DNA of 64,000 nt from Dyella sp. S184 (lineage in GTDB: Bacteria; Pseudomonadota; Gammaproteobacteria; Xanthomonadales; Rhodanobacteraceae): positions 361,731 through 425,730 of the forward strand of contig NZ_LMUE01000002.1 of assembly GCF_009766065.1 (NCBI RefSeq). The letters run 5' to 3'. The notes beneath the pieces were generated by a model. The model was not told the origin of the DNA and ran no database searches. It worked only from the letters and a program-made list of their open reading frames with translations. The position numbers and the translations under genes were made by a program. Shown in pieces: positions 1 to 64,000 of the stretch (its first letter is position 1; every line of letters starts with the position of its first letter).

Positions 1-7
1 CTTAAAA

Positions 8-43
8 CAAGAACGGCGCCGTAGGAATACGGCGCCGTTCTTG
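8..43. terminator. perfect hairpin, probable bidirectional terminator
   Basis: Positions 8-23 and 28-43 are exact inverted repeats of 16 bp around a GGAA loop. On the minus strand the stem is followed by TTTTAAG, so it best fits termination of a leftward transcript, but it could also end a gene entering from the left. It separates the first gene from whatever lies upstream. Confidence 0.7.
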
Positions 44-95
44 TAAGTGGTTATGATTCTTTAGCTCCACCAACATCAGCCTTCGGAGATAGCCG

Positions 96-1097
96 ATGCA
101 TCGAATTGCACGCTTGGCATACAACACTTCCGGCTGGACAAGACCCACTAGTGAAGCTCGTCAAAGTGAAGGCAGCGATACCTACAACGGTCAGTACGGT
201 TTCGGGCATGAGGACTGGCTGTTCCGAAACGAGTGGGTGATCGACGGATGGCGTTACGCTTTCATTCAAGGCTTCAACAAGAGCAATCGCTTGCTCGTCG
301 CCGCTGGCGAGCCGGTGGACGTAACCCTATTCGCCGTCAGGCCCGACAAGGCGCGCTTGCTCGTCGGCACCATCAATCAGGTGGAAGCTTTGGACGATGC
401 CCAGGCACATGAGGCGGTCGAAGCCTTCCGAGACCGCGGATGGATCGACATCATGCGTTCGGAAATCGCGCAAGCAGGCGGCGACGCATCCGTGCTGGAA
501 ATGTCGAAACAGGCAAAGCATGTTCTCAACGTTAGATTCCGCATCGAAAACTGCCAGCTGTATTCGCCCGCACCGGTCATGTCGGCTACCGACGGCATCT
601 ATGCTCCTGGCCGAGCACGGTACAGCCTGCAGTATCTCGACAAGCTGAAATCGCAATACATCAGCACAACCTTGAACGCACGTCGCCGCGGCACTACCGA
701 GCCGCCGCAGAGCAACGCGCATCTTCGCTCTGCAAGCGCAGTAATCGAAGTGACCCCCGAGCACGCAAAGATGCAAGCGACGCTAGGCCGTTTGCTTGAG
801 GCCGAATACCCTCGCGCACGGATCGTCTTTGAGGAGAACTTCGTTGACGTGAAGGTCGAGACAGACGATCAAGTCATTCTTTTCGAGATCAAGAGCGATC
901 TCAAACCACGGTCAGTTTTGCGCCAAGCGATAGGGCAGCTCCTTGAGTACGCATTCCATCCTGTTCAGCAACACAGCAAACCTGTGAGCATGGTCGCAGT
1001 TGGCCGGAACAAGCTTGACGCAGAAGATCGTCAGTATCTTGAAACGCTAACGAGCTTGTTCAACATGCCACTGACTTATCGCGTGATCGCAATCTGA
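96..1097 (+). CDS. hypothetical protein with C-terminal PD-(D/E)XK nuclease-like core
   Basis: This is a 333-residue soluble protein that I cannot assign to a named family. The C-terminal third (about 240-290) reads as a restriction-endonuclease fold: Asp251 in a beta strand, then Glu264-Ile-Lys266 (the E-x-K half), then a helix with QAIGQLLEYA (277-286). This is the usual arrangement of PD-(D/E)XK nucleases. The N-terminal half contains a conserved-looking Tyr/Phe/Trp-rich segment (about 30-60, YGFGHEDW and YAFIQGFNKS) that could be a separate recognition domain. GGAG at 85-88 lies 7 nt before the ATG and supports this start. By eye its codon use is less GC-biased than that of the genes to its right, suggesting transfer. 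It could act in DNA restriction or defence, but no partner gene is visible. Confidence 0.7.
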   Translation: MHRIARLAYNTSGWTRPTSEARQSEGSDTYNGQYGFGHEDWLFRNEWVIDGWRYAFIQGFNKSNRLLVAAGEPVDVTLFAVRPDKARLLVGTINQVEALDDAQAHEAVEAFRDRGWIDIMRSEIAQAGGDASVLEMSKQAKHVLNVRFRIENCQLYSPAPVMSATDGIYAPGRARYSLQYLDKLKSQYISTTLNARRRGTTEPPQSNAHLRSASAVIEVTPEHAKMQATLGRLLEAEYPRARIVFEENFVDVKVETDDQVILFEIKSDLKPRSVLRQAIGQLLEYAFHPVQQHSKPVSMVAVGRNKLDAEDRQYLETLTSLFNMPLTYRVIAI

Positions 1098-1163
1098 TCC
1101 TTGTAACCAACTTCAACGAAGCAGCCACTACTATGAAAGGCCTATGTCCCGGAGATAACCGAG

Positions 1164-2441
1164 TCATAGCCCCTTATCACCAGATTTATCTCTTTGACCA
1201 CCGACGATGATCCGTGCACTGCGCTGCCAGGTGCAGTACGACCACGCCCAGTCGAGCATCACGACCAGTCGGTTGCGGAAGCCGATCAGGAACAGGATGT
1301 GCGTCATCAGCCAGAACCACCAGGCGGCCACGCCGGACAGGTGGATGCCGCGAAGATCGACCACGGCGGCACCGCGGCCGATGCTGGCGAGCGTGCCATA
1401 GTCGCTGTAATGGAAAACGGGCGTGCTGCGTCCGGCCAGACGATTGCGGATCGCCCGCGCGGCGTACGCGCCCATCTGCTTGGCTGCCGGCGCGAGACCC
1501 GGCACAGGCTTGTCGCCCTGCTCCACGTGCGCAAGGTCTCCGATCACGAACACTTCGGGATGCTGCGGCAGCGACAGATCGGGTGAGACCAGCACGCGTC
1601 CGGCGCGATCGCACGGCGTACCCAGTTGCGCGCCCAGCGACGAAGCGGCGACACCGGCGGCCCACAGCAGCGTGCGCGCCTCGATGCGCTGATCTCCCAT
1701 CTGCACACCGGTGTCGCTGACGGCAGTGACCGCTGCGTTCAAATGCACATGCACGCCCATGCGTTCGAGCTGGCGTTGCGCTTTCGCGGACAGCGACGGC
1801 GGCATCGAGGACAGCACGCGCGCGCCGGCTTCGACCAGATGGATCTGCGCCGTGCGCGGATCGGCCACGCGAAACTCGCCCGGCAAGGTGTGGTGCGCGA
1901 TCTCCGCCAGCGTGCCAGCCAGTTCGACGCCGGTGGGGCCGGCACCGATCACCACGAAGCTGAGCCATGCCGCGCGCCGCGCGAGATCAGGCTCGCGCTC
2001 GGCGGACTCGAACGCATCGAGGATGTGCCGGCGGATCGCCAGCGCATCGTCCATGGTCTTCATGCCGGGCGCGTGGCGCTCCCACTCGGCATGACCGAAA
2101 TAGGCGTGACTCGAACCGGTTGCCACCAGCAGGTAGTCGTACTCCAGCGTACCGCCGGCTAGCGTCACCCGTCGCTGCTGCACATCGATGCCGCGCGCCT
2201 CGTCCATGCGCACGGTGACATTGCGCTGCTTGCGCAGGATATGACGCAGCGGTGCCGCGATATCCGGCCCCGACAATCCGGCGGTGGCCACCTGGTACAG
2301 CAACGGCTGGAACAGATGATGGTTGGTGCGATCCACCATGGTGATACGCACAGGTGCCGAACGTAGCGCACGCGTCGCCCATAGCCCACCGAATCCACCC
2401 CCGAGTATCACCACATGCGGGACCGCTTGCACTTTGTTCAT
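1164..2441 (-). CDS. ndh: type II NADH dehydrogenase (NDH-2)
   Basis: Single-subunit, non-proton-pumping NADH:quinone oxidoreductase (FAD/NAD-binding pyridine nucleotide-disulphide oxidoreductase superfamily) feeding electrons to the quinone pool at the inner membrane. The N-terminus has the FAD-binding GGGFGG motif, followed by the LFQPLLYQVATAGL segment typical of NDH-2. A second dinucleotide-binding motif (VVIGAGPTGVELAG) binds NADH, and a C-terminal FVIGDLAH motif also contacts FAD. The C-terminal WWFWLMTHILFLIGF stretch is the membrane-docking region. An open frame continues upstream for 39 codons, but ATG at 2441 is preceded directly by AAAGGAAAGG and gives about 425 residues, the family length, so this start is preferred. 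Confidence 0.92.
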   Translation of the reverse strand: MNKVQAVPHVVILGGGFGGLWATRALRSAPVRITMVDRTNHHLFQPLLYQVATAGLSGPDIAAPLRHILRKQRNVTVRMDEARGIDVQQRRVTLAGGTLEYDYLLVATGSSHAYFGHAEWERHAPGMKTMDDALAIRRHILDAFESAEREPDLARRAAWLSFVVIGAGPTGVELAGTLAEIAHHTLPGEFRVADPRTAQIHLVEAGARVLSSMPPSLSAKAQRQLERMGVHVHLNAAVTAVSDTGVQMGDQRIEARTLLWAAGVAASSLGAQLGTPCDRAGRVLVSPDLSLPQHPEVFVIGDLAHVEQGDKPVPGLAPAAKQMGAYAARAIRNRLAGRSTPVFHYSDYGTLASIGRGAAVVDLRGIHLSGVAAWWFWLMTHILFLIGFRNRLVVMLDWAWSYCTWQRSARIIVGGQRDKSGDKGL

Positions 2442-2758
2442 CCTTTCCTTTGTATTCAGTGCCCTGATATTGGGGCGATTCTTGGTGTCAGTCTGATGAT
2501 GGTAACTGCGTTGATCCTGCCGCCACTCATGACCCGATGGAGTGCGACCTGCGCACATCCGTGACCTCCATCATGCGCATCGCCGTGATCGTAACCGGGC
2601 TTAAACGCATGTCGCGACAGCTATTGCCACGTCCGACAAGGAGGCGAATAATCCGCATGTTGCATCGCACAATGCGCGCCACTTCATGCTGACGCCGCCC
2701 CGTTCCACACGCTCCATGCCGGTGCCATTGCGAGGCGCCTGCCGAAGGATTTGTCGTA
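2442..2758. other. divergent intergenic region, no gene seen
   Basis: About 317 bp between the divergent ndh and exporter genes. It must hold both promoters, but I see no convincing -10/-35 pair or structured RNA. A purine-rich AAGGAGG near 2639-2645 precedes an 11-codon reading frame at too great a distance to be convincing. Confidence 0.4.
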
Positions 2759-4210
2759 GTGACTCTGTTGAGACAGGCTGAAATTTCCGTACCGGCTTCA
2801 CCGGTGCAGGCATTTCCCGACTACCGCGTGACCTCCCTGATCGTGGCTTGCGCCATCTTCATGGAGCAGATGGACGCCACCGTGCTGGCCACCGCACTGC
2901 CCACCATGGCGCGCGACTTCCATGTCACCGCGCCGTCGATGAGCATCGCGATCACCTCGTATCTGCTCATGCTGGCGGTGCTGATTCCCGCCAGCGGCGC
3001 CATGGCCGATCGATTCGGCGTGAAGCGCGTGTTCAGTGCCTCGATCGGCGTATTCGTCGCCGGCTCCATCCTGTGCGCGTGGACCAGCAGCCTGCCCTTC
3101 ATGGTCGCTGCGCGCCTGCTGCAAGGCGCGGGTGGCGCGATGATGGCGCCGATCGGCCGGCTGATCCTGCTGCGCATGGTGGATCGGCGCAACCTCGTTT
3201 CGGCGATGTCGTGGTCGCTGGTGCCGGCTTTCCTTGGACCACTGATCGGCCCGCCACTGGGCGGCTTCATCGTCACTTACCTCGACTGGCGCTGGATCTT
3301 CTACCTCAACGTGCCGATCGGCCTGCTCGGCTTCGTGCTGGTGCGCCGCCTGATCCCCGAGATACCCAACGAATCGGCCCCGGCGCGCTTCGATTTCCTC
3401 GGCTTCGCGCTGTGCGGCATCGCGCTCGGCTGCCTGTTGTTCGGCTTCGAGACGATCGGACAAAACACCGCCTTGCTGAGCGCCATCGCCCTGTTCACGG
3501 TGGGCAGCCTCGCCGGCGCAGGCTATCTATGGCATGCGCGGCAACATCCGGCCCCGCTGGTCGACCTTTCCCTGCTGAAAATCGACTCGTTCCGCCTGTC
3601 GGTGATCTCCGGTTCGCTGATGCGCGTGACCCAAGGCGCGCAGCCGTTTCTGCTGCCGCTGATGTTCCAGATCGGCTTCGGCCTGTCGGCGATGCGCAGT
3701 GGTCAGCTGATCCTGGCGACTTCGCTGGGTGCGCTGCTGATGCGTACCGCCACGCCGCGGCTGCTGCGCCTGGTCGGCTTTCGCCGTGGCATGGTCGTCA
3801 ACGGCGTGCTGTCCAGCCTGGGCTACGCGGTCTGCGCCTTCTTCCGCCCGGACTGGCCGTTCGGCCTGATGTTCGCGCTGCTGGTTTGCTGCGGCGCCTT
3901 CATGTCGTTCCAGTTCGGCGCCTACAACACAGTGGCTTACGAGGCGGTGCCGTCATCCCGCATGAGCGCCGCCAGCAGCCTGTACACCACCTTGCAGCAA
4001 CTGATGCTTTCCGTCGGCGTGTGCAGCGGTGCGCTGATCCTGAAACTGAGCATGGGCTTCGAACACCATGCCGAGCCGCGGATCATGGATTTCTCCATCG
4101 CCTTCCTGCTGGTCAGCCTGATCTCGCTGAGTTCAACGCGCTGGCACGTGGCCTTCGCACCCAATGCGGGACATGAGTTGAGTGGGCATCGGGCGAAAAC
4201 AGCGCCATAG
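2759..4210 (+). CDS. DHA2-family MFS multidrug exporter
   Basis: This is a 483-residue inner-membrane drug:H+ antiporter of the EmrB/QacA type, consistent with the 14-helix DHA2 class. It begins with a short cytoplasmic tail and a first helix containing the membrane-embedded acid typical of these exporters (FMEQMDATVLATALPTMA). Motif A follows (GAMADRFGVKRVF), then the antiporter motif C region (GPLIGPPLGGFIV) and WRWIFYLNVPIGL. The start is GTG at 2759, with AAGGAT about 9 nt upstream. There is no periplasmic adaptor (EmrA) gene beside it, so it may work alone or with a distant partner. Substrate cannot be told from sequence. Confidence 0.9.
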   Translation: MTLLRQAEISVPASPVQAFPDYRVTSLIVACAIFMEQMDATVLATALPTMARDFHVTAPSMSIAITSYLLMLAVLIPASGAMADRFGVKRVFSASIGVFVAGSILCAWTSSLPFMVAARLLQGAGGAMMAPIGRLILLRMVDRRNLVSAMSWSLVPAFLGPLIGPPLGGFIVTYLDWRWIFYLNVPIGLLGFVLVRRLIPEIPNESAPARFDFLGFALCGIALGCLLFGFETIGQNTALLSAIALFTVGSLAGAGYLWHARQHPAPLVDLSLLKIDSFRLSVISGSLMRVTQGAQPFLLPLMFQIGFGLSAMRSGQLILATSLGALLMRTATPRLLRLVGFRRGMVVNGVLSSLGYAVCAFFRPDWPFGLMFALLVCCGAFMSFQFGAYNTVAYEAVPSSRMSAASSLYTTLQQLMLSVGVCSGALILKLSMGFEHHAEPRIMDFSIAFLLVSLISLSSTRWHVAFAPNAGHELSGHRAKTAP

Positions 4211-4319
4211 CGATACGGCACCGTTTGTTTGATCGGCACAGGCTGCATCGAGTAGCGGCGAGCATCCCTACAAGGCATGATCCGACTCGAAACCGACGCC
4301 ATCCGGAACGAATCCGACC

Positions 4320-6251
4320 ATGACTTCAATATGGTTTGCGAGAAAGCACAGACCCGTATTCTTTGCCGGGCTCTACCTCGCCTATCTCGTCGTTTTGTAT
4401 GGCTCGGTGAACATCCACGATGAAAGCATCTTCAAGCTGCTGACCAGGATCGTCGCGCCCGTCATCGAGCTCGGCTTTTTTTATGTTCTGTGTTCCTTGC
4501 TGTCTCGCAGCGCGGAGCGAAAAAAAAGCATAGCCGCGGGATTCTTCTACGTCGCCATTCCGCTGCTGGTGAATCTCGTCTATGCCGCGCAGGTCTATTC
4601 GCTCTACCTCTCTGGAAATTTCATTACGGTGCTTGCCATCGAGAACAGCGCAGAAAGCCGGATCATCCGGAACTCTTCGCTCTACGCCGCCCTGTCCGTT
4701 GCGTTGGTGTGGTGGCTGCTTTTCCTGCTGGGCTACCTGCTGAGCCGAAGAGGACAGCATGCAAATCGTACGGACAGCGACTGGCAGTTGCCTCCGGTCA
4801 GGTGGCGGCTTCTAGCAGCCCTGGCCCTGCTGCTGACCCTCATCGGCCAGATCAATGCGCAGGAAGATACCGGACTGATCGAGGCCGACTATCGCCAGAC
4901 CCCCATCGTCGCCCTTGCGCACAACTACTACGTGTCCATGAAACCGGGGAACTCAAATACTGATTCGGCTCAGCATGGATTTGCTGCTGGCATCGGCAGG
5001 CCGGGCACGGAATTCCCGCTGGAAAAAACCTACACATACAGCGAAAACCTCCCGTTCAAGAGAACGGGCGACCCCGGCGAAACCATGAATGTCATCGTGA
5101 TATTTACCGAGGGTACCTCGGCAAGACTCCTGGGATCTTACGGTGGAAAATACCCTGGACTTACGCCAAACATCGATCGCCTGGCACACATATCCATGCG
5201 TGTGGTCAATTACTACAACCACACGGCAGCGACCTACCGGGGCCTGCAGGGGCAGATGACGTCCGGCTATCCCTCGGCCGGAGGCGACGAAGGCGATGGT
5301 TCTGCCTGGGAGAGCGAGAACGGAAAGAAATCGCTCTCGTCGATTCGCTACCAAAGCCTGCCGATGATACTCAGGGGCGTGAATTACCGGACGTATTTCA
5401 TATCGCCGCACCACGACTCGGTCGGGCTCAATACCCTGCTGCGCTCGCTGGGCTTCGACAAGGTTTTGTCGTTCGAAAGCATCAGTCAGGATGTCGCTCC
5501 CGGAAACGGGATGTATTCCGTGGAAGGCGCATTGAGCGACGGGGATATATTCAATGCCCTGCAGATCCTCTTATCGAAGAAGACGATCGCCAGCCCCGCG
5601 CACCCGTTTTTCATGGGACTCTACAATTTCGGCACCCACGCCTTTCTCGACATCATGCCGTATGGCGTCAAATACGGGGACGGCTCCAATCCCGTACTCA
5701 ACCGACTCCACAATTTCGACTATGAATTCGGCAGGTTCCTGGACTACTTCCTTGCCAGCGCATATTCCAAAAACACCATTCTGATACTGACCGCCGATCA
5801 TGCCGACTACCCGGACAAGTCGTACAAGGCAATTGCCGACAAAGGCTTTGAGCCTTTGTTTGTGGACCGCATTCCACTGATCATCTACGACCCCTCTCAC
5901 CAGCTTCCGGCGACCTACGACGCGCAGGGAAGGACATCGATCGACTTCGCGCCAAGCTTGCTGCAACTGCTTGGCATCAAGGACGCCGACAACAGCTTCC
6001 TGGGAACATCGCTCTTCGAGAAAAGTCCGGAATCCATTGGATTCGCAGCCATCGGCAACGAGTTCTTCGCAACGGATTCGAATGGCGTATATCCAGAAAG
6101 CAACGTGCCAAAAAAATACGAAGCGCAGTTCTCCGATGGCAAGAAACTCATCGACAGCTACTACCAGCTTGAGAAGGAAAATCGTGTATTCGGTCCGGTT
6201 CCACGGTGCGCGGGTATAGCGTGTACCCATGCAGCCGCGTCCGATCACTGA
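4320..6251 (+). CDS. LTA-synthase-like membrane phosphatase/sulfatase family protein
   Basis: This 643-residue protein has about five N-terminal membrane helices (residues 1-180) and a large periplasmic alkaline-phosphatase-superfamily domain. The catalytic threonine lies in IVIFTEGTSARLLGSYGG, matching the EGTS-type nucleophile motif of LtaS/OpgB/EptA-like enzymes. Metal ligands are supplied by LILTADHADYP near residue 495 and by upstream acidic residues. Relatives transfer glycerol-phosphate or phosphoethanolamine head groups to envelope glycans or cleave phospholipid head groups. It stands alone between the exporter and a convergent gene, so the substrate is unknown. The family assignment is firm; the reaction is inference. 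Confidence 0.85.
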   Translation: MTSIWFARKHRPVFFAGLYLAYLVVLYGSVNIHDESIFKLLTRIVAPVIELGFFYVLCSLLSRSAERKKSIAAGFFYVAIPLLVNLVYAAQVYSLYLSGNFITVLAIENSAESRIIRNSSLYAALSVALVWWLLFLLGYLLSRRGQHANRTDSDWQLPPVRWRLLAALALLLTLIGQINAQEDTGLIEADYRQTPIVALAHNYYVSMKPGNSNTDSAQHGFAAGIGRPGTEFPLEKTYTYSENLPFKRTGDPGETMNVIVIFTEGTSARLLGSYGGKYPGLTPNIDRLAHISMRVVNYYNHTAATYRGLQGQMTSGYPSAGGDEGDGSAWESENGKKSLSSIRYQSLPMILRGVNYRTYFISPHHDSVGLNTLLRSLGFDKVLSFESISQDVAPGNGMYSVEGALSDGDIFNALQILLSKKTIASPAHPFFMGLYNFGTHAFLDIMPYGVKYGDGSNPVLNRLHNFDYEFGRFLDYFLASAYSKNTILILTADHADYPDKSYKAIADKGFEPLFVDRIPLIIYDPSHQLPATYDAQGRTSIDFAPSLLQLLGIKDADNSFLGTSLFEKSPESIGFAAIGNEFFATDSNGVYPESNVPKKYEAQFSDGKKLIDSYYQLEKENRVFGPVPRCAGIACTHAAASDH

Positions 6252-6337
6252 ACGTGGTTGGCATCAGTCCGGAAGAAACGATCTCAAAAGTACCGCCGAA
6301 CCCGGGTCAACCCACTCGGCATCCTATCCCCTGGCGA

Positions 6338-7507
6338 CTACTTGAGCGGCCACGGTGCGGCGCGCCAACAGGCGAGGTAATAATCCTTGAGCGCATTCCT
6401 GACCGGATAAAGCTGGAAGACAAAGCCGTAACGGAAGGCGCTGGTCCTGCCGCCGACCCATGCACCAATGGAGTGTGCAAATAGCAACTGCTCCAGCTGC
6501 GTGGCCGGATATGGCCGCGTGATCATCACCGACTGGCTGGCGACGCTGGCGCCGTCATGCTGTTGCGTCAGCGTCTCCTTGCGGTCAATCTCGAAATACG
6601 ACCGGGTTCCATGCGAAACGATCTCCCGTGCACGCGTAGCGCCGACCAGATCGTACGCGGTGAGCGTGACGCCAGAGGGCTGGCACTGCAGGGTTATCCG
6701 ATGTTCGCCGTTACGATCAACCTGACTGAGCACCAGATAGGGTGCCGCCGACGTAAGCTCGGATTTCACCGTGATCGGAAGGCCTCCATTGTTGGCAAGT
6801 CCCATCGACATCATTTGCTCGGCGGTCAGCCAGACCACCGGATCGTGCGAAGTTTTCAGAGTCGGCGCGAACTCGCCCAGGTCGACGCCCATATCCTTCA
6901 GGTATGCATCGACGTCGCCCGAAGCCGGCTGGGCCTGCCCCATGCCGATTGTCTTTGGTGGATCCATCGCGCCATTCGGGGAAAGGCCGATGCGGTCACT
7001 GCCGGTGGGTGCCCAACGATAAAGGCCGCCAAAATACGCATAGGTGCATGCATCCACGCAGACAGCCGTCTTGCTGGTGTACACCGACGATTGCAGAGGG
7101 CGTCGTGGCGTCCCCAGGTGCGTCACCATCGAACCTGCCCGGAACAGCCGTCCCAGCGCCAGGCCGGCACGCAGATCGCCACTCGACGAGTTCAGGTAGA
7201 TATCGGACCCACTGGGGATCTTTCCAGACCGCACCAGCGCCTCGAACCGCTGCGGCGCGCCGGCGTCGATGACGCCATACAGATAGATCTGCGGAACCTT
7301 GGTGATGGCAAGGGTCATCTTGTCATTGTTGAGCTGGATCGCCATTTGGCTCGCGGTCTGCGTGTGCTCCGCGGGCGGCGCAGCGCCATGGGCGTGAATC
7401 GGCGATGTGGCACCGATGCCAGCGAGCAGCAGCAAGACGCCCCACAAGGAGCACGAGCGCCCTCCTGTCCAGCAAAGAGGATTCCTGTCAGCGTTTCTGT
7501 CTTGCAC
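6338..7507 (-). CDS. secreted ClpP/crotonase-fold protein (COG3904-like)
   Basis: Predicted exported protein of about 389 residues. GTG at 7507 has AGGAG 5 nt upstream and opens a typical signal peptide (CSLWGVLLLLAGIG, then a cleavable SPIHAHGA). This start is better than the upstream ATG at 7636. The mature protein begins with a ClpP-like fold: YLYGVIDAG, then SDIYLNSSSGDLRAGLALGRLFR, then CVDACTYAYFGG. In relatives the last motif reads C-x-S-A-C, with the Ser as presumed nucleophile; here an Asp occupies that place, so it may be a pseudo-protease. The C-terminal 150 residues resemble no domain I know. It has no operon partner and is divergent from the SDR gene at 7735. Confidence 0.7.
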   Translation of the reverse strand: MQDRNADRNPLCWTGGRSCSLWGVLLLLAGIGATSPIHAHGAAPPAEHTQTASQMAIQLNNDKMTLAITKVPQIYLYGVIDAGAPQRFEALVRSGKIPSGSDIYLNSSSGDLRAGLALGRLFRAGSMVTHLGTPRRPLQSSVYTSKTAVCVDACTYAYFGGLYRWAPTGSDRIGLSPNGAMDPPKTIGMGQAQPASGDVDAYLKDMGVDLGEFAPTLKTSHDPVVWLTAEQMMSMGLANNGGLPITVKSELTSAAPYLVLSQVDRNGEHRITLQCQPSGVTLTAYDLVGATRAREIVSHGTRSYFEIDRKETLTQQHDGASVASQSVMITRPYPATQLEQLLFAHSIGAWVGGRTSAFRYGFVFQLYPVRNALKDYYLACWRAAPWPLK

Positions 7508-7734
7508 TGTCGCTCCTGAAGTTCCGACCCGGCAGTGTCTTTCGTTGCAGATGTCCTGCGAGTGAACGTCGCGAAATAAGCGGGAAATAGCCGGGTGCTG
7601 CCCCTCGTTGGTGAGCAATCCCCGAAACCGGGCCAAAAACAGGCAAAATACACGGTTGACGACGCATGACCTGCATGCGCAGCCTGATGCGGTAGCGCCC
7701 AGCGCACCGCCCTACTCGATGACGGATAACGCTC

Positions 7735-9315
7735 TTGACCACCACCACGGCCACCGTGCCATTACCGGACGACGCAGATACCGCCCTGCTTGAGCGCCTG
7801 CGCGCCGCAGCGGAACTGCTTGAATCGGTCGCTGCCGATCGGCAACTGCTGGACCAGCTGCCGGCGGATGATCGCCAGCGCCTGCATCAGGCGGTAGCAC
7901 AGCTTTACCACCCCGATCCTGGCGCGCGCCGGATCAAGCTGAAGGCGGCCGAGAAGGCGCGGCATGCGTCGAAGATCCAGGCCGAGGACGCGGTGCTCAA
8001 CCAGACCGGCATCCGCGAGCTGCGCCGGCGGCCGGTGTTCACCACACCGAATGTGCATGCGCCGCTGGATTTCGAGCCGCACGACATCAGCCCCGATGCC
8101 GACGCTGCGCAGCCACGCGAATCGATCGAGCCGAAGCATTGCTATGTGTGCAAGCAGAAGTATTCGACTATCCATTTCTTCTACGACCAGCTGTGCCCCG
8201 CTTGCGCTGCGTTCAACTATGCCAAGCGCACCGAACTGGTCGACCTGCGTGGCCGCGTCGCGCTGCTGACCGGTGGTCGCGTGAAGATCGGCTATCAGGC
8301 TGGCCTGAAGCTGTTGCGCGCGGGAGCCGAGCTGATCGTGACCACGCGTTTTCCACGCGACTCGGCGGCGCGTTACACCGAGGAGCCTGACTTCGGCGAA
8401 TGGGGCCATCGCCTGCAGGTGTATGGACTCGACCTGCGCCATACGCCCAGCGTCGAGGCTTTCTGCCAGGAACTGGTCGCCACGCGGCCGCGGCTGGACT
8501 TCATCATCAACAACGCCTGCCAGACCGTGCGCCGTCCGCCGGACTTCTACGCGCACATGATGGAAGGCGAGACGGCCGCCCTGCATGACATGCCGGAACA
8601 CGTGCGCAAGCTGGTCGGCCATTACGAGGGTCTGCGCAGCTCGCATATCCTGCCGGAAGTCGAAGCGCCGGCGATGGCGCTCACTGGTCGTGACTCGCAT
8701 GTCCCCGGACTGACCCGCGCCGCCGAGCTGTCGCAAGTACCCTTGCTGCCGGAAGAACTGCTGGCGCAGAGCCATCTGTTCCCCGAAGGCCGGCTCGACC
8801 AGGACCTGCAGCAGGTCGACCTGCGCGAGCGCAATTCATGGCGGTTGCTGATGGCCGAAGTACCATCGGTGGAATTGCTGGAAGTTCAGCTGGTCAATGC
8901 GATCGCGCCGTTCATCATCAACGCGCGCCTCAAGCCGCTGATGCTGCGTACGCCCGAACGCGACAAGCACATCGTCAACGTGTCGGCGATGGAAGGCCAG
9001 TTCTACCGCAACTTCAAGACCACGCGGCATCCACACACGAACATGGCCAAGGCCGCGCTGAACATGATGACGCGCACTTCGGCCACCGATTACCACAACG
9101 ACGGCATCCACATGAACAGCGTCGACACCGGCTGGGTGACCGACGAGGATCCAGCGGCACTGGCCGCACGCAAGGTAGCCGAGGAACGCTTCCATCCGCC
9201 GCTGGACATTGTCGACGGCGCCGCGCGCATCGTCGACCCGATCATCAGCGGCATCAACAGCGGCGAGCACGTGTGGGGACAGTTCCTGAAGGATTATCGA
9301 CCGACCGACTGGTGA
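7735..9315 (+). CDS. SDR-family oxidoreductase with an N-terminal zinc ribbon
   Basis: This 526-residue protein is far longer than a classical 250-residue SDR. Residues 1-125 are helical and unrecognised. A four-cysteine ribbon follows (CYVC, then about 18 residues on CPAC), then a Rossmann domain starting RVALLTGGRVKIGYQ in place of the usual TGxxxGIG. An NNACQTVRR motif corresponds to the NNAG strand. An insertion of about 100 residues separates it from the NVSAMEGQFYR serine region and a later T-x-x-H-x-x-x-x-K-A-A-L substrate/cofactor region. The C-terminus has DTGWVTDE. The start used is TTG at 7735; in-frame GTG at 7756 is possible. Cofactor is probably NAD(P)H; substrate unknown. Confidence 0.75.
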   Translation: MTTTTATVPLPDDADTALLERLRAAAELLESVAADRQLLDQLPADDRQRLHQAVAQLYHPDPGARRIKLKAAEKARHASKIQAEDAVLNQTGIRELRRRPVFTTPNVHAPLDFEPHDISPDADAAQPRESIEPKHCYVCKQKYSTIHFFYDQLCPACAAFNYAKRTELVDLRGRVALLTGGRVKIGYQAGLKLLRAGAELIVTTRFPRDSAARYTEEPDFGEWGHRLQVYGLDLRHTPSVEAFCQELVATRPRLDFIINNACQTVRRPPDFYAHMMEGETAALHDMPEHVRKLVGHYEGLRSSHILPEVEAPAMALTGRDSHVPGLTRAAELSQVPLLPEELLAQSHLFPEGRLDQDLQQVDLRERNSWRLLMAEVPSVELLEVQLVNAIAPFIINARLKPLMLRTPERDKHIVNVSAMEGQFYRNFKTTRHPHTNMAKAALNMMTRTSATDYHNDGIHMNSVDTGWVTDEDPAALAARKVAEERFHPPLDIVDGAARIVDPIISGINSGEHVWGQFLKDYRPTDW

Positions 9316-9349
9316 GCTTCAGCCGAGCCGCTGTGATCCAGCGTCAGGA

Positions 9350-11005
9350 TTATTTCGCTTCAGTGCCGGGCCGACTGAAATCGCTACCCGGCTTCCACTG
9401 CGGGAACGGCGTGGTTCCCGTGGAGAGCTTGCTGCCGACCATGTAGAGCAGCCGCAGATCCTGCACCATCCCGCTCAGGTCCCAGTTCGGGTCGAACGCA
9501 TCGCCAGGCTGGTGATAGCGGTTCGTGATGTAGTCATCGTAGGCTTTGCGGCCGGCGGTCACGCCACCATCCAACAAGTCGAGGCCTGAGCGCGCATACA
9601 ACACCGGCACGCCGGCCCTGGCGAAATTGAACTGCTCCGAGCGTGCAAAGAAACCCTTCGGCACCTTGTCCGGCGTCAAGGCACGCCCTTGCGTTCTGGC
9701 CGCCTCGACCAGGTAGTTATCGAGCTGCGACTGGCCGTAGCCGATGACTGCGATGTCGTGGCTGGGGCCGATGACGGTCAAGGCGTCCACGTTGATATCC
9801 GCCATGGTCAGGTCCAGCGGCACCAGCGGATGGTTGACGTAGTAATGCGAGCCGAGCAGTCCCGACTCCTCCATCGTCAATGCCAGGAACAGGATGGTGC
9901 GCACCGGTTTGGGCTTGCGATGTGCGAATGCCTCGGCAATCTTCAGCAGGCCTGCCACGCCCGAGGCGTTATCCACGGCGCCGTGGTAGATCTTGTTACC
10001 ATCGCGACCAAGATGATCCCAGTGTGCGGAATAGATCACCGCTTCGTAGGGACGCAGACTGCCAGGTAGCTCGCCAACCACGTTGTTCGACTGGCCGTGG
10101 CTGATCGTACTGTCGATCGCGATGCTGGCCCTGGCGTCGAGCTCGACCGGCTTGAAGCCGCGCATGTCGGCATTCTTCTTCTGCGCATCGAAATCGGCAC
10201 CCGCATCGGCGAACAGCTTCCTCGCGGCTGCCGTGGTCAGCCAGCCGGCGACCGACAGGCGTGGCGTTGGATCTTCGCCGGTCGGCAGGCTGAACTGCGG
10301 GGCGCTCCAACCGGTCTGCACGACGTTCCACGGATAACCGGCCGCCGCTGCATCATGCACGATGAAGGCTGCGGCGGCGCCACGGCGCGCGGCCTCCTCG
10401 AACTTGCTGGCCCAATGGCCATACCAGGTCAGTTCGCGGCCCTTGAACAGCATCGGATCCTGGTCGTTCCAGCCCGGATCATTGACCAGCATCACGACCG
10501 TCTTGCCCTTGAGGTCCATGCCCGCGTAATCGTTCCACTGCTGATCGGGCGCATCGACACCGTAGCCGACGAAAATGATCGGCGAATCCTTGATCTCGGC
10601 ATGCGCCTCGTTCGCCGGCGAGCCAACCACCATCTCGCTGCCAAAGGCCAGTTCGGACTTGTCCTTGCCACCATCGATGACGAGCTTCGCCTGGTCGGCA
10701 TGCTGCAGCGTGGCCTCCACATAAGGCACAGCCTGCAGCCAGCTTCCGCGGTTGGCGGGCTGCAGGCCGATGCGCTTGAACTGCTCGATCAGATAACCGG
10801 TGGTGCGCTGCTCACCCTTGCTGCCGGGTGCGCGACCTTCGAACGCGTCGGAGGCCAGCACCTTCACGTGTTCGCTTACATCCGCTTCGGTGATGCCGGG
10901 TGAGAACGTCACATCTTCGCGGCCATCGTCCTTGCTGCCACCCGAATGATGATGGCAACCAACGAGCAGCAGACTGATGGCGGTGATCAACAGCAAGCGG
11001 TGCAC
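9350..11005 (-). CDS. M28-family zinc aminopeptidase, lipoprotein
   Basis: Predicted envelope-anchored metallopeptidase of about 551 residues. The signal peptide ends in the lipobox LLLVGC. A PA (protease-associated) domain with FVGYGVDAP and DLKGKTVVMLVNDPGW is inserted before the catalytic domain. Metal-binding motifs of family M28 are visible: SAHWDHLG (His and Asp), DNASGVAGLL (bridging Asp), MEESGLLGS (catalytic Glu and metal Glu), ADINVDAL (Asp) and a late YHQPGD (His). GTG at 11005 is preceded by GGGGGAG about 5 nt upstream, so it is preferred to the TTG at 11026. It is convergent with the SDR gene. The likely role is cleavage of imported or periplasmic peptides. Confidence 0.88.
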   Translation of the reverse strand: MHRLLLITAISLLLVGCHHHSGGSKDDGREDVTFSPGITEADVSEHVKVLASDAFEGRAPGSKGEQRTTGYLIEQFKRIGLQPANRGSWLQAVPYVEATLQHADQAKLVIDGGKDKSELAFGSEMVVGSPANEAHAEIKDSPIIFVGYGVDAPDQQWNDYAGMDLKGKTVVMLVNDPGWNDQDPMLFKGRELTWYGHWASKFEEAARRGAAAAFIVHDAAAAGYPWNVVQTGWSAPQFSLPTGEDPTPRLSVAGWLTTAAARKLFADAGADFDAQKKNADMRGFKPVELDARASIAIDSTISHGQSNNVVGELPGSLRPYEAVIYSAHWDHLGRDGNKIYHGAVDNASGVAGLLKIAEAFAHRKPKPVRTILFLALTMEESGLLGSHYYVNHPLVPLDLTMADINVDALTVIGPSHDIAVIGYGQSQLDNYLVEAARTQGRALTPDKVPKGFFARSEQFNFARAGVPVLYARSGLDLLDGGVTAGRKAYDDYITNRYHQPGDAFDPNWDLSGMVQDLRLLYMVGSKLSTGTTPFPQWKPGSDFSRPGTEAK

Positions 11006-11198
11006 TGGCACTCCCCCGAGAGACAAGGGCGCGAATGTACTCAGGTGTCGCCATCGCTAGCAACAAGGCATGCGCAATCGTTGGAACTTGCGATTATGCC
11101 ATGATGCTCAAGGTTTCTCGACGGGCATAAGGATCACGGCCATTTGCCATCGCCGGATCAAAAAAGCAAAGGATGCCTGCCAGGTCGGCAGCCATCGT

Positions 11199-12260
11199 TC
11201 AGCCGATGGCTGCAAATGCCGCCGAGACGGAGTCCTCAGCGCGAGAGCGGCCACGGCCGCGACTGAACCCACCTACGAATGTCCGCAGCTTGCCACCCAC
11301 GACGGCAACCACGGGGTACGCCTTCAGGTGCATCGCAGGGAAGGCACCCGGCGACATGGCCAGGCCAATTTGGTGCTCGGCACGCATTCTTGCCGCTTTT
11401 GCCGCGAACCAGGCCTTGGGACCGGCCAGCAGCGCACCCGTAGCGGATTCCGCCTGGCGCGAGCTCTCGATGGTGCGACGAAGATGGGCAAGATGGATTT
11501 CGCTGAAGGCATGACCCAAAGCAGCGACCTTGAAGGGCGATGCGACGAATTCGTCCAGCAGGCTGCCCAGCATGGCGGCAACGCGCAGCGCGATCTGGCG
11601 GTTCGCACGCTCCGCGTGCGATGTGCCGGTCGCCCCCTGATAGGCGCCTTCGATGGCCTCGATGAGAGTCTGGAATTCCGACTGGTTGAGCGGGCGCTTG
11701 TCCAAGTGGGTCTTGCGGCGATCGATTAACCACGCCTGGTCGGCTGCAGGAAGAGCATGCGACCGATGGGCAGCGCGATGCCGCGCATCTTCGATCGATA
11801 GGCCATCGGCCAGCAGTTGTGTGGTGAGCGCTTCCTGGGTCAGGGGTTCCGCACGTGCAGAGCCGTCCTGGTGGTACCAGCGACGGTATTCCAGCGTAGC
11901 CGCATGAAAAAGTGCCCGCGGCGGTCGCACTGTGGCACGCGCCTCGGCAGCATAATCGAGAGAAGGCGCCATCGGACGAAGCCCGGCGGAACGAGCTGTC
12001 AACACGCGGCCAAGCAGAACCTCGGCCGTAACCAGGTGCTGGTGGTAGGTATCGTGCCGGTCGTCATCAAGCACGGCGAAATAGACGAAACGGAGCCGGC
12101 GACCACGTACGATCTTTGCGGACCGCCCCATGCCGAACGCAGCGCCGCGGTGCCCGATAGGCAGGGCACGATGCGCGGTAGGCAGGTTCCCCAGCATCGC
12201 GTCGATGGTGGGCAGCGAAATGACGGCGGATCGGGCCAGTACGGCCTCTTGCTCTTGCAT
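11199..12260 (-). CDS. hypothetical protein, no recognised family
   Basis: About 353 residues, Ala- and Arg-rich, with no signal peptide or membrane helix that I can see. The reading frame is long and its codon pattern fits the neighbours, so it is likely real. Recognisable landmarks are only local: an N-terminal LRFVYFAVLDDDRHDTYHQHLVTAEVLLGRV segment (broken here by family-unknown sequence), a helical middle (residues 130-290) rich in charged residues, and a C-terminal Gly/Arg/Ser tail (GGFSRGRGRSR). ATG at 12260 is chosen over GTG at 12287; neither has a clear ribosome binding site. It stands alone between the peptidase and pirin genes. Confidence 0.5.
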   Translation of the reverse strand: MQEQEAVLARSAVISLPTIDAMLGNLPTAHRALPIGHRGAAFGMGRSAKIVRGRRLRFVYFAVLDDDRHDTYHQHLVTAEVLLGRVLTARSAGLRPMAPSLDYAAEARATVRPPRALFHAATLEYRRWYHQDGSARAEPLTQEALTTQLLADGLSIEDARHRAAHRSHALPAADQAWLIDRRKTHLDKRPLNQSEFQTLIEAIEGAYQGATGTSHAERANRQIALRVAAMLGSLLDEFVASPFKVAALGHAFSEIHLAHLRRTIESSRQAESATGALLAGPKAWFAAKAARMRAEHQIGLAMSPGAFPAMHLKAYPVVAVVGGKLRTFVGGFSRGRGRSRAEDSVSAAFAAIG

Positions 12261-12641
12261 GCTCACATCTACTGCTGTTACTTGCACACTACGCCCTTCA
12301 TCGCCGATACGGTTGCAACGCCCATCTCCGCAAGCATCACATTCCGTTTGCTACGTCACTTACCATCCAGTCCGGATGGCTGCAATGCCACCTTGGCATA
12401 TCGCATGCCATGAAAGTGTGCGTCCGCTTGCAGAATTCGAGATTCGCTCGTGCTTGTCTCGGCGTCCCCCACAAGAACCGCAATTATTTGCGAAAAAATA
12501 TCGTCCTGCGTCCCTTGGCAAGATGTGAATGACGCAATCCGGCAACAGTCCGTTCCACCATGGCCTCTGTGTTCGTCCACGCGGCCGGTCTATCGTGGCG
12601 TCAATGACCATGCCCCGCGTATCGCCACGAGAGTAACCACC
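12261..12641. other. intergenic region, no gene seen
   Basis: About 380 bp between two divergent genes. The pirin reading frame extends open into it from 12450, but that extension lacks family similarity. I see no RNA structure or clear promoter. Confidence 0.35.
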
Positions 12642-13343
12642 ATGATTGAACGCAGACCCTTCGGCAGCCTGGGCGGAGCCGACCACGGCTGGCTCGACGC
12701 AAAACATCATTTTGCGTTTGCCGGCTACCACGACCCGAAGCGCATGGGCTGGGGTGCGCTGCGCGTGTGGAACGACGACACCATCGCCACGCAGAGCGGC
12801 TTTCCACCACATTCGCACTCGGACATGGAGATCATTACCTATGTCCGCGAGGGTGCGATCAGTCATCGCGACAGCCTGGGCAATGAGGGCCGTACCAAGG
12901 CCGGTGATGTGCAGGTCATGAGCGCAGGTAGCGGCATCACCCATGCCGAATACAACGTTGAACCGGGCACCACCCGCATCTTTCAGATATGGATCATCCC
13001 CGACCAGCAGGGCCAGCCGCCGTCGTGGGGCGAAAGATCGTTTCCGGTCGGCGATCGTTCTGGCCGCTTCGTGGCGTTGGCCAGTGGTTTCAAGCAGGAC
13101 ACCGACGCCCTACCCCTGCGCACGGATGCGCGCGTGCTCGGCGCCACCTTGAAAGCGGGAGAAACGGCCGAATACACAATGGCTGAGGGTCGCTACGGCT
13201 ATCTGGTCCCCGCGAGGGGATCAGTCGAACTCAACGGCGTGAAGCTCGATGCCCGCGACGGCGCGGCGATACGCGACGAAGCCTTGCTGCGGTTGACAGC
13301 ACTGGAAGACGCCGAGCTGGTGCTGGTCGACACAGCGCCCTGA
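12642..13343 (+). CDS. pirin family protein (quercetin-dioxygenase-like bicupin)
   Basis: 233 residues, a non-haem metal-binding bicupin. The N-terminal cupin shows GFPPHSHSDMEIITYV, REGAISHRDS and GSGITHAEYN, which supply the His/His/His/Glu metal ligands of pirins such as E. coli YhhW. RIFQIWI and the C-terminal cupin (GYLVPARGSVELNG) complete the fold. The open frame begins at 12450, but MIERRPFGSLGGADHGW is the conserved pirin N-terminus, so ATG 12642 is used. It lies 37 bp before a quinone oxidoreductase on the same strand, a common pairing in redox-stress loci. Catalytic activity in this protein is inference. Confidence 0.9.
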   Translation: MIERRPFGSLGGADHGWLDAKHHFAFAGYHDPKRMGWGALRVWNDDTIATQSGFPPHSHSDMEIITYVREGAISHRDSLGNEGRTKAGDVQVMSAGSGITHAEYNVEPGTTRIFQIWIIPDQQGQPPSWGERSFPVGDRSGRFVALASGFKQDTDALPLRTDARVLGATLKAGETAEYTMAEGRYGYLVPARGSVELNGVKLDARDGAAIRDEALLRLTALEDAELVLVDTAP

Positions 13344-13380
13344 TCAAAACACGACGGTCACGCGACCGCGGAGCCACGTG

Positions 13381-14391
13381 ATGCCCAATATGCAAGCCAT
13401 CGAGATCATCCATCCAGGCCCCCCGGACGTGCTGCAGCTGACCCAGCGACCGATACCGCAACCCGGCGTGGGCGAGGTGCTGATCAAGGTGGCAGCTGCC
13501 GGGGTCAACCGGCCCGACGTGTTCCAGCGACAGGGCCATTACGCGCCACCACCCGGCGCGTCCGATCTACCCGGCCTGGAAGTGGCCGGCACCCTGGTCG
13601 AAGGCGATCTGGCTGGCGACAACCCGTTCGGCCTCAAGCGCGGTGATCCCGTCTGCGCCCTGCTCGCCGGTGGCGGTTATGCCGAATACGCGGTGGCACC
13701 GCTGGCGCAATGCCTGCCGGTGCCGGACGGACTTTCGCTGGTCGAGGCCGCTGCGCTGCCGGAGAACTACTTCACCGTGTGGAGCAACGTGTTCGATCGT
13801 GGCCTACTCGGTCGTGGTGAAGGCGGTGCGCACGAAACCCTGCTGGTGCAGGGTGGTTCCAGCGGCATAGGCGTCACCGCGATCCAGCTGGCGCACGCGT
13901 TCGGCCATCGTGTATTCGCCACTGCTGGCAACGCAGAGAAATGCGCGGCGTGCGAAAAGCTTGGCGCGGAGCTGACGGTCAACTATCGCGAGCAGGATTT
14001 CGTGGCCGCGGTGAAGCAGGCCACCGGCGGCCGTGGCGTCGATGTGATCCTCGACATGGTTGCAGGCGATTACATCCCGCGCGAACTCGATGCACTTGCT
14101 GAAGGCGGTCGCCTGGTCTTCATCGCCACGCTGGGTGGCAGCAAGGCCAGCATCGATGCTGCGACGATCATGCGTCGTCGGCTCACGCTTACCGGTTCCA
14201 CCTTGCGTGCCCGCCCCATTGCGTTCAAGGGCGCCTTGGCGCGTCAGCTGCACGACAAGGTCTGGCCACTGCTGGAAGCGGGCAAGCTGCGGCCAGTGAT
14301 CCATCAGGTGTTCCCGGCTGCCGAAGCGGCCCAGGCGCACGTGCTGATGGAAAGCAGCGCGCATATCGGCAAGCTCGTGCTGCAGTGGTGA
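13381..14391 (+). CDS. NAD(P)H quinone oxidoreductase (zeta-crystallin / PIG3-type MDR)
   Basis: 336-residue medium-chain reductase without the structural zinc cysteines, like quinone oxidoreductases QOR/TP53I3. The GroES-like N-terminal domain carries AAGVNRPDVFQRQGHY and LPGLEVAG. The Rossmann domain begins LLVQGGSSGIGVTAIQLA, followed by ATAGNAEKCAACEKLGA and DVILDMVAGDY. The C-terminus HIGKLVL is typical. ATG 13381 is preferred to the GTG immediately before it, because GGAG at 13370-13373 lies 7 nt upstream. It probably forms an operon with the pirin gene and reduces quinones or enones with NADPH. Confidence 0.9.
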   Translation: MPNMQAIEIIHPGPPDVLQLTQRPIPQPGVGEVLIKVAAAGVNRPDVFQRQGHYAPPPGASDLPGLEVAGTLVEGDLAGDNPFGLKRGDPVCALLAGGGYAEYAVAPLAQCLPVPDGLSLVEAAALPENYFTVWSNVFDRGLLGRGEGGAHETLLVQGGSSGIGVTAIQLAHAFGHRVFATAGNAEKCAACEKLGAELTVNYREQDFVAAVKQATGGRGVDVILDMVAGDYIPRELDALAEGGRLVFIATLGGSKASIDAATIMRRRLTLTGSTLRARPIAFKGALARQLHDKVWPLLEAGKLRPVIHQVFPAAEAAQAHVLMESSAHIGKLVLQW

Positions 14392-14399
14392 ACCGCGCG

Positions 14400-14466
14400 A
14401 ATTCAAGCGCAAGACCCGGAGTGTCGCCGACGCCAGTGGTCCGTAGATTGGGCAGCACGCGATAAT
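14400..14466 (+). promoter_or_regulatory. candidate Ada-regulated promoter of ada-alkB
   Basis: AAT at 14400-14402, six bases, then GCAA at 14409-14412 matches the E. coli Ada operator AAT-N6-GCAAA in all but the last base. It also contains AAGCGCA of the Ada box. A -10-like GATAAT lies at 14461-14466 with no good -35, as expected for an activated promoter. ATG of ada follows at 14485. The site is a match by eye only. Confidence 0.45.
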
Positions 14467-14484
14467 CTACCGGAAGGAACTCCC

Positions 14485-15564
14485 ATGAAAACGCCTGAGA
14501 GACATGTTGCACTTGTTGCCGACACGCTTAACGACCCGCGCTGGGTCGCGGTGCAGGCGCGCGATGCACGCGCCGATGGCAGGTTCTTCTATTCCGTGCG
14601 AACCACGGGCGTGTACTGCCGCCCATCCTGCGTGTCGCGCCCTGCCCGGCCCGAAAATGTGGCGTTCCACGACTCCGCTGCCACCGCGGAACGGGCCGGT
14701 TTTCGCCCATGCAAGCGTTGCAAGCCCGATCAACCGTCGCTGCAGGAACAGCACGCGGCGATGGTCACTGAAGCCTGTCGGTTGATCGAGAACGCAGAGA
14801 CGCCGCCCACGCTCGAGCAGCTGACGAAACCGACTGGCCTGAGCCCGTTCCACTTCCACCGTGTATTCAAGGCCGTTACCGGCGTGACGCCGAAGCAGTA
14901 CGCCGCAGCACATCGCGCCAGCCGCATGCGTAGCGAACTGGATCGCGGCGGCAGTGTGACCGAAGCGATCTTCGACGCCGGCTACAACGCCAGCAGCCGT
15001 TTCTACGAGACGTCGAACCAGGTGCTCGGCATGACGCCGTCCAGCTATCGCGCCGGCGGCATCGACCATGACATCCGCTTCGCGATCGGCGAATGCTCGC
15101 TGGGTGCGATCCTGGTCGCACAGAGCGGGCGCGGCGTCTGCGCAATCCTGTTCGGTGATGATCCGGATGCACTGGCCCGCGACCTGCAGGATCGCTTCCC
15201 CAGGGCGAACCTGATCGGTGGCGATCATGCGTTCGAGCAATTGGTGGCGCAGGTGGTCGGTTTCGTCGAAGCGCCGGCGATCGGGCTCGACCTGCCGCTG
15301 GACGTGCGCGGCACGGCATTCCAGCAGCGCGTATGGCAGGCGCTGCGGGAGATACCGGCCGGCGTCACCGCCAGCTACAGCGAAGTCGCCCAGCGCATCG
15401 GTTCGCCCAAGGCCGTGCGTGCGGTAGCCGGAGCCTGTGCAGCGAATATGCTGGCAGTGGCGATCCCTTGCCATCGCGTGGTGCGCAACGACGGCGCCCT
15501 GTCCGGTTACCGCTGGGGCGTGGAACGCAAGCGTGCCTTGCTGAAACGCGAGGCGCAGGCATGA
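14485..15564 (+). CDS. ada: bifunctional Ada: methyl-phosphotriester sensor/activator and O6-alkylguanine-DNA alkyltransferase
   Basis: 359 residues in three parts. AdaA (1-85) carries the zinc/methyl-acceptor cysteines Cys45, Cys49, Cys76 and Cys79 (VYCRPSC and PCKRC). An AraC-type helix-turn-helix follows (about 100-185, LSPFHFHRVFKAVTGVTPKQ). The C-terminal alkyltransferase domain has the acceptor Cys329 in IPCHRVV. Methylation of the N-terminal cysteine by DNA phosphotriesters turns the family into an activator of its own operon. AAGGA lies a few bases before the ATG. alkB starts 58 bp downstream, giving the classic adaptive-response pair. Confidence 0.96.
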   Translation: MKTPERHVALVADTLNDPRWVAVQARDARADGRFFYSVRTTGVYCRPSCVSRPARPENVAFHDSAATAERAGFRPCKRCKPDQPSLQEQHAAMVTEACRLIENAETPPTLEQLTKPTGLSPFHFHRVFKAVTGVTPKQYAAAHRASRMRSELDRGGSVTEAIFDAGYNASSRFYETSNQVLGMTPSSYRAGGIDHDIRFAIGECSLGAILVAQSGRGVCAILFGDDPDALARDLQDRFPRANLIGGDHAFEQLVAQVVGFVEAPAIGLDLPLDVRGTAFQQRVWQALREIPAGVTASYSEVAQRIGSPKAVRAVAGACAANMLAVAIPCHRVVRNDGALSGYRWGVERKRALLKREAQA

Positions 15565-15622
15565 TGGAGCTGTTCCATTCCAACCATCGCTGCAAGTTTG
15601 GTATCGACTGTCACAGCGCGAT

Positions 15623-16279
15623 ATGAATACGGCAGATCTCTTCCGCAATGCGATTCATCCCGAGCGCCGGGATGAACCGTTGTGCGACGGCGCCGTGGTC
15701 TTGCGTGGATTTGCGCTACCGAACGAGACCATGCTGCTGCAGGCGATCGACATGGTGGTCGCGCAGGCACCGTTCCGTCACCTGATCACACCAGGCGGTT
15801 TCCGCATGTCGGTGGGCATGAGCAACGCCGGCACGCTGGGCTGGGTCAGCGATCGGCGTGGTTATCGCTATGATCCGATTGACCCGGATAGCGGCAAGTA
15901 CTGGCCATCGATGCCGGATATTTTCCTGAGGTTGGCCGGCTCGGCTGCAGCGCAGGCCGGTTACGCCGGTTTCGTGCCGGATGCCTGCCTGATCAACCGC
16001 TACGAACCAGGCACGCGGCTAAGCCTGCACCAGGATCGCAATGAGCGAGACTTCGATCAGCCGATCGTGTCGGTGTCACTGGGCATTCCCGCCGTATTCC
16101 TGTTCGGCGGCATGCAGCGTGCTGACCCGCAGATCCGGGTTCCGCTTGGACATGGCGACGTCGTGGTCTGGGGCGGTCCGGCGCGACTGCGCTATCACGG
16201 TGTGCTGCCGCTCAAGCCGAACCATCACGATGCGCTGGGCAGCTCTCGCATCAACCTGACGTTTCGTCGGGCCGGCTAG
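15623..16279 (+). CDS. alkB: AlkB alpha-ketoglutarate-dependent DNA dealkylase
   Basis: 218-residue Fe(II)/2-oxoglutarate dioxygenase that oxidatively removes 1-methyladenine and 3-methylcytosine lesions. Iron ligands are His136-x-Asp138 and His192. The 2OG-binding arginines are Arg209 and Arg215 in SSRINLTFRR, matching E. coli AlkB almost one to one. Substrate-loop residues RMSVGMSNAG and WPSMPD are present. It follows ada closely on the same strand and is probably co-transcribed from the Ada-controlled promoter. Confidence 0.96.
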   Translation: MNTADLFRNAIHPERRDEPLCDGAVVLRGFALPNETMLLQAIDMVVAQAPFRHLITPGGFRMSVGMSNAGTLGWVSDRRGYRYDPIDPDSGKYWPSMPDIFLRLAGSAAAQAGYAGFVPDACLINRYEPGTRLSLHQDRNERDFDQPIVSVSLGIPAVFLFGGMQRADPQIRVPLGHGDVVVWGGPARLRYHGVLPLKPNHHDALGSSRINLTFRRAG

Positions 16280-16393
16280 CAAACGGTTTCATCGTTCACG
16301 ACGAAGCAAGCAAATTCGGACTCGACGATGGTGCAAGTGCCGATGACCCGATGACTTGCTACCCTCGCCGGATCGATTCAACGCGAGACCGAC

Positions 16394-17326
16394 ATGGCTA
16401 CCACCCACGGCATCCACACCATCGATACCGGCTTCGTGCGACCGCAGTTCGACGCCGCATACCTGGTCGTCGAGAACGGGCGCGGTGCGTTCATCGATTG
16501 CGGCACCAACCATGCGGTGCCACGCATGCTGGCCGCGCTGGATGAAGCTGGGATCACCGCGGCCGAGGTGGACTGGCTGATACTCACCCACGTCCACCTG
16601 GATCACGCCGGCGGTGCCGGCGAGCTGATCGCGCAATTGCCGAATGCGAAACTGGTGGTGCATCCGCGTGGTGCGCGACACATGATCGACCCATCGGCGC
16701 TGTGGGCCGGTGCCAGTGCGGTGTACGGCGAAGCGGTGATGGAAGCGACGTACGGGCGGCTGCGGCCGATTCCGCCCGAGCGCGTCATCGAGGCCCCGGA
16801 CAACTACGTCGTAGATCTCGCGGGGCGACTCTTGCTGTGCATCGATACACCAGGCCACGCGAAGCACCACCTCACGGTGTACGACGAGCGCGCCAACGTG
16901 TGCTTCACCGGCGACGTGTTCGGCCTGTCTTATCGGGAATTCGACACGGCGAACGGGCCGTTCATCCTGCCCACCACCTCACCGGTGCAGTTCGATCCCG
17001 AGGCTCTGCACGCATCCATCAAACGTCTGCTCACGCTGCACCCCAGCGGGATGTATCTCACCCATTACGGCCGCGTGGAGAATATCGAAAAGCTGGCCGC
17101 CGACCTGCATCAGCAGATCGACGCGATGGTGGCACTCGCCCGCGCCGCGGATGGACAGCAAGATCGCCATGCCGCTCTGATTGAAGCGCTGACCGGGCTT
17201 TACGCGGGTCGTGCGGAAGCCCACGGCTGGACGCAAGGGCGCAACGCGCTGGCTCAACTGCTGCACATGGATATCGAGCTGAATGCGCAGGGTCTGGCGG
17301 TATGGCTGGATCAGAGCCGCCGCTAG
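16394..17326 (+). CDS. metallo-beta-lactamase-fold hydrolase
   Basis: 310-residue cytosolic hydrolase of the glyoxalase-II-like MBL superfamily. The metal motif is His66-x-His68-x-Asp70-His71 (THVHLDHAGG). Further ligands lie in DTPGHAKHH, FTGDVFGLSY and LTHYGRV. The C-terminal 90 residues are helical and match those of uncharacterised MBL proteins that lack the glyoxalase II substrate loop. It sits 114 bp after alkB on the same strand, and its last codons overlap the convergent GNAT gene by 4 bp. The substrate is unknown; thioester or lactone hydrolysis is plausible. Confidence 0.85.
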   Translation: MATTHGIHTIDTGFVRPQFDAAYLVVENGRGAFIDCGTNHAVPRMLAALDEAGITAAEVDWLILTHVHLDHAGGAGELIAQLPNAKLVVHPRGARHMIDPSALWAGASAVYGEAVMEATYGRLRPIPPERVIEAPDNYVVDLAGRLLLCIDTPGHAKHHLTVYDERANVCFTGDVFGLSYREFDTANGPFILPTTSPVQFDPEALHASIKRLLTLHPSGMYLTHYGRVENIEKLAADLHQQIDAMVALARAADGQQDRHAALIEALTGLYAGRAEAHGWTQGRNALAQLLHMDIELNAQGLAVWLDQSRR

Positions 17327-17793
17327 TTCATCACGCCAAGCGACTTGCTGTAGGCGTGCTGGGTCTTGCGACGCACATAGCCAAGGCGCTCGTAGAATGG
17401 GTGCGATTCGGTGCGCGCTACATTGGAACGTACGGTGATCGAGTCAAATCCCTGCCCCAATGCCCAGCGCTCGGCGTCAGTCACCAGTGCACGCCCGATA
17501 CCACCGCGTTTGATAGCTGTACTCACAACCAGACCCACGATCTCGATCCGTTCGCCCGACTCCAGCGTCAAGCGACGCTCGACGGCGATCCAGCCAAGCA
17601 GTGCGCCATCAGCTTCAGCCACCATCACGTGGTGATGGGTTTGCGGCAGCAGCAGCGCGAGCCGTGCAGCAATTTCCATTGCCGTGGCGGGATAACCCAG
17701 TTCATCTGCCAGGCGGGCGATCTCCGCAGCAGCATCGACCCGTGCATTGCGCAGATGGAACGAATCCGCCACCTCAGGCGAGCCTTGTACCAT
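17323..17793 (-). CDS. GNAT-family N-acetyltransferase
   Basis: 156 residues with the standard GNAT fold: an N-terminal [20 protein letters not shown] segment, the central strand [18 protein letters not shown] (acetyl-CoA pyrophosphate loop R-x-x-G-I-G) and the C-terminal [15 protein letters not shown] motif. Single-domain members acetylate small amines, antibiotics or protein N-termini; this substrate is not predictable. Its start overlaps the end of the tRNA-binding gene by 20 bp, so the two are translationally linked. Confidence 0.85.
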
Positions 17794-18118
17794 TCGGTAC
17801 CGGACGCTCGATCGCAGTGACCACTACGCCCGCATCGGTGGGAAACCCGGTGAGCAGGAACTGCGAACGGAACGGGCCGATCTGCTTCTCCGGGAAGTTG
17901 ATCACGCCGACGATCTGCCGCCCAAGCAACTGCTCGGCGCTGTACAGCGCGGCGATCTGCGCGCTGGTCTTCTTCTCGCCATAGGGGCCGAAATCCACCC
18001 AGATCTTCCACGCCGGCTTGCGCGCCTCGGGAAACGGTTCCACCCGTGTCACCGTGCCGGCGACGATCAATACTTTCTCGAAATCGCTCCAGCTGATTTC
18101 ACTGACCTGCTCAATCAT
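17774..18118 (-). CDS. CsaA/YgjH-like tRNA-binding domain protein
   Basis: 114-residue OB-fold protein of the Trbp111/CsaA/YgjH family, which binds tRNA as a dimer and in some species acts as a chaperone. Typical residues are [33 protein letters not shown] and the C-terminal [15 protein letters not shown] at 18118 overlaps the stop of the upstream FAD oxidase by 4 bp (ATGA), which decides the start against the longer open frame from 18238. It forms a compact operon with the oxidase and the acetyltransferase. Confidence 0.88.
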
Positions 18119-19404
18119 CCTTCCAGCCTCGTCTTCAACCAATCGCGCCCTTGCTGCCACCAGTAACTTGCCTGCGCCCCGAGATAGCCCAAGGGTCGGT
18201 GCGTACTGCTCAGCCCGTAGTCGGCAAACTGTTTCCAACCGTCATCGCCATCGGCAATCGCCGCCGCCAGCAGCTCGCCTGCAGCACAGGTCGGCGCTAG
18301 ACCATGCCCGCCAAATGCCTGTGCCCACCATAAACCATTCCCATTACCGCCGACCTGCGGCATCTGATGGCGCGCATAACTCATCAGGCCCGACCACGCG
18401 TAATCGACCTTCACTCCCTGCAGCTGCGGAAACACGCGCAACAGATCCTTCGTGAGCAATCGCTGCACCGCCTGCGGCGAACGGTTGCGGATGGAAATGC
18501 GCCCACCCCACAGCAGCCGCGTATCCGGCAGCGGCCGGTAATAGTCGAAGGCGAAGCGACTGTCGTAGACCGCGGCGCGGGTATGCAGGCACTCGTCCAT
18601 CCGCTCGCGCAGCGGCTCGGTCACCATCACATAGGTGGCGATCGGCAGGATCGCACGGTCGATCGACCGCAGCAGGCCGGCCAGGTAACCGCCGCAGGCC
18701 AGCACCACCTGATCGACCAGCAGCTCACCTTGCGCCGTGCGCAGGCGCCATTGACGGCCCTCGCGGGCGAGACCGCGTACGCCGCTTCCTTCATGAATAT
18801 GCACGCCCTGCCCGGCAGCGGCAGCCGCAAGACCGATCGCATAGTTGAGCGGATGCAGGTGCAATGCGTCTCGCTCGTAGAGACCGTCGTGATAACGCTC
18901 ACTGCGAACACGCTCGCGTAGTTCGTCCTGCGGCAGCCATTGCCAGTGCACGCCGTAATGCTCGGCCAGCAATTGCTGGCGCTGGCGCAATACCGCCGGA
19001 TCACGAAACCAGTTGGCCCAGATCACGCCCTGGTCGACCGCGTCGCAAGCAATTGAGTAATCGGCGATGCGTTGGCGGATGCGCTGCACAGCCTCGGTGG
19101 TGAGCTTGAACAGCTCCCGCGCACGCGCATCACCCAACTGGGTCAGCAGCGATTGCTCGCCCAGCGAATAACCGCCGAATACGAAACCGCCGTTGCGGCC
19201 GGAGGCACCAAAGCCGATCTGCTCGCGCTCCAGCAGCACGACGTCGCGTACACCACGCTCAGCCAAGCCGAGCGCCGTGTTCAGGCCCGCATAGCCACCG
19301 CCGATGATCACTACGCGTGCATGCGTGCGCCCCTGCAATGGGGCATATGGCTGATACGGCGTGGCCGTTGCGCGGTAATAGGACGTGGACAAGGACGGTG
19401 GCAT
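18115..19404 (-). CDS. FAD-dependent amine/amino-acid oxidase (PuuB/DAO-like)
   Basis: 429-residue DAO-superfamily flavoenzyme. [21 protein letters not shown] near residue 35 is the ADP-binding fold, broken from the following [18 protein letters not shown] motif typical of gamma-glutamylputrescine oxidase PuuB and glycine oxidases. The C-terminal [18 protein letters not shown] and [17 protein letters not shown] segments close the FAD site. Substrate is probably a secondary or polyamine-derived amine, but no puu genes are nearby. It is first in an operon with the tRNA-binding protein and the GNAT gene. Confidence 0.87.
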
Positions 19405-19466
19405 TTCGGCAACGAATACCTGCAGGTCTGCGTTTGGAAAGCGAGCATAGCGCAGCAGGTCGGCGG

Positions 19467-21878
19467 CTACTCGACCAGGCTGACTGCCAGCGGCCGCTGG
19501 TCACTGCGACCATGATCGTCGACGACGCGCACGCTGTAGCTGCCTGCCGTCTGCGGCTGCCAGAACAGTGACTCACCGGGCGCACTACGACCGACATAAG
19601 CGTCATTGACGAACCAGTACAACGCATGTGCGTCGGCATCGGTGGTGGCCATGAAAGCGATGCGCTCCTGCCCCAGCTGCTTCAGGCGCAAGGCATAAGT
19701 GCTGCCACGCAATGGCGAGGTGATCTGCGGTGGATCGCCATCGGGCGTACCCGCGTCGCGGCAGTCCGGATTCTGCGGTGGCTTGCGCCGTGGGATGCCG
19801 GCCTGCGCGAAGACCTGCTGCAGATCCGATGACCAGAATTCATAGACCTCGACATGGGTATGCTTGCCGGCATACGGCGGACACGCGGGTTGGCCACTGG
19901 CATCGTCGATCACCACTGGACGATGCACGTTGCTGACCTGGATCGGCGACTTGCCGGGAATGAACCAGGTCCAGCCCTTCTGCGGGCACCATTGATTCGG
20001 CAACTCGCCACTGGCCAGACAGATCTCCACGCGCTTGAGGTTGGCTGGCATGTGCCGGACCGGCTCGGCCAGACGTGGCTGTTCGGCCTGGATCGCATCG
20101 ACGATCTGGAAAAAAAGCGGTGCCGCCGCCTCCGCGCCAACGAAGGCCGGGTTGCCGGTGCTGTCGAAATTGCCCACCCAGACCACCAGCACATACGGAC
20201 CGAAGCTGCCGGCTGTCCATGCATCGCGGAAGGCCCACGACGTACCGGTCTTCCAGTACACCGGCAGATGGGTAGGCTGCGCGCCGGTGGTTTCGTCCGG
20301 CCGCGGGTTCTGCCGCAGCATGTCCATCACCATGAAGCTGGCTTCGTCGCTGAGCATGCGCGTGCCGGCGACTTGCGGATCATCGGCGAGTAGGCGCAGC
20401 GGCCTGAGCTCGCCACGATTGGCCAGCATCGCGTAAAGTCCCCCGAGCTCCTGCATGGTCACTTCACCGCCGCCGAGTACCAGCGCCAGACCGTAATGCT
20501 TCTCGCTGGCCATGCGGCTGATGCCGGCATCGTGCAGGAACTGGTACAGGCTGGGCTGCTTCAATTGCGAGGCGACCCAGACCGCGGGAATGTTGCGGCT
20601 GCGGATCAGCGCATCGGTAGCGGTGATCGGGCCAAGGAAGTGGCCATCGAAATTCTCCGGCGTGTACGGACCGAACGAGGTGGGCACATCGCGCAATACG
20701 GTCTGCGGATGTAGCACGCCCTCATCGAAACCCAACGCGTAGATGAAGGGCTTCAGGGTCGACCCGGGCGAACGCTTGGCCAGGGTGCCATTCACCTGGC
20801 CATCAATGCTGGCATCGCGATAATTCGCCGAGCCGACCAGCGCCTTGACGCCCATGTCGCGGGTATCGATCAGGATTGCAGCTGCATTGCGGATGCCACG
20901 GCTGTCGTTGCGCGCGACAAACTGCCCGATCTGCCGTTCCAGCGCGTGCTGTAAGGTGAGATCAAGCGTGGTAGTGACGCGTGTGTCGGCGTTGTCGTCA
21001 AGCACGCCGCGCGCCGCGAGTACCTGCTCGACCAGATGTGGCGCCTCGAACGGCAACTGCGACAATGGGCGCAGGCTGAGCGGCAGCGCAAACAGTGGCT
21101 TGAACTCCGCATCCGAAGGATGGATTTTCAGCCAGCGCGTAAAGAGACGATTGCGCGATTCGGCCAGCCACGCATTGATCACCATGCCGCCTTGCGCCTG
21201 TGCGGCCTGCAGGCGCCGACTGGGATCCTGTGGGATCACGGCCAGGGTCAGTGCCTCGGGCAGATTCAGCGCAGCGGCAGGCTTGTCGAAATACGCCAGA
21301 CTCGCGGCACCCACGCCTTCGACATTGCGGCCATACGGCGCGTAGTTGAGGTAGGCCTCGAGTATCTGTTGCTTGGAGTAGAACAGCTCCAGTTGGATGG
21401 CTCTGCCCACCTGACGCAGCTTGCCTGCGGGCGTGCGTGTATTGAGTCGCCACAACAGGCGCGCCAACTGCATGGTCACGGTCGAACCGCCCTGCGGATT
21501 GCCGTGCCGCGCATAGGTGATCCACGCGCCACGCAACAGGCCATAGGGGTTGAAGCCCGGATGCCAGCGATACCAGCGGTCCTCATGCAGCAGCACGCCG
21601 TCCACCAGCTGCGGTGAAATATCCTTCAGAGGCACCCATAACCGATAACGGTCGTCGCTGGCGAGCGTGAGTCGCAACAATCGGCCGTGATCGTCATAGA
21701 CAGCTGTGGACGATGGCTGCCAGTCACGCAGCGCACGATGCGGCCACAACCGGCAACCGGCCAGCACGACAACCACCAGCATCGCGCCGACCAGCCAGTT
21801 CTGCCAGCGCCGCAGCCAGCCGATCACTCCATGCATCAACGCAGCAGGCAAGCTCGTCATGTCGGCCGTCGATGACAT
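19467..21878 (-). CDS. pbpC: penicillin-binding protein 1C
   Basis: 803-residue bifunctional peptidoglycan synthase-like protein. One N-terminal membrane anchor (LVGAMLVVVVLAG) precedes a GT51 glycosyltransferase domain (LLHEDRWYRWHPGFNP; GGSTVTMQLARLL). The transpeptidase domain follows with SPGSTLKPF (S-x-x-K), SRN (S-x-N) and KTGTS. The C-terminal about 90 residues are a BiPBP_C Ig-like domain. It lies 69 bp downstream of the alpha-2-macroglobulin gene on the same strand, the conserved yfhM-pbpC pairing: the macroglobulin is thought to trap proteases when the wall is breached and PBP1C to repair it. Confidence 0.95.
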   Translation of the reverse strand: MSSTADMTSLPAALMHGVIGWLRRWQNWLVGAMLVVVVLAGCRLWPHRALRDWQPSSTAVYDDHGRLLRLTLASDDRYRLWVPLKDISPQLVDGVLLHEDRWYRWHPGFNPYGLLRGAWITYARHGNPQGGSTVTMQLARLLWRLNTRTPAGKLRQVGRAIQLELFYSKQQILEAYLNYAPYGRNVEGVGAASLAYFDKPAAALNLPEALTLAVIPQDPSRRLQAAQAQGGMVINAWLAESRNRLFTRWLKIHPSDAEFKPLFALPLSLRPLSQLPFEAPHLVEQVLAARGVLDDNADTRVTTTLDLTLQHALERQIGQFVARNDSRGIRNAAAILIDTRDMGVKALVGSANYRDASIDGQVNGTLAKRSPGSTLKPFIYALGFDEGVLHPQTVLRDVPTSFGPYTPENFDGHFLGPITATDALIRSRNIPAVWVASQLKQPSLYQFLHDAGISRMASEKHYGLALVLGGGEVTMQELGGLYAMLANRGELRPLRLLADDPQVAGTRMLSDEASFMVMDMLRQNPRPDETTGAQPTHLPVYWKTGTSWAFRDAWTAGSFGPYVLVVWVGNFDSTGNPAFVGAEAAAPLFFQIVDAIQAEQPRLAEPVRHMPANLKRVEICLASGELPNQWCPQKGWTWFIPGKSPIQVSNVHRPVVIDDASGQPACPPYAGKHTHVEVYEFWSSDLQQVFAQAGIPRRKPPQNPDCRDAGTPDGDPPQITSPLRGSTYALRLKQLGQERIAFMATTDADAHALYWFVNDAYVGRSAPGESLFWQPQTAGSYSVRVVDDHGRSDQRPLAVSLVE

Positions 21879-21910
21879 GTCTTCACGAACACCGGCTGTT
21901 CACCCAGCCC

Positions 21911-21927
21911 TCTCCCCACGGGGGAGA
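21911..21927. repeat. short C/G hairpin between the macroglobulin and pbpC genes
   Basis: TCTCCCC (21911-21917) and GGGGAGA (21921-21927) form a 7-bp stem in the 69-bp gap. It has no U-run and may be an attenuator or mRNA-processing hairpin within the operon; it may also be a copy of a dispersed CTCTCCC-type intergenic repeat. Confidence 0.35.
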
Positions 21928-21947
21928 AGGCATGCATCGCGCCTGGT

Positions 21948-24900
21948 TCACGGTTTGGGATCGACCACGGTCAGCGTCCCGCCAGCGATCGAGCGCGCCT
22001 GGATATTGCGCTCGTACATCGACTCGCCGTAGGCCGGCGGTATCACGAACTTGCCGGCATTGGTGGCCTTGATGCGATAGACGAATTCGCGCACATCCGC
22101 GGTAGCGGTACCGTAGATCACCACACGATCTTCGCGGATGTCCGCATATTCGGGCCGCCAGGTGGAACTGCCCAGACCGACCGGCGAACGCCACTCTGAA
22201 GGTGCTGCATTGCTGTCGCCACCCTGATCGCTGGCGCCGCTGCCATCGTCCTGCTTGTCAGTCACTACCGGCGGCGGCTGGATCACCGGATCGAAACCAC
22301 CCGGCAGCAGGTCGACAATGGCCACGTTGGCAACATCATGGTTGTCGGTCGAGCGGATCTTGATATGGACGTCGATCTCCTGGCCGACCTCGATCTTGTC
22401 CAGCGCCTTGCCATCGACGTCGGTGTACTCGCGGACGATCTCGAAGCCATTCTTGATCGGCGTGGTCGGCACATCGTTGTCGTAACCACCCTGGCTGGCT
22501 ACATACCACGACGGCAGGCTGCTGCCGTTGAAGAAGCGCAGGCGTGGAATGCCGTTGCCCCACGTGGCCGTCTGCTGCAAGCCATCCAGCTTGCCCACCG
22601 CCTGCAGGCTGCCATCGGGCTTCACAGCGTTGATGGCGAGCTTGGCCGTCTCGTCCTTGGCCAGATTGGCATAGGCATCGAGCGCCAGGATCGTCATCGA
22701 TGAGGACAAGGTGTTGTAACGACCCTCCTGCAACGGCGTGACAATATTGACCAAGGCCTGTGGCGGCAGATCCCTGACCCGGTCGGGGAAGTGCTTGGCC
22801 AGCAGGTACAGCACCGTGCTGTCGCGGATCAGCGGGTCGTAGTAGTAGTCATAGCTCCAGTCCTTGTCCTTGGCCTCGCGCACCAGCAGCTTCTGCGGGC
22901 CGGCAATCAATCGCGCCGCCTCGTGGTCCTGCTTGAGCAGCTGATAGGACGCAGCCAGCCATGCTGCGGTCACGTCGTTCTTCCAGTCATCCGGATAGGC
23001 AGCATCCAGCCGCTTCTGCACCGAGGCCAGATAGTTGGTGGTGACCGTACCCTGGCGGGTCAGCAGATAGATGGCATACGCGCGCTGGCGCAGCGACGCC
23101 AGCGAGTCATCGCCTTCACTGGCAGCGATCTGGCGCAGGTAGTTGTTGCCGGCATCGAACATGTCCTGCGGGACACTCTGGCCGCGATCGCGCGCCTCCA
23201 GCATGAAGTGCATCGCATAGTTGCTGAGGAACGCATCCGCATCCGGCGTGGCTTCCCACACGCCGAAGCCGCCTTTGCTGTTCTGCCGGCTGTGCAAGGT
23301 GTCGAACAGCGCGCTCAGCGCATCCGCCTCGCTGAAGTCGTTGGTGTCGGTGGATGCCTTGAGCAGTGCCTTGAACTCCGGCCGCTGGCCGAAGACCAGC
23401 GCCGGCATCGCACGGCTCAGGATCTGCTCAGTGCAGAAGTGCGGGAAATCCACCAGATAGGCCGTGAGGCCACGGCTGAGTACCAGCGGCAGATTGGAAA
23501 TCGCCGCATCGCGCTTGGCATACTCGTCGTACATCTGGCGCAGGTTTGGCAGATCGGTCTTGTTGCCCGCGTTGATTTCACCGGCATCCACGACCGTGCG
23601 ATAGGTGGCCGCCGGACGTACCGACAGATCCACACTCTGCCGTGCCGACTTGTCGCCATAGTTGGCCGAGAAGCTGAGGTTGCCGGAACCGAGCACGCCG
23701 GTCGCCTTGACCCGGAACTTCGCCACGCCCTCACGCATTTCGCCCAGGCTCAGCGACTGGCTGTCACTGCCGAGTACCTTTAGTTGCGGGCCGGTCTTCA
23801 GCGTCACCTTGACTGGGACTGCCTTGCCACCCAGGCCCGTGAGGTTGTTGGCCACGCCGACACTGACTTCCACCTCATCGCCCGGTGCCACCGTGGTAGG
23901 CACGTTCGGCGAGAGCACGAAATCGCCGCGCACGGTGGTGGCACCTTCGAAGGTGCCGATCTGCTCGGACGACACGGTCATCGCCATCACCCGCAGGTTG
24001 CCATTGAAATAGTCCGGCACCTGGTATTGCAGATCCTTCTCGCCATCCACGTCGACAATGCCGGACCAGAACACTACCGGCTTGTCGCGCTTGCGCTTGA
24101 ACGGGTTGAGCTGACGCCCGATCGCCGCGTTCGCGTCACCACCGGGTGCCGCCATCGCCACCAGCTTGGCGAAATCCGGCAGGATCAGGTCGAGGATCTG
24201 CGAGGTCTGCACCTCCAGCATGCGCTTGCGGAAGAAATACTTCAGCGGGTCACCCAGCTTGTAGCGCGCCACCTGCAGGATGCCCTCGTCCACGGCCCAT
24301 ACCACCGCCTTGGCCGGATGTGCGGAAGTGAGCTTGAAGGTGACTGTCTCGCCCGGCTTCACCACCGCCGGCGATTCCACCTTGACCTCATTGCGGCGCG
24401 CGTCGAGGTTGACCGAGAACGGCACCACCCCATAACTCAGCGGACTCATGAAGATCTCGTCCGAGGATGGATCGCGGATGTACTGCACGTTGATGTAACC
24501 GTTGCCCTCGAAATCGGCAGGCACGCTGATGTGCTGCACGGAGCTGGTGCTGTCGGCATGGAACCACGTATACGCGTAGACCTTGTCGCGCTCGATGGTG
24601 ATCACGCCGCTGCCGGCATACGGCGCGCGGATGGAGACCTCCACTGGCTCGCCCGGCACATAGTCCTGCTTGTCCAGCTTGATCTGCAGTTCGGCATTGC
24701 GATCCAGTGCGCGGGCGACGTTGCCGTCACCCATCACCGAATAATCGACACGGTTCACCTCAGTGTCGTCGCTACGCAGTATCTGCAGTGAGTAGTCGCC
24801 GGGCTTGTCGGTATTCAGTGCGTAGTCCGTTCCGCCATGAACGATCGCAAGCGGCTGCTCGCTGACCGTGATGTCCTTGAGCTTCGATTCGTACTTGTAG

Positions 24901-27900
24901 ACACCCGAATCCTGCTTGGTCAGCACCGATACGTAGCGATGTTCGAGCAGACGTGCCTTGAGTCCCTTCAGATCGATCGACTTCGCCTGCGGGTCGATCG
25001 CCACCAGCTGCAAATGGCGTACGGCGCCATGGCGGATGTATTCGAGGCTGTCCACCGACTTGTAACCGACCAGCCACTCGTTCGCGGACACCAGTGTTTG
25101 CGCTGCTGCCGCCACGCTGCGTCCGCCGTCGGCCTCGTAGGCCTTGGCCAGGAAATAGAGTTCATAGCTGGCGTCGGCGTATTTCTTCAGATCCAGCGCG
25201 AATTCGACATGCCCCTTGTCGTCGGTGGTGCCATCCTGCAGCTTCTCCTCGTACCCTTCCTTGGCGCGACGGGTGTCGTAGAAGTGGAACTCGGGCCAGC
25301 TGTGGAACTCCGGCCATGCCGGGCGCAGGGTCAGCGTAGCCTCCACCCGGCGCGCTGCCGCTGGCGTGCCGAACAGGTTCTGCACATCGACCAGCGCCTT
25401 CAGTTGATCGGGCTTTACCCAACCTTCGGCGACCTGCTGTGACAGCTTGGCATTGACCTTCATGCGGTCGGGCAGGAACTCCTTCACCTGCACCGTGGTG
25501 CTGCCGATCTGGTCACCGATATCACCGTTCTTGCGGGTGATGTAGAGGTTCACCGTCCAGGTACCGGTAGGCGCCGTTTCGGCCGGTGCATAGGCCAGCT
25601 CGCCAAAGCCGGAAGCGTCTATCGACAGCGGCAACTGCTTTACGGTGACACCGCGTGGGTCAACGATTTCCGCCTGCATCGGTACACCGACCACGCTGTG
25701 GGTCCAGTTGGCAGCGCGCACGATCAGGCCAATGTGGAAAGTATCGCCCGGCCGGTAGATGCCGCGGTCGGAGAAAAGGTACGACGACAACTCACCCTGG
25801 TTGACCGCGTTGCGCTCGCCACCGACATCGAAGCGCGAGTAGTCGATCTGGCGATCGTCGCGGCCCAGTGGCAGGAACGACAGGTCGTCGCCCTTCTTCA
25901 CCAGATACATCACGGGTGTTTTCTCGTGACCGAGCCCCTTCAGCGAAGGAAAATGCACCACCCCGTCGGCGGTGGTGGTCTGCGAGAACAGAGATTGCCC
26001 ATTGATCGCCAGCACCGATACGGTGGCCGAATCGACCGGCTTTCCGGTGCTGATCGACTGCACGAACACGTCCTGGCTGCCATCGAGCGCACGCTTTACC
26101 AGCAAGCCCAGGTCGGTTACCACCACCAGTCGCGTATCGCTGGTGCCATCGGCATTGCCGGCATCATCACTGCTGTCGCTGTTGTCTGCCTCGCTGCCGT
26201 CGCTGGCGGCCGTATCGTCCGTCGCACTGGCGGCGCCATGTGCTTCGCCGGCCTCGGCATCCCTGGCCTTCTTCAACTCTTCAGCCTGCTTCAATTCGGC
26301 CTGGCGATCGTAAGCGGACAGGTGCAAAAGGAATACGCCGCGCTTGCCGTCCTTGAGGTACTGGCCCAGGTCGACACCCTCGTAGTGTGCCTTGGTCGGA
26401 TCGGCTTCCGGAAAGCCGATCTTCTGCACGAAGCGGTCGACGATGTGGTCTTCGCTGAAGTTCGCGTCCATGTCCGGCTGGCTGAACTTGCCGGAGGTGA
26501 AGCTGACCAGATGCTGCAGTTGATCCGGCAGCACACGGCCGATGACCATGCGCAGGCCAGGCACGTTCCGCGAGACCACCGACACCCGCTTGCTGCCCGA
26601 TAAAGGCAGCAATGAGCCGTCAGCCATGAAGTTGAGCAGCTTCGGATAGTCCGGTACGCGGAACAATGCGGTGCGTGGATGACCCATCACGTAACCGCCA
26701 TAGGACTTCAGCCCCGCGCTCACCCGGACATAGATCTGCTGTCCCGGATCGGCGTGGTACTTGAAGCTCTGCATCTGTTGGTAATCGTTTTCCGCCGGCA
26801 CCAGTTCCAGCTTCAACGGCTGCGACTGGCTCAGTACGGACTCACTCACCTCGCTCTCGCCCCATTCGTAGGGCGGCTCGTCGTCAGCCTGCGGCGGCTT
26901 TTGCTTGGGATTGCGCCTGGGCAGAATCCACGCCTTGGTAAGGCCGGCCAGCTCGGTATCGCGTACCGTGCCGTCCACGTTCATCACCAGCACCTGCTCC
27001 GGCTCGTACTTGTCGTTGTTGACGAGGGTCGGCTGGATATCGCCAATGGTCAGGCTGTAAAGGCCCGGCACACGCACACTGGCAGCAAGCGCATCCTTGG
27101 TCGGATCGCCGCCACGTACGCTGGCGACGCCCTTGTCCAGCTTGAACTGCACACTGCCATCGTCGCGCGGCAAGGCCAGCGGCTGCGAGTGCACCCACGC
27201 GTTGAGCTTGTTGGCGTCGTAGTTGACCGTGTAGGTCAGCGCATCACCGACCTTCAGGCCCTTGGCGTCATACAACGCAAGATTGATGCGCTTCTCGAAC
27301 TGGCCGGTGTCCACCGGATAATTGAAGCTCACCTGCACGATGGTCTTCTTGGCGGTGGGGTTCTGCGGATCCTGATAGAACTCCGAATTGACGACCGTGG
27401 CCGTGAACTGCTGCGTGTCGAAAGTGAAGCTGTCCTCGTCCATCAGCACCTTGGCTGCGAACGCCTTGACCTTGTCGAAGCGGACTTCGTAATGCATTCC
27501 GACCGGCCAGTCTTCCGCAGGCACGAAACGCAGGACGCGATCGCTGCTCCAGCTCCACTGCCCTTTCATGACCGGCGACATCACGATGCCTTCGGTTACC
27601 GGTTTGCCCACCAGCTCGATCGGTGCGGCCGAACCGGAAAACGTCACCAGCAAGGGGCGAATCGCAATCGGCTTGGTGGTGTAGTCGGTCAGCTCCGGTG
27701 CCTGCACCTGGAACGTGATCTTGTCCGGCTCGACCGGTACAGGCAGGTTCTTGTACCAGTGCCAGCCGTACCAGCCGGCCGTTGCCACGATCAGCACCGT
27801 CAGCAGGCTGCCGGCGAAATGGAGCGGACGGCGCCGCACCGCCGCCCCGGTGGCTGGCATCCACGCTGGTGCCGACCAGCTCACGTTGCCGATCAACGGC

Positions 27901-27980
27901 CTGAGAATCAGCGCGACCCCGTAAAGCAACCCGCGCACGAGACGCACTGGCAACAACAGCAGAAACCGCAACAGATCCAT
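21948..27980 (-). CDS. yfhM: bacterial alpha-2-macroglobulin (YfhM/MagD-like), thioester-containing
   Basis: 2010 residues, some 350 longer than E. coli YfhM. The N-terminus has one or two membrane segments (FLLLLPVRLVRGLLYGVALIL; LLTVLIVATAGWYGW) instead of a lipobox, so it is an inner-membrane-anchored periplasmic protein. Macroglobulin-like (MG) domains fill the first 1450 residues. The thioester motif C-T-E-Q is at about residue 1516, followed by an alpha/alpha thioester domain (GGFGVWEATPDADAFLSNYAMHF region) and a C-terminal receptor-like domain. A low-complexity Asp/Ser/Ala/Glu stretch (about 580-620) looks like a linker insertion. It is predicted to trap attacking proteases covalently; pbpC follows it. 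Confidence 0.93.
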   Translation of the reverse strand: MDLLRFLLLLPVRLVRGLLYGVALILRPLIGNVSWSAPAWMPATGAAVRRRPLHFAGSLLTVLIVATAGWYGWHWYKNLPVPVEPDKITFQVQAPELTDYTTKPIAIRPLLVTFSGSAAPIELVGKPVTEGIVMSPVMKGQWSWSSDRVLRFVPAEDWPVGMHYEVRFDKVKAFAAKVLMDEDSFTFDTQQFTATVVNSEFYQDPQNPTAKKTIVQVSFNYPVDTGQFEKRINLALYDAKGLKVGDALTYTVNYDANKLNAWVHSQPLALPRDDGSVQFKLDKGVASVRGGDPTKDALAASVRVPGLYSLTIGDIQPTLVNNDKYEPEQVLVMNVDGTVRDTELAGLTKAWILPRRNPKQKPPQADDEPPYEWGESEVSESVLSQSQPLKLELVPAENDYQQMQSFKYHADPGQQIYVRVSAGLKSYGGYVMGHPRTALFRVPDYPKLLNFMADGSLLPLSGSKRVSVVSRNVPGLRMVIGRVLPDQLQHLVSFTSGKFSQPDMDANFSEDHIVDRFVQKIGFPEADPTKAHYEGVDLGQYLKDGKRGVFLLHLSAYDRQAELKQAEELKKARDAEAGEAHGAASATDDTAASDGSEADNSDSSDDAGNADGTSDTRLVVVTDLGLLVKRALDGSQDVFVQSISTGKPVDSATVSVLAINGQSLFSQTTTADGVVHFPSLKGLGHEKTPVMYLVKKGDDLSFLPLGRDDRQIDYSRFDVGGERNAVNQGELSSYLFSDRGIYRPGDTFHIGLIVRAANWTHSVVGVPMQAEIVDPRGVTVKQLPLSIDASGFGELAYAPAETAPTGTWTVNLYITRKNGDIGDQIGSTTVQVKEFLPDRMKVNAKLSQQVAEGWVKPDQLKALVDVQNLFGTPAAARRVEATLTLRPAWPEFHSWPEFHFYDTRRAKEGYEEKLQDGTTDDKGHVEFALDLKKYADASYELYFLAKAYEADGGRSVAAAAQTLVSANEWLVGYKSVDSLEYIRHGAVRHLQLVAIDPQAKSIDLKGLKARLLEHRYVSVLTKQDSGVYKYESKLKDITVSEQPLAIVHGGTDYALNTDKPGDYSLQILRSDDTEVNRVDYSVMGDGNVARALDRNAELQIKLDKQDYVPGEPVEVSIRAPYAGSGVITIERDKVYAYTWFHADSTSSVQHISVPADFEGNGYINVQYIRDPSSDEIFMSPLSYGVVPFSVNLDARRNEVKVESPAVVKPGETVTFKLTSAHPAKAVVWAVDEGILQVARYKLGDPLKYFFRKRMLEVQTSQILDLILPDFAKLVAMAAPGGDANAAIGRQLNPFKRKRDKPVVFWSGIVDVDGEKDLQYQVPDYFNGNLRVMAMTVSSEQIGTFEGATTVRGDFVLSPNVPTTVAPGDEVEVSVGVANNLTGLGGKAVPVKVTLKTGPQLKVLGSDSQSLSLGEMREGVAKFRVKATGVLGSGNLSFSANYGDKSARQSVDLSVRPAATYRTVVDAGEINAGNKTDLPNLRQMYDEYAKRDAAISNLPLVLSRGLTAYLVDFPHFCTEQILSRAMPALVFGQRPEFKALLKASTDTNDFSEADALSALFDTLHSRQNSKGGFGVWEATPDADAFLSNYAMHFMLEARDRGQSVPQDMFDAGNNYLRQIAASEGDDSLASLRQRAYAIYLLTRQGTVTTNYLASVQKRLDAAYPDDWKNDVTAAWLAASYQLLKQDHEAARLIAGPQKLLVREAKDKDWSYDYYYDPLIRDSTVLYLLAKHFPDRVRDLPPQALVNIVTPLQEGRYNTLSSSMTILALDAYANLAKDETAKLAINAVKPDGSLQAVGKLDGLQQTATWGNGIPRLRFFNGSSLPSWYVASQGGYDNDVPTTPIKNGFEIVREYTDVDGKALDKIEVGQEIDVHIKIRSTDNHDVANVAIVDLLPGGFDPVIQPPPVVTDKQDDGSGASDQGGDSNAAPSEWRSPVGLGSSTWRPEYADIREDRVVIYGTATADVREFVYRIKATNAGKFVIPPAYGESMYERNIQARSIAGGTLTVVDPKP

Positions 27981-28140
27981 AACGCTTCCCGATGATCATC
28001 CAATGAACGAACCGGCACCGGATACGGCAAAGCGGCCCCGGAGGAGCGCTTGTTCGAATACCGGTTTCCCCAACGTCATGCTGCCTGACAAACATGGCAG
28101 AACACGGCGCAGATTCTGACATACCGTCGGCATGAAACAA

Positions 28141-28163
28141 GAAGGCGCCACGAGGGCGCCTTC
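28141..28163 (-). terminator. terminator after galU
   Basis: GAAGGCGCC (28141-28149) and GGCGCCTTC (28155-28163) form a 9-bp stem with a 5-nt loop. Reading leftward the stem is followed by TTGTTT. It ends the envelope-polysaccharide operon whose last gene stops at 28185. Confidence 0.75.
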
Positions 28164-28184
28164 AGTGCAACTTTTAACGTTGCT

Positions 28185-29069
28185 TCAGAGCTTGCCGATA
28201 AATTCGCGCACCACGCTGGCAAGCTTCGGATCCTGCATCGCCATATGCATGGTGGCGCGCACCAGACCAGCCTTGTTGCCACAGTCGAAACGGATACCTT
28301 CGAAGCGATAGGCCAGCACCTTGCCCTGCTCCTTCAGCAGTGCTTCGATCGCATCAGTGAGCTGGATCTCGCCGCCGGCGCCTGGCGTGGTCTGTTCCAG
28401 CAACTGGAAAATCCGACCCGGAAGCACATAGCGGCCGACCACCGCCAGGTTGGACGGCGCATCGGCAGGCTTGGGCTTCTCCACCATATGGCGGATCTGT
28501 GCGCTACGCTCGTCGATCTTCTGCGCATCGACGATGCCGTATTTGTCGGTGTCGTTGTGCGGTACTTCTTCGACCGCGATCACGCCAGCATGCTGCGACT
28601 CGGCGAGTTCGGCCATCTGCCGCAACGCGCCCTTGCCCGTGCCGATCGCACCGTTCCAGATCAGGTCGTCAGGCAACACCACGCCGAAGGGTTCGTCACC
28701 GACCACCGGCTTGGCACACAGCACGGCATGGCCAAGGCCAAGTGCCTCGGGCTGGGTCACGAAGATCGCCCGCACGTGCCGTGGCAAGGTGCCCTGCACG
28801 AGGGCCAGCAACTCGTCCTTGCCCTTTTCCTGCAGCTTCGCCTCCAGTTCGTAGGCCTTGTCGAAGTAATCGGCGATCGCGTGCTTGTAACGATTGGTGA
28901 CGAAAATCAGCGTATCCGCACCGGCATCCACCGCCTCGTCAACGGCATACTGGATCAGCGGTTTGTCGAGTACCGGCAGCATTTCCTTGGCGACCACCTT
29001 GGTCGCCGGCAGAAAACGCGTGCCGAGTCCGGCTACGGGAAACACCACCTTGCGCAGAGGCTTGCTCAC
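28185..29069 (-). CDS. galU: UTP-glucose-1-phosphate uridylyltransferase
   Basis: 294-residue nucleotidyltransferase making UDP-glucose, the precursor for exopolysaccharide, LPS core and UDP-glucuronate. The N-terminal VVFPVAGLGTRFLPATKVVAKEM (a G-x-G-T-R-x-L-P-x-T-K signature), IQYAVDEAV, and the VLPDDLI, EKPKP and GGEIQLTDAI segments are diagnostic for GalU. Its ATG overlaps the stop of the preceding dehydratase gene by 4 bp, so it is the promoter-distal gene of the operon. Confidence 0.96.
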   Translation of the reverse strand: MSKPLRKVVFPVAGLGTRFLPATKVVAKEMLPVLDKPLIQYAVDEAVDAGADTLIFVTNRYKHAIADYFDKAYELEAKLQEKGKDELLALVQGTLPRHVRAIFVTQPEALGLGHAVLCAKPVVGDEPFGVVLPDDLIWNGAIGTGKGALRQMAELAESQHAGVIAVEEVPHNDTDKYGIVDAQKIDERSAQIRHMVEKPKPADAPSNLAVVGRYVLPGRIFQLLEQTTPGAGGEIQLTDAIEALLKEQGKVLAYRFEGIRFDCGNKAGLVRATMHMAMQDPKLASVVREFIGKL

Positions 29070-30967
29070 TCATTGCTCTCCAGTTTCGTTACAGGGCGGA
29101 TCGACACCACGTTGTCCGGTTGTGCCGACTCGCTCCAGCGGAACGAAGGTAGCAGACTGGATACACAGCGCCGAAGTTCTTCTTCATCGAATACATCGAC
29201 GGCCTCGGCGGCCTTGCTCAACAGCGCCTGCAGCAGCTCCCACGATACTTCGCGATGCTGCGCCAGGAAGATCTTGGCGTGTTCGGTGGCACTGTAGTTT
29301 TCCAGCGGGTGGAACAGTTCCTCGAACAGCTTCTCGCCGGCACGCAGACCGGTGTAGACGATCGGGATTTCGCTGCCCGGCTTCTTGCCGGCCAGACGAA
29401 TCATCTGTTCGGCCAGATCGCGGATCTTCACCGGTTCGCCCATGTCGAGCGCGAAGATCTCGCCACCCTTGCCGATGCTCGCGCTCTGCAGGATCAACTG
29501 GCAGGCCTCGGGAATCGTCATGAAATAGCGCGAGATCTCCGGATGAGTCACGGTGATCGGGCCGCCTGCGCGGATCTGCTCCCGGAACAGCGGAACCACG
29601 GATCCGGCCGAATCCAGCACATTGCCGAAACGCACCGTCATGAAACGCGTATCGGCATGCGCATTGAGGTTCTGGCAATAGATCTCGGCGACACGCTTGC
29701 ACGCACCCATCACGCTGGTCGGGTTGACCGCCTTGTCGGTTGAGATCAGCACGAAACACTCGACACCGACCTCGCGTGCGGCGTCAGCCACCGTGCACGT
29801 ACCCAGCACGTTGTTGCGGAACGCCGCGCGCAGTTGCCCCTGCAGCATCGGCACATGCTTGTAGGCCGCGGCATGGAAAACCACCTGCGGCTTGGCTTCC
29901 GCGAATACCTTGTGCATCGCGGCCTGGTCACCGCAGTTGGCCAGGATGCCTTCGAGGATCAGCTCCGGAAAATCCGCGCGCAGTTCCTGGGTGATCCGAT
30001 AGAGGTTGTATTCGCTCTGCTCGACCACGATCAGCGACTGCGCGCCCAGCCGGGCAACCTGTCGGCACAGTTCCGAGCCGATCGAACCACCACCACCAGT
30101 GATCAGCACGCGACGCGCGGTCAGGGTCTCGCGGATCGCGGTCCAGTCCAGCTCCACCGCGTCGCGCCCTAGCAGATCCTCGATCGCCACTTCCTTGATC
30201 TGGTTGAACTGTGCCCGACCGGCAACCACGTCCTCCAGCCGCGGCACCGTTCGATAGGGCAGATCGGTGACATCGCACAGTGACACCACGCGCCGCATCT
30301 CGGTGGTCGATGCGCCGGGCAAGGCGATGAGCAACATGTCGACTGCTGCCTCACGTGCCATCTCAGGCAATTGGTCGAAACGACCCAGCACCGGGTGACC
30401 ATTGATACTGGCGCCGCGCAGGCTGGCCTTGTCATCAACAAAACCCACCACGGCATAGCGGCTGTCGTGGCGCAGGTCACGTGACAGCACTTCGCCAGCC
30501 CGATCCGCACCCACGATCAGAACCCGCTTCACGGTCTGGTTATGCAACAGGTCGTTGCGGCTGTCCTTCCAGTAGCGGTAGATCAGCCGCGGTCCGCCAA
30601 GTAGCGCCGCCAGCAAGATGGGGTAAAGCAGCAGGACCGAACGCGGCACGCCATCGAGCCGGTTGTACAGGAACAGCGCGAGATAAATCGCTACCGCCCC
30701 TGTTACCGCCGCGCGAAGGATGTTCCAGAGATCCGGCATGCTGGCAAAGCGCCAGACGCTCTTGTACAGCCCGGTCCAGCGGAAGATCAGCCCTTGCACC
30801 AGCAGCACGATCGGGAATTCGAACAGTTGATAACTGACGATCTCGTCCGGCTTCAACTCATAACGCAACAGCTTGGCGATCCACCACGCCAATGCCGCCA
30901 TGGTCAGGTCATGGAGTACAACCGCGATACGCGGGTGAATGAAACCGACAAGTTTACGCAGCGACAT
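29066..30967 (-). CDS. WbpM/CapD-type nucleoside-diphosphate-sugar 4,6-dehydratase
   Basis: 633-residue membrane-bound SDR. The first about 140 residues form four to five membrane helices. A CoA-binding-like Rossmann domain follows (RVLIVGADRAGEVLSRDL), then the catalytic SDR domain with GGGGSIGSELCRQ. The active site reads STDKAVNPTSVMGACKR, having the Met-x-x-x-Lys that replaces the usual Tyr in WbpM/FlaA1 enzymes. These make UDP-4-keto-6-deoxy-GlcNAc for O-antigen or capsule sugars such as QuiNAc or FucNAc. It overlaps the glycosyltransferase gene upstream by 14 bp and galU downstream by 4 bp. Confidence 0.93.
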   Translation of the reverse strand: MSLRKLVGFIHPRIAVVLHDLTMAALAWWIAKLLRYELKPDEIVSYQLFEFPIVLLVQGLIFRWTGLYKSVWRFASMPDLWNILRAAVTGAVAIYLALFLYNRLDGVPRSVLLLYPILLAALLGGPRLIYRYWKDSRNDLLHNQTVKRVLIVGADRAGEVLSRDLRHDSRYAVVGFVDDKASLRGASINGHPVLGRFDQLPEMAREAAVDMLLIALPGASTTEMRRVVSLCDVTDLPYRTVPRLEDVVAGRAQFNQIKEVAIEDLLGRDAVELDWTAIRETLTARRVLITGGGGSIGSELCRQVARLGAQSLIVVEQSEYNLYRITQELRADFPELILEGILANCGDQAAMHKVFAEAKPQVVFHAAAYKHVPMLQGQLRAAFRNNVLGTCTVADAAREVGVECFVLISTDKAVNPTSVMGACKRVAEIYCQNLNAHADTRFMTVRFGNVLDSAGSVVPLFREQIRAGGPITVTHPEISRYFMTIPEACQLILQSASIGKGGEIFALDMGEPVKIRDLAEQMIRLAGKKPGSEIPIVYTGLRAGEKLFEELFHPLENYSATEHAKIFLAQHREVSWELLQALLSKAAEAVDVFDEEELRRCVSSLLPSFRWSESAQPDNVVSIRPVTKLESNE

Positions 30968-31970
30968 GGCGGTCCTTGGAAAGATGACGTCGCAGGCAGC
31001 GACGTTTCAGCGCCAGCCACAGGGCTGCAGCCGCCGAATAAACGAGCATGGTAATCGGCAACGCCAACTCCAGATGACTCCAGGCCAACCAGGTGAACGG
31101 TGCCGCGACCAGCAGGTTCCAGGCCAGGTAACCGCCCCCTACCCCTGCATGGGAGCCACCATGGCGTACCAGCCACTGGTACAGATGTTCGCGGTGCGCA
31201 GTGTACCAGCGGCGCCCACGCCACATGCGCGTCAACAGGGTCAGGCTGGCATCCACCAGGAACGCCGACGACAGAGTCAGCGCCGGCCACAGCAAGGCAT
31301 GCTCGATACGCCACAGCATCGCGCTGAACGCAAAGATCAACAGGCCGGCACTGCCGCTGCCGACATCGCCCATGAAAATCCGTGCCGGTGAGCGGTTGTA
31401 GTACCAGAAACCCAGCGCCGCCGCCGCCAACGTCGCGGCCGCCAACGCGAGTGCAGGCTGTGCCACCGCCCACGCAAGGAGCGCCAGCCCACTGGCGACA
31501 AACATCACCTGTTGTGCCAGCAAACCATCAATCCCGTCCATGAAATTGTGCAGGTTGATGCTCCAGGCACCGCCGATCAGCAACAGCGGCAGCCACCATA
31601 TCGACAAACCCGTCGCCAGCAACGCGAGAGAAAACCCGAATACTGCCAACAGTTGTGCTGCGAATCTCGGCAACACCGGCAGCGACTGGTGATCGTCCCA
31701 CCAGCCTGCCAGTGCCACCAGCACCAGCGCGCCGAGCAGTCCTGCGATCACACTGGCCGGCCATGCCCCCGGCAAACTCCACAATGTGCCAGGCAGACAG
31801 ACGAGCATCGCCACCACAATACCGATGCCACCACCACGCGGGGTAGCCAGGCTATGCGAACGACGCTGTCCCGGGTGATCGAGCATTCCGCGCCGATGTG
31901 CATAGCCGATCGCACCACGCACCAGCAACAGTGTAATCAGCAACGCTGTGAACAACCATCCAATGGCCAT
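30954..31970 (-). CDS. WecA/MraY-family undecaprenyl-phosphate sugar-1-phosphate transferase (GT4)
   Basis: About 338 residues, polytopic (10-11 helices). Family motifs: HRRGMLDHPGQRRSHSLATPRGGG in two segments, AWSINLHNFMDGIDGLLA (D-x-x-D/N catalytic loop), FMGDVGSGSAG and a C-terminal RMWRGRRWYTAHREHLYQ loop. It loads the first sugar phosphate onto the lipid carrier for O-antigen or similar glycans. ATG 31970 has GAGGA 7 nt upstream and is preferred to ATG 31982 and to the far-upstream ATG at 32129. Its partners downstream, WbpM-like and GalU, supply the nucleotide sugars. Confidence 0.92.
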   Translation of the reverse strand: MAIGWLFTALLITLLLVRGAIGYAHRRGMLDHPGQRRSHSLATPRGGGIGIVVAMLVCLPGTLWSLPGAWPASVIAGLLGALVLVALAGWWDDHQSLPVLPRFAAQLLAVFGFSLALLATGLSIWWLPLLLIGGAWSINLHNFMDGIDGLLAQQVMFVASGLALLAWAVAQPALALAAATLAAAALGFWYYNRSPARIFMGDVGSGSAGLLIFAFSAMLWRIEHALLWPALTLSSAFLVDASLTLLTRMWRGRRWYTAHREHLYQWLVRHGGSHAGVGGGYLAWNLLVAAPFTWLAWSHLELALPITMLVYSAAAALWLALKRRCLRRHLSKDRHVAA

Positions 31971-31983
31971 GGCGATCCTCATG

Positions 31984-33156
31984 TCACTCGCTGGCGACGC
32001 CATGGATCGGACGGATCGTGCTCCAGCTCTTGCAACTGGGGCATTGCCAGTGATGTGCCTTGGCACCGAAGCCGCAGCGACTGCAGCGATACATCGCCTG
32101 GCCTTCCAGCAGTTTCTTGGTGAGATCACGCAGGATCAGGAAATTCTCGCGCGCCTCGCCTTCGATCTTGTCCATGGTCGCGTCGATCAGTGCCATCAGG
32201 CCGCGCACGGACGGCCGTTGGCGCAGTTGCGAAGTCAGGAAGTCGATCCCCGCCCGCTCGCCATCACGCTGCCGGTAGATCTGGGTCAAGGCCAGCACGG
32301 GCGAGATGCCGTGGTAACGCACCAGCATTTCTCTGAGGAAAACTTCGGCGCGTTCCATCTGCTGCGAACGGGCATAGCTGTTGAGCAGTGGCGGCAGGAT
32401 CTCCGGGGTGAACGCGATGTCAGCCTGGACGGCCGCTTCATAGGCAGTGACCGCCTCGACATGCTGATCATCCTCGGCATGCAGCCGGCCGGTCAGCATG
32501 AACGCGCGCACACAATCCGGCTGACAGTCGAATGCCTGACGCAGATAATCGCGCGCCTCGGCGCGGGCACCATGCTGGCGTGAGCGGTCGGCAAGTTCGC
32601 AATAGAACTGGGCGATCATCGGCGTCTCGTCTTCGCCGGTCATGATCTCCAACCGGCGCGCATGCTCGATTGCCTTGTGCCAATCGCGTTCGTGCTGGTA
32701 GATAGCGATCAGGTGGCGCAACGCCGACGGTGCATGCGCATCCATCGCCACCAGGTCGGAAAAAAGCGCTTCGGCACGATCCAGCAAACCAGCGCGCATA
32801 TAGTCTTCACCCAGCTCCAGCAGCGCCACCGTCTTCATGGCGTCGGACAGGCCGGGCCGGGAAACCAAGTGCTGATGCAGGCGGATTGCCCGATCCACTT
32901 CGCCACGGCGACGGAACAGGTTGCCCAGCGCCAGATGGGTTTCCACTGTATCGCGGTTGTATTCGGCCAGCTTGAGGAAAACCTCGATCGCCTTGTCCTG
33001 CTCCTCGTTGAGCAGGTAATTCAGGCCGCGGAAGTAGTCCGAGGAAAGCTCACTGACTTCGGCGCCGGAACGACGCGCGCCGATACGGCGGGAAGCCCAC
33101 CAGCCCAGAGCGAAGGCAGCTGGCACCAGCGGAACCAGCACAGACGGAAAATTCAT
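31984..33156 (-). CDS. lapB: LapB (YciM), LPS assembly regulator
   Basis: 390 residues: an N-terminal membrane anchor (LVPLVPAAFALGWWA), about nine TPR repeats and a C-terminal rubredoxin-like metal site (YRCSRCG and CPSCKSW). In E. coli LapB presents LpxC to FtsH for degradation and thus sets the LPS level. Its start at 33156 overlaps the lapA stop (ATGA), which excludes the longer open frame from 33450. It sits in the classical lapA-lapB order, here leading into O-antigen genes. Confidence 0.96.
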   Translation of the reverse strand: MNFPSVLVPLVPAAFALGWWASRRIGARRSGAEVSELSSDYFRGLNYLLNEEQDKAIEVFLKLAEYNRDTVETHLALGNLFRRRGEVDRAIRLHQHLVSRPGLSDAMKTVALLELGEDYMRAGLLDRAEALFSDLVAMDAHAPSALRHLIAIYQHERDWHKAIEHARRLEIMTGEDETPMIAQFYCELADRSRQHGARAEARDYLRQAFDCQPDCVRAFMLTGRLHAEDDQHVEAVTAYEAAVQADIAFTPEILPPLLNSYARSQQMERAEVFLREMLVRYHGISPVLALTQIYRQRDGERAGIDFLTSQLRQRPSVRGLMALIDATMDKIEGEARENFLILRDLTKKLLEGQAMYRCSRCGFGAKAHHWQCPSCKSWSTIRPIHGVASE

Positions 33157-33410
33157 GGCTTGGGCGGCAACTTCTTTTCGACACGCAGTTGCTGACGATG
33201 CAGGCGACGTTGGCGCGAACTCACACCAATCCATGCGGTAAGGCCGCCAAGCAGCCAGCCGATCACCACGGCACCAAGCAAGGCAGCACCCTTGGGCAGC
33301 CGCACTTGCGCGAACGCGAGGTCGTAACCGACCAGGTCGGCATTGAGCGCACCCAGCACCACGCCGGCAGCGATGAAGATCACAAGGATGAGTATGGCGA
33401 GCAGTCGCAT
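33153..33410 (-). CDS. lapA: LapA (YciS, DUF1049) membrane protein
   Basis: 85 residues with two membrane helices (ILVIFIAAGVVLGALNADLV; LGAVVIGWLLGGLTAWIGV) and a basic cytoplasmic tail. This is the small partner of LapB that is conserved upstream of it in proteobacteria. The 4-bp overlap with lapB implies coupled translation. Confidence 0.93.
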   Translation of the reverse strand: MRLLAILILVIFIAAGVVLGALNADLVGYDLAFAQVRLPKGAALLGAVVIGWLLGGLTAWIGVSSRQRRLHRQQLRVEKKLPPKP

Positions 33411-33511
33411 GCCCAGACTTTACCCGATTGGCCGCGGCGGGCACAGACAATGCGTGCCATCAATGTGGTGGCGATTCAGAACAGGCCCGCAGTCGTGCCG
33501 GATCTGCAGGC

Positions 33512-33547
33512 AAAAAGAAGGCAGGCCGACTTGCGTCGCCTGCCTTC
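33512..33547 (-). terminator. Rho-independent terminator after ihfB
   Basis: GAAGGCAGGC (33517-33526) pairs perfectly with GCCTGCCTTC (33538-33547), and the leftward transcript then runs into five U residues (33516-33512). It separates the rpsA-ihfB transcript from lapAB. Confidence 0.9.
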
Positions 33548-33567
33548 GGTAAACCTCGGTTACCGAC

Positions 33568-33867
33568 TCAGCCGGCTTCCTGATCCAGATCAAGATTGAC
33601 GCGTTCGCGCAATTCCTTGCCTGGCTTGAAATGCGGCACGTGCTTGCCTGGCAGCGCCACGGCGTCGCCCGTCTTCGGGTTGCGCCCCATCCGTGGTGGA
33701 CGGTAATGCAACGCGAAGCTGCCGAAACCGCGCACCTCAATGCGTTCGCCGTGAGCCAGTGCATGGCTCATCTGCTCGATCACACTCTTGACGGCCATCT
33801 CGACGTCAGCAAACGCAAGATGGGTCTGACGCTTCGCCAGCGCCTCGATCAATTCGGATTTGGTCAT
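33568..33867 (-). CDS. ihfB: integration host factor subunit beta
   Basis: 99-residue DNA-bending protein of the HU/IHF family. The beta-arm signature [21 protein letters not shown] is followed by the DNA-intercalating proline region ([21 protein letters not shown]). [17 protein letters not shown] is a standard IhfB start. It follows rpsA, the universal proteobacterial arrangement, and is capped by a strong terminator. Confidence 0.97.
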
Positions 33868-33895
33868 GGGACCCCAATGTCCGTGACATGAAACA

Positions 33896-33920
33896 GCGGG
33901 GCAGCGATGTGCCGCCCCGC
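33896..33920 (-). terminator. hairpin between rpsA and ihfB
   Basis: GCGGGGC (33896-33902) and GCCCCGC (33914-33920) form a 7-bp stem; leftward it is followed by TGTTT. It could partly terminate rpsA transcription, tuning ihfB output. Confidence 0.45.
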
Positions 33921-33939
33921 ATCCGTCTGCAACGTGAGA

Positions 33940-35616
33940 TCAATCAGCCTTGTCGAACTGCTCTTTGAGCAACGCGCCAAGCTTGGTCGTGCCGGTCGAT
34001 GCCGACGCGTAGTCGACAGCAGCCACCTCAGGCACATCTTCCTCGTCCTTCGCGCGGATCGAGAGTGCCAGCTGGCGACCCTTGCGATCCATGCCCGTGA
34101 ACTTGGCTTCGACCTTGTCGCCCACCTTCAGATGCAGCGTGGCATCCTCGATGCGCTCCTTGGCGATGTCGTTGGCGCGCAGGTAACCCTCGACGCCCTC
34201 GCCCAGATCGATCACTGCACCCTTCGCATCGACTTCCTTGACGGTGCCGTTGACGATGGTGCCGCGCGGATTCGCCGCCATGAACTGGCCGAACGGATCC
34301 TGCTCCATCTGCTTGATGCCGAGCGAGATGCGCTCGCGCTCCGGATCAACGGCCAACACCACGGCCTCGATCTCGTCACCCTTCTTGAAGTTGCGAACCA
34401 GATCTTCGCCGGACATCTGCCAGGAGATATCGGACAGGTGCACCAGACCGTCGATGCCGCCGTCCAGGCCGATGAACACGCCGAAATCGGTGATCGACTT
34501 GATCTGACCGGAGACCTTGTCGCCCTTCTTGTGCATCGCTGCGAAGGCTTCCCACGGGTTCGAGCGGGTCTGCTTGATACCCAGCGAGATGCGGCGACGC
34601 TCCTCATCCACGTCCAGCACGGTGACTTCGGTCTCATCACCGACCTGAACCACCTTGGCCGGATTGACGTTCTTGTTGGTCCAATCCATCTCGGACACGT
34701 GCACCAGACCTTCCACGCCCGGCTCGATCTCGACGAAGCAGCCGTAATCGGTGACGTTGGAAACCTTGCCGAACAGGCGGCTGCCGACCGGATAACGGCG
34801 GGCAATCGCGACCCACGGGTCGTCGCCCAGCTGCTTCAGGCCGAGCGAAACGCGGTTGCGCTCCTTGTCGTACTTCAGCACACGCACGTCCAGCTCGTCG
34901 CCGACGTTGACCACTTCGGACGGATGACGCACACGCTTCCACGCCATGTCGGTGATGTGCAGCAGGCCGTCGATACCGCCCAGATCCACGAACGCGCCGT
35001 AGTCGGTCAGGTTCTTGACGGTGCCCTTGACCACGGCGCCCTCGGTCAGACGCTCAAGCAGCTGCTCGCGCTCGGCCGAGAACTCGGTCTCGACGACGGC
35101 GCGGCGGCTGACCACCACGTTGTTGCGCTTGCGGTCGAGCTTGATGATCTTGAACTCGAGTTCCTTGCCCTCGAGGAACACAGGGTCGCGTACCGGGCGC
35201 ACGTCGACCAGCGAGCCCGGCAGGAATGCGCGGACGTCCTTGATGTCGACCGTGAAACCGCCCTTGACCTTGCCGGAGATGAGGCCAACGATGGTCTCTT
35301 CCTTGTCGAACGCGTGCTCGAGGTCGTCCCACACCATCGAGCGCTTGGCTTTCTCGCGTGACAGCTTGGTTTCGCCGAAACCGTCTTCCAAAGCTTCGAG
35401 GGCAACCTTCACCTCGTCGCCTACCTGCACCTCCAGTACGCCCTCTTCGTTCTTGAACTGCTCGATCGGGACGATGCCTTCGCTCTTCAGGCCAGCATTG
35501 ATCACGACGACGTCATTGCGGATTTCCACAACGATGCCGGTGACGATGGCGCCGGGCTTCAGCTTGGAGATAGCCTGTTGGCTCTGTTCAAACAGTTCGG
35601 CAAAACTTTCAGTCAT
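33940..35616 (-). CDS. rpsA: 30S ribosomal protein S1
   Basis: 558 residues with six S1/OB repeats, the full gammaproteobacterial length. Diagnostic segments include SFAELFEQS at the N-terminus, [20 protein letters not shown], and the repeated GxDGLxHxxDxxW motifs. It binds mRNA leaders for initiation on the 30S subunit. It lies between cmk and ihfB on the same strand, as in E. coli, and has a hairpin-bearing leader at 35691-35730. Confidence 0.98.
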
Positions 35617-35690
35617 GTTGATTCCATAGTGGGAAAAGACCGTGATCCGTTGCGCTTGCTGACGTGTTGCGCACGAACTTTCCGGTCCAC

Positions 35691-35730
35691 CGGTCGGGGG
35701 TGTCTTCAGGTGGTTCCTCGGAACCGACCG
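35691..35730 (-). promoter_or_regulatory. hairpin in the rpsA 5' leader
   Basis: CGGTCGG (35691-35697) can pair with CCGACCG (35724-35730), with a nested GGTTCC/GGAACC alternative (35712-35717 with 35720-35725). E. coli S1 represses its own translation through leader hairpins, so this is a plausible counterpart. The structure was found by eye, without folding energies. Confidence 0.35.
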
Positions 35731-35803
35731 TCGTCACCGTGGGTCAAAATCCCCTGCCGCAGCAGGAGCGCAGAAACCGCCGCGCAACCGGATCCTTGAT
35801 GAT

Positions 35804-36484
35804 CTATGGCTGCACGACGGCAAGTACTTTCGCGACAACCTCGTCGATGCCCATGCCGGTGGTGTCTATCAGCAAGGCATCTTCGGCAGGCTTGAGCGGC
35901 GCGACCGCACGCGATGCATCACGGCTGTCACGCGCTTCAATTTCGCGCTGAAGGCCGCCAAGTGTAACGCTGAGTCCCTTTTCCTTCAACTGCTTATAGC
36001 GTCTTTTCGCGCGTTCGGCGGCGCTCGCGGTAAGGAACACCTTGAACGCGGCGTCCGGGAAGATCACCGTCCCCATGTCCCGCCCGTCGGCGACCAGCCC
36101 GGGCGACTTGCGAAAGCCCAGCTGCAGCGCCACCAAGGCCTCGCGCACCGACGGCATCGAGGCAATCGCCGAGGCCGCTGCACCGGCGGTTTCGGTGCGC
36201 AGCTCGTCGGTAGCATCGTGTCCGTTGACCACGACCCGTGTCGCACCACCGTCGGTGGCCGCGCGAAACTGGATTTTCGTGCTGTGGGCGCAACGGGTCA
36301 CCGCCTCCACATCGGACAGATCCAGCCCGGCCATGCCGGCGGCATAGCCCACCGCCCGGTACAGCGCCCCGGAATCCAGCAACCGCCAGCCCAGATGCTC
36401 GGCCACCAAGGCGCTGATCGTGCCCTTGCCCGATCCCGACGGCCCGTCGATGGTAAGTACGGGTACAGGCGGGGCATGACTCAT
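35804..36484 (-). CDS. cmk: cytidylate kinase
   Basis: 226-residue CMP/dCMP kinase. The P-loop GPSGSGKGT is near the N-terminus, followed by [13 protein letters not shown] and the [29 protein letters not shown] region in the NMP-binding and LID segments. ATG 36484 has AGGA about 7 nt upstream and agrees with the family N-terminus, so the open frame from 36571 is not used. It recycles CMP from lipid and nucleic-acid turnover, and precedes rpsA as in many proteobacteria. Confidence 0.96.
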
Positions 36485-36593
36485 GATGATTCCTGGCTGG
36501 GCGGTCGAAAGCGGAAGTTTAACGCGTTGACCCCACTGGGAACGCGTGCTATCTAGCCGGTCTCCTTGCACTCAAGTCAGCCCAATCCGCCTT

Positions 36594-36851
36594 ATGACCG
36601 ATCTTCGCCGCGAGTTCGAACAAGCCGCCGAGGACATCCAGCAATTGGGTTTGCGCCCCGACAACGACACCTTGCTGAAGCTCTATGCCCTGTACAAGCA
36701 AGGCTCGGAGGGTGACCTGCGCCGAACCCAGCCAGGCTTCTTCGACTTTGTCGGCACCGCCAAACACGAGGCATGGGCACAATTGAACGGCGTGCCCGAA
36801 GAGGAAGCCATGCGCCGTTACATCGCGCTGGTGCATCAGCTGCTGGCGTGA
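36594..36851 (+). CDS. acyl-CoA-binding protein
   Basis: 85-residue four-helix acyl-CoA-binding domain. The signature LLKLYALYKQGSEGDL matches the YALYKQAT-x-GD core of ACBP, and GTAKHEAWAQLNGVPEEEA is the third helix. ATG 36594 removes an unrelated 16-residue open extension. It is followed within 100 bp by fadH on the same strand; a fatty-acyl-CoA carrier beside a beta-oxidation enzyme makes biological sense. Confidence 0.9.
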   Translation: MTDLRREFEQAAEDIQQLGLRPDNDTLLKLYALYKQGSEGDLRRTQPGFFDFVGTAKHEAWAQLNGVPEEEAMRRYIALVHQLLA

Positions 36852-36935
36852 GTTTCCCGGCCTGAGTTTGCCGCGGTGCATACGCAGCGCTTGCTTTCCT
36901 ATGCCCAACACCGGCACATTCATACGATCGTTTGA

Positions 36936-38969
<2,034 letters not shown>

Positions 38970-38987
38970 TTCCATAAGCCAGATACG

Positions 38988-39020
38988 CCGACGCCGCTGT
39001 CAGGAAGGCAGCGGCGTCGG
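38988..39020 (+). terminator. hairpin downstream of fadH
   Basis: CCGACGCCGCTG (38988-38999) and CAGCGGCGTCGG (39009-39020) form a perfect 12-bp stem with a 9-nt loop, 18 bp after the fadH stop. There is no U-run, so termination may be partial; it also faces the end of the candidate leftward RNA at 39027. Confidence 0.6.
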
Positions 39021-39026
39021 GAACAT

Positions 39027-39155
39027 AAAAGAAAGCGCCCCGCAGGAAGACGCATCAATATGGGTTCAGGGGGGGAGTTGAACCGGATATCGTATTTAGC
39101 GTCGCTGCGGGGCGAGGGCCGCCGCCACTAGGGGGAGGGGAAGTGGCGTGACGGA
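39027..39155 (-). ncRNA. candidate small RNA with C-rich loops
   Basis: Read leftward, CGCCACT/AGTGGCG (39148-39142 with 39129-39123) closes a loop UCCCCUCCCCCU. Then CGCCCCGCAG plus GACGC (39114-39099) pair with GCGUC plus CUGCGGGGCG (39053-39036), enclosing a second hairpin GGUUCA/UGAACC (39084-39063) whose loop is ACUCCCCCCC. The tail is CUUUCUUUU. A promoter fits: TTGGAT (39189-39184), 16 bp, CATAAA (39167-39162). C-rich loops of this kind pair with Shine-Dalgarno sequences in small RNAs such as sX13 of Xanthomonas. Structure is seen in the sequence; function and homology are inference. Confidence 0.6.
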
Positions 39156-39197
39156 AGAGAGTTTATGATCGACGCGATAGAGTATCCAATATATATT

Positions 39198-39224
39198 TAG
39201 CGAGCCATTAATACGATATCGCTA
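39198..39224 (+). promoter_or_regulatory. palindromic site before lysR, possible autoregulatory operator
   Basis: TAGCGA (39198-39203) and TCGCTA (39219-39224) are inverted arms ending 1 bp before the lysR ATG. Within it AATACGATATC (39210-39220) recurs inverted as GATATCGTATT at 39086-39096. LysR proteins often repress themselves through such sites; this is only a candidate. Confidence 0.4.
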
Positions 39225-39225
39225 T

Positions 39226-40137
39226 ATGTTTGATTTTCGCCAGTTGCGCTACTTCGTCGCCGTCGCCGAGGAGCTGAGCTTCACCCGTGCGGCCATACGG
39301 CTGCATCTTTCCCAGCCGCCCTTGTCCCAGCAGATCCAGTCACTGGAGCAGGATCTGGGCGTGCGGCTGCTCGACCGCAACAAGCGCAATGTGGCACTGA
39401 CCGAACCAGGCCGGATCTTCCTGGAACAAGCCCGGCAGGTTCTGGCCAAGGCCGACGAGGCACGCAGCCAGGTGGTTGCCGCTGCCGCCGGCTACAGTGG
39501 CCAGTTGCGGCTGGCATATACAGTCTCGGTCTCGTTTCACCCGGCACTCCCACAAGCCCTGCTGCGTCACGGCCAGATCGCGCCCAATGTCCGCATGCAC
39601 CTCAGCGAGATGTACACCGAGCCACAATTCGCTGCGCTGCTGGCCGGGCAGATTGATGTCGGCTTTGTCCGCGATGAGCCGATCCATGCACAAGATGCAC
39701 GCAACCTGCGCTTGAGTGTGATCGACCGCGAACCCCTGCTGCTCGCCCTGCCCTCCGGTCATCCCTTGTCCGGCCGCAGCAGCCTGCGCCTCGCCGAGGT
39801 GGCCGCCGACGCCTTTGTCTCGCAGCCACGCGAACTGGCCGCCACACTTTACGACCGGCTGGTAAAACTGGCGGACAAGGCTGGCTTCCAGCCATCGATC
39901 ACCCAGCATGCGCAGCAGATCAACGGCTTGCTGGCACTGGTCGCCGCAGGCCTGGGCCTGGCACTGGTGCCGGCCAGCATGCGTGCGGTGCGCCTGTCCG
40001 GAGTGAGCTACGTGCCGCTGGAAGACGCCGATGCCTACCTGTTGCTGGCGGTAGCCAGCCGCAGCGACGACCACTCGCCAGCACTACTGCAGTTCCTGTC
40101 AACGGTCGCCGAGTCGGCTGGCGCATCGGGCTTGTGA
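39226..40137 (+). CDS. LysR-family transcriptional regulator
   Basis: 303 residues. The winged helix-turn-helix (FRQLRYFVAVAEELSFTRAA and LSQPPLSQQIQSLEQDLG) occupies the first 60. The effector domain spans 90-295. The sequence resembles the BenM/CatM/HcaR subgroup that senses aromatic or small carboxylic acids. Its likely target is not obvious: fadH lies upstream on the same strand, and a leftward candidate RNA starts within its own promoter region. Inverted repeats next to the ATG suggest autorepression. Confidence 0.9.
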   Translation: MFDFRQLRYFVAVAEELSFTRAAIRLHLSQPPLSQQIQSLEQDLGVRLLDRNKRNVALTEPGRIFLEQARQVLAKADEARSQVVAAAAGYSGQLRLAYTVSVSFHPALPQALLRHGQIAPNVRMHLSEMYTEPQFAALLAGQIDVGFVRDEPIHAQDARNLRLSVIDREPLLLALPSGHPLSGRSSLRLAEVAADAFVSQPRELAATLYDRLVKLADKAGFQPSITQHAQQINGLLALVAAGLGLALVPASMRAVRLSGVSYVPLEDADAYLLLAVASRSDDHSPALLQFLSTVAESAGASGL

Positions 40138-40197
40138 TAACCCATTCAAGCAGTTACAATTGCCTGCTTAATTTCCCGTTTGTGTCAGGAGCTGGCC

Positions 40198-40323
40198 GTG
40201 AAGGTGCTTAACTCTTTGAAGTCCGCCAAGGCGCGGCACCGCGATTGCAAGATTGTGCGTCGTCGCGGCAAGGTGTTCGTGATCTGCAAAAGCAATCCCC
40301 GTTTCAAGGCTCGTCAGCGCTGA
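40198..40323 (+). CDS. rpmJ: 50S ribosomal protein L36, type B (zinc-independent)
   Basis: 41 residues starting at GTG 40198 ([20 protein letters not shown], then [21 protein letters not shown]). It matches the YkgO-type L36, with the N-terminal [10 protein letters not shown] extension and without the four-ligand zinc ribbon of type-A L36. CAGGA lies about 10 nt upstream. It is followed by a strong terminator. In bacteria having both types this form is used under zinc limitation; some Xanthomonadales carry it as the only copy. Confidence 0.92.
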
Positions 40324-40343
40324 TCCCAGCGTAATGAGTCATG

Positions 40344-40370
40344 AAAAGGCCGCACATGTGCGGCCTTTTT
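40344..40370. terminator. Rho-independent terminator after rpmJ
   Basis: AAAAGGCCGCA (40344-40354) and TGCGGCCTTTT (40359-40369) form an 11-bp stem with a CATG loop and a T-run to 40371. Its A-rich left flank also allows it to end the leftward gene at 40379. Confidence 0.92.
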
Positions 40371-40378
40371 TGTGCCCG

Positions 40379-40873
40379 CTATCCGGCGGCAGGCTCTTGG
40401 CGGCGCCATGGTATCGGGCGACACGACAACCAGAACAGCACCCCTGACACGGACAGCGAAACCCAGTAGTCGCTGGGTGCCGGGCCCCACCAGTGGATAT
40501 GCCACGGGATGTAGCGTGGCGCGAAATGCGCCACACCATAGGCCGGGTTGAACACGAACCACAGAAAGTCCTCGGTGATCCAGAACAACATGATGCAGGC
40601 GAACACACGCGCTTCGGCGCGCCAATTCCAGCGGCCGGTGAAGATCAGCGGGAAATGGAAAAACAGTCCCATGCATGGGAAAAGCCAGGCGTGATAACCG
40701 GTCATCGGCCGGCTGCCCCAGAAAATATCCAGCAGCCAGTGATGCTCGATGCGCCAGGTCGGCAGATTCGCCGCCCAACCGGCAGCACCCTCGATCTGGA
40801 TCTCCACGTTGGCAAAGAAAAAAGCCAGCAGGATAGTCCAGCCGAGCGTCAGGAGCAGTACCAGGGGACGCAT
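40379..40873 (-). CDS. hypothetical polytopic membrane protein
   Basis: 164 residues with about four membrane helices (LVLLLTLGWTILLAFFFANV; LFPCMGLFFHFPLIF; FACIMLFWITEDFLWFVF; VSLSVSGVLFWLSC). Many Trp and His residues face the loops (WRIEHHWLLDIFWGSRP; RYIPWHIHWWGPAPSDYW), which could bind a metal or lipid. ATG 40873 is used; GTG 40924, just after the stop of the glycosyltransferase gene, is an alternative. It follows the MGDG-synthase-like gene in the same direction, so it may act on the same glycolipid. No named family recognised. Confidence 0.65.
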   Translation of the reverse strand: MRPLVLLLTLGWTILLAFFFANVEIQIEGAAGWAANLPTWRIEHHWLLDIFWGSRPMTGYHAWLFPCMGLFFHFPLIFTGRWNWRAEARVFACIMLFWITEDFLWFVFNPAYGVAHFAPRYIPWHIHWWGPAPSDYWVSLSVSGVLFWLSCRPIPWRRQEPAAG

Positions 40874-40926
40874 GGAGACTGGCGCTTCTCCTGCAGGCAA
40901 GTGTCGTTGGTCCAGCTGATGCACGC

Positions 40927-42090
40927 TCAATGATCCACCGACGTAGTCGCTGACTGTTGGCCTGCAAGCTGGGCCTGCACGATCTCCAGCACACGCTGTG
41001 CTGCCTGCGGCTGACCCAGACGACGCGCACATTCACGCATCCGCGCCAGCCGCTGTGGCCCGGCCAGCAATTGACGCACCCGGTATTCAAGCGAGATCAG
41101 GTCGATCGCCTTGAGCGCCGCCCCCTGCTCCAGCACGTAGTCCGCGTTTCGTTCTTCCTGGCCGGGAACAGGTGCATAGACCACCATCGGCACGCCCATC
41201 GCAAGGCACTCGGAGGTGGTCAGCCCACCGGGCTTGGTGATCACCAGGTTGGAGCAGGCCATCAGCAGCGCCACTTCGTTGGTGAAGCCAAACGGAAACA
41301 GTCGCCCTGGATATTCCGCTGCATAAGCTTTCAGCTTGGCCAGCGCTGCCTCGTTGCGCCCGGCCAGCACGATCAGCTGGAAGTCGTATTCGAGCCGCAT
41401 CAGCGCAGCTGCCACCTCGTCGAGCTTGCCGACGCCGGCACCACCGCCCATCAGCATGATGGTTTGCTTGGTCGGATCGAGGCCAAAGCGCTCGGCGCAG
41501 GCCTGGCGATCCTGCGGCTGGGTGAACTCGGGCATCACCGGAATACCGGTGGTATGGACGCGTCCCGCTTCGATGCGATTCGCCTTCATGCGGAAGGCAA
41601 TTTCATCGCTGGCGGCGAAAAAGCCCGTCATGCATGGAATCACCCACATGCCATGCAGGTCGAAATCAGTAACCTGGACCCACACCGGTACCGTAAACCG
41701 CTCGCGCCGGATCTCATGCATCAGCATTTCGGCAGGCAGGAAGTGGGTGCAGACGATGGCATCAGGCGCAAACGCGTTGATCGCCTTGCGCAGATCACCC
41801 GTACCCAGTCGCTCGATCGCCCGTCGCAGTTTCTGCATCGGACCGTCGGGATCGGCCTCCGAACTGCGCTGATACAGCATGCCCCACAGTGTCGGGTAGC
41901 TGCTGATCAGCGTGATATAGAAATCGGTGTAAAGCTTGCGGAATGCGGACGGCACGTAGTCCATCGCATCCAGATGCTTGGTCTCGACATCCGGCAAGCT
42001 TGCCTCGGCAGTGAGGCGCAGTGCCTCCGCCGCACGCATGTGGCCGGCACCGGCCGAGACGCTGAGGAACAGGATCTTCTGCTGCGGCAT
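40927..42090 (-). CDS. MGDG-synthase/UgtP-like diacylglycerol glycosyltransferase (GT28)
   Basis: 387 residues. The N-terminal LFLSVSAGAGHMRAAEAL is the glycine/His acceptor motif of plant MGDG synthases and Bacillus UgtP. The C-terminal nucleotide-sugar domain shows MLMGGGAGVG, VITKPGGLTTSECLAMG and VPGQEERNADYV, as in MurG relatives. It likely transfers glucose or galactose to diacylglycerol at the inner leaflet, making glycolipids that can replace phospholipids. No pho box was sought beyond a visual check. It stands between greA and a small membrane-protein gene. Confidence 0.88.
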   Translation of the reverse strand: MPQQKILFLSVSAGAGHMRAAEALRLTAEASLPDVETKHLDAMDYVPSAFRKLYTDFYITLISSYPTLWGMLYQRSSEADPDGPMQKLRRAIERLGTGDLRKAINAFAPDAIVCTHFLPAEMLMHEIRRERFTVPVWVQVTDFDLHGMWVIPCMTGFFAASDEIAFRMKANRIEAGRVHTTGIPVMPEFTQPQDRQACAERFGLDPTKQTIMLMGGGAGVGKLDEVAAALMRLEYDFQLIVLAGRNEAALAKLKAYAAEYPGRLFPFGFTNEVALLMACSNLVITKPGGLTTSECLAMGVPMVVYAPVPGQEERNADYVLEQGAALKAIDLISLEYRVRQLLAGPQRLARMRECARRLGQPQAAQRVLEIVQAQLAGQQSATTSVDH

Positions 42091-42200
42091 GTCGCGGTCC
42101 AGGGTCAGGTGCCAATCGACGGAGGCGGCTACACCGCCAGCTCGTTATCATGCCGGTCGCATGCAGCGACCGGCATTTCCCTCAACACGTACTCACACTC

Positions 42201-42673
42201 TCACGAATAGCGCACACCGGTGATTTCGTAATGCTTGACGCCATTCGGCGCAGTGAACTCGAAGCTGTCGCCCACACTCTTGCCGATCAGTGCACGGGCA
42301 ATCGGTGAAGACACCGCAATCCATCGTTGCTTGATGTCCGCCTCCAGATCGCCAACGATCTGGTAGGTCACCGCCGTCCCGCTGTCCTCATCTTCCAGAT
42401 CGACGATGGCACCGAACACCACGCGGTTGCCGGGATTGAGCTGGGTAACATCGATCACTTCGGCCGTCGATAGCAGAGCCTCGAGCTGGCCGATACGACC
42501 CTCGGTGAAACTCTGCTGCTCGCGCGCGGCGTGATACTCGGCGTTTTCCTTGAGATCGCCGTGTGCGCGCGCCTCGGCAATCGCCGCGATGATGCGCGGC
42601 CGATCAACCGACTTCAGCCGCTCAAGCTCGGCGCGCAGACGCTCCGAACCCGCCTTGGTAATGGGTGCACGAC

Positions 42674-42677
<4 letters not shown>
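42201..42677 (-). CDS. greA: transcription elongation factor GreA
   Basis: 158 residues: N-terminal coiled coil ([24 protein letters not shown], acidic tip [11 protein letters not shown]) that enters the RNA-polymerase secondary channel, and a C-terminal FKBP-like domain ([12 protein letters not shown]). It stimulates cleavage of backtracked transcripts. Its ATG overlaps the carB stop by 4 bp (ATGA), so it is the third gene of carA-carB-greA. Confidence 0.97.
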
Positions 42678-45901
<3,224 letters not shown>

Positions 45902-45902
45902 C

Positions 45903-47030
45903 TCAGCGGGCCTCCTGCATGAGTGCGGCGAAACGTTTGAACAGGTAGCCAATGTCGAGCGGGCCGGGACTCGCTTCCGGATGACCCTGGAAGCAGAACG
46001 CCGGACGGTCGGTCAGCGCGAAGCCCTGCAGCGAGCCATCGAACAACGAGGTATGCGTCACCCGCACATTTGGCGGCAATGTCACCGGGTCAACCGCAAA
46101 GCCATGATTCTGCGAAGTGATCAGCACGCGGCCGTCATCGTGATCCTTCACTGGATGGTTGGCGCCGTGATGGCCGAATTTCATCTTCAGCGTCTTCGCG
46201 CCCAGCGCCAGACCCATCAACTGATGACCGAGGCAGATGCCAAACAGCGGAATCTTCGCGTCCAGCAGCTCGCGTGTGGCAACGATCGCGTAATCACAGG
46301 CCGCCGGATCACCCGGACCGTTGGACAGGAATACCCCATCCGGCTTCATCGCCAGCACTTGGGCCGCAGGTGTCTGCGCCGGCACCACGGTGACCTCGCA
46401 ACCCTGTTCGGCCAGCAAGCGCAGGATGTTGAGTTTGGTACCGAAGTCGTAGGCAACCACTTTGAAACGCGTCGCCGGTTGATTGAATTCGGTGCGGTCC
46501 AGGTCATAAACGCCCTGCTTCCACACATACGGCTTGACCGTGCTGACCACCTTGGCCAGATCCATCCCGTTCAAGCCAGGGAAGGCGCGTGCCTTGGCGA
46601 ATGCAGCTTCGGCGTCGATCTGCTCGCCCGCCACGATGCAGCCGGCCAGCGCACCCTTGTCGCGCAGGATACGGGTCAGCCGGCGGGTATCGATGCCGGC
46701 AATGGCGACTGTGCCGTGGCGCTTCAGGTAATCGGGCAGGCTTTCGTTGCTGCGCCAGCTGCTGGCCCGGCGCGGGACATCACGCACGATCAGTCCGGCG
46801 GCATGCACGGCCGTGGATTCGACATCCTCGGCGTTGACGCCGGTATTGCCGATATGTGGATAGGTCAGCGTGACGATCTGGCGCGAATAGGAAGGATCCG
46901 TGAGGATCTCCTGGTAACCGGTCATTGCGGTGTTGAAGACCACTTCGCCAACGGTTTCGCCAGTCGCGCCAACGGCATGACCATGGAACAGGCTGCCGTC
47001 TTCGAGGGCGAGCAGAGCAGGAATAGGCAT
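45903..47030 (-). CDS. carA: carbamoyl-phosphate synthase small (glutaminase) subunit
   Basis: 375 residues. The C-terminal class I amidotransferase has the nucleophile in [11 protein letters not shown] and the His/Glu pair in [38 protein letters not shown] is the conserved N-terminal segment. ATG 47030 has AGGCGG 8 nt upstream and replaces the upstream ATG at 47066. carB begins 2 bp after its stop. A good sigma-70 promoter lies at 47123-47151. Confidence 0.98.
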
Positions 47031-47060
47031 ACAGTAACCGCCTTTTAGATGCAGCAGAGT

Positions 47061-47089
47061 CCGCAAGCCGCACGATTGCTGGCTTGTGG
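47061..47089 (-). promoter_or_regulatory. hairpin in the carAB leader
   Basis: CCGCAAGCC (47061-47069) and GGCTTGTGG (47081-47089) pair over 9 bp with one G-U. The hairpin lies between the predicted promoter and the carA ribosome binding site. No U-run follows, so it is not a simple attenuator; it may merely stabilise the leader. Confidence 0.3.
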
Positions 47090-47122
47090 AGCTTGGAAAG
47101 GAAAGGATCAGGGCGGGTGGAA

Positions 47123-47151
47123 ATGATAAGTGGCGGCGCCGTTTCTGTCCA
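47123..47151 (-). promoter_or_regulatory. predicted sigma-70 promoter of carAB-greA
   Basis: On the minus strand TGGACA (47151-47146) and TATCAT (47128-47123) are separated by exactly 17 bp; each matches the consensus hexamer in 5 of 6 bases. Transcription would begin near 47115, giving a leader of about 85 nt before carA. Confidence 0.65.
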
Positions 47152-47243
47152 CCTCACGGAGTATGAATCGTGCGTTTCAACGCCAGTACACGCCGATCTG
47201 CCGGCGTTACACTAAGCAACATTTCAATGGAGTTGAATGCGCC

Positions 47244-47954
47244 ATGAGTGCTGCTGTCATGAGTGCCGCCGTCCTGCTCGATCCCGCCAGGCTCGATCGC
47301 CCGGACACGACGGTACAGCAACACCCCTTCCCGTTCATGGTTGCCCACGGCCAGCTGCCGGACGAGGCACGCAGCGACCTTGATCGCGATTTCCCACGCT
47401 ACAGCAGCGCCGGCTTCTTCCCCTACGACCCGAGCGATTGCGGCCCGTCGGTCAATGCTCTGATCGATGGCATGACTTCACCGGCATTCGCCAGTGCTGT
47501 CGGCCAGCACCTGGGCATCGACAACCTCGCCCAGTATCCGACCCTGGTCACCTTGTGCCGCCTGCTCAACAAGCGGCACGGCACCATCCATACCGACAGC
47601 AAGTCCAAGGTGGCCACGGCGCTGATCTATCTGAACACGCAATGGCCTGACACCAGCGATGGCTGCCTGCGCTTCCTGCACAAGATCGACGACATCGACA
47701 GCATCGTGACGCCAGAACTGATCCCGCTCTACGGCGAGTTTGCTGTCTTCAAGCGCTGCGAAAACTCTTTCCATGGTCACTTGCCCTACGAGGGTGAACG
47801 GCGGGTCATCCAGGTCGCGTGGCTCACCAGCGAAGAAGAGAAGCTGCGCAAGACGAAACGCGGCAAGTTCTCGCGGGCATTCAAGAAGTTGTTCGGCAAT
47901 CTGGACACCAAGCTGGGAGCCAAGCGCGACCGCAACGCCTCGCATCGAGACTGA
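47244..47954 (+). CDS. 2-oxoglutarate/Fe(II)-dependent oxygenase family protein
   Basis: 236 residues with a double-stranded beta-helix core. Iron ligands: His116-Thr-Asp118 (RHGTIHTDSKSK) and His177 (NSFHGHLPY). Arg186 or Arg187 (EGERRVIQVAW) would bind 2-oxoglutarate. It resembles 2OG-FeII_Oxy_3 proteins related to prolyl hydroxylases, found near polysaccharide or lipid genes. The C-terminal tail is Lys/Arg-rich (KRGKFSRAFKKLFG). ATG 47244 has GGAG about 11 nt upstream; ATG 47259 is also possible. It is divergent from carA. Substrate unknown. Confidence 0.82.
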   Translation: MSAAVMSAAVLLDPARLDRPDTTVQQHPFPFMVAHGQLPDEARSDLDRDFPRYSSAGFFPYDPSDCGPSVNALIDGMTSPAFASAVGQHLGIDNLAQYPTLVTLCRLLNKRHGTIHTDSKSKVATALIYLNTQWPDTSDGCLRFLHKIDDIDSIVTPELIPLYGEFAVFKRCENSFHGHLPYEGERRVIQVAWLTSEEEKLRKTKRGKFSRAFKKLFGNLDTKLGAKRDRNASHRD

Positions 47955-47969
47955 ATACGGCGCCTGATT

Positions 47970-48977
47970 TCACTGGCTGGCAAAATGCCAGCCGACAAAT
48001 GCGGCAAACACGCCATACAGCAAGCCGACCGGCAGCAACCAGCGCGCATCGACCCGGCCGCGCTGGAACAGCCACCACAGATATACGATGGCGATCGCAG
48101 TCGTCACGCCAGCCACGATCAATGGCGCATCGAACAGCCATGGCGTGGCGAACAGGGCCAGCGAGCTGGGGATGGTGGCCTGGATCATCATCGCACCGGA
48201 AATATTCGCCAGTGCGAGGCGCTCCTTGCCCTGGCGCACCCAGATCAACGCGTTGATGGTTTCCGGCAATTCCGTCGCGACGGGACTCAGTACGAGCGCC
48301 ACCAGATGCGGTGGCAGCGCGAATGCAACGCCAATCGCCTCGAGCTGGCTGACAAACAACCGCGACGCAGCTGCAATCACCAGCAAGGCTGCCACGGTCT
48401 GCCCCGCCACCCAGCGCAGTGCGGGATCAGCATCCTGTGGGCGAAACTTCAGCGGCTCGAGTATCTCTTCTTCAGGCACGCTGTCGCTGCTGCGCACCTC
48501 GCGCCACACGTACATCGCATAGGCGGCCAGAAACAGCACGCCAAACCACGGCTTGATCGCAAATACGACCAGCCCCAGACCCATCTTGACCACGAAAATC
48601 GCGAGGAACCACGATTGGTCACGCGCCAGTCGCCGATGATCGACACGAATGATGCGATCTGGGCGCTTGAGTCTTCTCAAGTTGAACCATAGCGCCGCAC
48701 CTACTACCGCATAGGCGATCGTCGCCAGCACCAAGGGACCACCCAGTGCTGCGCCTACGCCGATATCGCGAGCTTCGGGCGTTTTGCCGAAGATCACCGC
48801 GACAAAGGTCACCGCGCTTTCCGGGAGTGCCGTACCGAACGCAGCCAGCACCGTACCGGTCGCGGTTGCACCCAGCTTGAGCTTCTGCCCAAACCATTCG
48901 ACCCCGTTGACGAAGTACTCGCAGGCGAGATAGATCGCGCCAGCGGAGCCGATGAACAGACACAGGGTAATCAACAT
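47970..48977 (-). CDS. CaCA-family sodium/calcium exchanger (YrbG-like)
   Basis: About 335 residues, ten membrane helices in two inverted halves. The alpha repeats are visible: GTVLAAFGTALPESAVTFVAV in the first half and VLSPVATELPETINALIWV in the second, both with the conserved P-E ion-binding glutamate. It exchanges Ca2+ against Na+ or H+ at the inner membrane. ATG 48977 is preferred to the GTG three codons upstream. It is convergent with the oxygenase gene and separated by 265 bp from dapB. Confidence 0.88.
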   Translation of the reverse strand: MLITLCLFIGSAGAIYLACEYFVNGVEWFGQKLKLGATATGTVLAAFGTALPESAVTFVAVIFGKTPEARDIGVGAALGGPLVLATIAYAVVGAALWFNLRRLKRPDRIIRVDHRRLARDQSWFLAIFVVKMGLGLVVFAIKPWFGVLFLAAYAMYVWREVRSSDSVPEEEILEPLKFRPQDADPALRWVAGQTVAALLVIAAASRLFVSQLEAIGVAFALPPHLVALVLSPVATELPETINALIWVRQGKERLALANISGAMMIQATIPSSLALFATPWLFDAPLIVAGVTTAIAIVYLWWLFQRGRVDARWLLPVGLLYGVFAAFVGWHFASQ

Positions 48978-48989
48978 GGAATGCACGCG

Positions 48990-49039
48990 GGCCGGGCGAG
49001 CGGGATAACCGATGGCTCAACGACACCGCTCGCCCGGCC
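48990..49039. repeat. inverted repeat in the dapB / exchanger intergenic region
   Basis: GGCCGGGCGAGCG (48990-49002) and CGCTCGCCCGGCC (49027-49039) are perfect 13-bp arms around 24 bp. It lies just upstream of the exchanger gene and downstream of dapB in the 265-bp gap and could be a weak terminator for dapB or a leader structure of the exchanger mRNA. The rest of the gap shows no gene. Confidence 0.5.
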
Positions 49040-49251
49040 GGGTAAGCATGTCGATGGCCAAAGGTCTCGCCGGGCAGAACCGCCGCCTGACGGCGACGAC
49101 TGCTGTTCGCACCATGGCACCGGAAACAGCTGGCGACCAAGTATGTTGATGCGAACGCCTCTGGGGACGAGGCAGGCTACTCCCCAATGACAACGCGTCG
49201 ATGCTAACGGCAGCAACGGTGCGATACAAGCTGATGCTGGCGAACCGTGAC

Positions 49252-50052
49252 TCAGTGCGGCGTGGCGATCACGTCATCCAGCTGCCATTGCCCAGGCGCA
49301 CGACCCACCAGCCAATGCGCCGCCTGCAAGGCGCCTCGCGCGAAAATCGAACGGTCAGTGGCACGATGGCCCAGCTCCAGCCGTTCGCCCTGACCGATCA
49401 ACATGGCCATATGCTCGCCAACGATATCGCCGCCACGTACCACCGCGAAACCGATGCTGCCATCGACGCGTTTGCCCGTCTGGCCTTCGCGGCTGTACAC
49501 CGCCGCCGCTTCCAGCGTGGTGTGGCGCGCAGCAGCAGCGGCATGGCCGAGCGCCAGCGCGGTACCGGACGGCGCGTCCTGCTTGCGGCCATGATGTGCC
49601 TCGACGATCTCCAGATCCCAACCTGGCAGCGCGGCAGCAGCTTCACGCAGCAGCCGCTTCAGCAGCACCACGCCGAGACTGAAATTTGCCGCACGCAGGA
49701 TCGCTATCCGCTTGCTGGCGTCGGCAAGTCGCGTTTCCAGTGCAGCGTCGATACCCGTGGTGCCGCTCACCAGGGCGGTGCCGTGCATCAGGCAATAGTC
49801 CAGCGCCGTCGCAAGAGCTGCCGGTCCGCTGAAGTCGATGACGACATCCGGCGCCGGCGCATGCATCCAGTCATGCGCGTAACGCAATGAATCGGCACGG
49901 CCCACAAACACGGGCTGACCCGTGTGGGCCGAACCGGGCGCCACCATCGCATGCACCAGCTCGAAGCGCGTGTCGTCACCGAGCAGGCTCAGCAACGCAC
50001 GCCCCATGCGGCCAGAGGCGCCACTGATGGCGAGGCGAAGAGGTCGGGACAT
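49252..50052 (-). CDS. dapB: 4-hydroxy-tetrahydrodipicolinate reductase
   Basis: 266 residues. NAD(P)H-binding ISGASGRMGRAL at the N-terminus, the catalytic segment EAHHGRKQDAPSGTAL and a C-terminal IFARGALQAA. It reduces the DapA product on the way to diaminopimelate and lysine. ATG 50052 has GGAG 8 nt upstream; the open frame from 50085 is not used. It follows dnaJ on the same strand, a common Xanthomonadales order. Confidence 0.96.
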   Translation of the reverse strand: MSRPLRLAISGASGRMGRALLSLLGDDTRFELVHAMVAPGSAHTGQPVFVGRADSLRYAHDWMHAPAPDVVIDFSGPAALATALDYCLMHGTALVSGTTGIDAALETRLADASKRIAILRAANFSLGVVLLKRLLREAAAALPGWDLEIVEAHHGRKQDAPSGTALALGHAAAAARHTTLEAAAVYSREGQTGKRVDGSIGFAVVRGGDIVGEHMAMLIGQGERLELGHRATDRSIFARGALQAAHWLVGRAPGQWQLDDVIATPH

Positions 50053-50112
50053 CAGCAAACTCCAGTCGGAAACGTCGATCGGCACATCATGCTACCGCGT
50101 GCGCCGCTGGCA

Positions 50113-51240
50113 TCACGCAGTAACTTTGGACCAGAACTGCTTCACGCCATCGACCCAGCCTTTCGCGCGCGGGGTGTGCTTGTCGGCATCGCTGCCGCCG
50201 AAGGTGGCTTCCAGCGATTCGAGCAGCTCGCGCTGCTGCTTGGTCAGCCGCACTGGGGTTTCCACCACCACGCGACAGATCAGATCACCATGACGGCTGC
50301 TGCGCACCGACTTGACTCCACGACCGCGCAGGCGGAACTGGGTGCCAGTCTGTGTTTCGGACGGAATGCTGATGGGTACCTCGCCTTCCAGCGTCGGCAC
50401 CGGAAGCTCGGCACCCAGGGCAGCCTGGGAGAAACGGATCGGCAGTTCGCAGTACAGATCATTGCCTTCGCGCTGGAAGATCGCGTGCTCGCGCACCTGC
50501 ACTTCCACATACAGGTCGCCAGCCGGGGTACCGGATGGGCCAGCTTCGCCCTGCCCGGTCAGACGGATGCGATCGCCGTTGTCGACACCTTCGGGAATCT
50601 GCACCGACAGCGTACGGGTTTCCTCGATCCGACCTTCGCCATGGCACTTTTTGCACGGCTTCTCGATCGCCTGGCCGGTGCCACCGCAATGCGGGCAAGC
50701 CTGCTGGATCGAGAAGATGCCGTTCTGCATGCGCACCTGGCCGTGACCGTGGCAGGTCTTGCACTTGCTGACTTTGCCGTCTTCCGAGCCACTGCCATTG
50801 CAATGGTGGCAATTGACCTGGGTCGGTATCTCGATCTGCCGGCTGACGCCGAAGACCGCTTCTTCCAGGTCCAGCTCCATGATGTAGCGCAGGTCGGCAC
50901 CACGCCGCGGGCGACCGCGACCGCCGCCGTTCCTGCCGAAGATGTCACCAAAAATATCGCCAAAAATATCGCCAACGTCGCCGAAACCGGCACCACCGCG
51001 GCCGCCCATGCCGTGTTCGAACGCAGCGTGGCCATGCTGGTCGTACATCTGGCGTTTCTGCGCGTCGGACAGCACCTCGTAGGCCTCCTTGGCCTCCTTG
51101 AATTTCTCCTGCGCGTGCGGATCGTCCGGGCAGCGGTCCGGGTGGTACTTCATCGCCAACCGACGGAAGGACTTCTTCAGCTCGATCTCGGTGACGGTAC
51201 GTTCGACACCCAGTACTTCGTAATAGTCACGCTTGCTCAT
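50113..51240 (-). CDS. dnaJ: chaperone protein DnaJ
   Basis: 375 residues: J domain with YHPDRCPDD (HPD motif), Gly/Phe-rich linker ([15 protein letters not shown]), four CxxCxGxG zinc motifs ([32 protein letters not shown]) and the two beta-barrel substrate domains. It delivers clients to DnaK and stimulates its ATPase. It lies 135 bp after dnaK, with a hairpin between them. Confidence 0.98.
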
Positions 51241-51306
51241 TCACCTATCCACACTGCTTGTCACGCCCCTGCATGGAACCAGTCGTTCCATGTCCTGCAT
51301 TCTCTC

Positions 51307-51344
51307 AACAAACAGCCCACGCCTGGAATTCCGGACGCGGGCTG
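51307..51344 (-). terminator. intercistronic hairpin between dnaK and dnaJ
   Basis: Leftward, CAGCCCGCGUCC (51344-51333) pairs with GGCGUGGGCUG (51323-51313) using two G-U pairs, and UUUGUU follows. Partial termination here would give the usual excess of DnaK over DnaJ. Confidence 0.6.
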
Positions 51345-51374
51345 CCGAATCGACCATGTCAATAACGCTATCGA

Positions 51375-53294
51375 TTACTTCTTGTCGTCCTTAACCTCGG
51401 TGAACTCGGCGTCGACCACATCGTCCGGTTGAGCCGAACCATGCGGCCCTGCCTGCGGACCGGCATCAGCCTGGCCGCCGCCCTGTGCCGCCGCCTGAAG
51501 TGCCTGCGCGGCCTGCTCCAACTTCTCGACCTTGGCCTCGATCGCAGTCTTGTCGTCGCTGTCCTTGACCTTTTCCAGATCGGACAACGCGCCTTCGATC
51601 ACCGAGAGCTGATCGGGCGGCACCTTGCCACCATGCTCTTTCAGCGCGCTGCGGGTGGCATGCACCAACTGATCGGCCTTGTTGCGGGTGGCTACCAGTT
51701 CATGGAACTTCTTGTCCTCTTCCTTGTTCGCCTCGGCATCGGCAACCATCCGCTGGATCTCGTCCTCGGACAGGCCCGAACCGGCCTTGATCTCGATCTT
51801 CTGTTCCTTGCCGGTCTTCTTGTCCTTGGCCGACACATGCAGGATACCGTTGGCGTCGATGTCGAAGGTCACTTCGATCTGCGGCTGGCCACGCGGTGCG
51901 GCGTCGATGCCGGACAGGTCGAACTTGCCCAGCGACTTGTTCGCGCTGGCGCGCTCGCGCTCACCCTGCAGCACGTGCACGGTCACCGCGGTCTGGTTGT
52001 CATCGGCGGTGGAAAACGTCTGCGCGGCCTTGGTCGGCACCGTGGTGTTCTTCTCGATCAGCTTGGTCATCACACCACCCATCGTCTCGATACCGAGCGA
52101 CAGTGGGGTGACGTCGAGCAGCAGCACGTCCTTGACGGTACCGCCCAGCACACCGCCCTGGATCGCTGCGCCGACGGCGACAGCTTCGTCCGGATTGACG
52201 TCCTTGCGCGGCTCCTTCCCAAAGAAGTCCTTCACCGACTCCTGCACCTTCGGCATGCGGGTCTGGCCACCGACGAGGATCACCTCATTGATATCGGATA
52301 CACGCAGACCGGCATCGTTGAGTGCCGTACGGCACGGCTCGATGGTGCGCTTGATCAGCTCGTCCACCAGCGATTCCAGCTTGGCGCGGGTCAGCTTGAT
52401 GTTCAGATGCTTCGGACCGGAAGCGTCCGCTGTCACGTACGGCAGGTTCACGTCGGTCTGATGATTGGAGGACAGCTCGATCTTCGCGCGCTCGGCCGCA
52501 TCCTTCAGGCGCTGCAGTGCCAACGGATCCTTGCGCAGGTCGATGCCCTGCTCCTTGTTGAATTCATCGACGAGGTAGTCGATGACGCGCATGTCGAAGT
52601 CTTCGCCACCGAGGAACGTATCGCCGTTCGTCGCCAGCACTTCGAACTGCTTCTCGCCGTCGACTTCCGCGATCTCGATGATCGACACGTCGAACGTGCC
52701 GCCGCCAAGGTCGTACACCGCGATCTTGCGGTCGCCACCCTTCTTGTCCATGCCATAGGCCAGCGCGGCCGCGGTCGGCTCGTTGATGATGCGCTTGACG
52801 TCGAGGCCGGCAATCTTGCCGGCGTCCTTGGTCGCCTGGCGCTGGCTGTCGTTGAAGTACGCCGGCACCGTGATCACCGCCTCGGTGACCGGCTCGCCGA
52901 GATAGTCCTCGGCGGTTTTCTTCATCTTCATCAGCACCTTGGCGGCGATCTCCTGCGGCGCCATCTTCTTGCCGTCGGAGGTCTCGACCCAGGCGTCGCC
53001 GTTGTCGTGCGCGACGATCTTGTACGGAACGATGTGCAGGTCTTTCTGCACCTCGGCATCGGTGAACTTGCGGCCGATCAGGCGCTTCACCGCATAAAAG
53101 GTGTTCTTGGGGTTGGTCACGCTCTGGCGCTTGGCCGAGGCGCCCACCAGGACTTCACCGTCTTTGTTGAAGGCGACGATGGACGGCGTGGTGCGATCGC
53201 CTTCCGAATTCTCAATGACCTTCGCCGTGCTGCCGTCCATCACGGACACGCAGGAGTTGGTGGTGCCCAGGTCGATACCGATGATCTTGCCCAT
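51375..53294 (-). CDS. dnaK: chaperone protein DnaK (Hsp70)
   Basis: 639 residues. ATPase domain with [35 protein letters not shown] and [16 protein letters not shown], substrate-binding domain with [17 protein letters not shown], an alpha-helical lid, a Gln/Gly/Ala-rich linker and an acidic end ([14 protein letters not shown]). It is the central Hsp70, flanked by its co-chaperones. Confidence 0.99.
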
Positions 53295-53441
53295 GTGTAA
53301 GCTCCAAGTCTTTGCGGCCCCCGTGGCCGCGATGGTTTTCAGATGGGGGTCTGGTCTGCCGATTCAATGCCGACCAGGCCCCGGATGCGATTTCGTGGTG
53401 TTTACCGGCGCCCCGTTCAGGCTGGCGCCAGCAAGAAAATT

Positions 53442-53975
53442 TCAGTCCTTGGCCACCGCGACCAGAGCTGGACGCAGCAACCGGTCGTTCAGCACGTAGC
53501 CTTTCTGCAGCACGCTGACCACCGTGCCCGCTGCCTTGCCTGGTGCGTCGACCATGCTCACGGCGTGATGACGGTCCGGGTCGAGCGGCTGGCCGAGCGG
53601 GTCGATCTGCGACATGCCGTTGTTCTCGGCCACTTTCAGCAACGACTTCAAGGTCAGGCTGATGCCCTCGCGCATCGAGGCGATATCGCCACCCTCCACT
53701 GCGAGGCCGCTCTCCAGCCCGTCGTAGACCGGCAGCAACTCATTCAGCAGCTTCTCATTGGCGAAGCGGCGCGCCTGTTCCACATCGCGATGCAGCCGAC
53801 GGCGCTGGTTCTCGATCTCGGCCTTCTCGCGCAGCACGGTCTCACGCAACTCGGCATTGCCTGCTTCCAGCTCGGCCACGCGAGCCTGCAAGCTGCTGAG
53901 TTCGCTCGTCGAAGATTCCGCCGAAGAACCCTGATCGTGTGCCTCTTCGTGCGACTGAGGATCGTTGTTATGCAT
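53442..53975 (-). CDS. grpE: nucleotide exchange factor GrpE
   Basis: 177 residues: acidic N-terminal tail, long coiled coil (LSSLQARVAELEAGNAELRE) and a C-terminal beta domain (VSVLQKGYVLNDRLLRPALVAVAK, in which the GY-x-L-x-x-R-x-LRPA-x-V signature is clear). It releases ADP from DnaK. It lies between hrcA and dnaK. Confidence 0.97.
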   Translation of the reverse strand: MHNNDPQSHEEAHDQGSSAESSTSELSSLQARVAELEAGNAELRETVLREKAEIENQRRRLHRDVEQARRFANEKLLNELLPVYDGLESGLAVEGGDIASMREGISLTLKSLLKVAENNGMSQIDPLGQPLDPDRHHAVSMVDAPGKAAGTVVSVLQKGYVLNDRLLRPALVAVAKD

Positions 53976-54055
53976 GCATCACTCCAAACGAAAGTCCGTG
54001 GCCAACACGAATGCCGGCCTTACATTTTTTGCGAGAATCCCGCTTCCCGTTGCGG

Positions 54056-55117
54056 TTATAGGGTCGTGGCGGCGCGATTCAAGGCGTCGCTGAGCAATCC
54101 GGCAGTCGCCTGGACCACCGGGATCACCCGTTCATAAGCCATCCGGGTCGGTCCGATCACCCCCACCGCGCCCAGCACACGCCCCTGCGCGCCGTAACTG
54201 GCGGTGACCACGCTACAGCCATCGAGCGCCGTGAAACCGGACTCCTCGCCGATGAACAGCCTGACGCCGGGCGCCTTGGCACAGACCTCCATCAATTGCA
54301 GCAGCTCATTCTTCTGCTGGAACGCATCGAACAGTTCGCGCAAGCGTTGCAGGTCGGCCAGTTCCGAATAGGCCATCAGGTTGGTCTGGCCACTGACCAG
54401 CACGTCCGTGCCGCCTGCCTGCGGTGCAAATGAGGCGGTGGCCAGCTCCATCGTGCTGGCAAGCAACCGGTTGAGCTCGCTGCCGGCCTCGCGCAATTCG
54501 GCCAGCAGGTGGGCGCGGATGTCATCCACGCGCAAGCCGGCAAACTGGCTGTTGAGGTAATTCGCGGCCTGCTCCAGCTCATGGCTGTGCAGCGGCTTGG
54601 CCAGTTGCACGATACGGTTCTGCACCTGGTTGTCGGTAAACACCAGGATCACCAGCACTCGGGCATCCGGCAGTGGCACAAAATCGATGTGACGCAGCGG
54701 AAAATCGACCTGACGCGGCACCGTGACCACGCCGGCAAAGCGGGTCATCGCCGACAGCAGGGCTGAAGCATTGCCGAGCAGGTCGAGCGTGGTGGTCGGC
54801 CCCGGCGGCAGTTCACGCTGCAGTCGCGCCATTTCCTCATGCGGCAATGGTTTCAATTCGAGCAGGCTGTCGACGAACAGACGCAGCCCGCGCGGTGTCG
54901 GCACGCGCCCGGCCGAGGTATGCGGCGAGGAAACCAGGCCAGCATCTTCGAGGTCAGCCATGATGTTGCGGATGGTGGCCGGGCTGACATCCAGCCCCGA
55001 CGAACGCGACAGCGTGCGTGAGCCTACCGGCTCACCGTCGACCAGATACTGGGCGATCAGCGTACGCAACAGGCGCCGCGTACGGGCATCGAGATCGTGG
55101 CCAAGCGGGTTGATCAT
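54056..55117 (-). CDS. hrcA: heat-inducible transcription repressor HrcA
   Basis: 353 residues. N-terminal winged helix (LSRSSGLDVSPATIRNIMADLEDAGL) and C-terminal HrcA domain with a GAF-like fold ending GPTRMAYERVIPVVQATAGLLSDAL. In other bacteria it binds CIRCE operators and needs GroE for folding. I found no CIRCE element upstream of hrcA, grpE, dnaK or dnaJ here, so its targets are probably outside the window (groESL). A sigma-32-like promoter precedes it. Confidence 0.96.
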   Translation of the reverse strand: MINPLGHDLDARTRRLLRTLIAQYLVDGEPVGSRTLSRSSGLDVSPATIRNIMADLEDAGLVSSPHTSAGRVPTPRGLRLFVDSLLELKPLPHEEMARLQRELPPGPTTTLDLLGNASALLSAMTRFAGVVTVPRQVDFPLRHIDFVPLPDARVLVILVFTDNQVQNRIVQLAKPLHSHELEQAANYLNSQFAGLRVDDIRAHLLAELREAGSELNRLLASTMELATASFAPQAGGTDVLVSGQTNLMAYSELADLQRLRELFDAFQQKNELLQLMEVCAKAPGVRLFIGEESGFTALDGCSVVTASYGAQGRVLGAVGVIGPTRMAYERVIPVVQATAGLLSDALNRAATTL

Positions 55118-55160
55118 GCGCTGCGGTGATCCATGTGTTGCAATCCTTGAGACCCGACAG

Positions 55161-55189
55161 AAATAAGGTCTGCGCGCGCGGCTTGCAAG
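55161..55189 (-). promoter_or_regulatory. candidate sigma-32 promoter of hrcA-grpE-dnaK-dnaJ
   Basis: On the minus strand CTTGCAA (55189-55183) and ACCTTATTT (55169-55161) are 13 bp apart, near the heat-shock consensus CTTGAA / CCCCATNT. The hrcA start is about 40 bp downstream. No CIRCE palindrome is visible near it. Confidence 0.5.
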
Positions 55190-55254
55190 TGGAAGCTGTG
55201 TTTTGCGCCACCGGCCTGCCGTTACAATCCCTCGACCCCACCACCTGCCTGCCC

Positions 55255-56928
55255 ATGCTCACTTCGCTCTACGTTCGTCATTTTGCCGTCGTCGAAGCCG
55301 CCGAGATCGCGTTCGGCCCGGGCCTGACCGTGGTCAGCGGCGAAACCGGCGCCGGCAAATCACTGCTGGTCGACGCCTTGATGCTGCTGGCTGGGGCTCG
55401 CGCCGACAGTGGCATGGTGCGCGCCGGCAGCGACCGGGCCGAGCTTGCCGCCGAGTTTGACCTGGCCGAGCTGCCTGAAGCCCGCGACTGGTTGCAACGC
55501 GAGGAGCTGGACGAGGATGGTGTGTGTCAGCTGCGGCGGGTGATCCGTACCGAAGGCAGTTCCAAGGCATGGATCAACGGCCGCCCGGCGAACACCCGTC
55601 AGCTCGGTGAGCTGGCTTCGCTGCTGGTCGAGATCCACGGCCAGCACGAGCATCAGGCGCTGCTGTCGCGTTCGCACCAGATGAGCCTGCTCGACGCCTA
55701 TGCAGGCCACGAAGTGCTGCTGGCCCAGGTGCGCGACAGTGCGCTGCAATGGCGTGAGCTCGGTGCACGCATGCGCAAATTGAGCGGTGGCGAGGATCGC
55801 GAACAACGCATCGAGCTGCTGCGCCACGAACTGGGCGAACTCGAAAAATGGGTGCTGCCGGCAACCGAACTGACTGAGCTCGAGGCAAACCACCGGCGCC
55901 TCGCCAATGCCGGACGACTGGCCGAAGGAGCTGCCGGCGTGGTCGAACTGCTCGACGGCGACAGCGAATTCGCACTGCGGCGCGCACTCGGTCGCGCCCA
56001 CTCCGAGCTGGGCAAGCTCGCTGCGCTGGATGACAAGCTGTCGCCACTATTGGAGCTCCTCGATAACGCCACCATCGAACTTGGCGAAGCGGCGGACGGC
56101 CTGGGCCGCTATGCGCAGGATGTCGACCTCGACCCGGAACGCTATACGGAAGTGGACAACCACCTGGGCCGCCTGCACGAGCTGTCGCGCCGGCATCGGC
56201 TGCCGGTTGCCGAACTGCACGACAAGTTGGCCGGGCTGCGTACGGAGCTGGCCGAACTGGAGGGCGCTGGCGATGCACTGGATCAACTGGCCGCACAACG
56301 CCAGCGCCTGCAGCACGACCACGCGAGCGCGGCGGCCGAGCTCAGCGTGGCGCGTGCGACCGCCGCCAGTCGATTGGACACCGAGGTCAGCATCCTGATG
56401 GCCGAGCTGGGCATGGCTGGTGGCCAGTTGAAGATTGAGCTGGAGACGGTTGCCAGCGACGAACCGGACCCGCAGGGCCGCGAGCGGTGCGAACTGCTGG
56501 TCAGCGCCAATCCGGGCCAACCTCCGCGGCCATTGCGCAAGGTAGCCTCCGGTGGCGAACTGGCGCGTATCAGCCTTGCGATCGAGGTCGCCACGCTGGG
56601 CAAGGACACCGTCGGCAGCATGATCTTCGACGAGGTGGACACCGGCATCGGCGGCGCCGTGGCCGAAGTGGTCGGACAGAAGCTCCGTGCGCTGGGCGGC
56701 CAACGCCAGGTGCTATGCGTCACCCATCTGCCGCAGGTGGCTGCGCAAGGTCACGCCCATCTGCTGGTGAGCAAGCACAGCGATGGCGACTCCACCCACA
56801 CGCGCATCGATCGGCTCGATGCCGGCGGCCGTCGTGACGAACTGGCGCGCATGCTGGGCGGCGTCGAGATCACCCGCGAAACCCGCGCGCATGCAAAACA
56901 GATGCTGGAACGGGCACAGACCGCTTGA
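55255..56928 (+). CDS. recN: DNA repair protein RecN
   Basis: 557-residue SMC-like ATPase for double-strand-break repair. Walker A GETGAGKS near the N-terminus, a long coiled coil in the middle, the ABC signature region (KVASGGELARISLAIEV) and Walker B SMIFDEVDTGIGG, followed by VLCVTHLPQVAA. ATG 55255 gives the conserved MLTSLYVRHFAVVE start; the open frame from 55126 overlaps the hrcA promoter. A TACAAT at 55223-55228 could be its -10. Divergent from hrcA. Confidence 0.97.
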   Translation: MLTSLYVRHFAVVEAAEIAFGPGLTVVSGETGAGKSLLVDALMLLAGARADSGMVRAGSDRAELAAEFDLAELPEARDWLQREELDEDGVCQLRRVIRTEGSSKAWINGRPANTRQLGELASLLVEIHGQHEHQALLSRSHQMSLLDAYAGHEVLLAQVRDSALQWRELGARMRKLSGGEDREQRIELLRHELGELEKWVLPATELTELEANHRRLANAGRLAEGAAGVVELLDGDSEFALRRALGRAHSELGKLAALDDKLSPLLELLDNATIELGEAADGLGRYAQDVDLDPERYTEVDNHLGRLHELSRRHRLPVAELHDKLAGLRTELAELEGAGDALDQLAAQRQRLQHDHASAAAELSVARATAASRLDTEVSILMAELGMAGGQLKIELETVASDEPDPQGRERCELLVSANPGQPPRPLRKVASGGELARISLAIEVATLGKDTVGSMIFDEVDTGIGGAVAEVVGQKLRALGGQRQVLCVTHLPQVAAQGHAHLLVSKHSDGDSTHTRIDRLDAGGRRDELARMLGGVEITRETRAHAKQMLERAQTA

Positions 56929-56931
56929 TCG

Positions 56932-56954
56932 GCATGAGCGCATTGCGCTCATGC
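56932..56954. terminator. bidirectional hairpin between recN and a convergent regulator gene
   Basis: GCATGAGCGC (56932-56941) and GCGCTCATGC (56945-56954) form a perfect 10-bp stem with a 3-nt loop, placed exactly between two convergent stops. There is no long U-run. Confidence 0.6.
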
Positions 56955-56959
56955 ACGGC

Positions 56960-57595
56960 TCAACCTTTGACCGGCAACAACCCGCGCTCGCTCGCCATCC
57001 GGTACAGATCCAGTTCCGAACCCGCACCCAGCTTGCCCATCAGGCTGGCGCGATGGATATAGACGGTCTTCTGACCAATCCCCAGCTCGGCCGCCACCTG
57101 CTTGGGGGCGCGACCACCGGCCAGCAGCAGGAACACCTCGCGTTCGCGCGTGGTCAGCCGATTGATCGGATCCAGCGCTGCGTTCGGCCGTTCGGCCCGG
57201 CGCTGGCGCAAGTCCGAGCTGAGAAAGCACTCCCCATGCATCACCGCGCGCAGGCCAGCTACCAGCTCTTCCGGCGCCACGCCCTTGGTGACGTAACCAC
57301 TGGCACCACGGCGGAGTGCCTCTGATACATACGGCTCGCCGTCATGCATGCTCAACACCACGATGCGCGTCTCTGCCGACACGCTGAGCAGATGTTCGAT
57401 CAATGGCAATCCACTGCCATCAGGCAGGGACAGATCCAGTGCCACCAGGTCGGGGTGCCACTGACCAACAGCCTCCACCGCATCATCGGCGTTGCGGCAT
57501 TCAGCCACCACATCGAGATCAGGCTCCATTTCGATCAGCCGCTTGAAACCTTCACGAACGATGGCGTGGTCATCGACCAGAACAATGCTGTACAT
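56960..57595 (-). CDS. NarL/UhpA-family response regulator
   Basis: 211 residues: receiver domain with DD at 8-9, phosphoacceptor Asp54 (VALDLSLPDG) and the Lys switch in GYVTKGV, then a LuxR-type helix-turn-helix (LTTREREVFLLLAGGRAPKQ and AAELGIGQKTVYIHRASLM). The overall pattern is closest to UhpA. ATG 57595 is used, not the open frame from 57646. It is divergent from a MASE1 histidine kinase 81 bp away, which is its likely partner. An unannotated structured RNA lies after the kinase. Confidence 0.92.
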   Translation of the reverse strand: MYSIVLVDDHAIVREGFKRLIEMEPDLDVVAECRNADDAVEAVGQWHPDLVALDLSLPDGSGLPLIEHLLSVSAETRIVVLSMHDGEPYVSEALRRGASGYVTKGVAPEELVAGLRAVMHGECFLSSDLRQRRAERPNAALDPINRLTTREREVFLLLAGGRAPKQVAAELGIGQKTVYIHRASLMGKLGAGSELDLYRMASERGLLPVKG

Positions 57596-57676
57596 GCCGC
57601 TACTGTACACAGGGATGCGAGACTTAGGCAGGCCGCGCCGCAGCATTCGTGCGAATCACGCATGTACCATCGGCGC

Positions 57677-59275
57677 ATGCGCCTGAAACCACTCCGCTTG
57701 CCCGACTCCGGCCCATTGCTTGGCGCAGGCTACCTGTTGCTATGGCTGCTGCTGTGGCCGACCGTGCAACCTTACTGGATGCTGCCGTACGGCCTGCGCT
57801 TTGGCGCCCTGCTGCTCACCCCGGTGCGCTACTGGGGCTGGCTGCTCGGTGCGGAACTGGTCGCCACGGCCGGCATCAGCGTGGCCCATGGTCTGCCTCT
57901 GGGCTGGATCGGCTTCGCCTTCGATGAACTTCCCGAGCCGCTGGTAATGGCTGCCGGCCTGTGGCTGCTGCGGCGATTCAACCTCCACCCCAGTTTGCAG
58001 AGCCCGCAGGAAGTGACCCGGCTGATGCTTTCGGTGGTGCTGATCGTGACCGCTACCACCGCCGTGGACGCAGCCTTGCTGGCACTCATCCAGACACCCC
58101 ACTCACCCGATCTTATGCTGGGTGTTCTCGGCGAGGATTTGCTCAGCCATTACCTGGGCATCCTGCTGATCGTGCCGCTGATGATCATGCTGCTGCGCAG
58201 CCGGATCGACCACCGAGCCATGGCCAGCCTGCTGATGGATGGGCTGCTGGTAATGCTGCCATCCATGGCGATCCTACTGGTGTTGTCCGAGCAGGCAGCG
58301 CCGCAACCGCAATTCGCCCGCGTGCTGTCGCTGGCACCTGTGTTGTTCTTCGCATTTCGCCATGGCTGGCGCGGCGCCAGCCTGGCGATGATCATCTCCA
58401 GCCTGGGCATGACCCTGGTCGACCAGCACCTGGGGCATGCCCCATCTTCCGCGGCCGCTTATCTGTTCCTGGCCGTCGCCGGTACCGGCGCACTCATGCT
58501 GGGCTCGGCCACCGATGCTCTGCGCCGCAGCAGCGAACGGGTAGCCGAACAGAACATCTATCTGGGTGCAGTCAATCGCCGGCTGGATCAGCTTGCCCAT
58601 CAATTGCGCAGCGCCGCCCGCGGCAATCTGCAGGCGGACGAAAACCAGCGCCGGCACCTCGCCGCCGAACTGCACGACGAGCTGGGCCAGAACATCACCG
58701 CGATCCAGACCCATGTGAAGCTGGCCCAGACACGCCTGCATCAGGCCGGCATGGAAGACATCAGCGCCTCGATCAATACCATCCTGGCCCACATGCGGCG
58801 CGCCCTGCACCGTCTGTTGGACGACCTGCGCCCTGCCGTGCTGGACGAGTTCGGACTGTTGCGCGCGCTCGATGAAGGTCCGATACGGGATCTGCTGAAT
58901 ACCGCAGGAATGATCTATCACACCGAATTGCACGGCGATCCGCGCCTGCTCGATGACGACACTCGCACCGCGATCTACCGGCTGGCCCAGGAAAGCGCGA
59001 CCAACGCCGTCAAGCACGCACAGGCCAGCGAATTCTGGTTACGCCTGCGGATCGGCGAGCGCCAGGGCATCGCACTCGCGCTGCTGGACCTGCGTGACAA
59101 CGGTGCCGGCCTGCCCAGCCGATTGCCCCGCGGTGGCCGCGGTCTGCAAGGCATGCGCGACCGGGTCACCTCACTGGGCGGCCAGTTTCGCCTGCGCGCC
59201 GATCATGCCGGGGTCCATCTCCGTATCTTGTTGCGCAGCAACAATAATCCTGCGGAAATGGGGCGTCAGAACTAG
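57677..59275 (+). CDS. MASE1-domain sensor histidine kinase (UhpB-like)
   Basis: 532 residues. Eight or so membrane helices (1-285) form a MASE1 sensor (PTVQPYWMLPYGLRFGALLL, then WGWLLGAELVATAG). A HisKA_3 dimerisation domain follows with phospho-acceptor His333 in AAELHDELGQN, then a HATPase_c domain (YRLAQESATNAVKHA; LRDNGAGLP; GGRGLQGMRDRV). This is the UhpB/NarX class, which phosphorylates LuxR-type regulators. ATG 57677 is used; ATG 57662 is an alternative. The signal is unknown. Confidence 0.92.
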   Translation: MRLKPLRLPDSGPLLGAGYLLLWLLLWPTVQPYWMLPYGLRFGALLLTPVRYWGWLLGAELVATAGISVAHGLPLGWIGFAFDELPEPLVMAAGLWLLRRFNLHPSLQSPQEVTRLMLSVVLIVTATTAVDAALLALIQTPHSPDLMLGVLGEDLLSHYLGILLIVPLMIMLLRSRIDHRAMASLLMDGLLVMLPSMAILLVLSEQAAPQPQFARVLSLAPVLFFAFRHGWRGASLAMIISSLGMTLVDQHLGHAPSSAAAYLFLAVAGTGALMLGSATDALRRSSERVAEQNIYLGAVNRRLDQLAHQLRSAARGNLQADENQRRHLAAELHDELGQNITAIQTHVKLAQTRLHQAGMEDISASINTILAHMRRALHRLLDDLRPAVLDEFGLLRALDEGPIRDLLNTAGMIYHTELHGDPRLLDDDTRTAIYRLAQESATNAVKHAQASEFWLRLRIGERQGIALALLDLRDNGAGLPSRLPRGGRGLQGMRDRVTSLGGQFRLRADHAGVHLRILLRSNNNPAEMGRQN

Positions 59276-59280
59276 GAATT

Positions 59281-59316
59281 TTTCCGATACCGGAAACGTA
59301 AAGACATCGTTATGAT
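59281..59316 (+). promoter_or_regulatory. palindrome and -10-like box before the candidate RNA
   Basis: TTTCCG (59281-59286) and CGGAAA (59291-59296) are inverted arms around ATAC. TATGAT (59311-59316) resembles a -10, without a good -35. This would fit an activated promoter with the palindrome at about -30 to -45, placing the start near 59322. Confidence 0.4.
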
Positions 59317-59321
59317 TAAGT

Positions 59322-59521
59322 CATCGATGTGGGGGAGCCACCATCGCAAGATGGTGGATTCAGAGTTGCCGTGGGGACGGCGGCTCTGGAACAACGGCAG
59401 GATGCCGTTTCGCCGCTACCTGGCGACAATGCTGGCCATCGCGAGTATCTCGTCGATAGCTAATTGCGATCAGGTAGCGGAGCAGCCGCAAGCGGACAGG
59501 AGTCCTCCTTGCGGCTTTTTT
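59322..59521 (+). ncRNA. candidate CsrA/RsmA-sequestering small RNA
   Basis: About 200 nt between the kinase and fur, made almost wholly of hairpins: CCACCATC/GATGGTGG with a GCAA loop (59338-59357); CAGAGTTGCCGT/ACGGCGGCTCTG with a GGGG loop (59361-59388); AACGGCA/TGCCGTT with loop GGA (59393-59409); a long stem CCGCTACCTG/CAGGTAGCGG (59413-59422 with 59471-59480); and a terminator AGCCGCAAG/CTTGCGGCT (59484-59516) whose apex is GGAC-AGGA-GTCC, followed by six T. At least eight GGA motifs occur, several in loops, as in RsmY/RsmZ/CsrB. A reading frame across it is broken into by the terminator and is rejected. Confidence 0.65.
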
Positions 59522-59584
59522 ATGCGCGAAATTCGCCGTCCGGCTTGAGGGCGGCGGTCAACTTATCCGCAAACGACCCGCAGC

Positions 59585-60007
59585 TCAGGATTTACGGGCC
59601 CGCTGTTTCGGCCGCACATACAGCACCAGGCTGTGATCCTCGATCACATACCCATGCTTGGCGGCTATCTCGTGCTGCAGCCGCTCGATCTCCTCGCTGA
59701 CGAACTCAATCACTTTCCCGCTGTCCACATCAATCATGTGGTCATGATGTTTGCCACGGTCGAGTTCGTAGACAGCCTGACCACCCTCGAAATTATGCTT
59801 GACGATGATACCGGCTGCCTCGAACTGAGTCAGCACGCGGTATACCGTCGCCAAGCCAATGTCTTCCTGGTGGGCGAGCAAGTTCTTGTAGACATCTTCG
59901 GCGGTGAGGTGCTGTACCCCTTCCTCGTCAAAGATCTGCAGGATGCGCATGCGCGGGTGAGTCACCTTCAGGCCAACCCTGCGCAGTTCTTTGGTTTCCT
60001 GTTCCAT
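59585..60007 (-). CDS. fur: ferric uptake regulator Fur
   Basis: 140 residues: winged helix (VTHPRMRILQIFDEEGVQHLTAEDVY broken here at GVQ) and the metal-binding dimerisation domain with KHHDHMIDVDSGKVIEF and AAKHGYVIEDHSLVLYV. It represses iron-uptake genes when Fe2+ is bound. The two Cys of the E. coli structural zinc site are absent (VDSGK instead of LDCGK, and no C-terminal Cys pair), as in Pseudomonas Fur. It is divergent from bamE, 76 bp apart, a conserved arrangement. Confidence 0.96.
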   Translation of the reverse strand: MEQETKELRRVGLKVTHPRMRILQIFDEEGVQHLTAEDVYKNLLAHQEDIGLATVYRVLTQFEAAGIIVKHNFEGGQAVYELDRGKHHDHMIDVDSGKVIEFVSEEIERLQHEIAAKHGYVIEDHSLVLYVRPKQRARKS

Positions 60008-60083
60008 TGCCTACTCTCCGCACACGGCGTTGCCAAGCCGGTAGTGTATCATCCGACACCTTTACGATCCGGACGCAACACGC

Positions 60084-60572
60084 ATGCAAAAGCTGATCAA
60101 CCTGCTGGTTTTCGCCGTGCTGGCGCTTTCCATCGCCGGCTGCCACTTCGTCTATACACCCGACGTGCAGCAAGGCAACCTGCTCGACAAGAAAACGGTG
60201 GATCAGCTGAAGCCCGGCATGACCAAGCATCAGGTACTGGTGCTGATGGGTACGCCGTCGGTCAGCACACCGTTCGACCAGAGCCGCTGGGACTATGTTT
60301 CCACCCAGCAGCATCGTGGCGGGACGATCAAGGTGCGCACGTTCACGCTGACCTTCAACAACGATACGCTGGTGCGCACCGAGGGCGACTTCTTCGCGCA
60401 GGACGCCCAGCAGCTGGTGAAGGACAGCAAGAAGTACCACTCTGGCTACCCGGTCAACGAAACCGAGGGCGACAAGAGCAAGTCGCCGGATGACAACAAG
60501 AATGGCGGTGGCTTCAGCAACGGTGGTGACAGCAACGGTGGCAGCAGCAGCGGCGACAACAACGGTCATTGA
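60084..60572 (+). CDS. bamE: outer-membrane assembly lipoprotein BamE with a Gly/Asn/Ser-rich tail
   Basis: 162 residues. Signal peptide with lipobox LSIAGC, then the BamE core: YTPDVQQGNLLDKKTVDQLKPGMTK in two parts, VLVLMGTPSV, RWDYVSTQQ, LTFNNDTLVRTEGDFF. It stabilises the BamD-BamA contact in the beta-barrel assembly machine. After about residue 130 an acidic then Gly/Asn/Ser/Asp-rich low-complexity tail (GGGFSNGGDSNGGSSSGDN) extends it beyond the usual about 113 residues. Confidence 0.95.
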   Translation: MQKLINLLVFAVLALSIAGCHFVYTPDVQQGNLLDKKTVDQLKPGMTKHQVLVLMGTPSVSTPFDQSRWDYVSTQQHRGGTIKVRTFTLTFNNDTLVRTEGDFFAQDAQQLVKDSKKYHSGYPVNETEGDKSKSPDDNKNGGGFSNGGDSNGGSSSGDNNGH

Positions 60573-60603
60573 TCCAGCCACGCGCCAAGGCGGCTGATTG
60601 CCC

Positions 60604-60882
60604 TCAGCGTGCCCGCCGCCGGCGCGCTTCCATCGGATCGAGCAGCAGCGACCGGTAGATCTCGATCCGGTCGCCGTCATGCACCTGCTGATCCGGGGTG
60701 GCCTTCCGCGCGAAGATACCCAGACGGTGCGGATCCACTGCGCCGTCCGGGATCAGCTCGACGATGCCGGAAGCTTCGATCGCCTGCATGACCGTGCTGC
60801 CATCAGCCAGCTCCACCCGGCGCAGGGTCTGTCGCCCGGCGTCCGCATGGACCACTTCCACCGTGATCGAGCGCTCAGCCAT
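60604..60882 (-). CDS. rnfH: RnfH (RatB) family ubiquitin-like protein
   Basis: 92 residues with a beta-grasp fold (ITVEVVHADAGRQTLRRVEL; GAVDPHRLGIFARKATPDQ; GDRIEIYRSLLLDPMEARRRRA). The last motif is diagnostic for the RnfH/RatB family. ATG 60882 overlaps the end of ratA by 8 bp, which supports this start. Function is not established; it is genetically tied to ratA across gammaproteobacteria. Confidence 0.93.
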   Translation of the reverse strand: MAERSITVEVVHADAGRQTLRRVELADGSTVMQAIEASGIVELIPDGAVDPHRLGIFARKATPDQQVHDGDRIEIYRSLLLDPMEARRRRAR

Positions 60883-61306
60883 ATACGCGCTCGGCTTCAC
60901 TGCAAAAATCGTCCACCATGCGTCCTGCCAATCCCTGGAAACCAAGCTTCAGGGCACTCCCACCCAGCCTGCCGGCATAATCGAAGTCCAGCGCAAAGGC
61001 GACCTTGCACCCTGCATCACCCAGGGCAATGAAATCCCACACGCCGTCGAGGCTGCGGAACGGACCATCGACGAGGCTCATCTGCAGGCGCGCGGGTCGC
61101 TCGACCGTGTTGCGGGTGGTAAAGCTCTGGTGGAACCCGGCGAACTTGAGATCCAGCCGCGCCACCAACGCATCACCCTGACGTTCGAGAATCTCGGCAC
61201 CGGCACACCATGGGAAACGCTTTGGGTATGCTTCGACCTCATTGACCAAGTCGAACATCTGCGCTGGCGAATATTTCACCAGGGCGCTGCGGCGGATTTC
61301 GATCAC
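60875..61306 (-). CDS. ratA: RatA/PasT ribosome association toxin family protein (START-like)
   Basis: 143-residue SRPBCC/START-like protein (RSALVKYSPAQMFDLVNEVEAYP, broken after the conserved Y; FPWCAGAEIL; KLGFQGLAGRMVDDFCSEAERVYG). In E. coli RatA binds 50S subunits and blocks 70S formation when overproduced; the homologue COQ10 binds ubiquinone. It is divergent from smpB and overlaps rnfH, the conserved order smpB / ratA-rnfH / bamE. Confidence 0.95.
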   Translation of the reverse strand: MIEIRRSALVKYSPAQMFDLVNEVEAYPKRFPWCAGAEILERQGDALVARLDLKFAGFHQSFTTRNTVERPARLQMSLVDGPFRSLDGVWDFIALGDAGCKVAFALDFDYAGRLGGSALKLGFQGLAGRMVDDFCSEAERVYG

Positions 61307-61389
61307 AGTAACCTCTTCACATCACGCTTGATCCAGCCCTGCAAGAGGCGGGATCGGCATCAGGGCATCGAGGCCCGAGTTTAACGGAC

Positions 61390-61881
61390 ATGGCCAAGGC
61401 AAAGGACAAAGACAACAAGGGCGGCGGCACCATCGCGCTCAACAAACGCTCGCGTTTCGAATATCACATCGACCAGCGTTTCGAAGCCGGCGTTGCCCTG
61501 CAGGGCTGGGAGCTGAAGGCGCTGCGTGCCGGCCGCATCAACTTCGGCGACAGCTACGCGGTTGTCCTGAAGAACGAGATCTTCCTGGTCGGTGCCTCGA
61601 TCCCGCCACTGATCAGCGCCTCCACCCACGTCATTGCCGAAGATCGACGCACCCGCAAGCTGCTGCTGCATCGAAAGGAAATCGACCAGCTGGTCGGCGC
61701 CGTCGAGCGCAAGGGTTACACCCTGGTACCCACCGCGATGTACTGGAAAGGCAACAAAGTCAAGGTCGAGATCGGCCTTGCACGCGGCAAGCAGGAGCAC
61801 GACAAGCGCGACACCGAGAAGCAGCGCGACTGGCAGATCGAGAAGCAGCGCACCATGCGTTCACACAACCGCAGCGCCTGA
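61390..61881 (+). CDS. smpB: SsrA-binding protein SmpB
   Basis: 163 residues: OB-fold core (IALNKRSRFEYHIDQRFEAGVALQGWE, split here at the D; LKALRAGRINFGDSYAVV; LLLHRKEIDQL) and a basic C-terminal tail that mimics the codon-anticodon stem in the decoding centre. It loads tmRNA on stalled ribosomes. A terminator follows, and right after it lies a 3'-end fragment of a tmRNA/tRNA-like gene on the opposite strand. Confidence 0.98.
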   Translation: MAKAKDKDNKGGGTIALNKRSRFEYHIDQRFEAGVALQGWELKALRAGRINFGDSYAVVLKNEIFLVGASIPPLISASTHVIAEDRRTRKLLLHRKEIDQLVGAVERKGYTLVPTAMYWKGNKVKVEIGLARGKQEHDKRDTEKQRDWQIEKQRTMRSHNRSA

Positions 61882-61902
61882 GACTGCACAAGACACTGCG
61901 CA

Positions 61903-61938
61903 GCAAAAAGCCCCTGATTTTCATCAGGGGCTTTTTGC
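61903..61938. terminator. strong bidirectional terminator after smpB
   Basis: GCAAAAAGCCCCTGAT (61903-61918) and ATCAGGGGCTTTTTGC (61923-61938) form a perfect 16-bp stem with a TTTC loop. T-rich and A-rich flanks allow termination in both directions, so it could also have ended a leftward ssrA/tRNA gene whose CCA end lies 4 bp to the right. Confidence 0.95.
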
Positions 61939-61942
61939 TTAT

Positions 61943-61956
61943 TGGTGGAGGTGGCG
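61943..61956 (-). other. tmRNA/tRNA 3'-end fragment, probable island attachment site
   Basis: The minus strand reads CGCCACCTCCACCA, a typical acceptor-stem end of ssrA or a serine-type tRNA with encoded CCA. No T-arm or remaining tRNA body follows to the right, so it is a fragment. Placed 4 bp from a terminator in the right orientation and next to smpB (the usual neighbour of ssrA), it is best explained as the duplicated end left by integration of an element into that gene. Confidence 0.55.
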
Positions 61957-62121
61957 TCTATTTAACTACCCGCCGGAAGCCCTGCGCTGCAACGGTTCAA
62001 GAAAAATTATCGAGTTCGTTACCGCCAAAGTTACCGTTTAGCCTCAGGTGCTGCCCAGCCGCAGAACCCCGTCTGTTGGAAGTCGTCCGTCCATTTGAAC
62101 TGCCGCCGGGAAGCCCCGCGC
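61956..62121 (+). repeat. imperfect direct repeat next to the attachment-like site
   Basis: Segment 61956-61987 (starting GTCTATTTAACTACC) recurs with about six differences at 62089-62121 (starting GTCCATTTGAACTGC); both continue into a CCGCCGGAAGCCC-like run. The copies start 133 bp apart. The remaining non-coding sequence up to 62392 shows no convincing gene. The repeats could be integrase arm sites or remnants of two nested insertions. Confidence 0.5.
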
Positions 62122-62392
62122 GCGCGTACTGGTCACAAATTTCTATTCCAATCTACTTTAGGCAGCCAGCATGGCACTTCATCGCACTTTGTGACCCTTG
62201 GCGGGTGCCGTCGCCCATTCCTTAGGGACACAAGAAACGAGCTGGCATTGTTTCGGCCCCTGTTAGCGGAGAGCTGCCGTCCGGCAATCACGCGGGCGCG
62301 TAGCGGGCTGTGGCGGGCGTGCATTGCGGCTATGCGGTCGTTCTTGGCCGGGGCCGTGGTGACATACCGGCGTTGGCTAAAGCCTGCTGCGA

Positions 62393-62572
62393 TCAATGTA
62401 CGGTCTGTTCCGCGTCCACTGACCAACGCGCCAGCTGCGCGTGTACTTCCTGAATCTGCAGCGTGGCAGCCAGCTCGTCCGCTTCGGTGCGGCTGCGGAA
62501 CCTGACGATTGGCTCGTCGGCATCGGTGTCGTACACCATGAAGCCGTCGGACGCGGGGCGAACTTCAAGCAT
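62393..62572 (-). CDS. small hypothetical protein, island-borne
   Basis: 59 residues from ATG 62572 (open frame continues to 62791, and ATG 62635 is possible). MLEVRPASDGFMVYDTDAD, then PIVRFRSRTEADELAATLQ reads as a small beta-beta-alpha protein of the kind common on phages and integrative elements. No clear ribosome binding site. It is divergent from the methyltransferase gene. Function unknown. Confidence 0.4.
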   Translation of the reverse strand: MLEVRPASDGFMVYDTDADEPIVRFRSRTEADELAATLQIQEVHAQLARWSVDAEQTVH

Positions 62573-62848
62573 GGTCGGCACTCTCGCGAGGGAATTGGTG
62601 CCCCGGTTCGTCGGTTCCACCTGGCTGCGTTCCATGTCGGCTTGCGCCTGACAAGCAGTCGGATCGGGCCAGACTTGCGGGGCATGGGAAGGATGCAACC
62701 CTCCAGTTGATCTGTCTGTCGGATATTGCCCATGGTGCGTGTCGGGCGAAGTCGGAAAGCCTAAGAAGGTGTCAAGCCCGATTTGACTCACTCAAGTCGC
62801 AAATCTCGTGCTAGAGTTCCCGGGTATTAGTAAAGTTTCGAGGACGAA

Positions 62849-64000
62849 ATGGAAAATATACCCGAAGTAATTTCTGCTAAAGAGGCATCGGCTCGTTTGA
62901 GCGTTTCCGAGCAGCGTGTTCGGACTCTTCTGCGTTCCGGCGCCATCGAGGGCCGTCAGGTAGGCAAGCAATGGCTGACGACAGAGGCCGCGGTAGAAGC
63001 TTACCAAATGGGTGGTGCAACCAAGCCTCCAGAGGACAAATCCCGCACTCCTGGACCGCTTCCCAAGATCAGGGCGCTTTCGTTCTTTTCCGGAGCAATG
63101 GGTCTTGACCAAGGACTCGAAAAAGCTGGCATTCACCTGCTTCTTGCTTGTGAATTCGACAAGACCTGCAGGCGCACTATTACAGCCAACCGTCCTGATA
63201 TTGCCCTTCTAGGGGACGTATGGAAGTACACGCCAGAGGAAATCCGCGCCGCCGCTGGACTCAGATCTAAGGACGAGATCGACGTGATCGTCGGGGGACC
63301 CCCATGTCAGGCCTTTTCAACGGCCGGCGCTAGGCGCGGATTCAAGGACGATCGCGGTAACGCTTTGCTGCGCTATGTCGAGTTGATTCTCGCCCTGCGA
63401 CCACGATACGCCGTGATCGAGAATGTTCGTGGACTGATGTCAGCCCCTATGAGCCATACACCCCACGTCGAACGTAACGAGGGATGGATTCCAGATCGGG
63501 AGGAGCTCCCTGGTGGCGCGCTAATGCACGTCCTTGGAATGCTGCGCGCAGGAGGCTATGGCGTCTCCTTCAATCTCTACAATTCAGCGAACTTCGGCGT
63601 GCCGCAGTCGCGTGAGCGCGTTATCTTGCTTTGCTCCCGCGACGGGAAAAAGCTGCCGCATCTCATGCCAACGCACTCACAAGATGGCTCTTTCGATTTG
63701 CCAAAATGGAGGACGTTACGCGAGGCCTTAAAGGGCATCGACCCGAAAGCAGGTGACCACGAGGAATTTCCGGAGGCGAGGCTGCGGTTCTACCGTATGC
63801 TCAGCTCGGGCCAGTATTGGAAACATCTTCCCAAGGATCTGCACAGGGATGCTCTCGGCGGCTCGTTGGACTCTGGCGGCGGCAAGACCGGGTTCCTACG
63901 TCGACTTGACTGGGACAAGCCATCTTGCACGCTCGTGACATCACCGACGATGCCTGCGACGGACATCTGCCACCCGACCGAGCACCGCCCTCTATCTGTG
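62849..64000 (+). CDS. C5-cytosine DNA methyltransferase with N-terminal HTH domain (partial, runs off the window)
   Basis: 384 codons are present without a stop. Residues 1-55 (ISAKEASARLSVSEQRVRTL, then RSGAIEGRQVGKQW) form an excisionase/MerR-like DNA-binding helix-turn-helix. The methyltransferase starts near 75: motif I ALSFFSGAMGLDQGLEKAG, motif IV GGPPCQAFS with catalytic Cys153, motif VI ENV (191-193), motif VIII QSRERV (253-258), then a target-recognition region up to the edge. GAGGA at 62840-62844 supports the ATG. Codon use (TTA, CTA, AGA) differs from the flanking chromosome. It may belong to a restriction-modification or defence system whose other genes lie beyond 64000. Confidence 0.9.
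   Translation, partial: MENIPEVISAKEASARLSVSEQRVRTLLRSGAIEGRQVGKQWLTTEAAVEAYQMGGATKPPEDKSRTPGPLPKIRALSFFSGAMGLDQGLEKAGIHLLLACEFDKTCRRTITANRPDIALLGDVWKYTPEEIRAAAGLRSKDEIDVIVGGPPCQAFSTAGARRGFKDDRGNALLRYVELILALRPRYAVIENVRGLMSAPMSHTPHVERNEGWIPDREELPGGALMHVLGMLRAGGYGVSFNLYNSANFGVPQSRERVILLCSRDGKKLPHLMPTHSQDGSFDLPKWRTLREALKGIDPKAGDHEEFPEARLRFYRMLSSGQYWKHLPKDLHRDALGGSLDSGGGKTGFLRRLDWDKPSCTLVTSPTMPATDICHPTEHRPLSV

Follow-up and report, generated by a model that had tools for sequence, protein, structure and literature searches.

A conserved structured RNA with GGA sites beside a UhpB-like kinase in Rhodanobacteraceae: a probable CsrA sponge with a proposed two-component switch

The DNA that we analyzed is a 64,000-nt stretch of the Dyella sp. 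S184 genome (the window), in which genes for a sensor kinase, a response regulator and Fur accompany what we describe here as a small RNA gene (Table 1). The best match of the kinase was to UhpB (183.3 bits against a curated cut-off of 408), and the regulator was nearest to MctR, NarL, and UhpA (143.6 bits against the UhpA cut-off of 258), with GacA ranking fifth. An earlier note on this DNA had called the pair UhpAB-like; that label stands for the nearest matches, which are UhpB- and NarL-like, but not for UhpAB membership by curated score, as both proteins fall below their cut-offs, and the target that we propose for this pair is the neighboring RNA gene.

Table 1. Features of the locus, in window positions
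Feature	Position	Strand	Remarks
NarL/LuxR-type response regulator, divergent from kinase	56960..57595	-	start codon picked by eye
Sensor kinase MASE1 - HisKA_3 - HATPase_c, nearest UhpB	57677..59275	+	start codon picked by eye
Palindrome TAGGAA-N3-TTCC(G)ATA, proposed regulator binding site	59273..59289	+	strict form in 103/124 loci
Promoter spacer GTRAA-N4-TCG	59298..59309	+	nearly invariant columns in alignment A1
-10-like element TATGAT (TAnnaT in relatives)	59311..59316	+	TTA and final T invariant in A1
Small RNA gene, ~199 nt	59323..59521	+	covarying stems, BLASTN copies; 5' end predicted, ~±5 nt
GGA site 1, GGGGGA, unpaired in single-sequence fold	59331..59336	+	GGA in 121/124 loci
Hairpin 1, GNRA-type loop (GCAA here)	59338..59357	+	6/8 pairs changed on both sides
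Hairpin 2, 12 bp, invariant CGUGGGGACG, GGGG loop, GGA site 2	59361..59388	+	10/14 helix pairs changed on both sides
Hairpin 3, 7 bp, tip (C)AGGAU(G), GGA site 3	59393..59409	+	4/7 pairs changed on both sides
Hairpin 4, long, variable, with internal loops	59413..59480	+	14/15 outer pairs changed on both sides; 63.5% of cells paired
Hairpin 5, intrinsic terminator, AGGA apex (GGA site 4), then T6	59484..59521	+	93.4% of cells paired
fur, convergent neighbor, locus boundary, outside the proposed mechanism	59585..60007	-	PF01475, 9.4e-43

The computed fold of positions 59300-59530 (+) had an energy of -116.7 kcal/mol, compared with -80.7 ± 5.1 kcal/mol for 200 dinucleotide shuffles (z = -7.1), and none of the 200 shuffles reached it. 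This fold contained the five hairpins that the earlier note had claimed, the last being a terminator (stem 59484-59516, T6 at 59516-59521); the description of all five as perfect or nearly so was too generous to the fourth, which has internal loops and whose tip in many relatives reads GCGAG-CAAY-UCGC. The three places at which GGA motifs had been noted (hairpin 2, 59393-59409, and the terminator apex) were all located in the computed fold, with the A of GGGGA in hairpin 2 sitting in the closing pair. A consensus terminator scan did not include 59484-59516 among its calls, probably owing to a bulge in the stem. Since the minus strand of the locus has a comparably stable fold (z = -8.2), the RNA was assigned to the plus strand from its T-run and promoter rather than from fold energy. 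The computed fold also has a 5' stem (59304-59330), in which 0 of 11 pairs (helices 1 and 2) changed on both sides; because it showed no double-sided changes and overlaps the -10-like element, we rejected this stem as part of the RNA and interpret it as promoter DNA. Across relatives, hairpin 1 (59338-59357) mostly had a GNRA-like loop (GCAA, GUGA, GAGA), hinting at a tertiary contact.

Compensatory changes in the stems were evident in alignment A1, which comprised 69 representatives under 88% identity and was scored against the structure of the window copy (82 pairs). Changes on both sides were seen in 51 of the 82 pairs, compared with 40.3 in shuffles, and in 514 alignment cells, compared with 226.5 ± 13.4 in shuffles and 133-209 with slid partners; relatedness by itself can beat shuffles, which the slid-partner control addresses, and that control favors a structure drawn from one of the aligned sequences. 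Hairpins 1 to 3 were paired in 90-93% of A1 cells; hairpin 4 varies in length and aligned poorly. The earlier note had named a lack of stem conservation, a lack of conservation of the loop GGAs discussed below, and a conserved protein-coding pattern as grounds for refuting its reading, and none of these three was seen. We regard it as nearly certain that 59323-59521 (+) is an RNA gene.

In BlastN searches, 42 of the 45 genus genomes and 105 of the 197 sampled family genomes had a copy of the RNA stretch, the latter spread over 16 of 26 genera (own genome counted in each). Among the three misses in the genus, G027 has recN adjoining fur with 149 bases between them and lacks the kinase orthologue, while G030 (79% complete) and G041 (690 contigs) were also without a fur match. 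A covariance model of the promoter and the 5' half of the RNA (R1) was run against 398 sampled genomes of the order and matched 97, which represent 16 of the 98 genera and all lie inside the family; this search, with stricter filters and nine candidates scored per genome, possibly missed distant relatives. R1 added genera g7 and g13 to the BlastN set and, with filters off at the fur locus, g25 (30.6 and 28.3 bits, at the right place). An exact 17-mer scan gave 113 stretches, of which 80 were listed; 62 of these 80 scored above 100 bits, and the other 18 (below 20 bits or unmatched) look like chance and were discarded. The listed records above 100 bits included Rhodanobacter, Dyella, Luteibacter, Frateuria, Fulvimonas, and Pinirhizobacter, together with a few MAGs carrying other labels, e.g., Thiobacillaceae. 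The 124 loci to which the counts below refer are all 42 genus hits (own copy included) and 82 of 88 further family hits, those outside the set being G072, G095, G122, G134, G212, and G218. In genus g2 (L171, L172) the kinase, fur, and palindrome are in place, and R1 scored only 12.0 and 8.8 bits there; we did not count g2 as having a homologue, its 17.8-bit hit being on the other strand inside the kinase gene. The g2 stretch holds a hairpin GCAC-AAGGAC-GUGC, which has an ANGGAN-type loop.

Four GGA sites (59334, 59375, 59400, and 59499) are kept in 121, 124, 119, and 124 of the 124 loci, respectively, and three of the four are in hairpin loops. Conservation of the other GGAs at 59292, 59356, 59388, and 59479 was lower (21, 33, 11, and 90 loci), while the GGA at 59494, kept in 122 loci, lies in a paired stem. 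At least three GGAs were in hairpin loops in 67 of the 69 representatives, compared with a mean of 0.73 in shuffles, 10 of 345 of which reached three. RNAalifold on A1 placed part of the G-run at the 5' end in a pairing with the bases that follow hairpin 3, and GGA site 1 may therefore be accessible just some of the time. The genome has one csrA gene, and of the 197 family genomes 185 yielded csrA, among them 164 of the 166 more complete ones. The encoded protein is identical in 49 of 55 residues (counted by hand on the alignment) to the solved carbon storage regulator 1y00, which we take to be the E. coli protein. It has both L4 and R44, which PMC7652899 names as CsrA residues for RNA binding. 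The same paper gives CAGGA(U/A/C)G as the CsrB repeat; this motif or CAAGGA(U/A/C)G occurred somewhere in the predicted transcript in 118 of 124 loci. It further describes the SELEX-derived CsrA site as RUACARGGAUGU, the preferred hexaloop as ANGGAN, and high-affinity hairpins as having mostly six-nt loops with at most four contiguous pairs (PMC7652899), whereas the present RNA has loops of 3-5 nt and a stem of 12 pairs, and the A of its GGGGA takes part in a pair. With GGA sites kept in 119-124 of 124 loci and enriched in hairpin loops, covarying stems, and a CsrA that has the usual RNA-binding residues, the RNA by its architecture appears to belong to the CsrA sponge class, outside every Rfam family tested, and it likely binds CsrA. 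The reading of this locus as a titrator resembling RsmY, RsmZ, and CsrB, put forward earlier, is supported by these sequence features.

Upstream of the RNA, the strict form of the palindrome lies at the same distance from the -10-like element in 102 of the 103 loci that have it, and its center is ~43 nt before the predicted start (~59323). NarL-type regulators can activate from a site near -43. The palindrome was seen by eye also in g7, g13, g25, and g2. In the 4.2-Mb genome of the strain itself the palindrome had one exact match and one further site with one mismatch; only the exact site is informative, since a reversed control pattern gave four matches at one mismatch or fewer. The TAG of the palindrome is the kinase stop codon in 53 of 120 loci (59273-59275 in the window; one of the 53 reads TAAGAA), and we rejected the stop codon as the cause of the palindrome because all 67 of the 67 loci in which the TAG does not serve as the stop retain TAGGAA. 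This left half is present in 119 of the 120 loci that have the kinase upstream and in none of the four without it, where it is changed in every case. The spacer element GTRAA-N4-TCG is possibly a second, degenerate GAA-N3-TTC regulator site. No sigma-70 -35 was recognized upstream of the RNA, and a consensus promoter scan called no promoter at the locus.

The kinase is directly upstream of the RNA in 120 of 124 loci and fur is downstream in 123. Most of the fetched loci end short of the regulator gene, and its linkage could thus be observed in only a small number of genomes: where the flank reached it, it lay beside the kinase in six genomes of five other genera and in G036 and G037. The four loci without the upstream kinase still keep the promoter and the RNA. 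In G020 and G021 the kinase orthologue is absent and the RNA is kept; in G036 and G037 the kinase and regulator are beside recN on another contig, and no second copy of the RNA was found near the displaced kinase. L053, L054, and L055 keep the RNA and fur without the kinase upstream, and in two of these the kinase and regulator are beside recN on a different contig. A rearrangement may have split the locus in such relatives; three of the four kinase-less loci look alike by eye, which implies few independent events. When 20 family genomes were searched for the kinase, six from g2, g7, g11, g13, and g25 were positive (E <1e-139), and 13 from g5, g9, g15, g17, g24, and g26 gave weak matches, mostly to the kinase domain (best 1.7e-25). 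G080 had a 42% kinase match elsewhere in its genome, and neither the regulator nor the palindrome nor the RNA was found alongside. The RNA was undetected in all 14 tested genomes of g5, g9, g15, g17, g24, and g26 (12 in the order-wide R1 search, G080 and G084 by BlastN and by R1 with filters off), while tested members of g7, g11, g13, and g25 had both kinase and RNA, suggesting that the two largely come and go together in the family. The link between the kinase/regulator pair and the RNA, which the earlier note had offered as an inference, gains support from the adjacency in 120 of 124 loci, the palindrome at fixed distance, and this co-occurrence, and we think it likely that the pair controls the RNA.

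The proposed arrangement resembles GacS/GacA (BarA/UvrY) in being a two-component input to a CsrA sponge, and the RNA could instead be a CsrA-sequestering RNA under a separate GacA-like regulator, with the adjacent pair merely a neighbor. The genome does have a candidate 27 kb away (G000:C14:448174-448806), which at 221 bits is below the 280-bit cut-off for UvrY/SirA/GacA and is a better GacA-like gene than the adjacent regulator (127.9 bits). Moreover, UvrY activates csrB and csrC in E. coli and Salmonella according to PMC4682653, which gives the UvrY box as TGTAAGN6CTTACA. We searched for this box between 400 nt before and 40 nt after the aligned start, and 120 of 124 loci had no match with fewer than 4 mismatches out of 12; the best match (at most 4/12 mismatches) fell in 19 loci on the GTRAA element, which might conceivably act as a weak second GacA/UvrY site. 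The conserved palindrome differs in sequence from the UvrY box, and all 20 genomes tested had a GacA-like match whether or not they carried the RNA, whereas kinase and RNA mostly co-occur. We therefore consider control by the GacA-like regulator unlikely and favor control by the linked pair.

A second alternative concerns the partner of the RNA, which could be an Hfq-type RNA that pairs with mRNAs or could use the invariant CGUGGGGACG tip of hairpin 2 to bind some protein different from CsrA. Ten consecutive bases of this hairpin are invariant in all 124 loci, an invariance that exceeds what a GGA site would need. In addition, some distant relatives are without GGAs at the core positions. In g7 hairpin 3 and the terminator are without GGA and just one GGA is in a hairpin loop, and in g25 the aligned core sites lose GGA and others appear; the g13 terminator has GAAC/GUUC in its stem in place of GGAC/GUCC and keeps a GGA loop. 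Eight distant copies that we folded had 5 to 8 GGAs each, not always in place (two of the eight are those of g2, unproven homologues). Against an Hfq-type or other partner, the conserved unpaired stretches are the G-rich GGA sites resembling CsrA targets, and four spaced GGAs suit a sponge, making such a partner improbable, slightly more so than GacA control, and leaving CsrA as the preferred one.

RsmU (sRX061) of Xanthomonas campestris also has four GGA motifs and binds RsmA, and it is described in PMC7694677 as a 117-nt RNA processed from the comEA 3' UTR and reported in Xanthomonas only. Changing all four of its GGAs did not abolish RsmA binding or the overexpression effects (PMC7694677); therefore GGAs alone prove little about CsrA binding. 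The RNA described here is likewise directly downstream of a gene on the same strand and could arise from the kinase mRNA by processing of its 3' UTR, as RsmU does from comEA mRNA (PMC7694677). A comEA origin does not fit the locus, which has the kinase upstream in 120 of 124 cases and fur downstream in 123 (RsmU was compared by description). In contrast to RsmU, the RNA has promoter elements of its own, with the -10-like element and upstream palindrome conserved at fixed spacing, and it adjoins fur. Because the four kinase-less loci keep promoter and RNA, though with the palindrome altered, we read it as a gene in its own right and not just a piece of a 3' UTR, and we judge processing from the kinase mRNA very improbable. 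That the locus is a short protein gene (the 78-residue frame 59312-59548, or one from the ATG at 59327) is scarcely credible and was rejected in keeping with the earlier claim of no coding frame, for although 122 of 124 loci carry the ATG at 59327 and 53 of 124 have its frame open for at least 60 codons (15% of shuffles, 525/3450, are open for at least 58), 103 of 124 loci differ in length from the window copy across 59331-59410 by something other than a multiple of three, the ATG at 59312 occurs in one locus of 124 (the window itself), the seven peptides compared share about ten first residues and then diverge, and the RNA stems covary.

Our preferred reading is that the RNA probably sequesters CsrA under the control of a two-component pair that is linked and dedicated to it. 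The conserved structure, GGA sites, promoter elements, and kinase linkage are computed here, and from them we infer that the RNA is transcribed and binds CsrA, that the regulator binds the palindrome, and which way control runs, as follows. The UhpB-like kinase would sense a signal and phosphorylate the NarL-type regulator, which would bind TAGGAA-N3-TTCC ~43 nt before the start and activate a promoter with a -10 and no recognizable -35. The ~200-nt RNA would be transcribed independently, from its own promoter, and its four GGA sites (GGGGGA and three hairpin tips) would offer room for about two CsrA dimers; sequestration of CsrA would free CsrA-repressed mRNAs. Whether the locus goes further and is a self-contained Rhodanobacteraceae cassette, in which the RNA is essentially the one DNA target of the regulator and the pair acts via CsrA alone, independent of GacA, we regard as an evenly balanced question. 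In many bacteria CsrA controls motility, biofilm, and carbon use, and the Rhodanobacteraceae are soil and plant-associated bacteria; if true, the arrangement would be a self-contained route from an outside signal to changed behavior, with the kinase, regulator, DNA box, and RNA linked so that the chain from signal to CsrA is testable at one locus.

Like RsmX/RsmY/RsmZ and CsrB/CsrC, the RNA has a terminator, GGA in hairpin loops, CsrA in the same genome, and proposed control by a NarL-family regulator; unlike them, it has four core GGA sites, no Rfam match, and no conserved UvrY/GacA box, and it adjoins a UhpB-like kinase. The Pf1 Csr RNA of Pseudoalteromonas is similarly narrow in range, with hits within one genus, and differs in having ~21 GGA motifs and a putative GacA site (PMC9927453). 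The locus would be an example of a CsrA sponge controlled by a two-component pair different from GacSA, and it is this dedicated, linked switch that appears to be new here. Among the open-license literature matches listed, we found nothing describing this RNA and no Rhodanobacteraceae RNA controlling CsrA, and the names of Xanthomonas and its kin that we sought are not mentioned in PMC5568370. The RNA is a candidate for a new Rfam family: as its earlier description as unannotated implied, no Rfam family matched the RNA locus at gathering score, and at E ≤10 the region 59200-59640 gave just SECIS_4 (E 4.2) and DAOA-AS1_2 (E 9.3), both weak and unrelated. No covariance-model match was found at the RNA locus to the Rfam entries CsrB, CsrC, RsmX, RsmY, and PrrB/RsmZ, which we take to be the family names for these RNAs. 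The sole Rfam gathering match in the window was a Manganese (yybP-ykoY) riboswitch at 49044-49197 (-), with 57.8 bits against a gathering score of 45.
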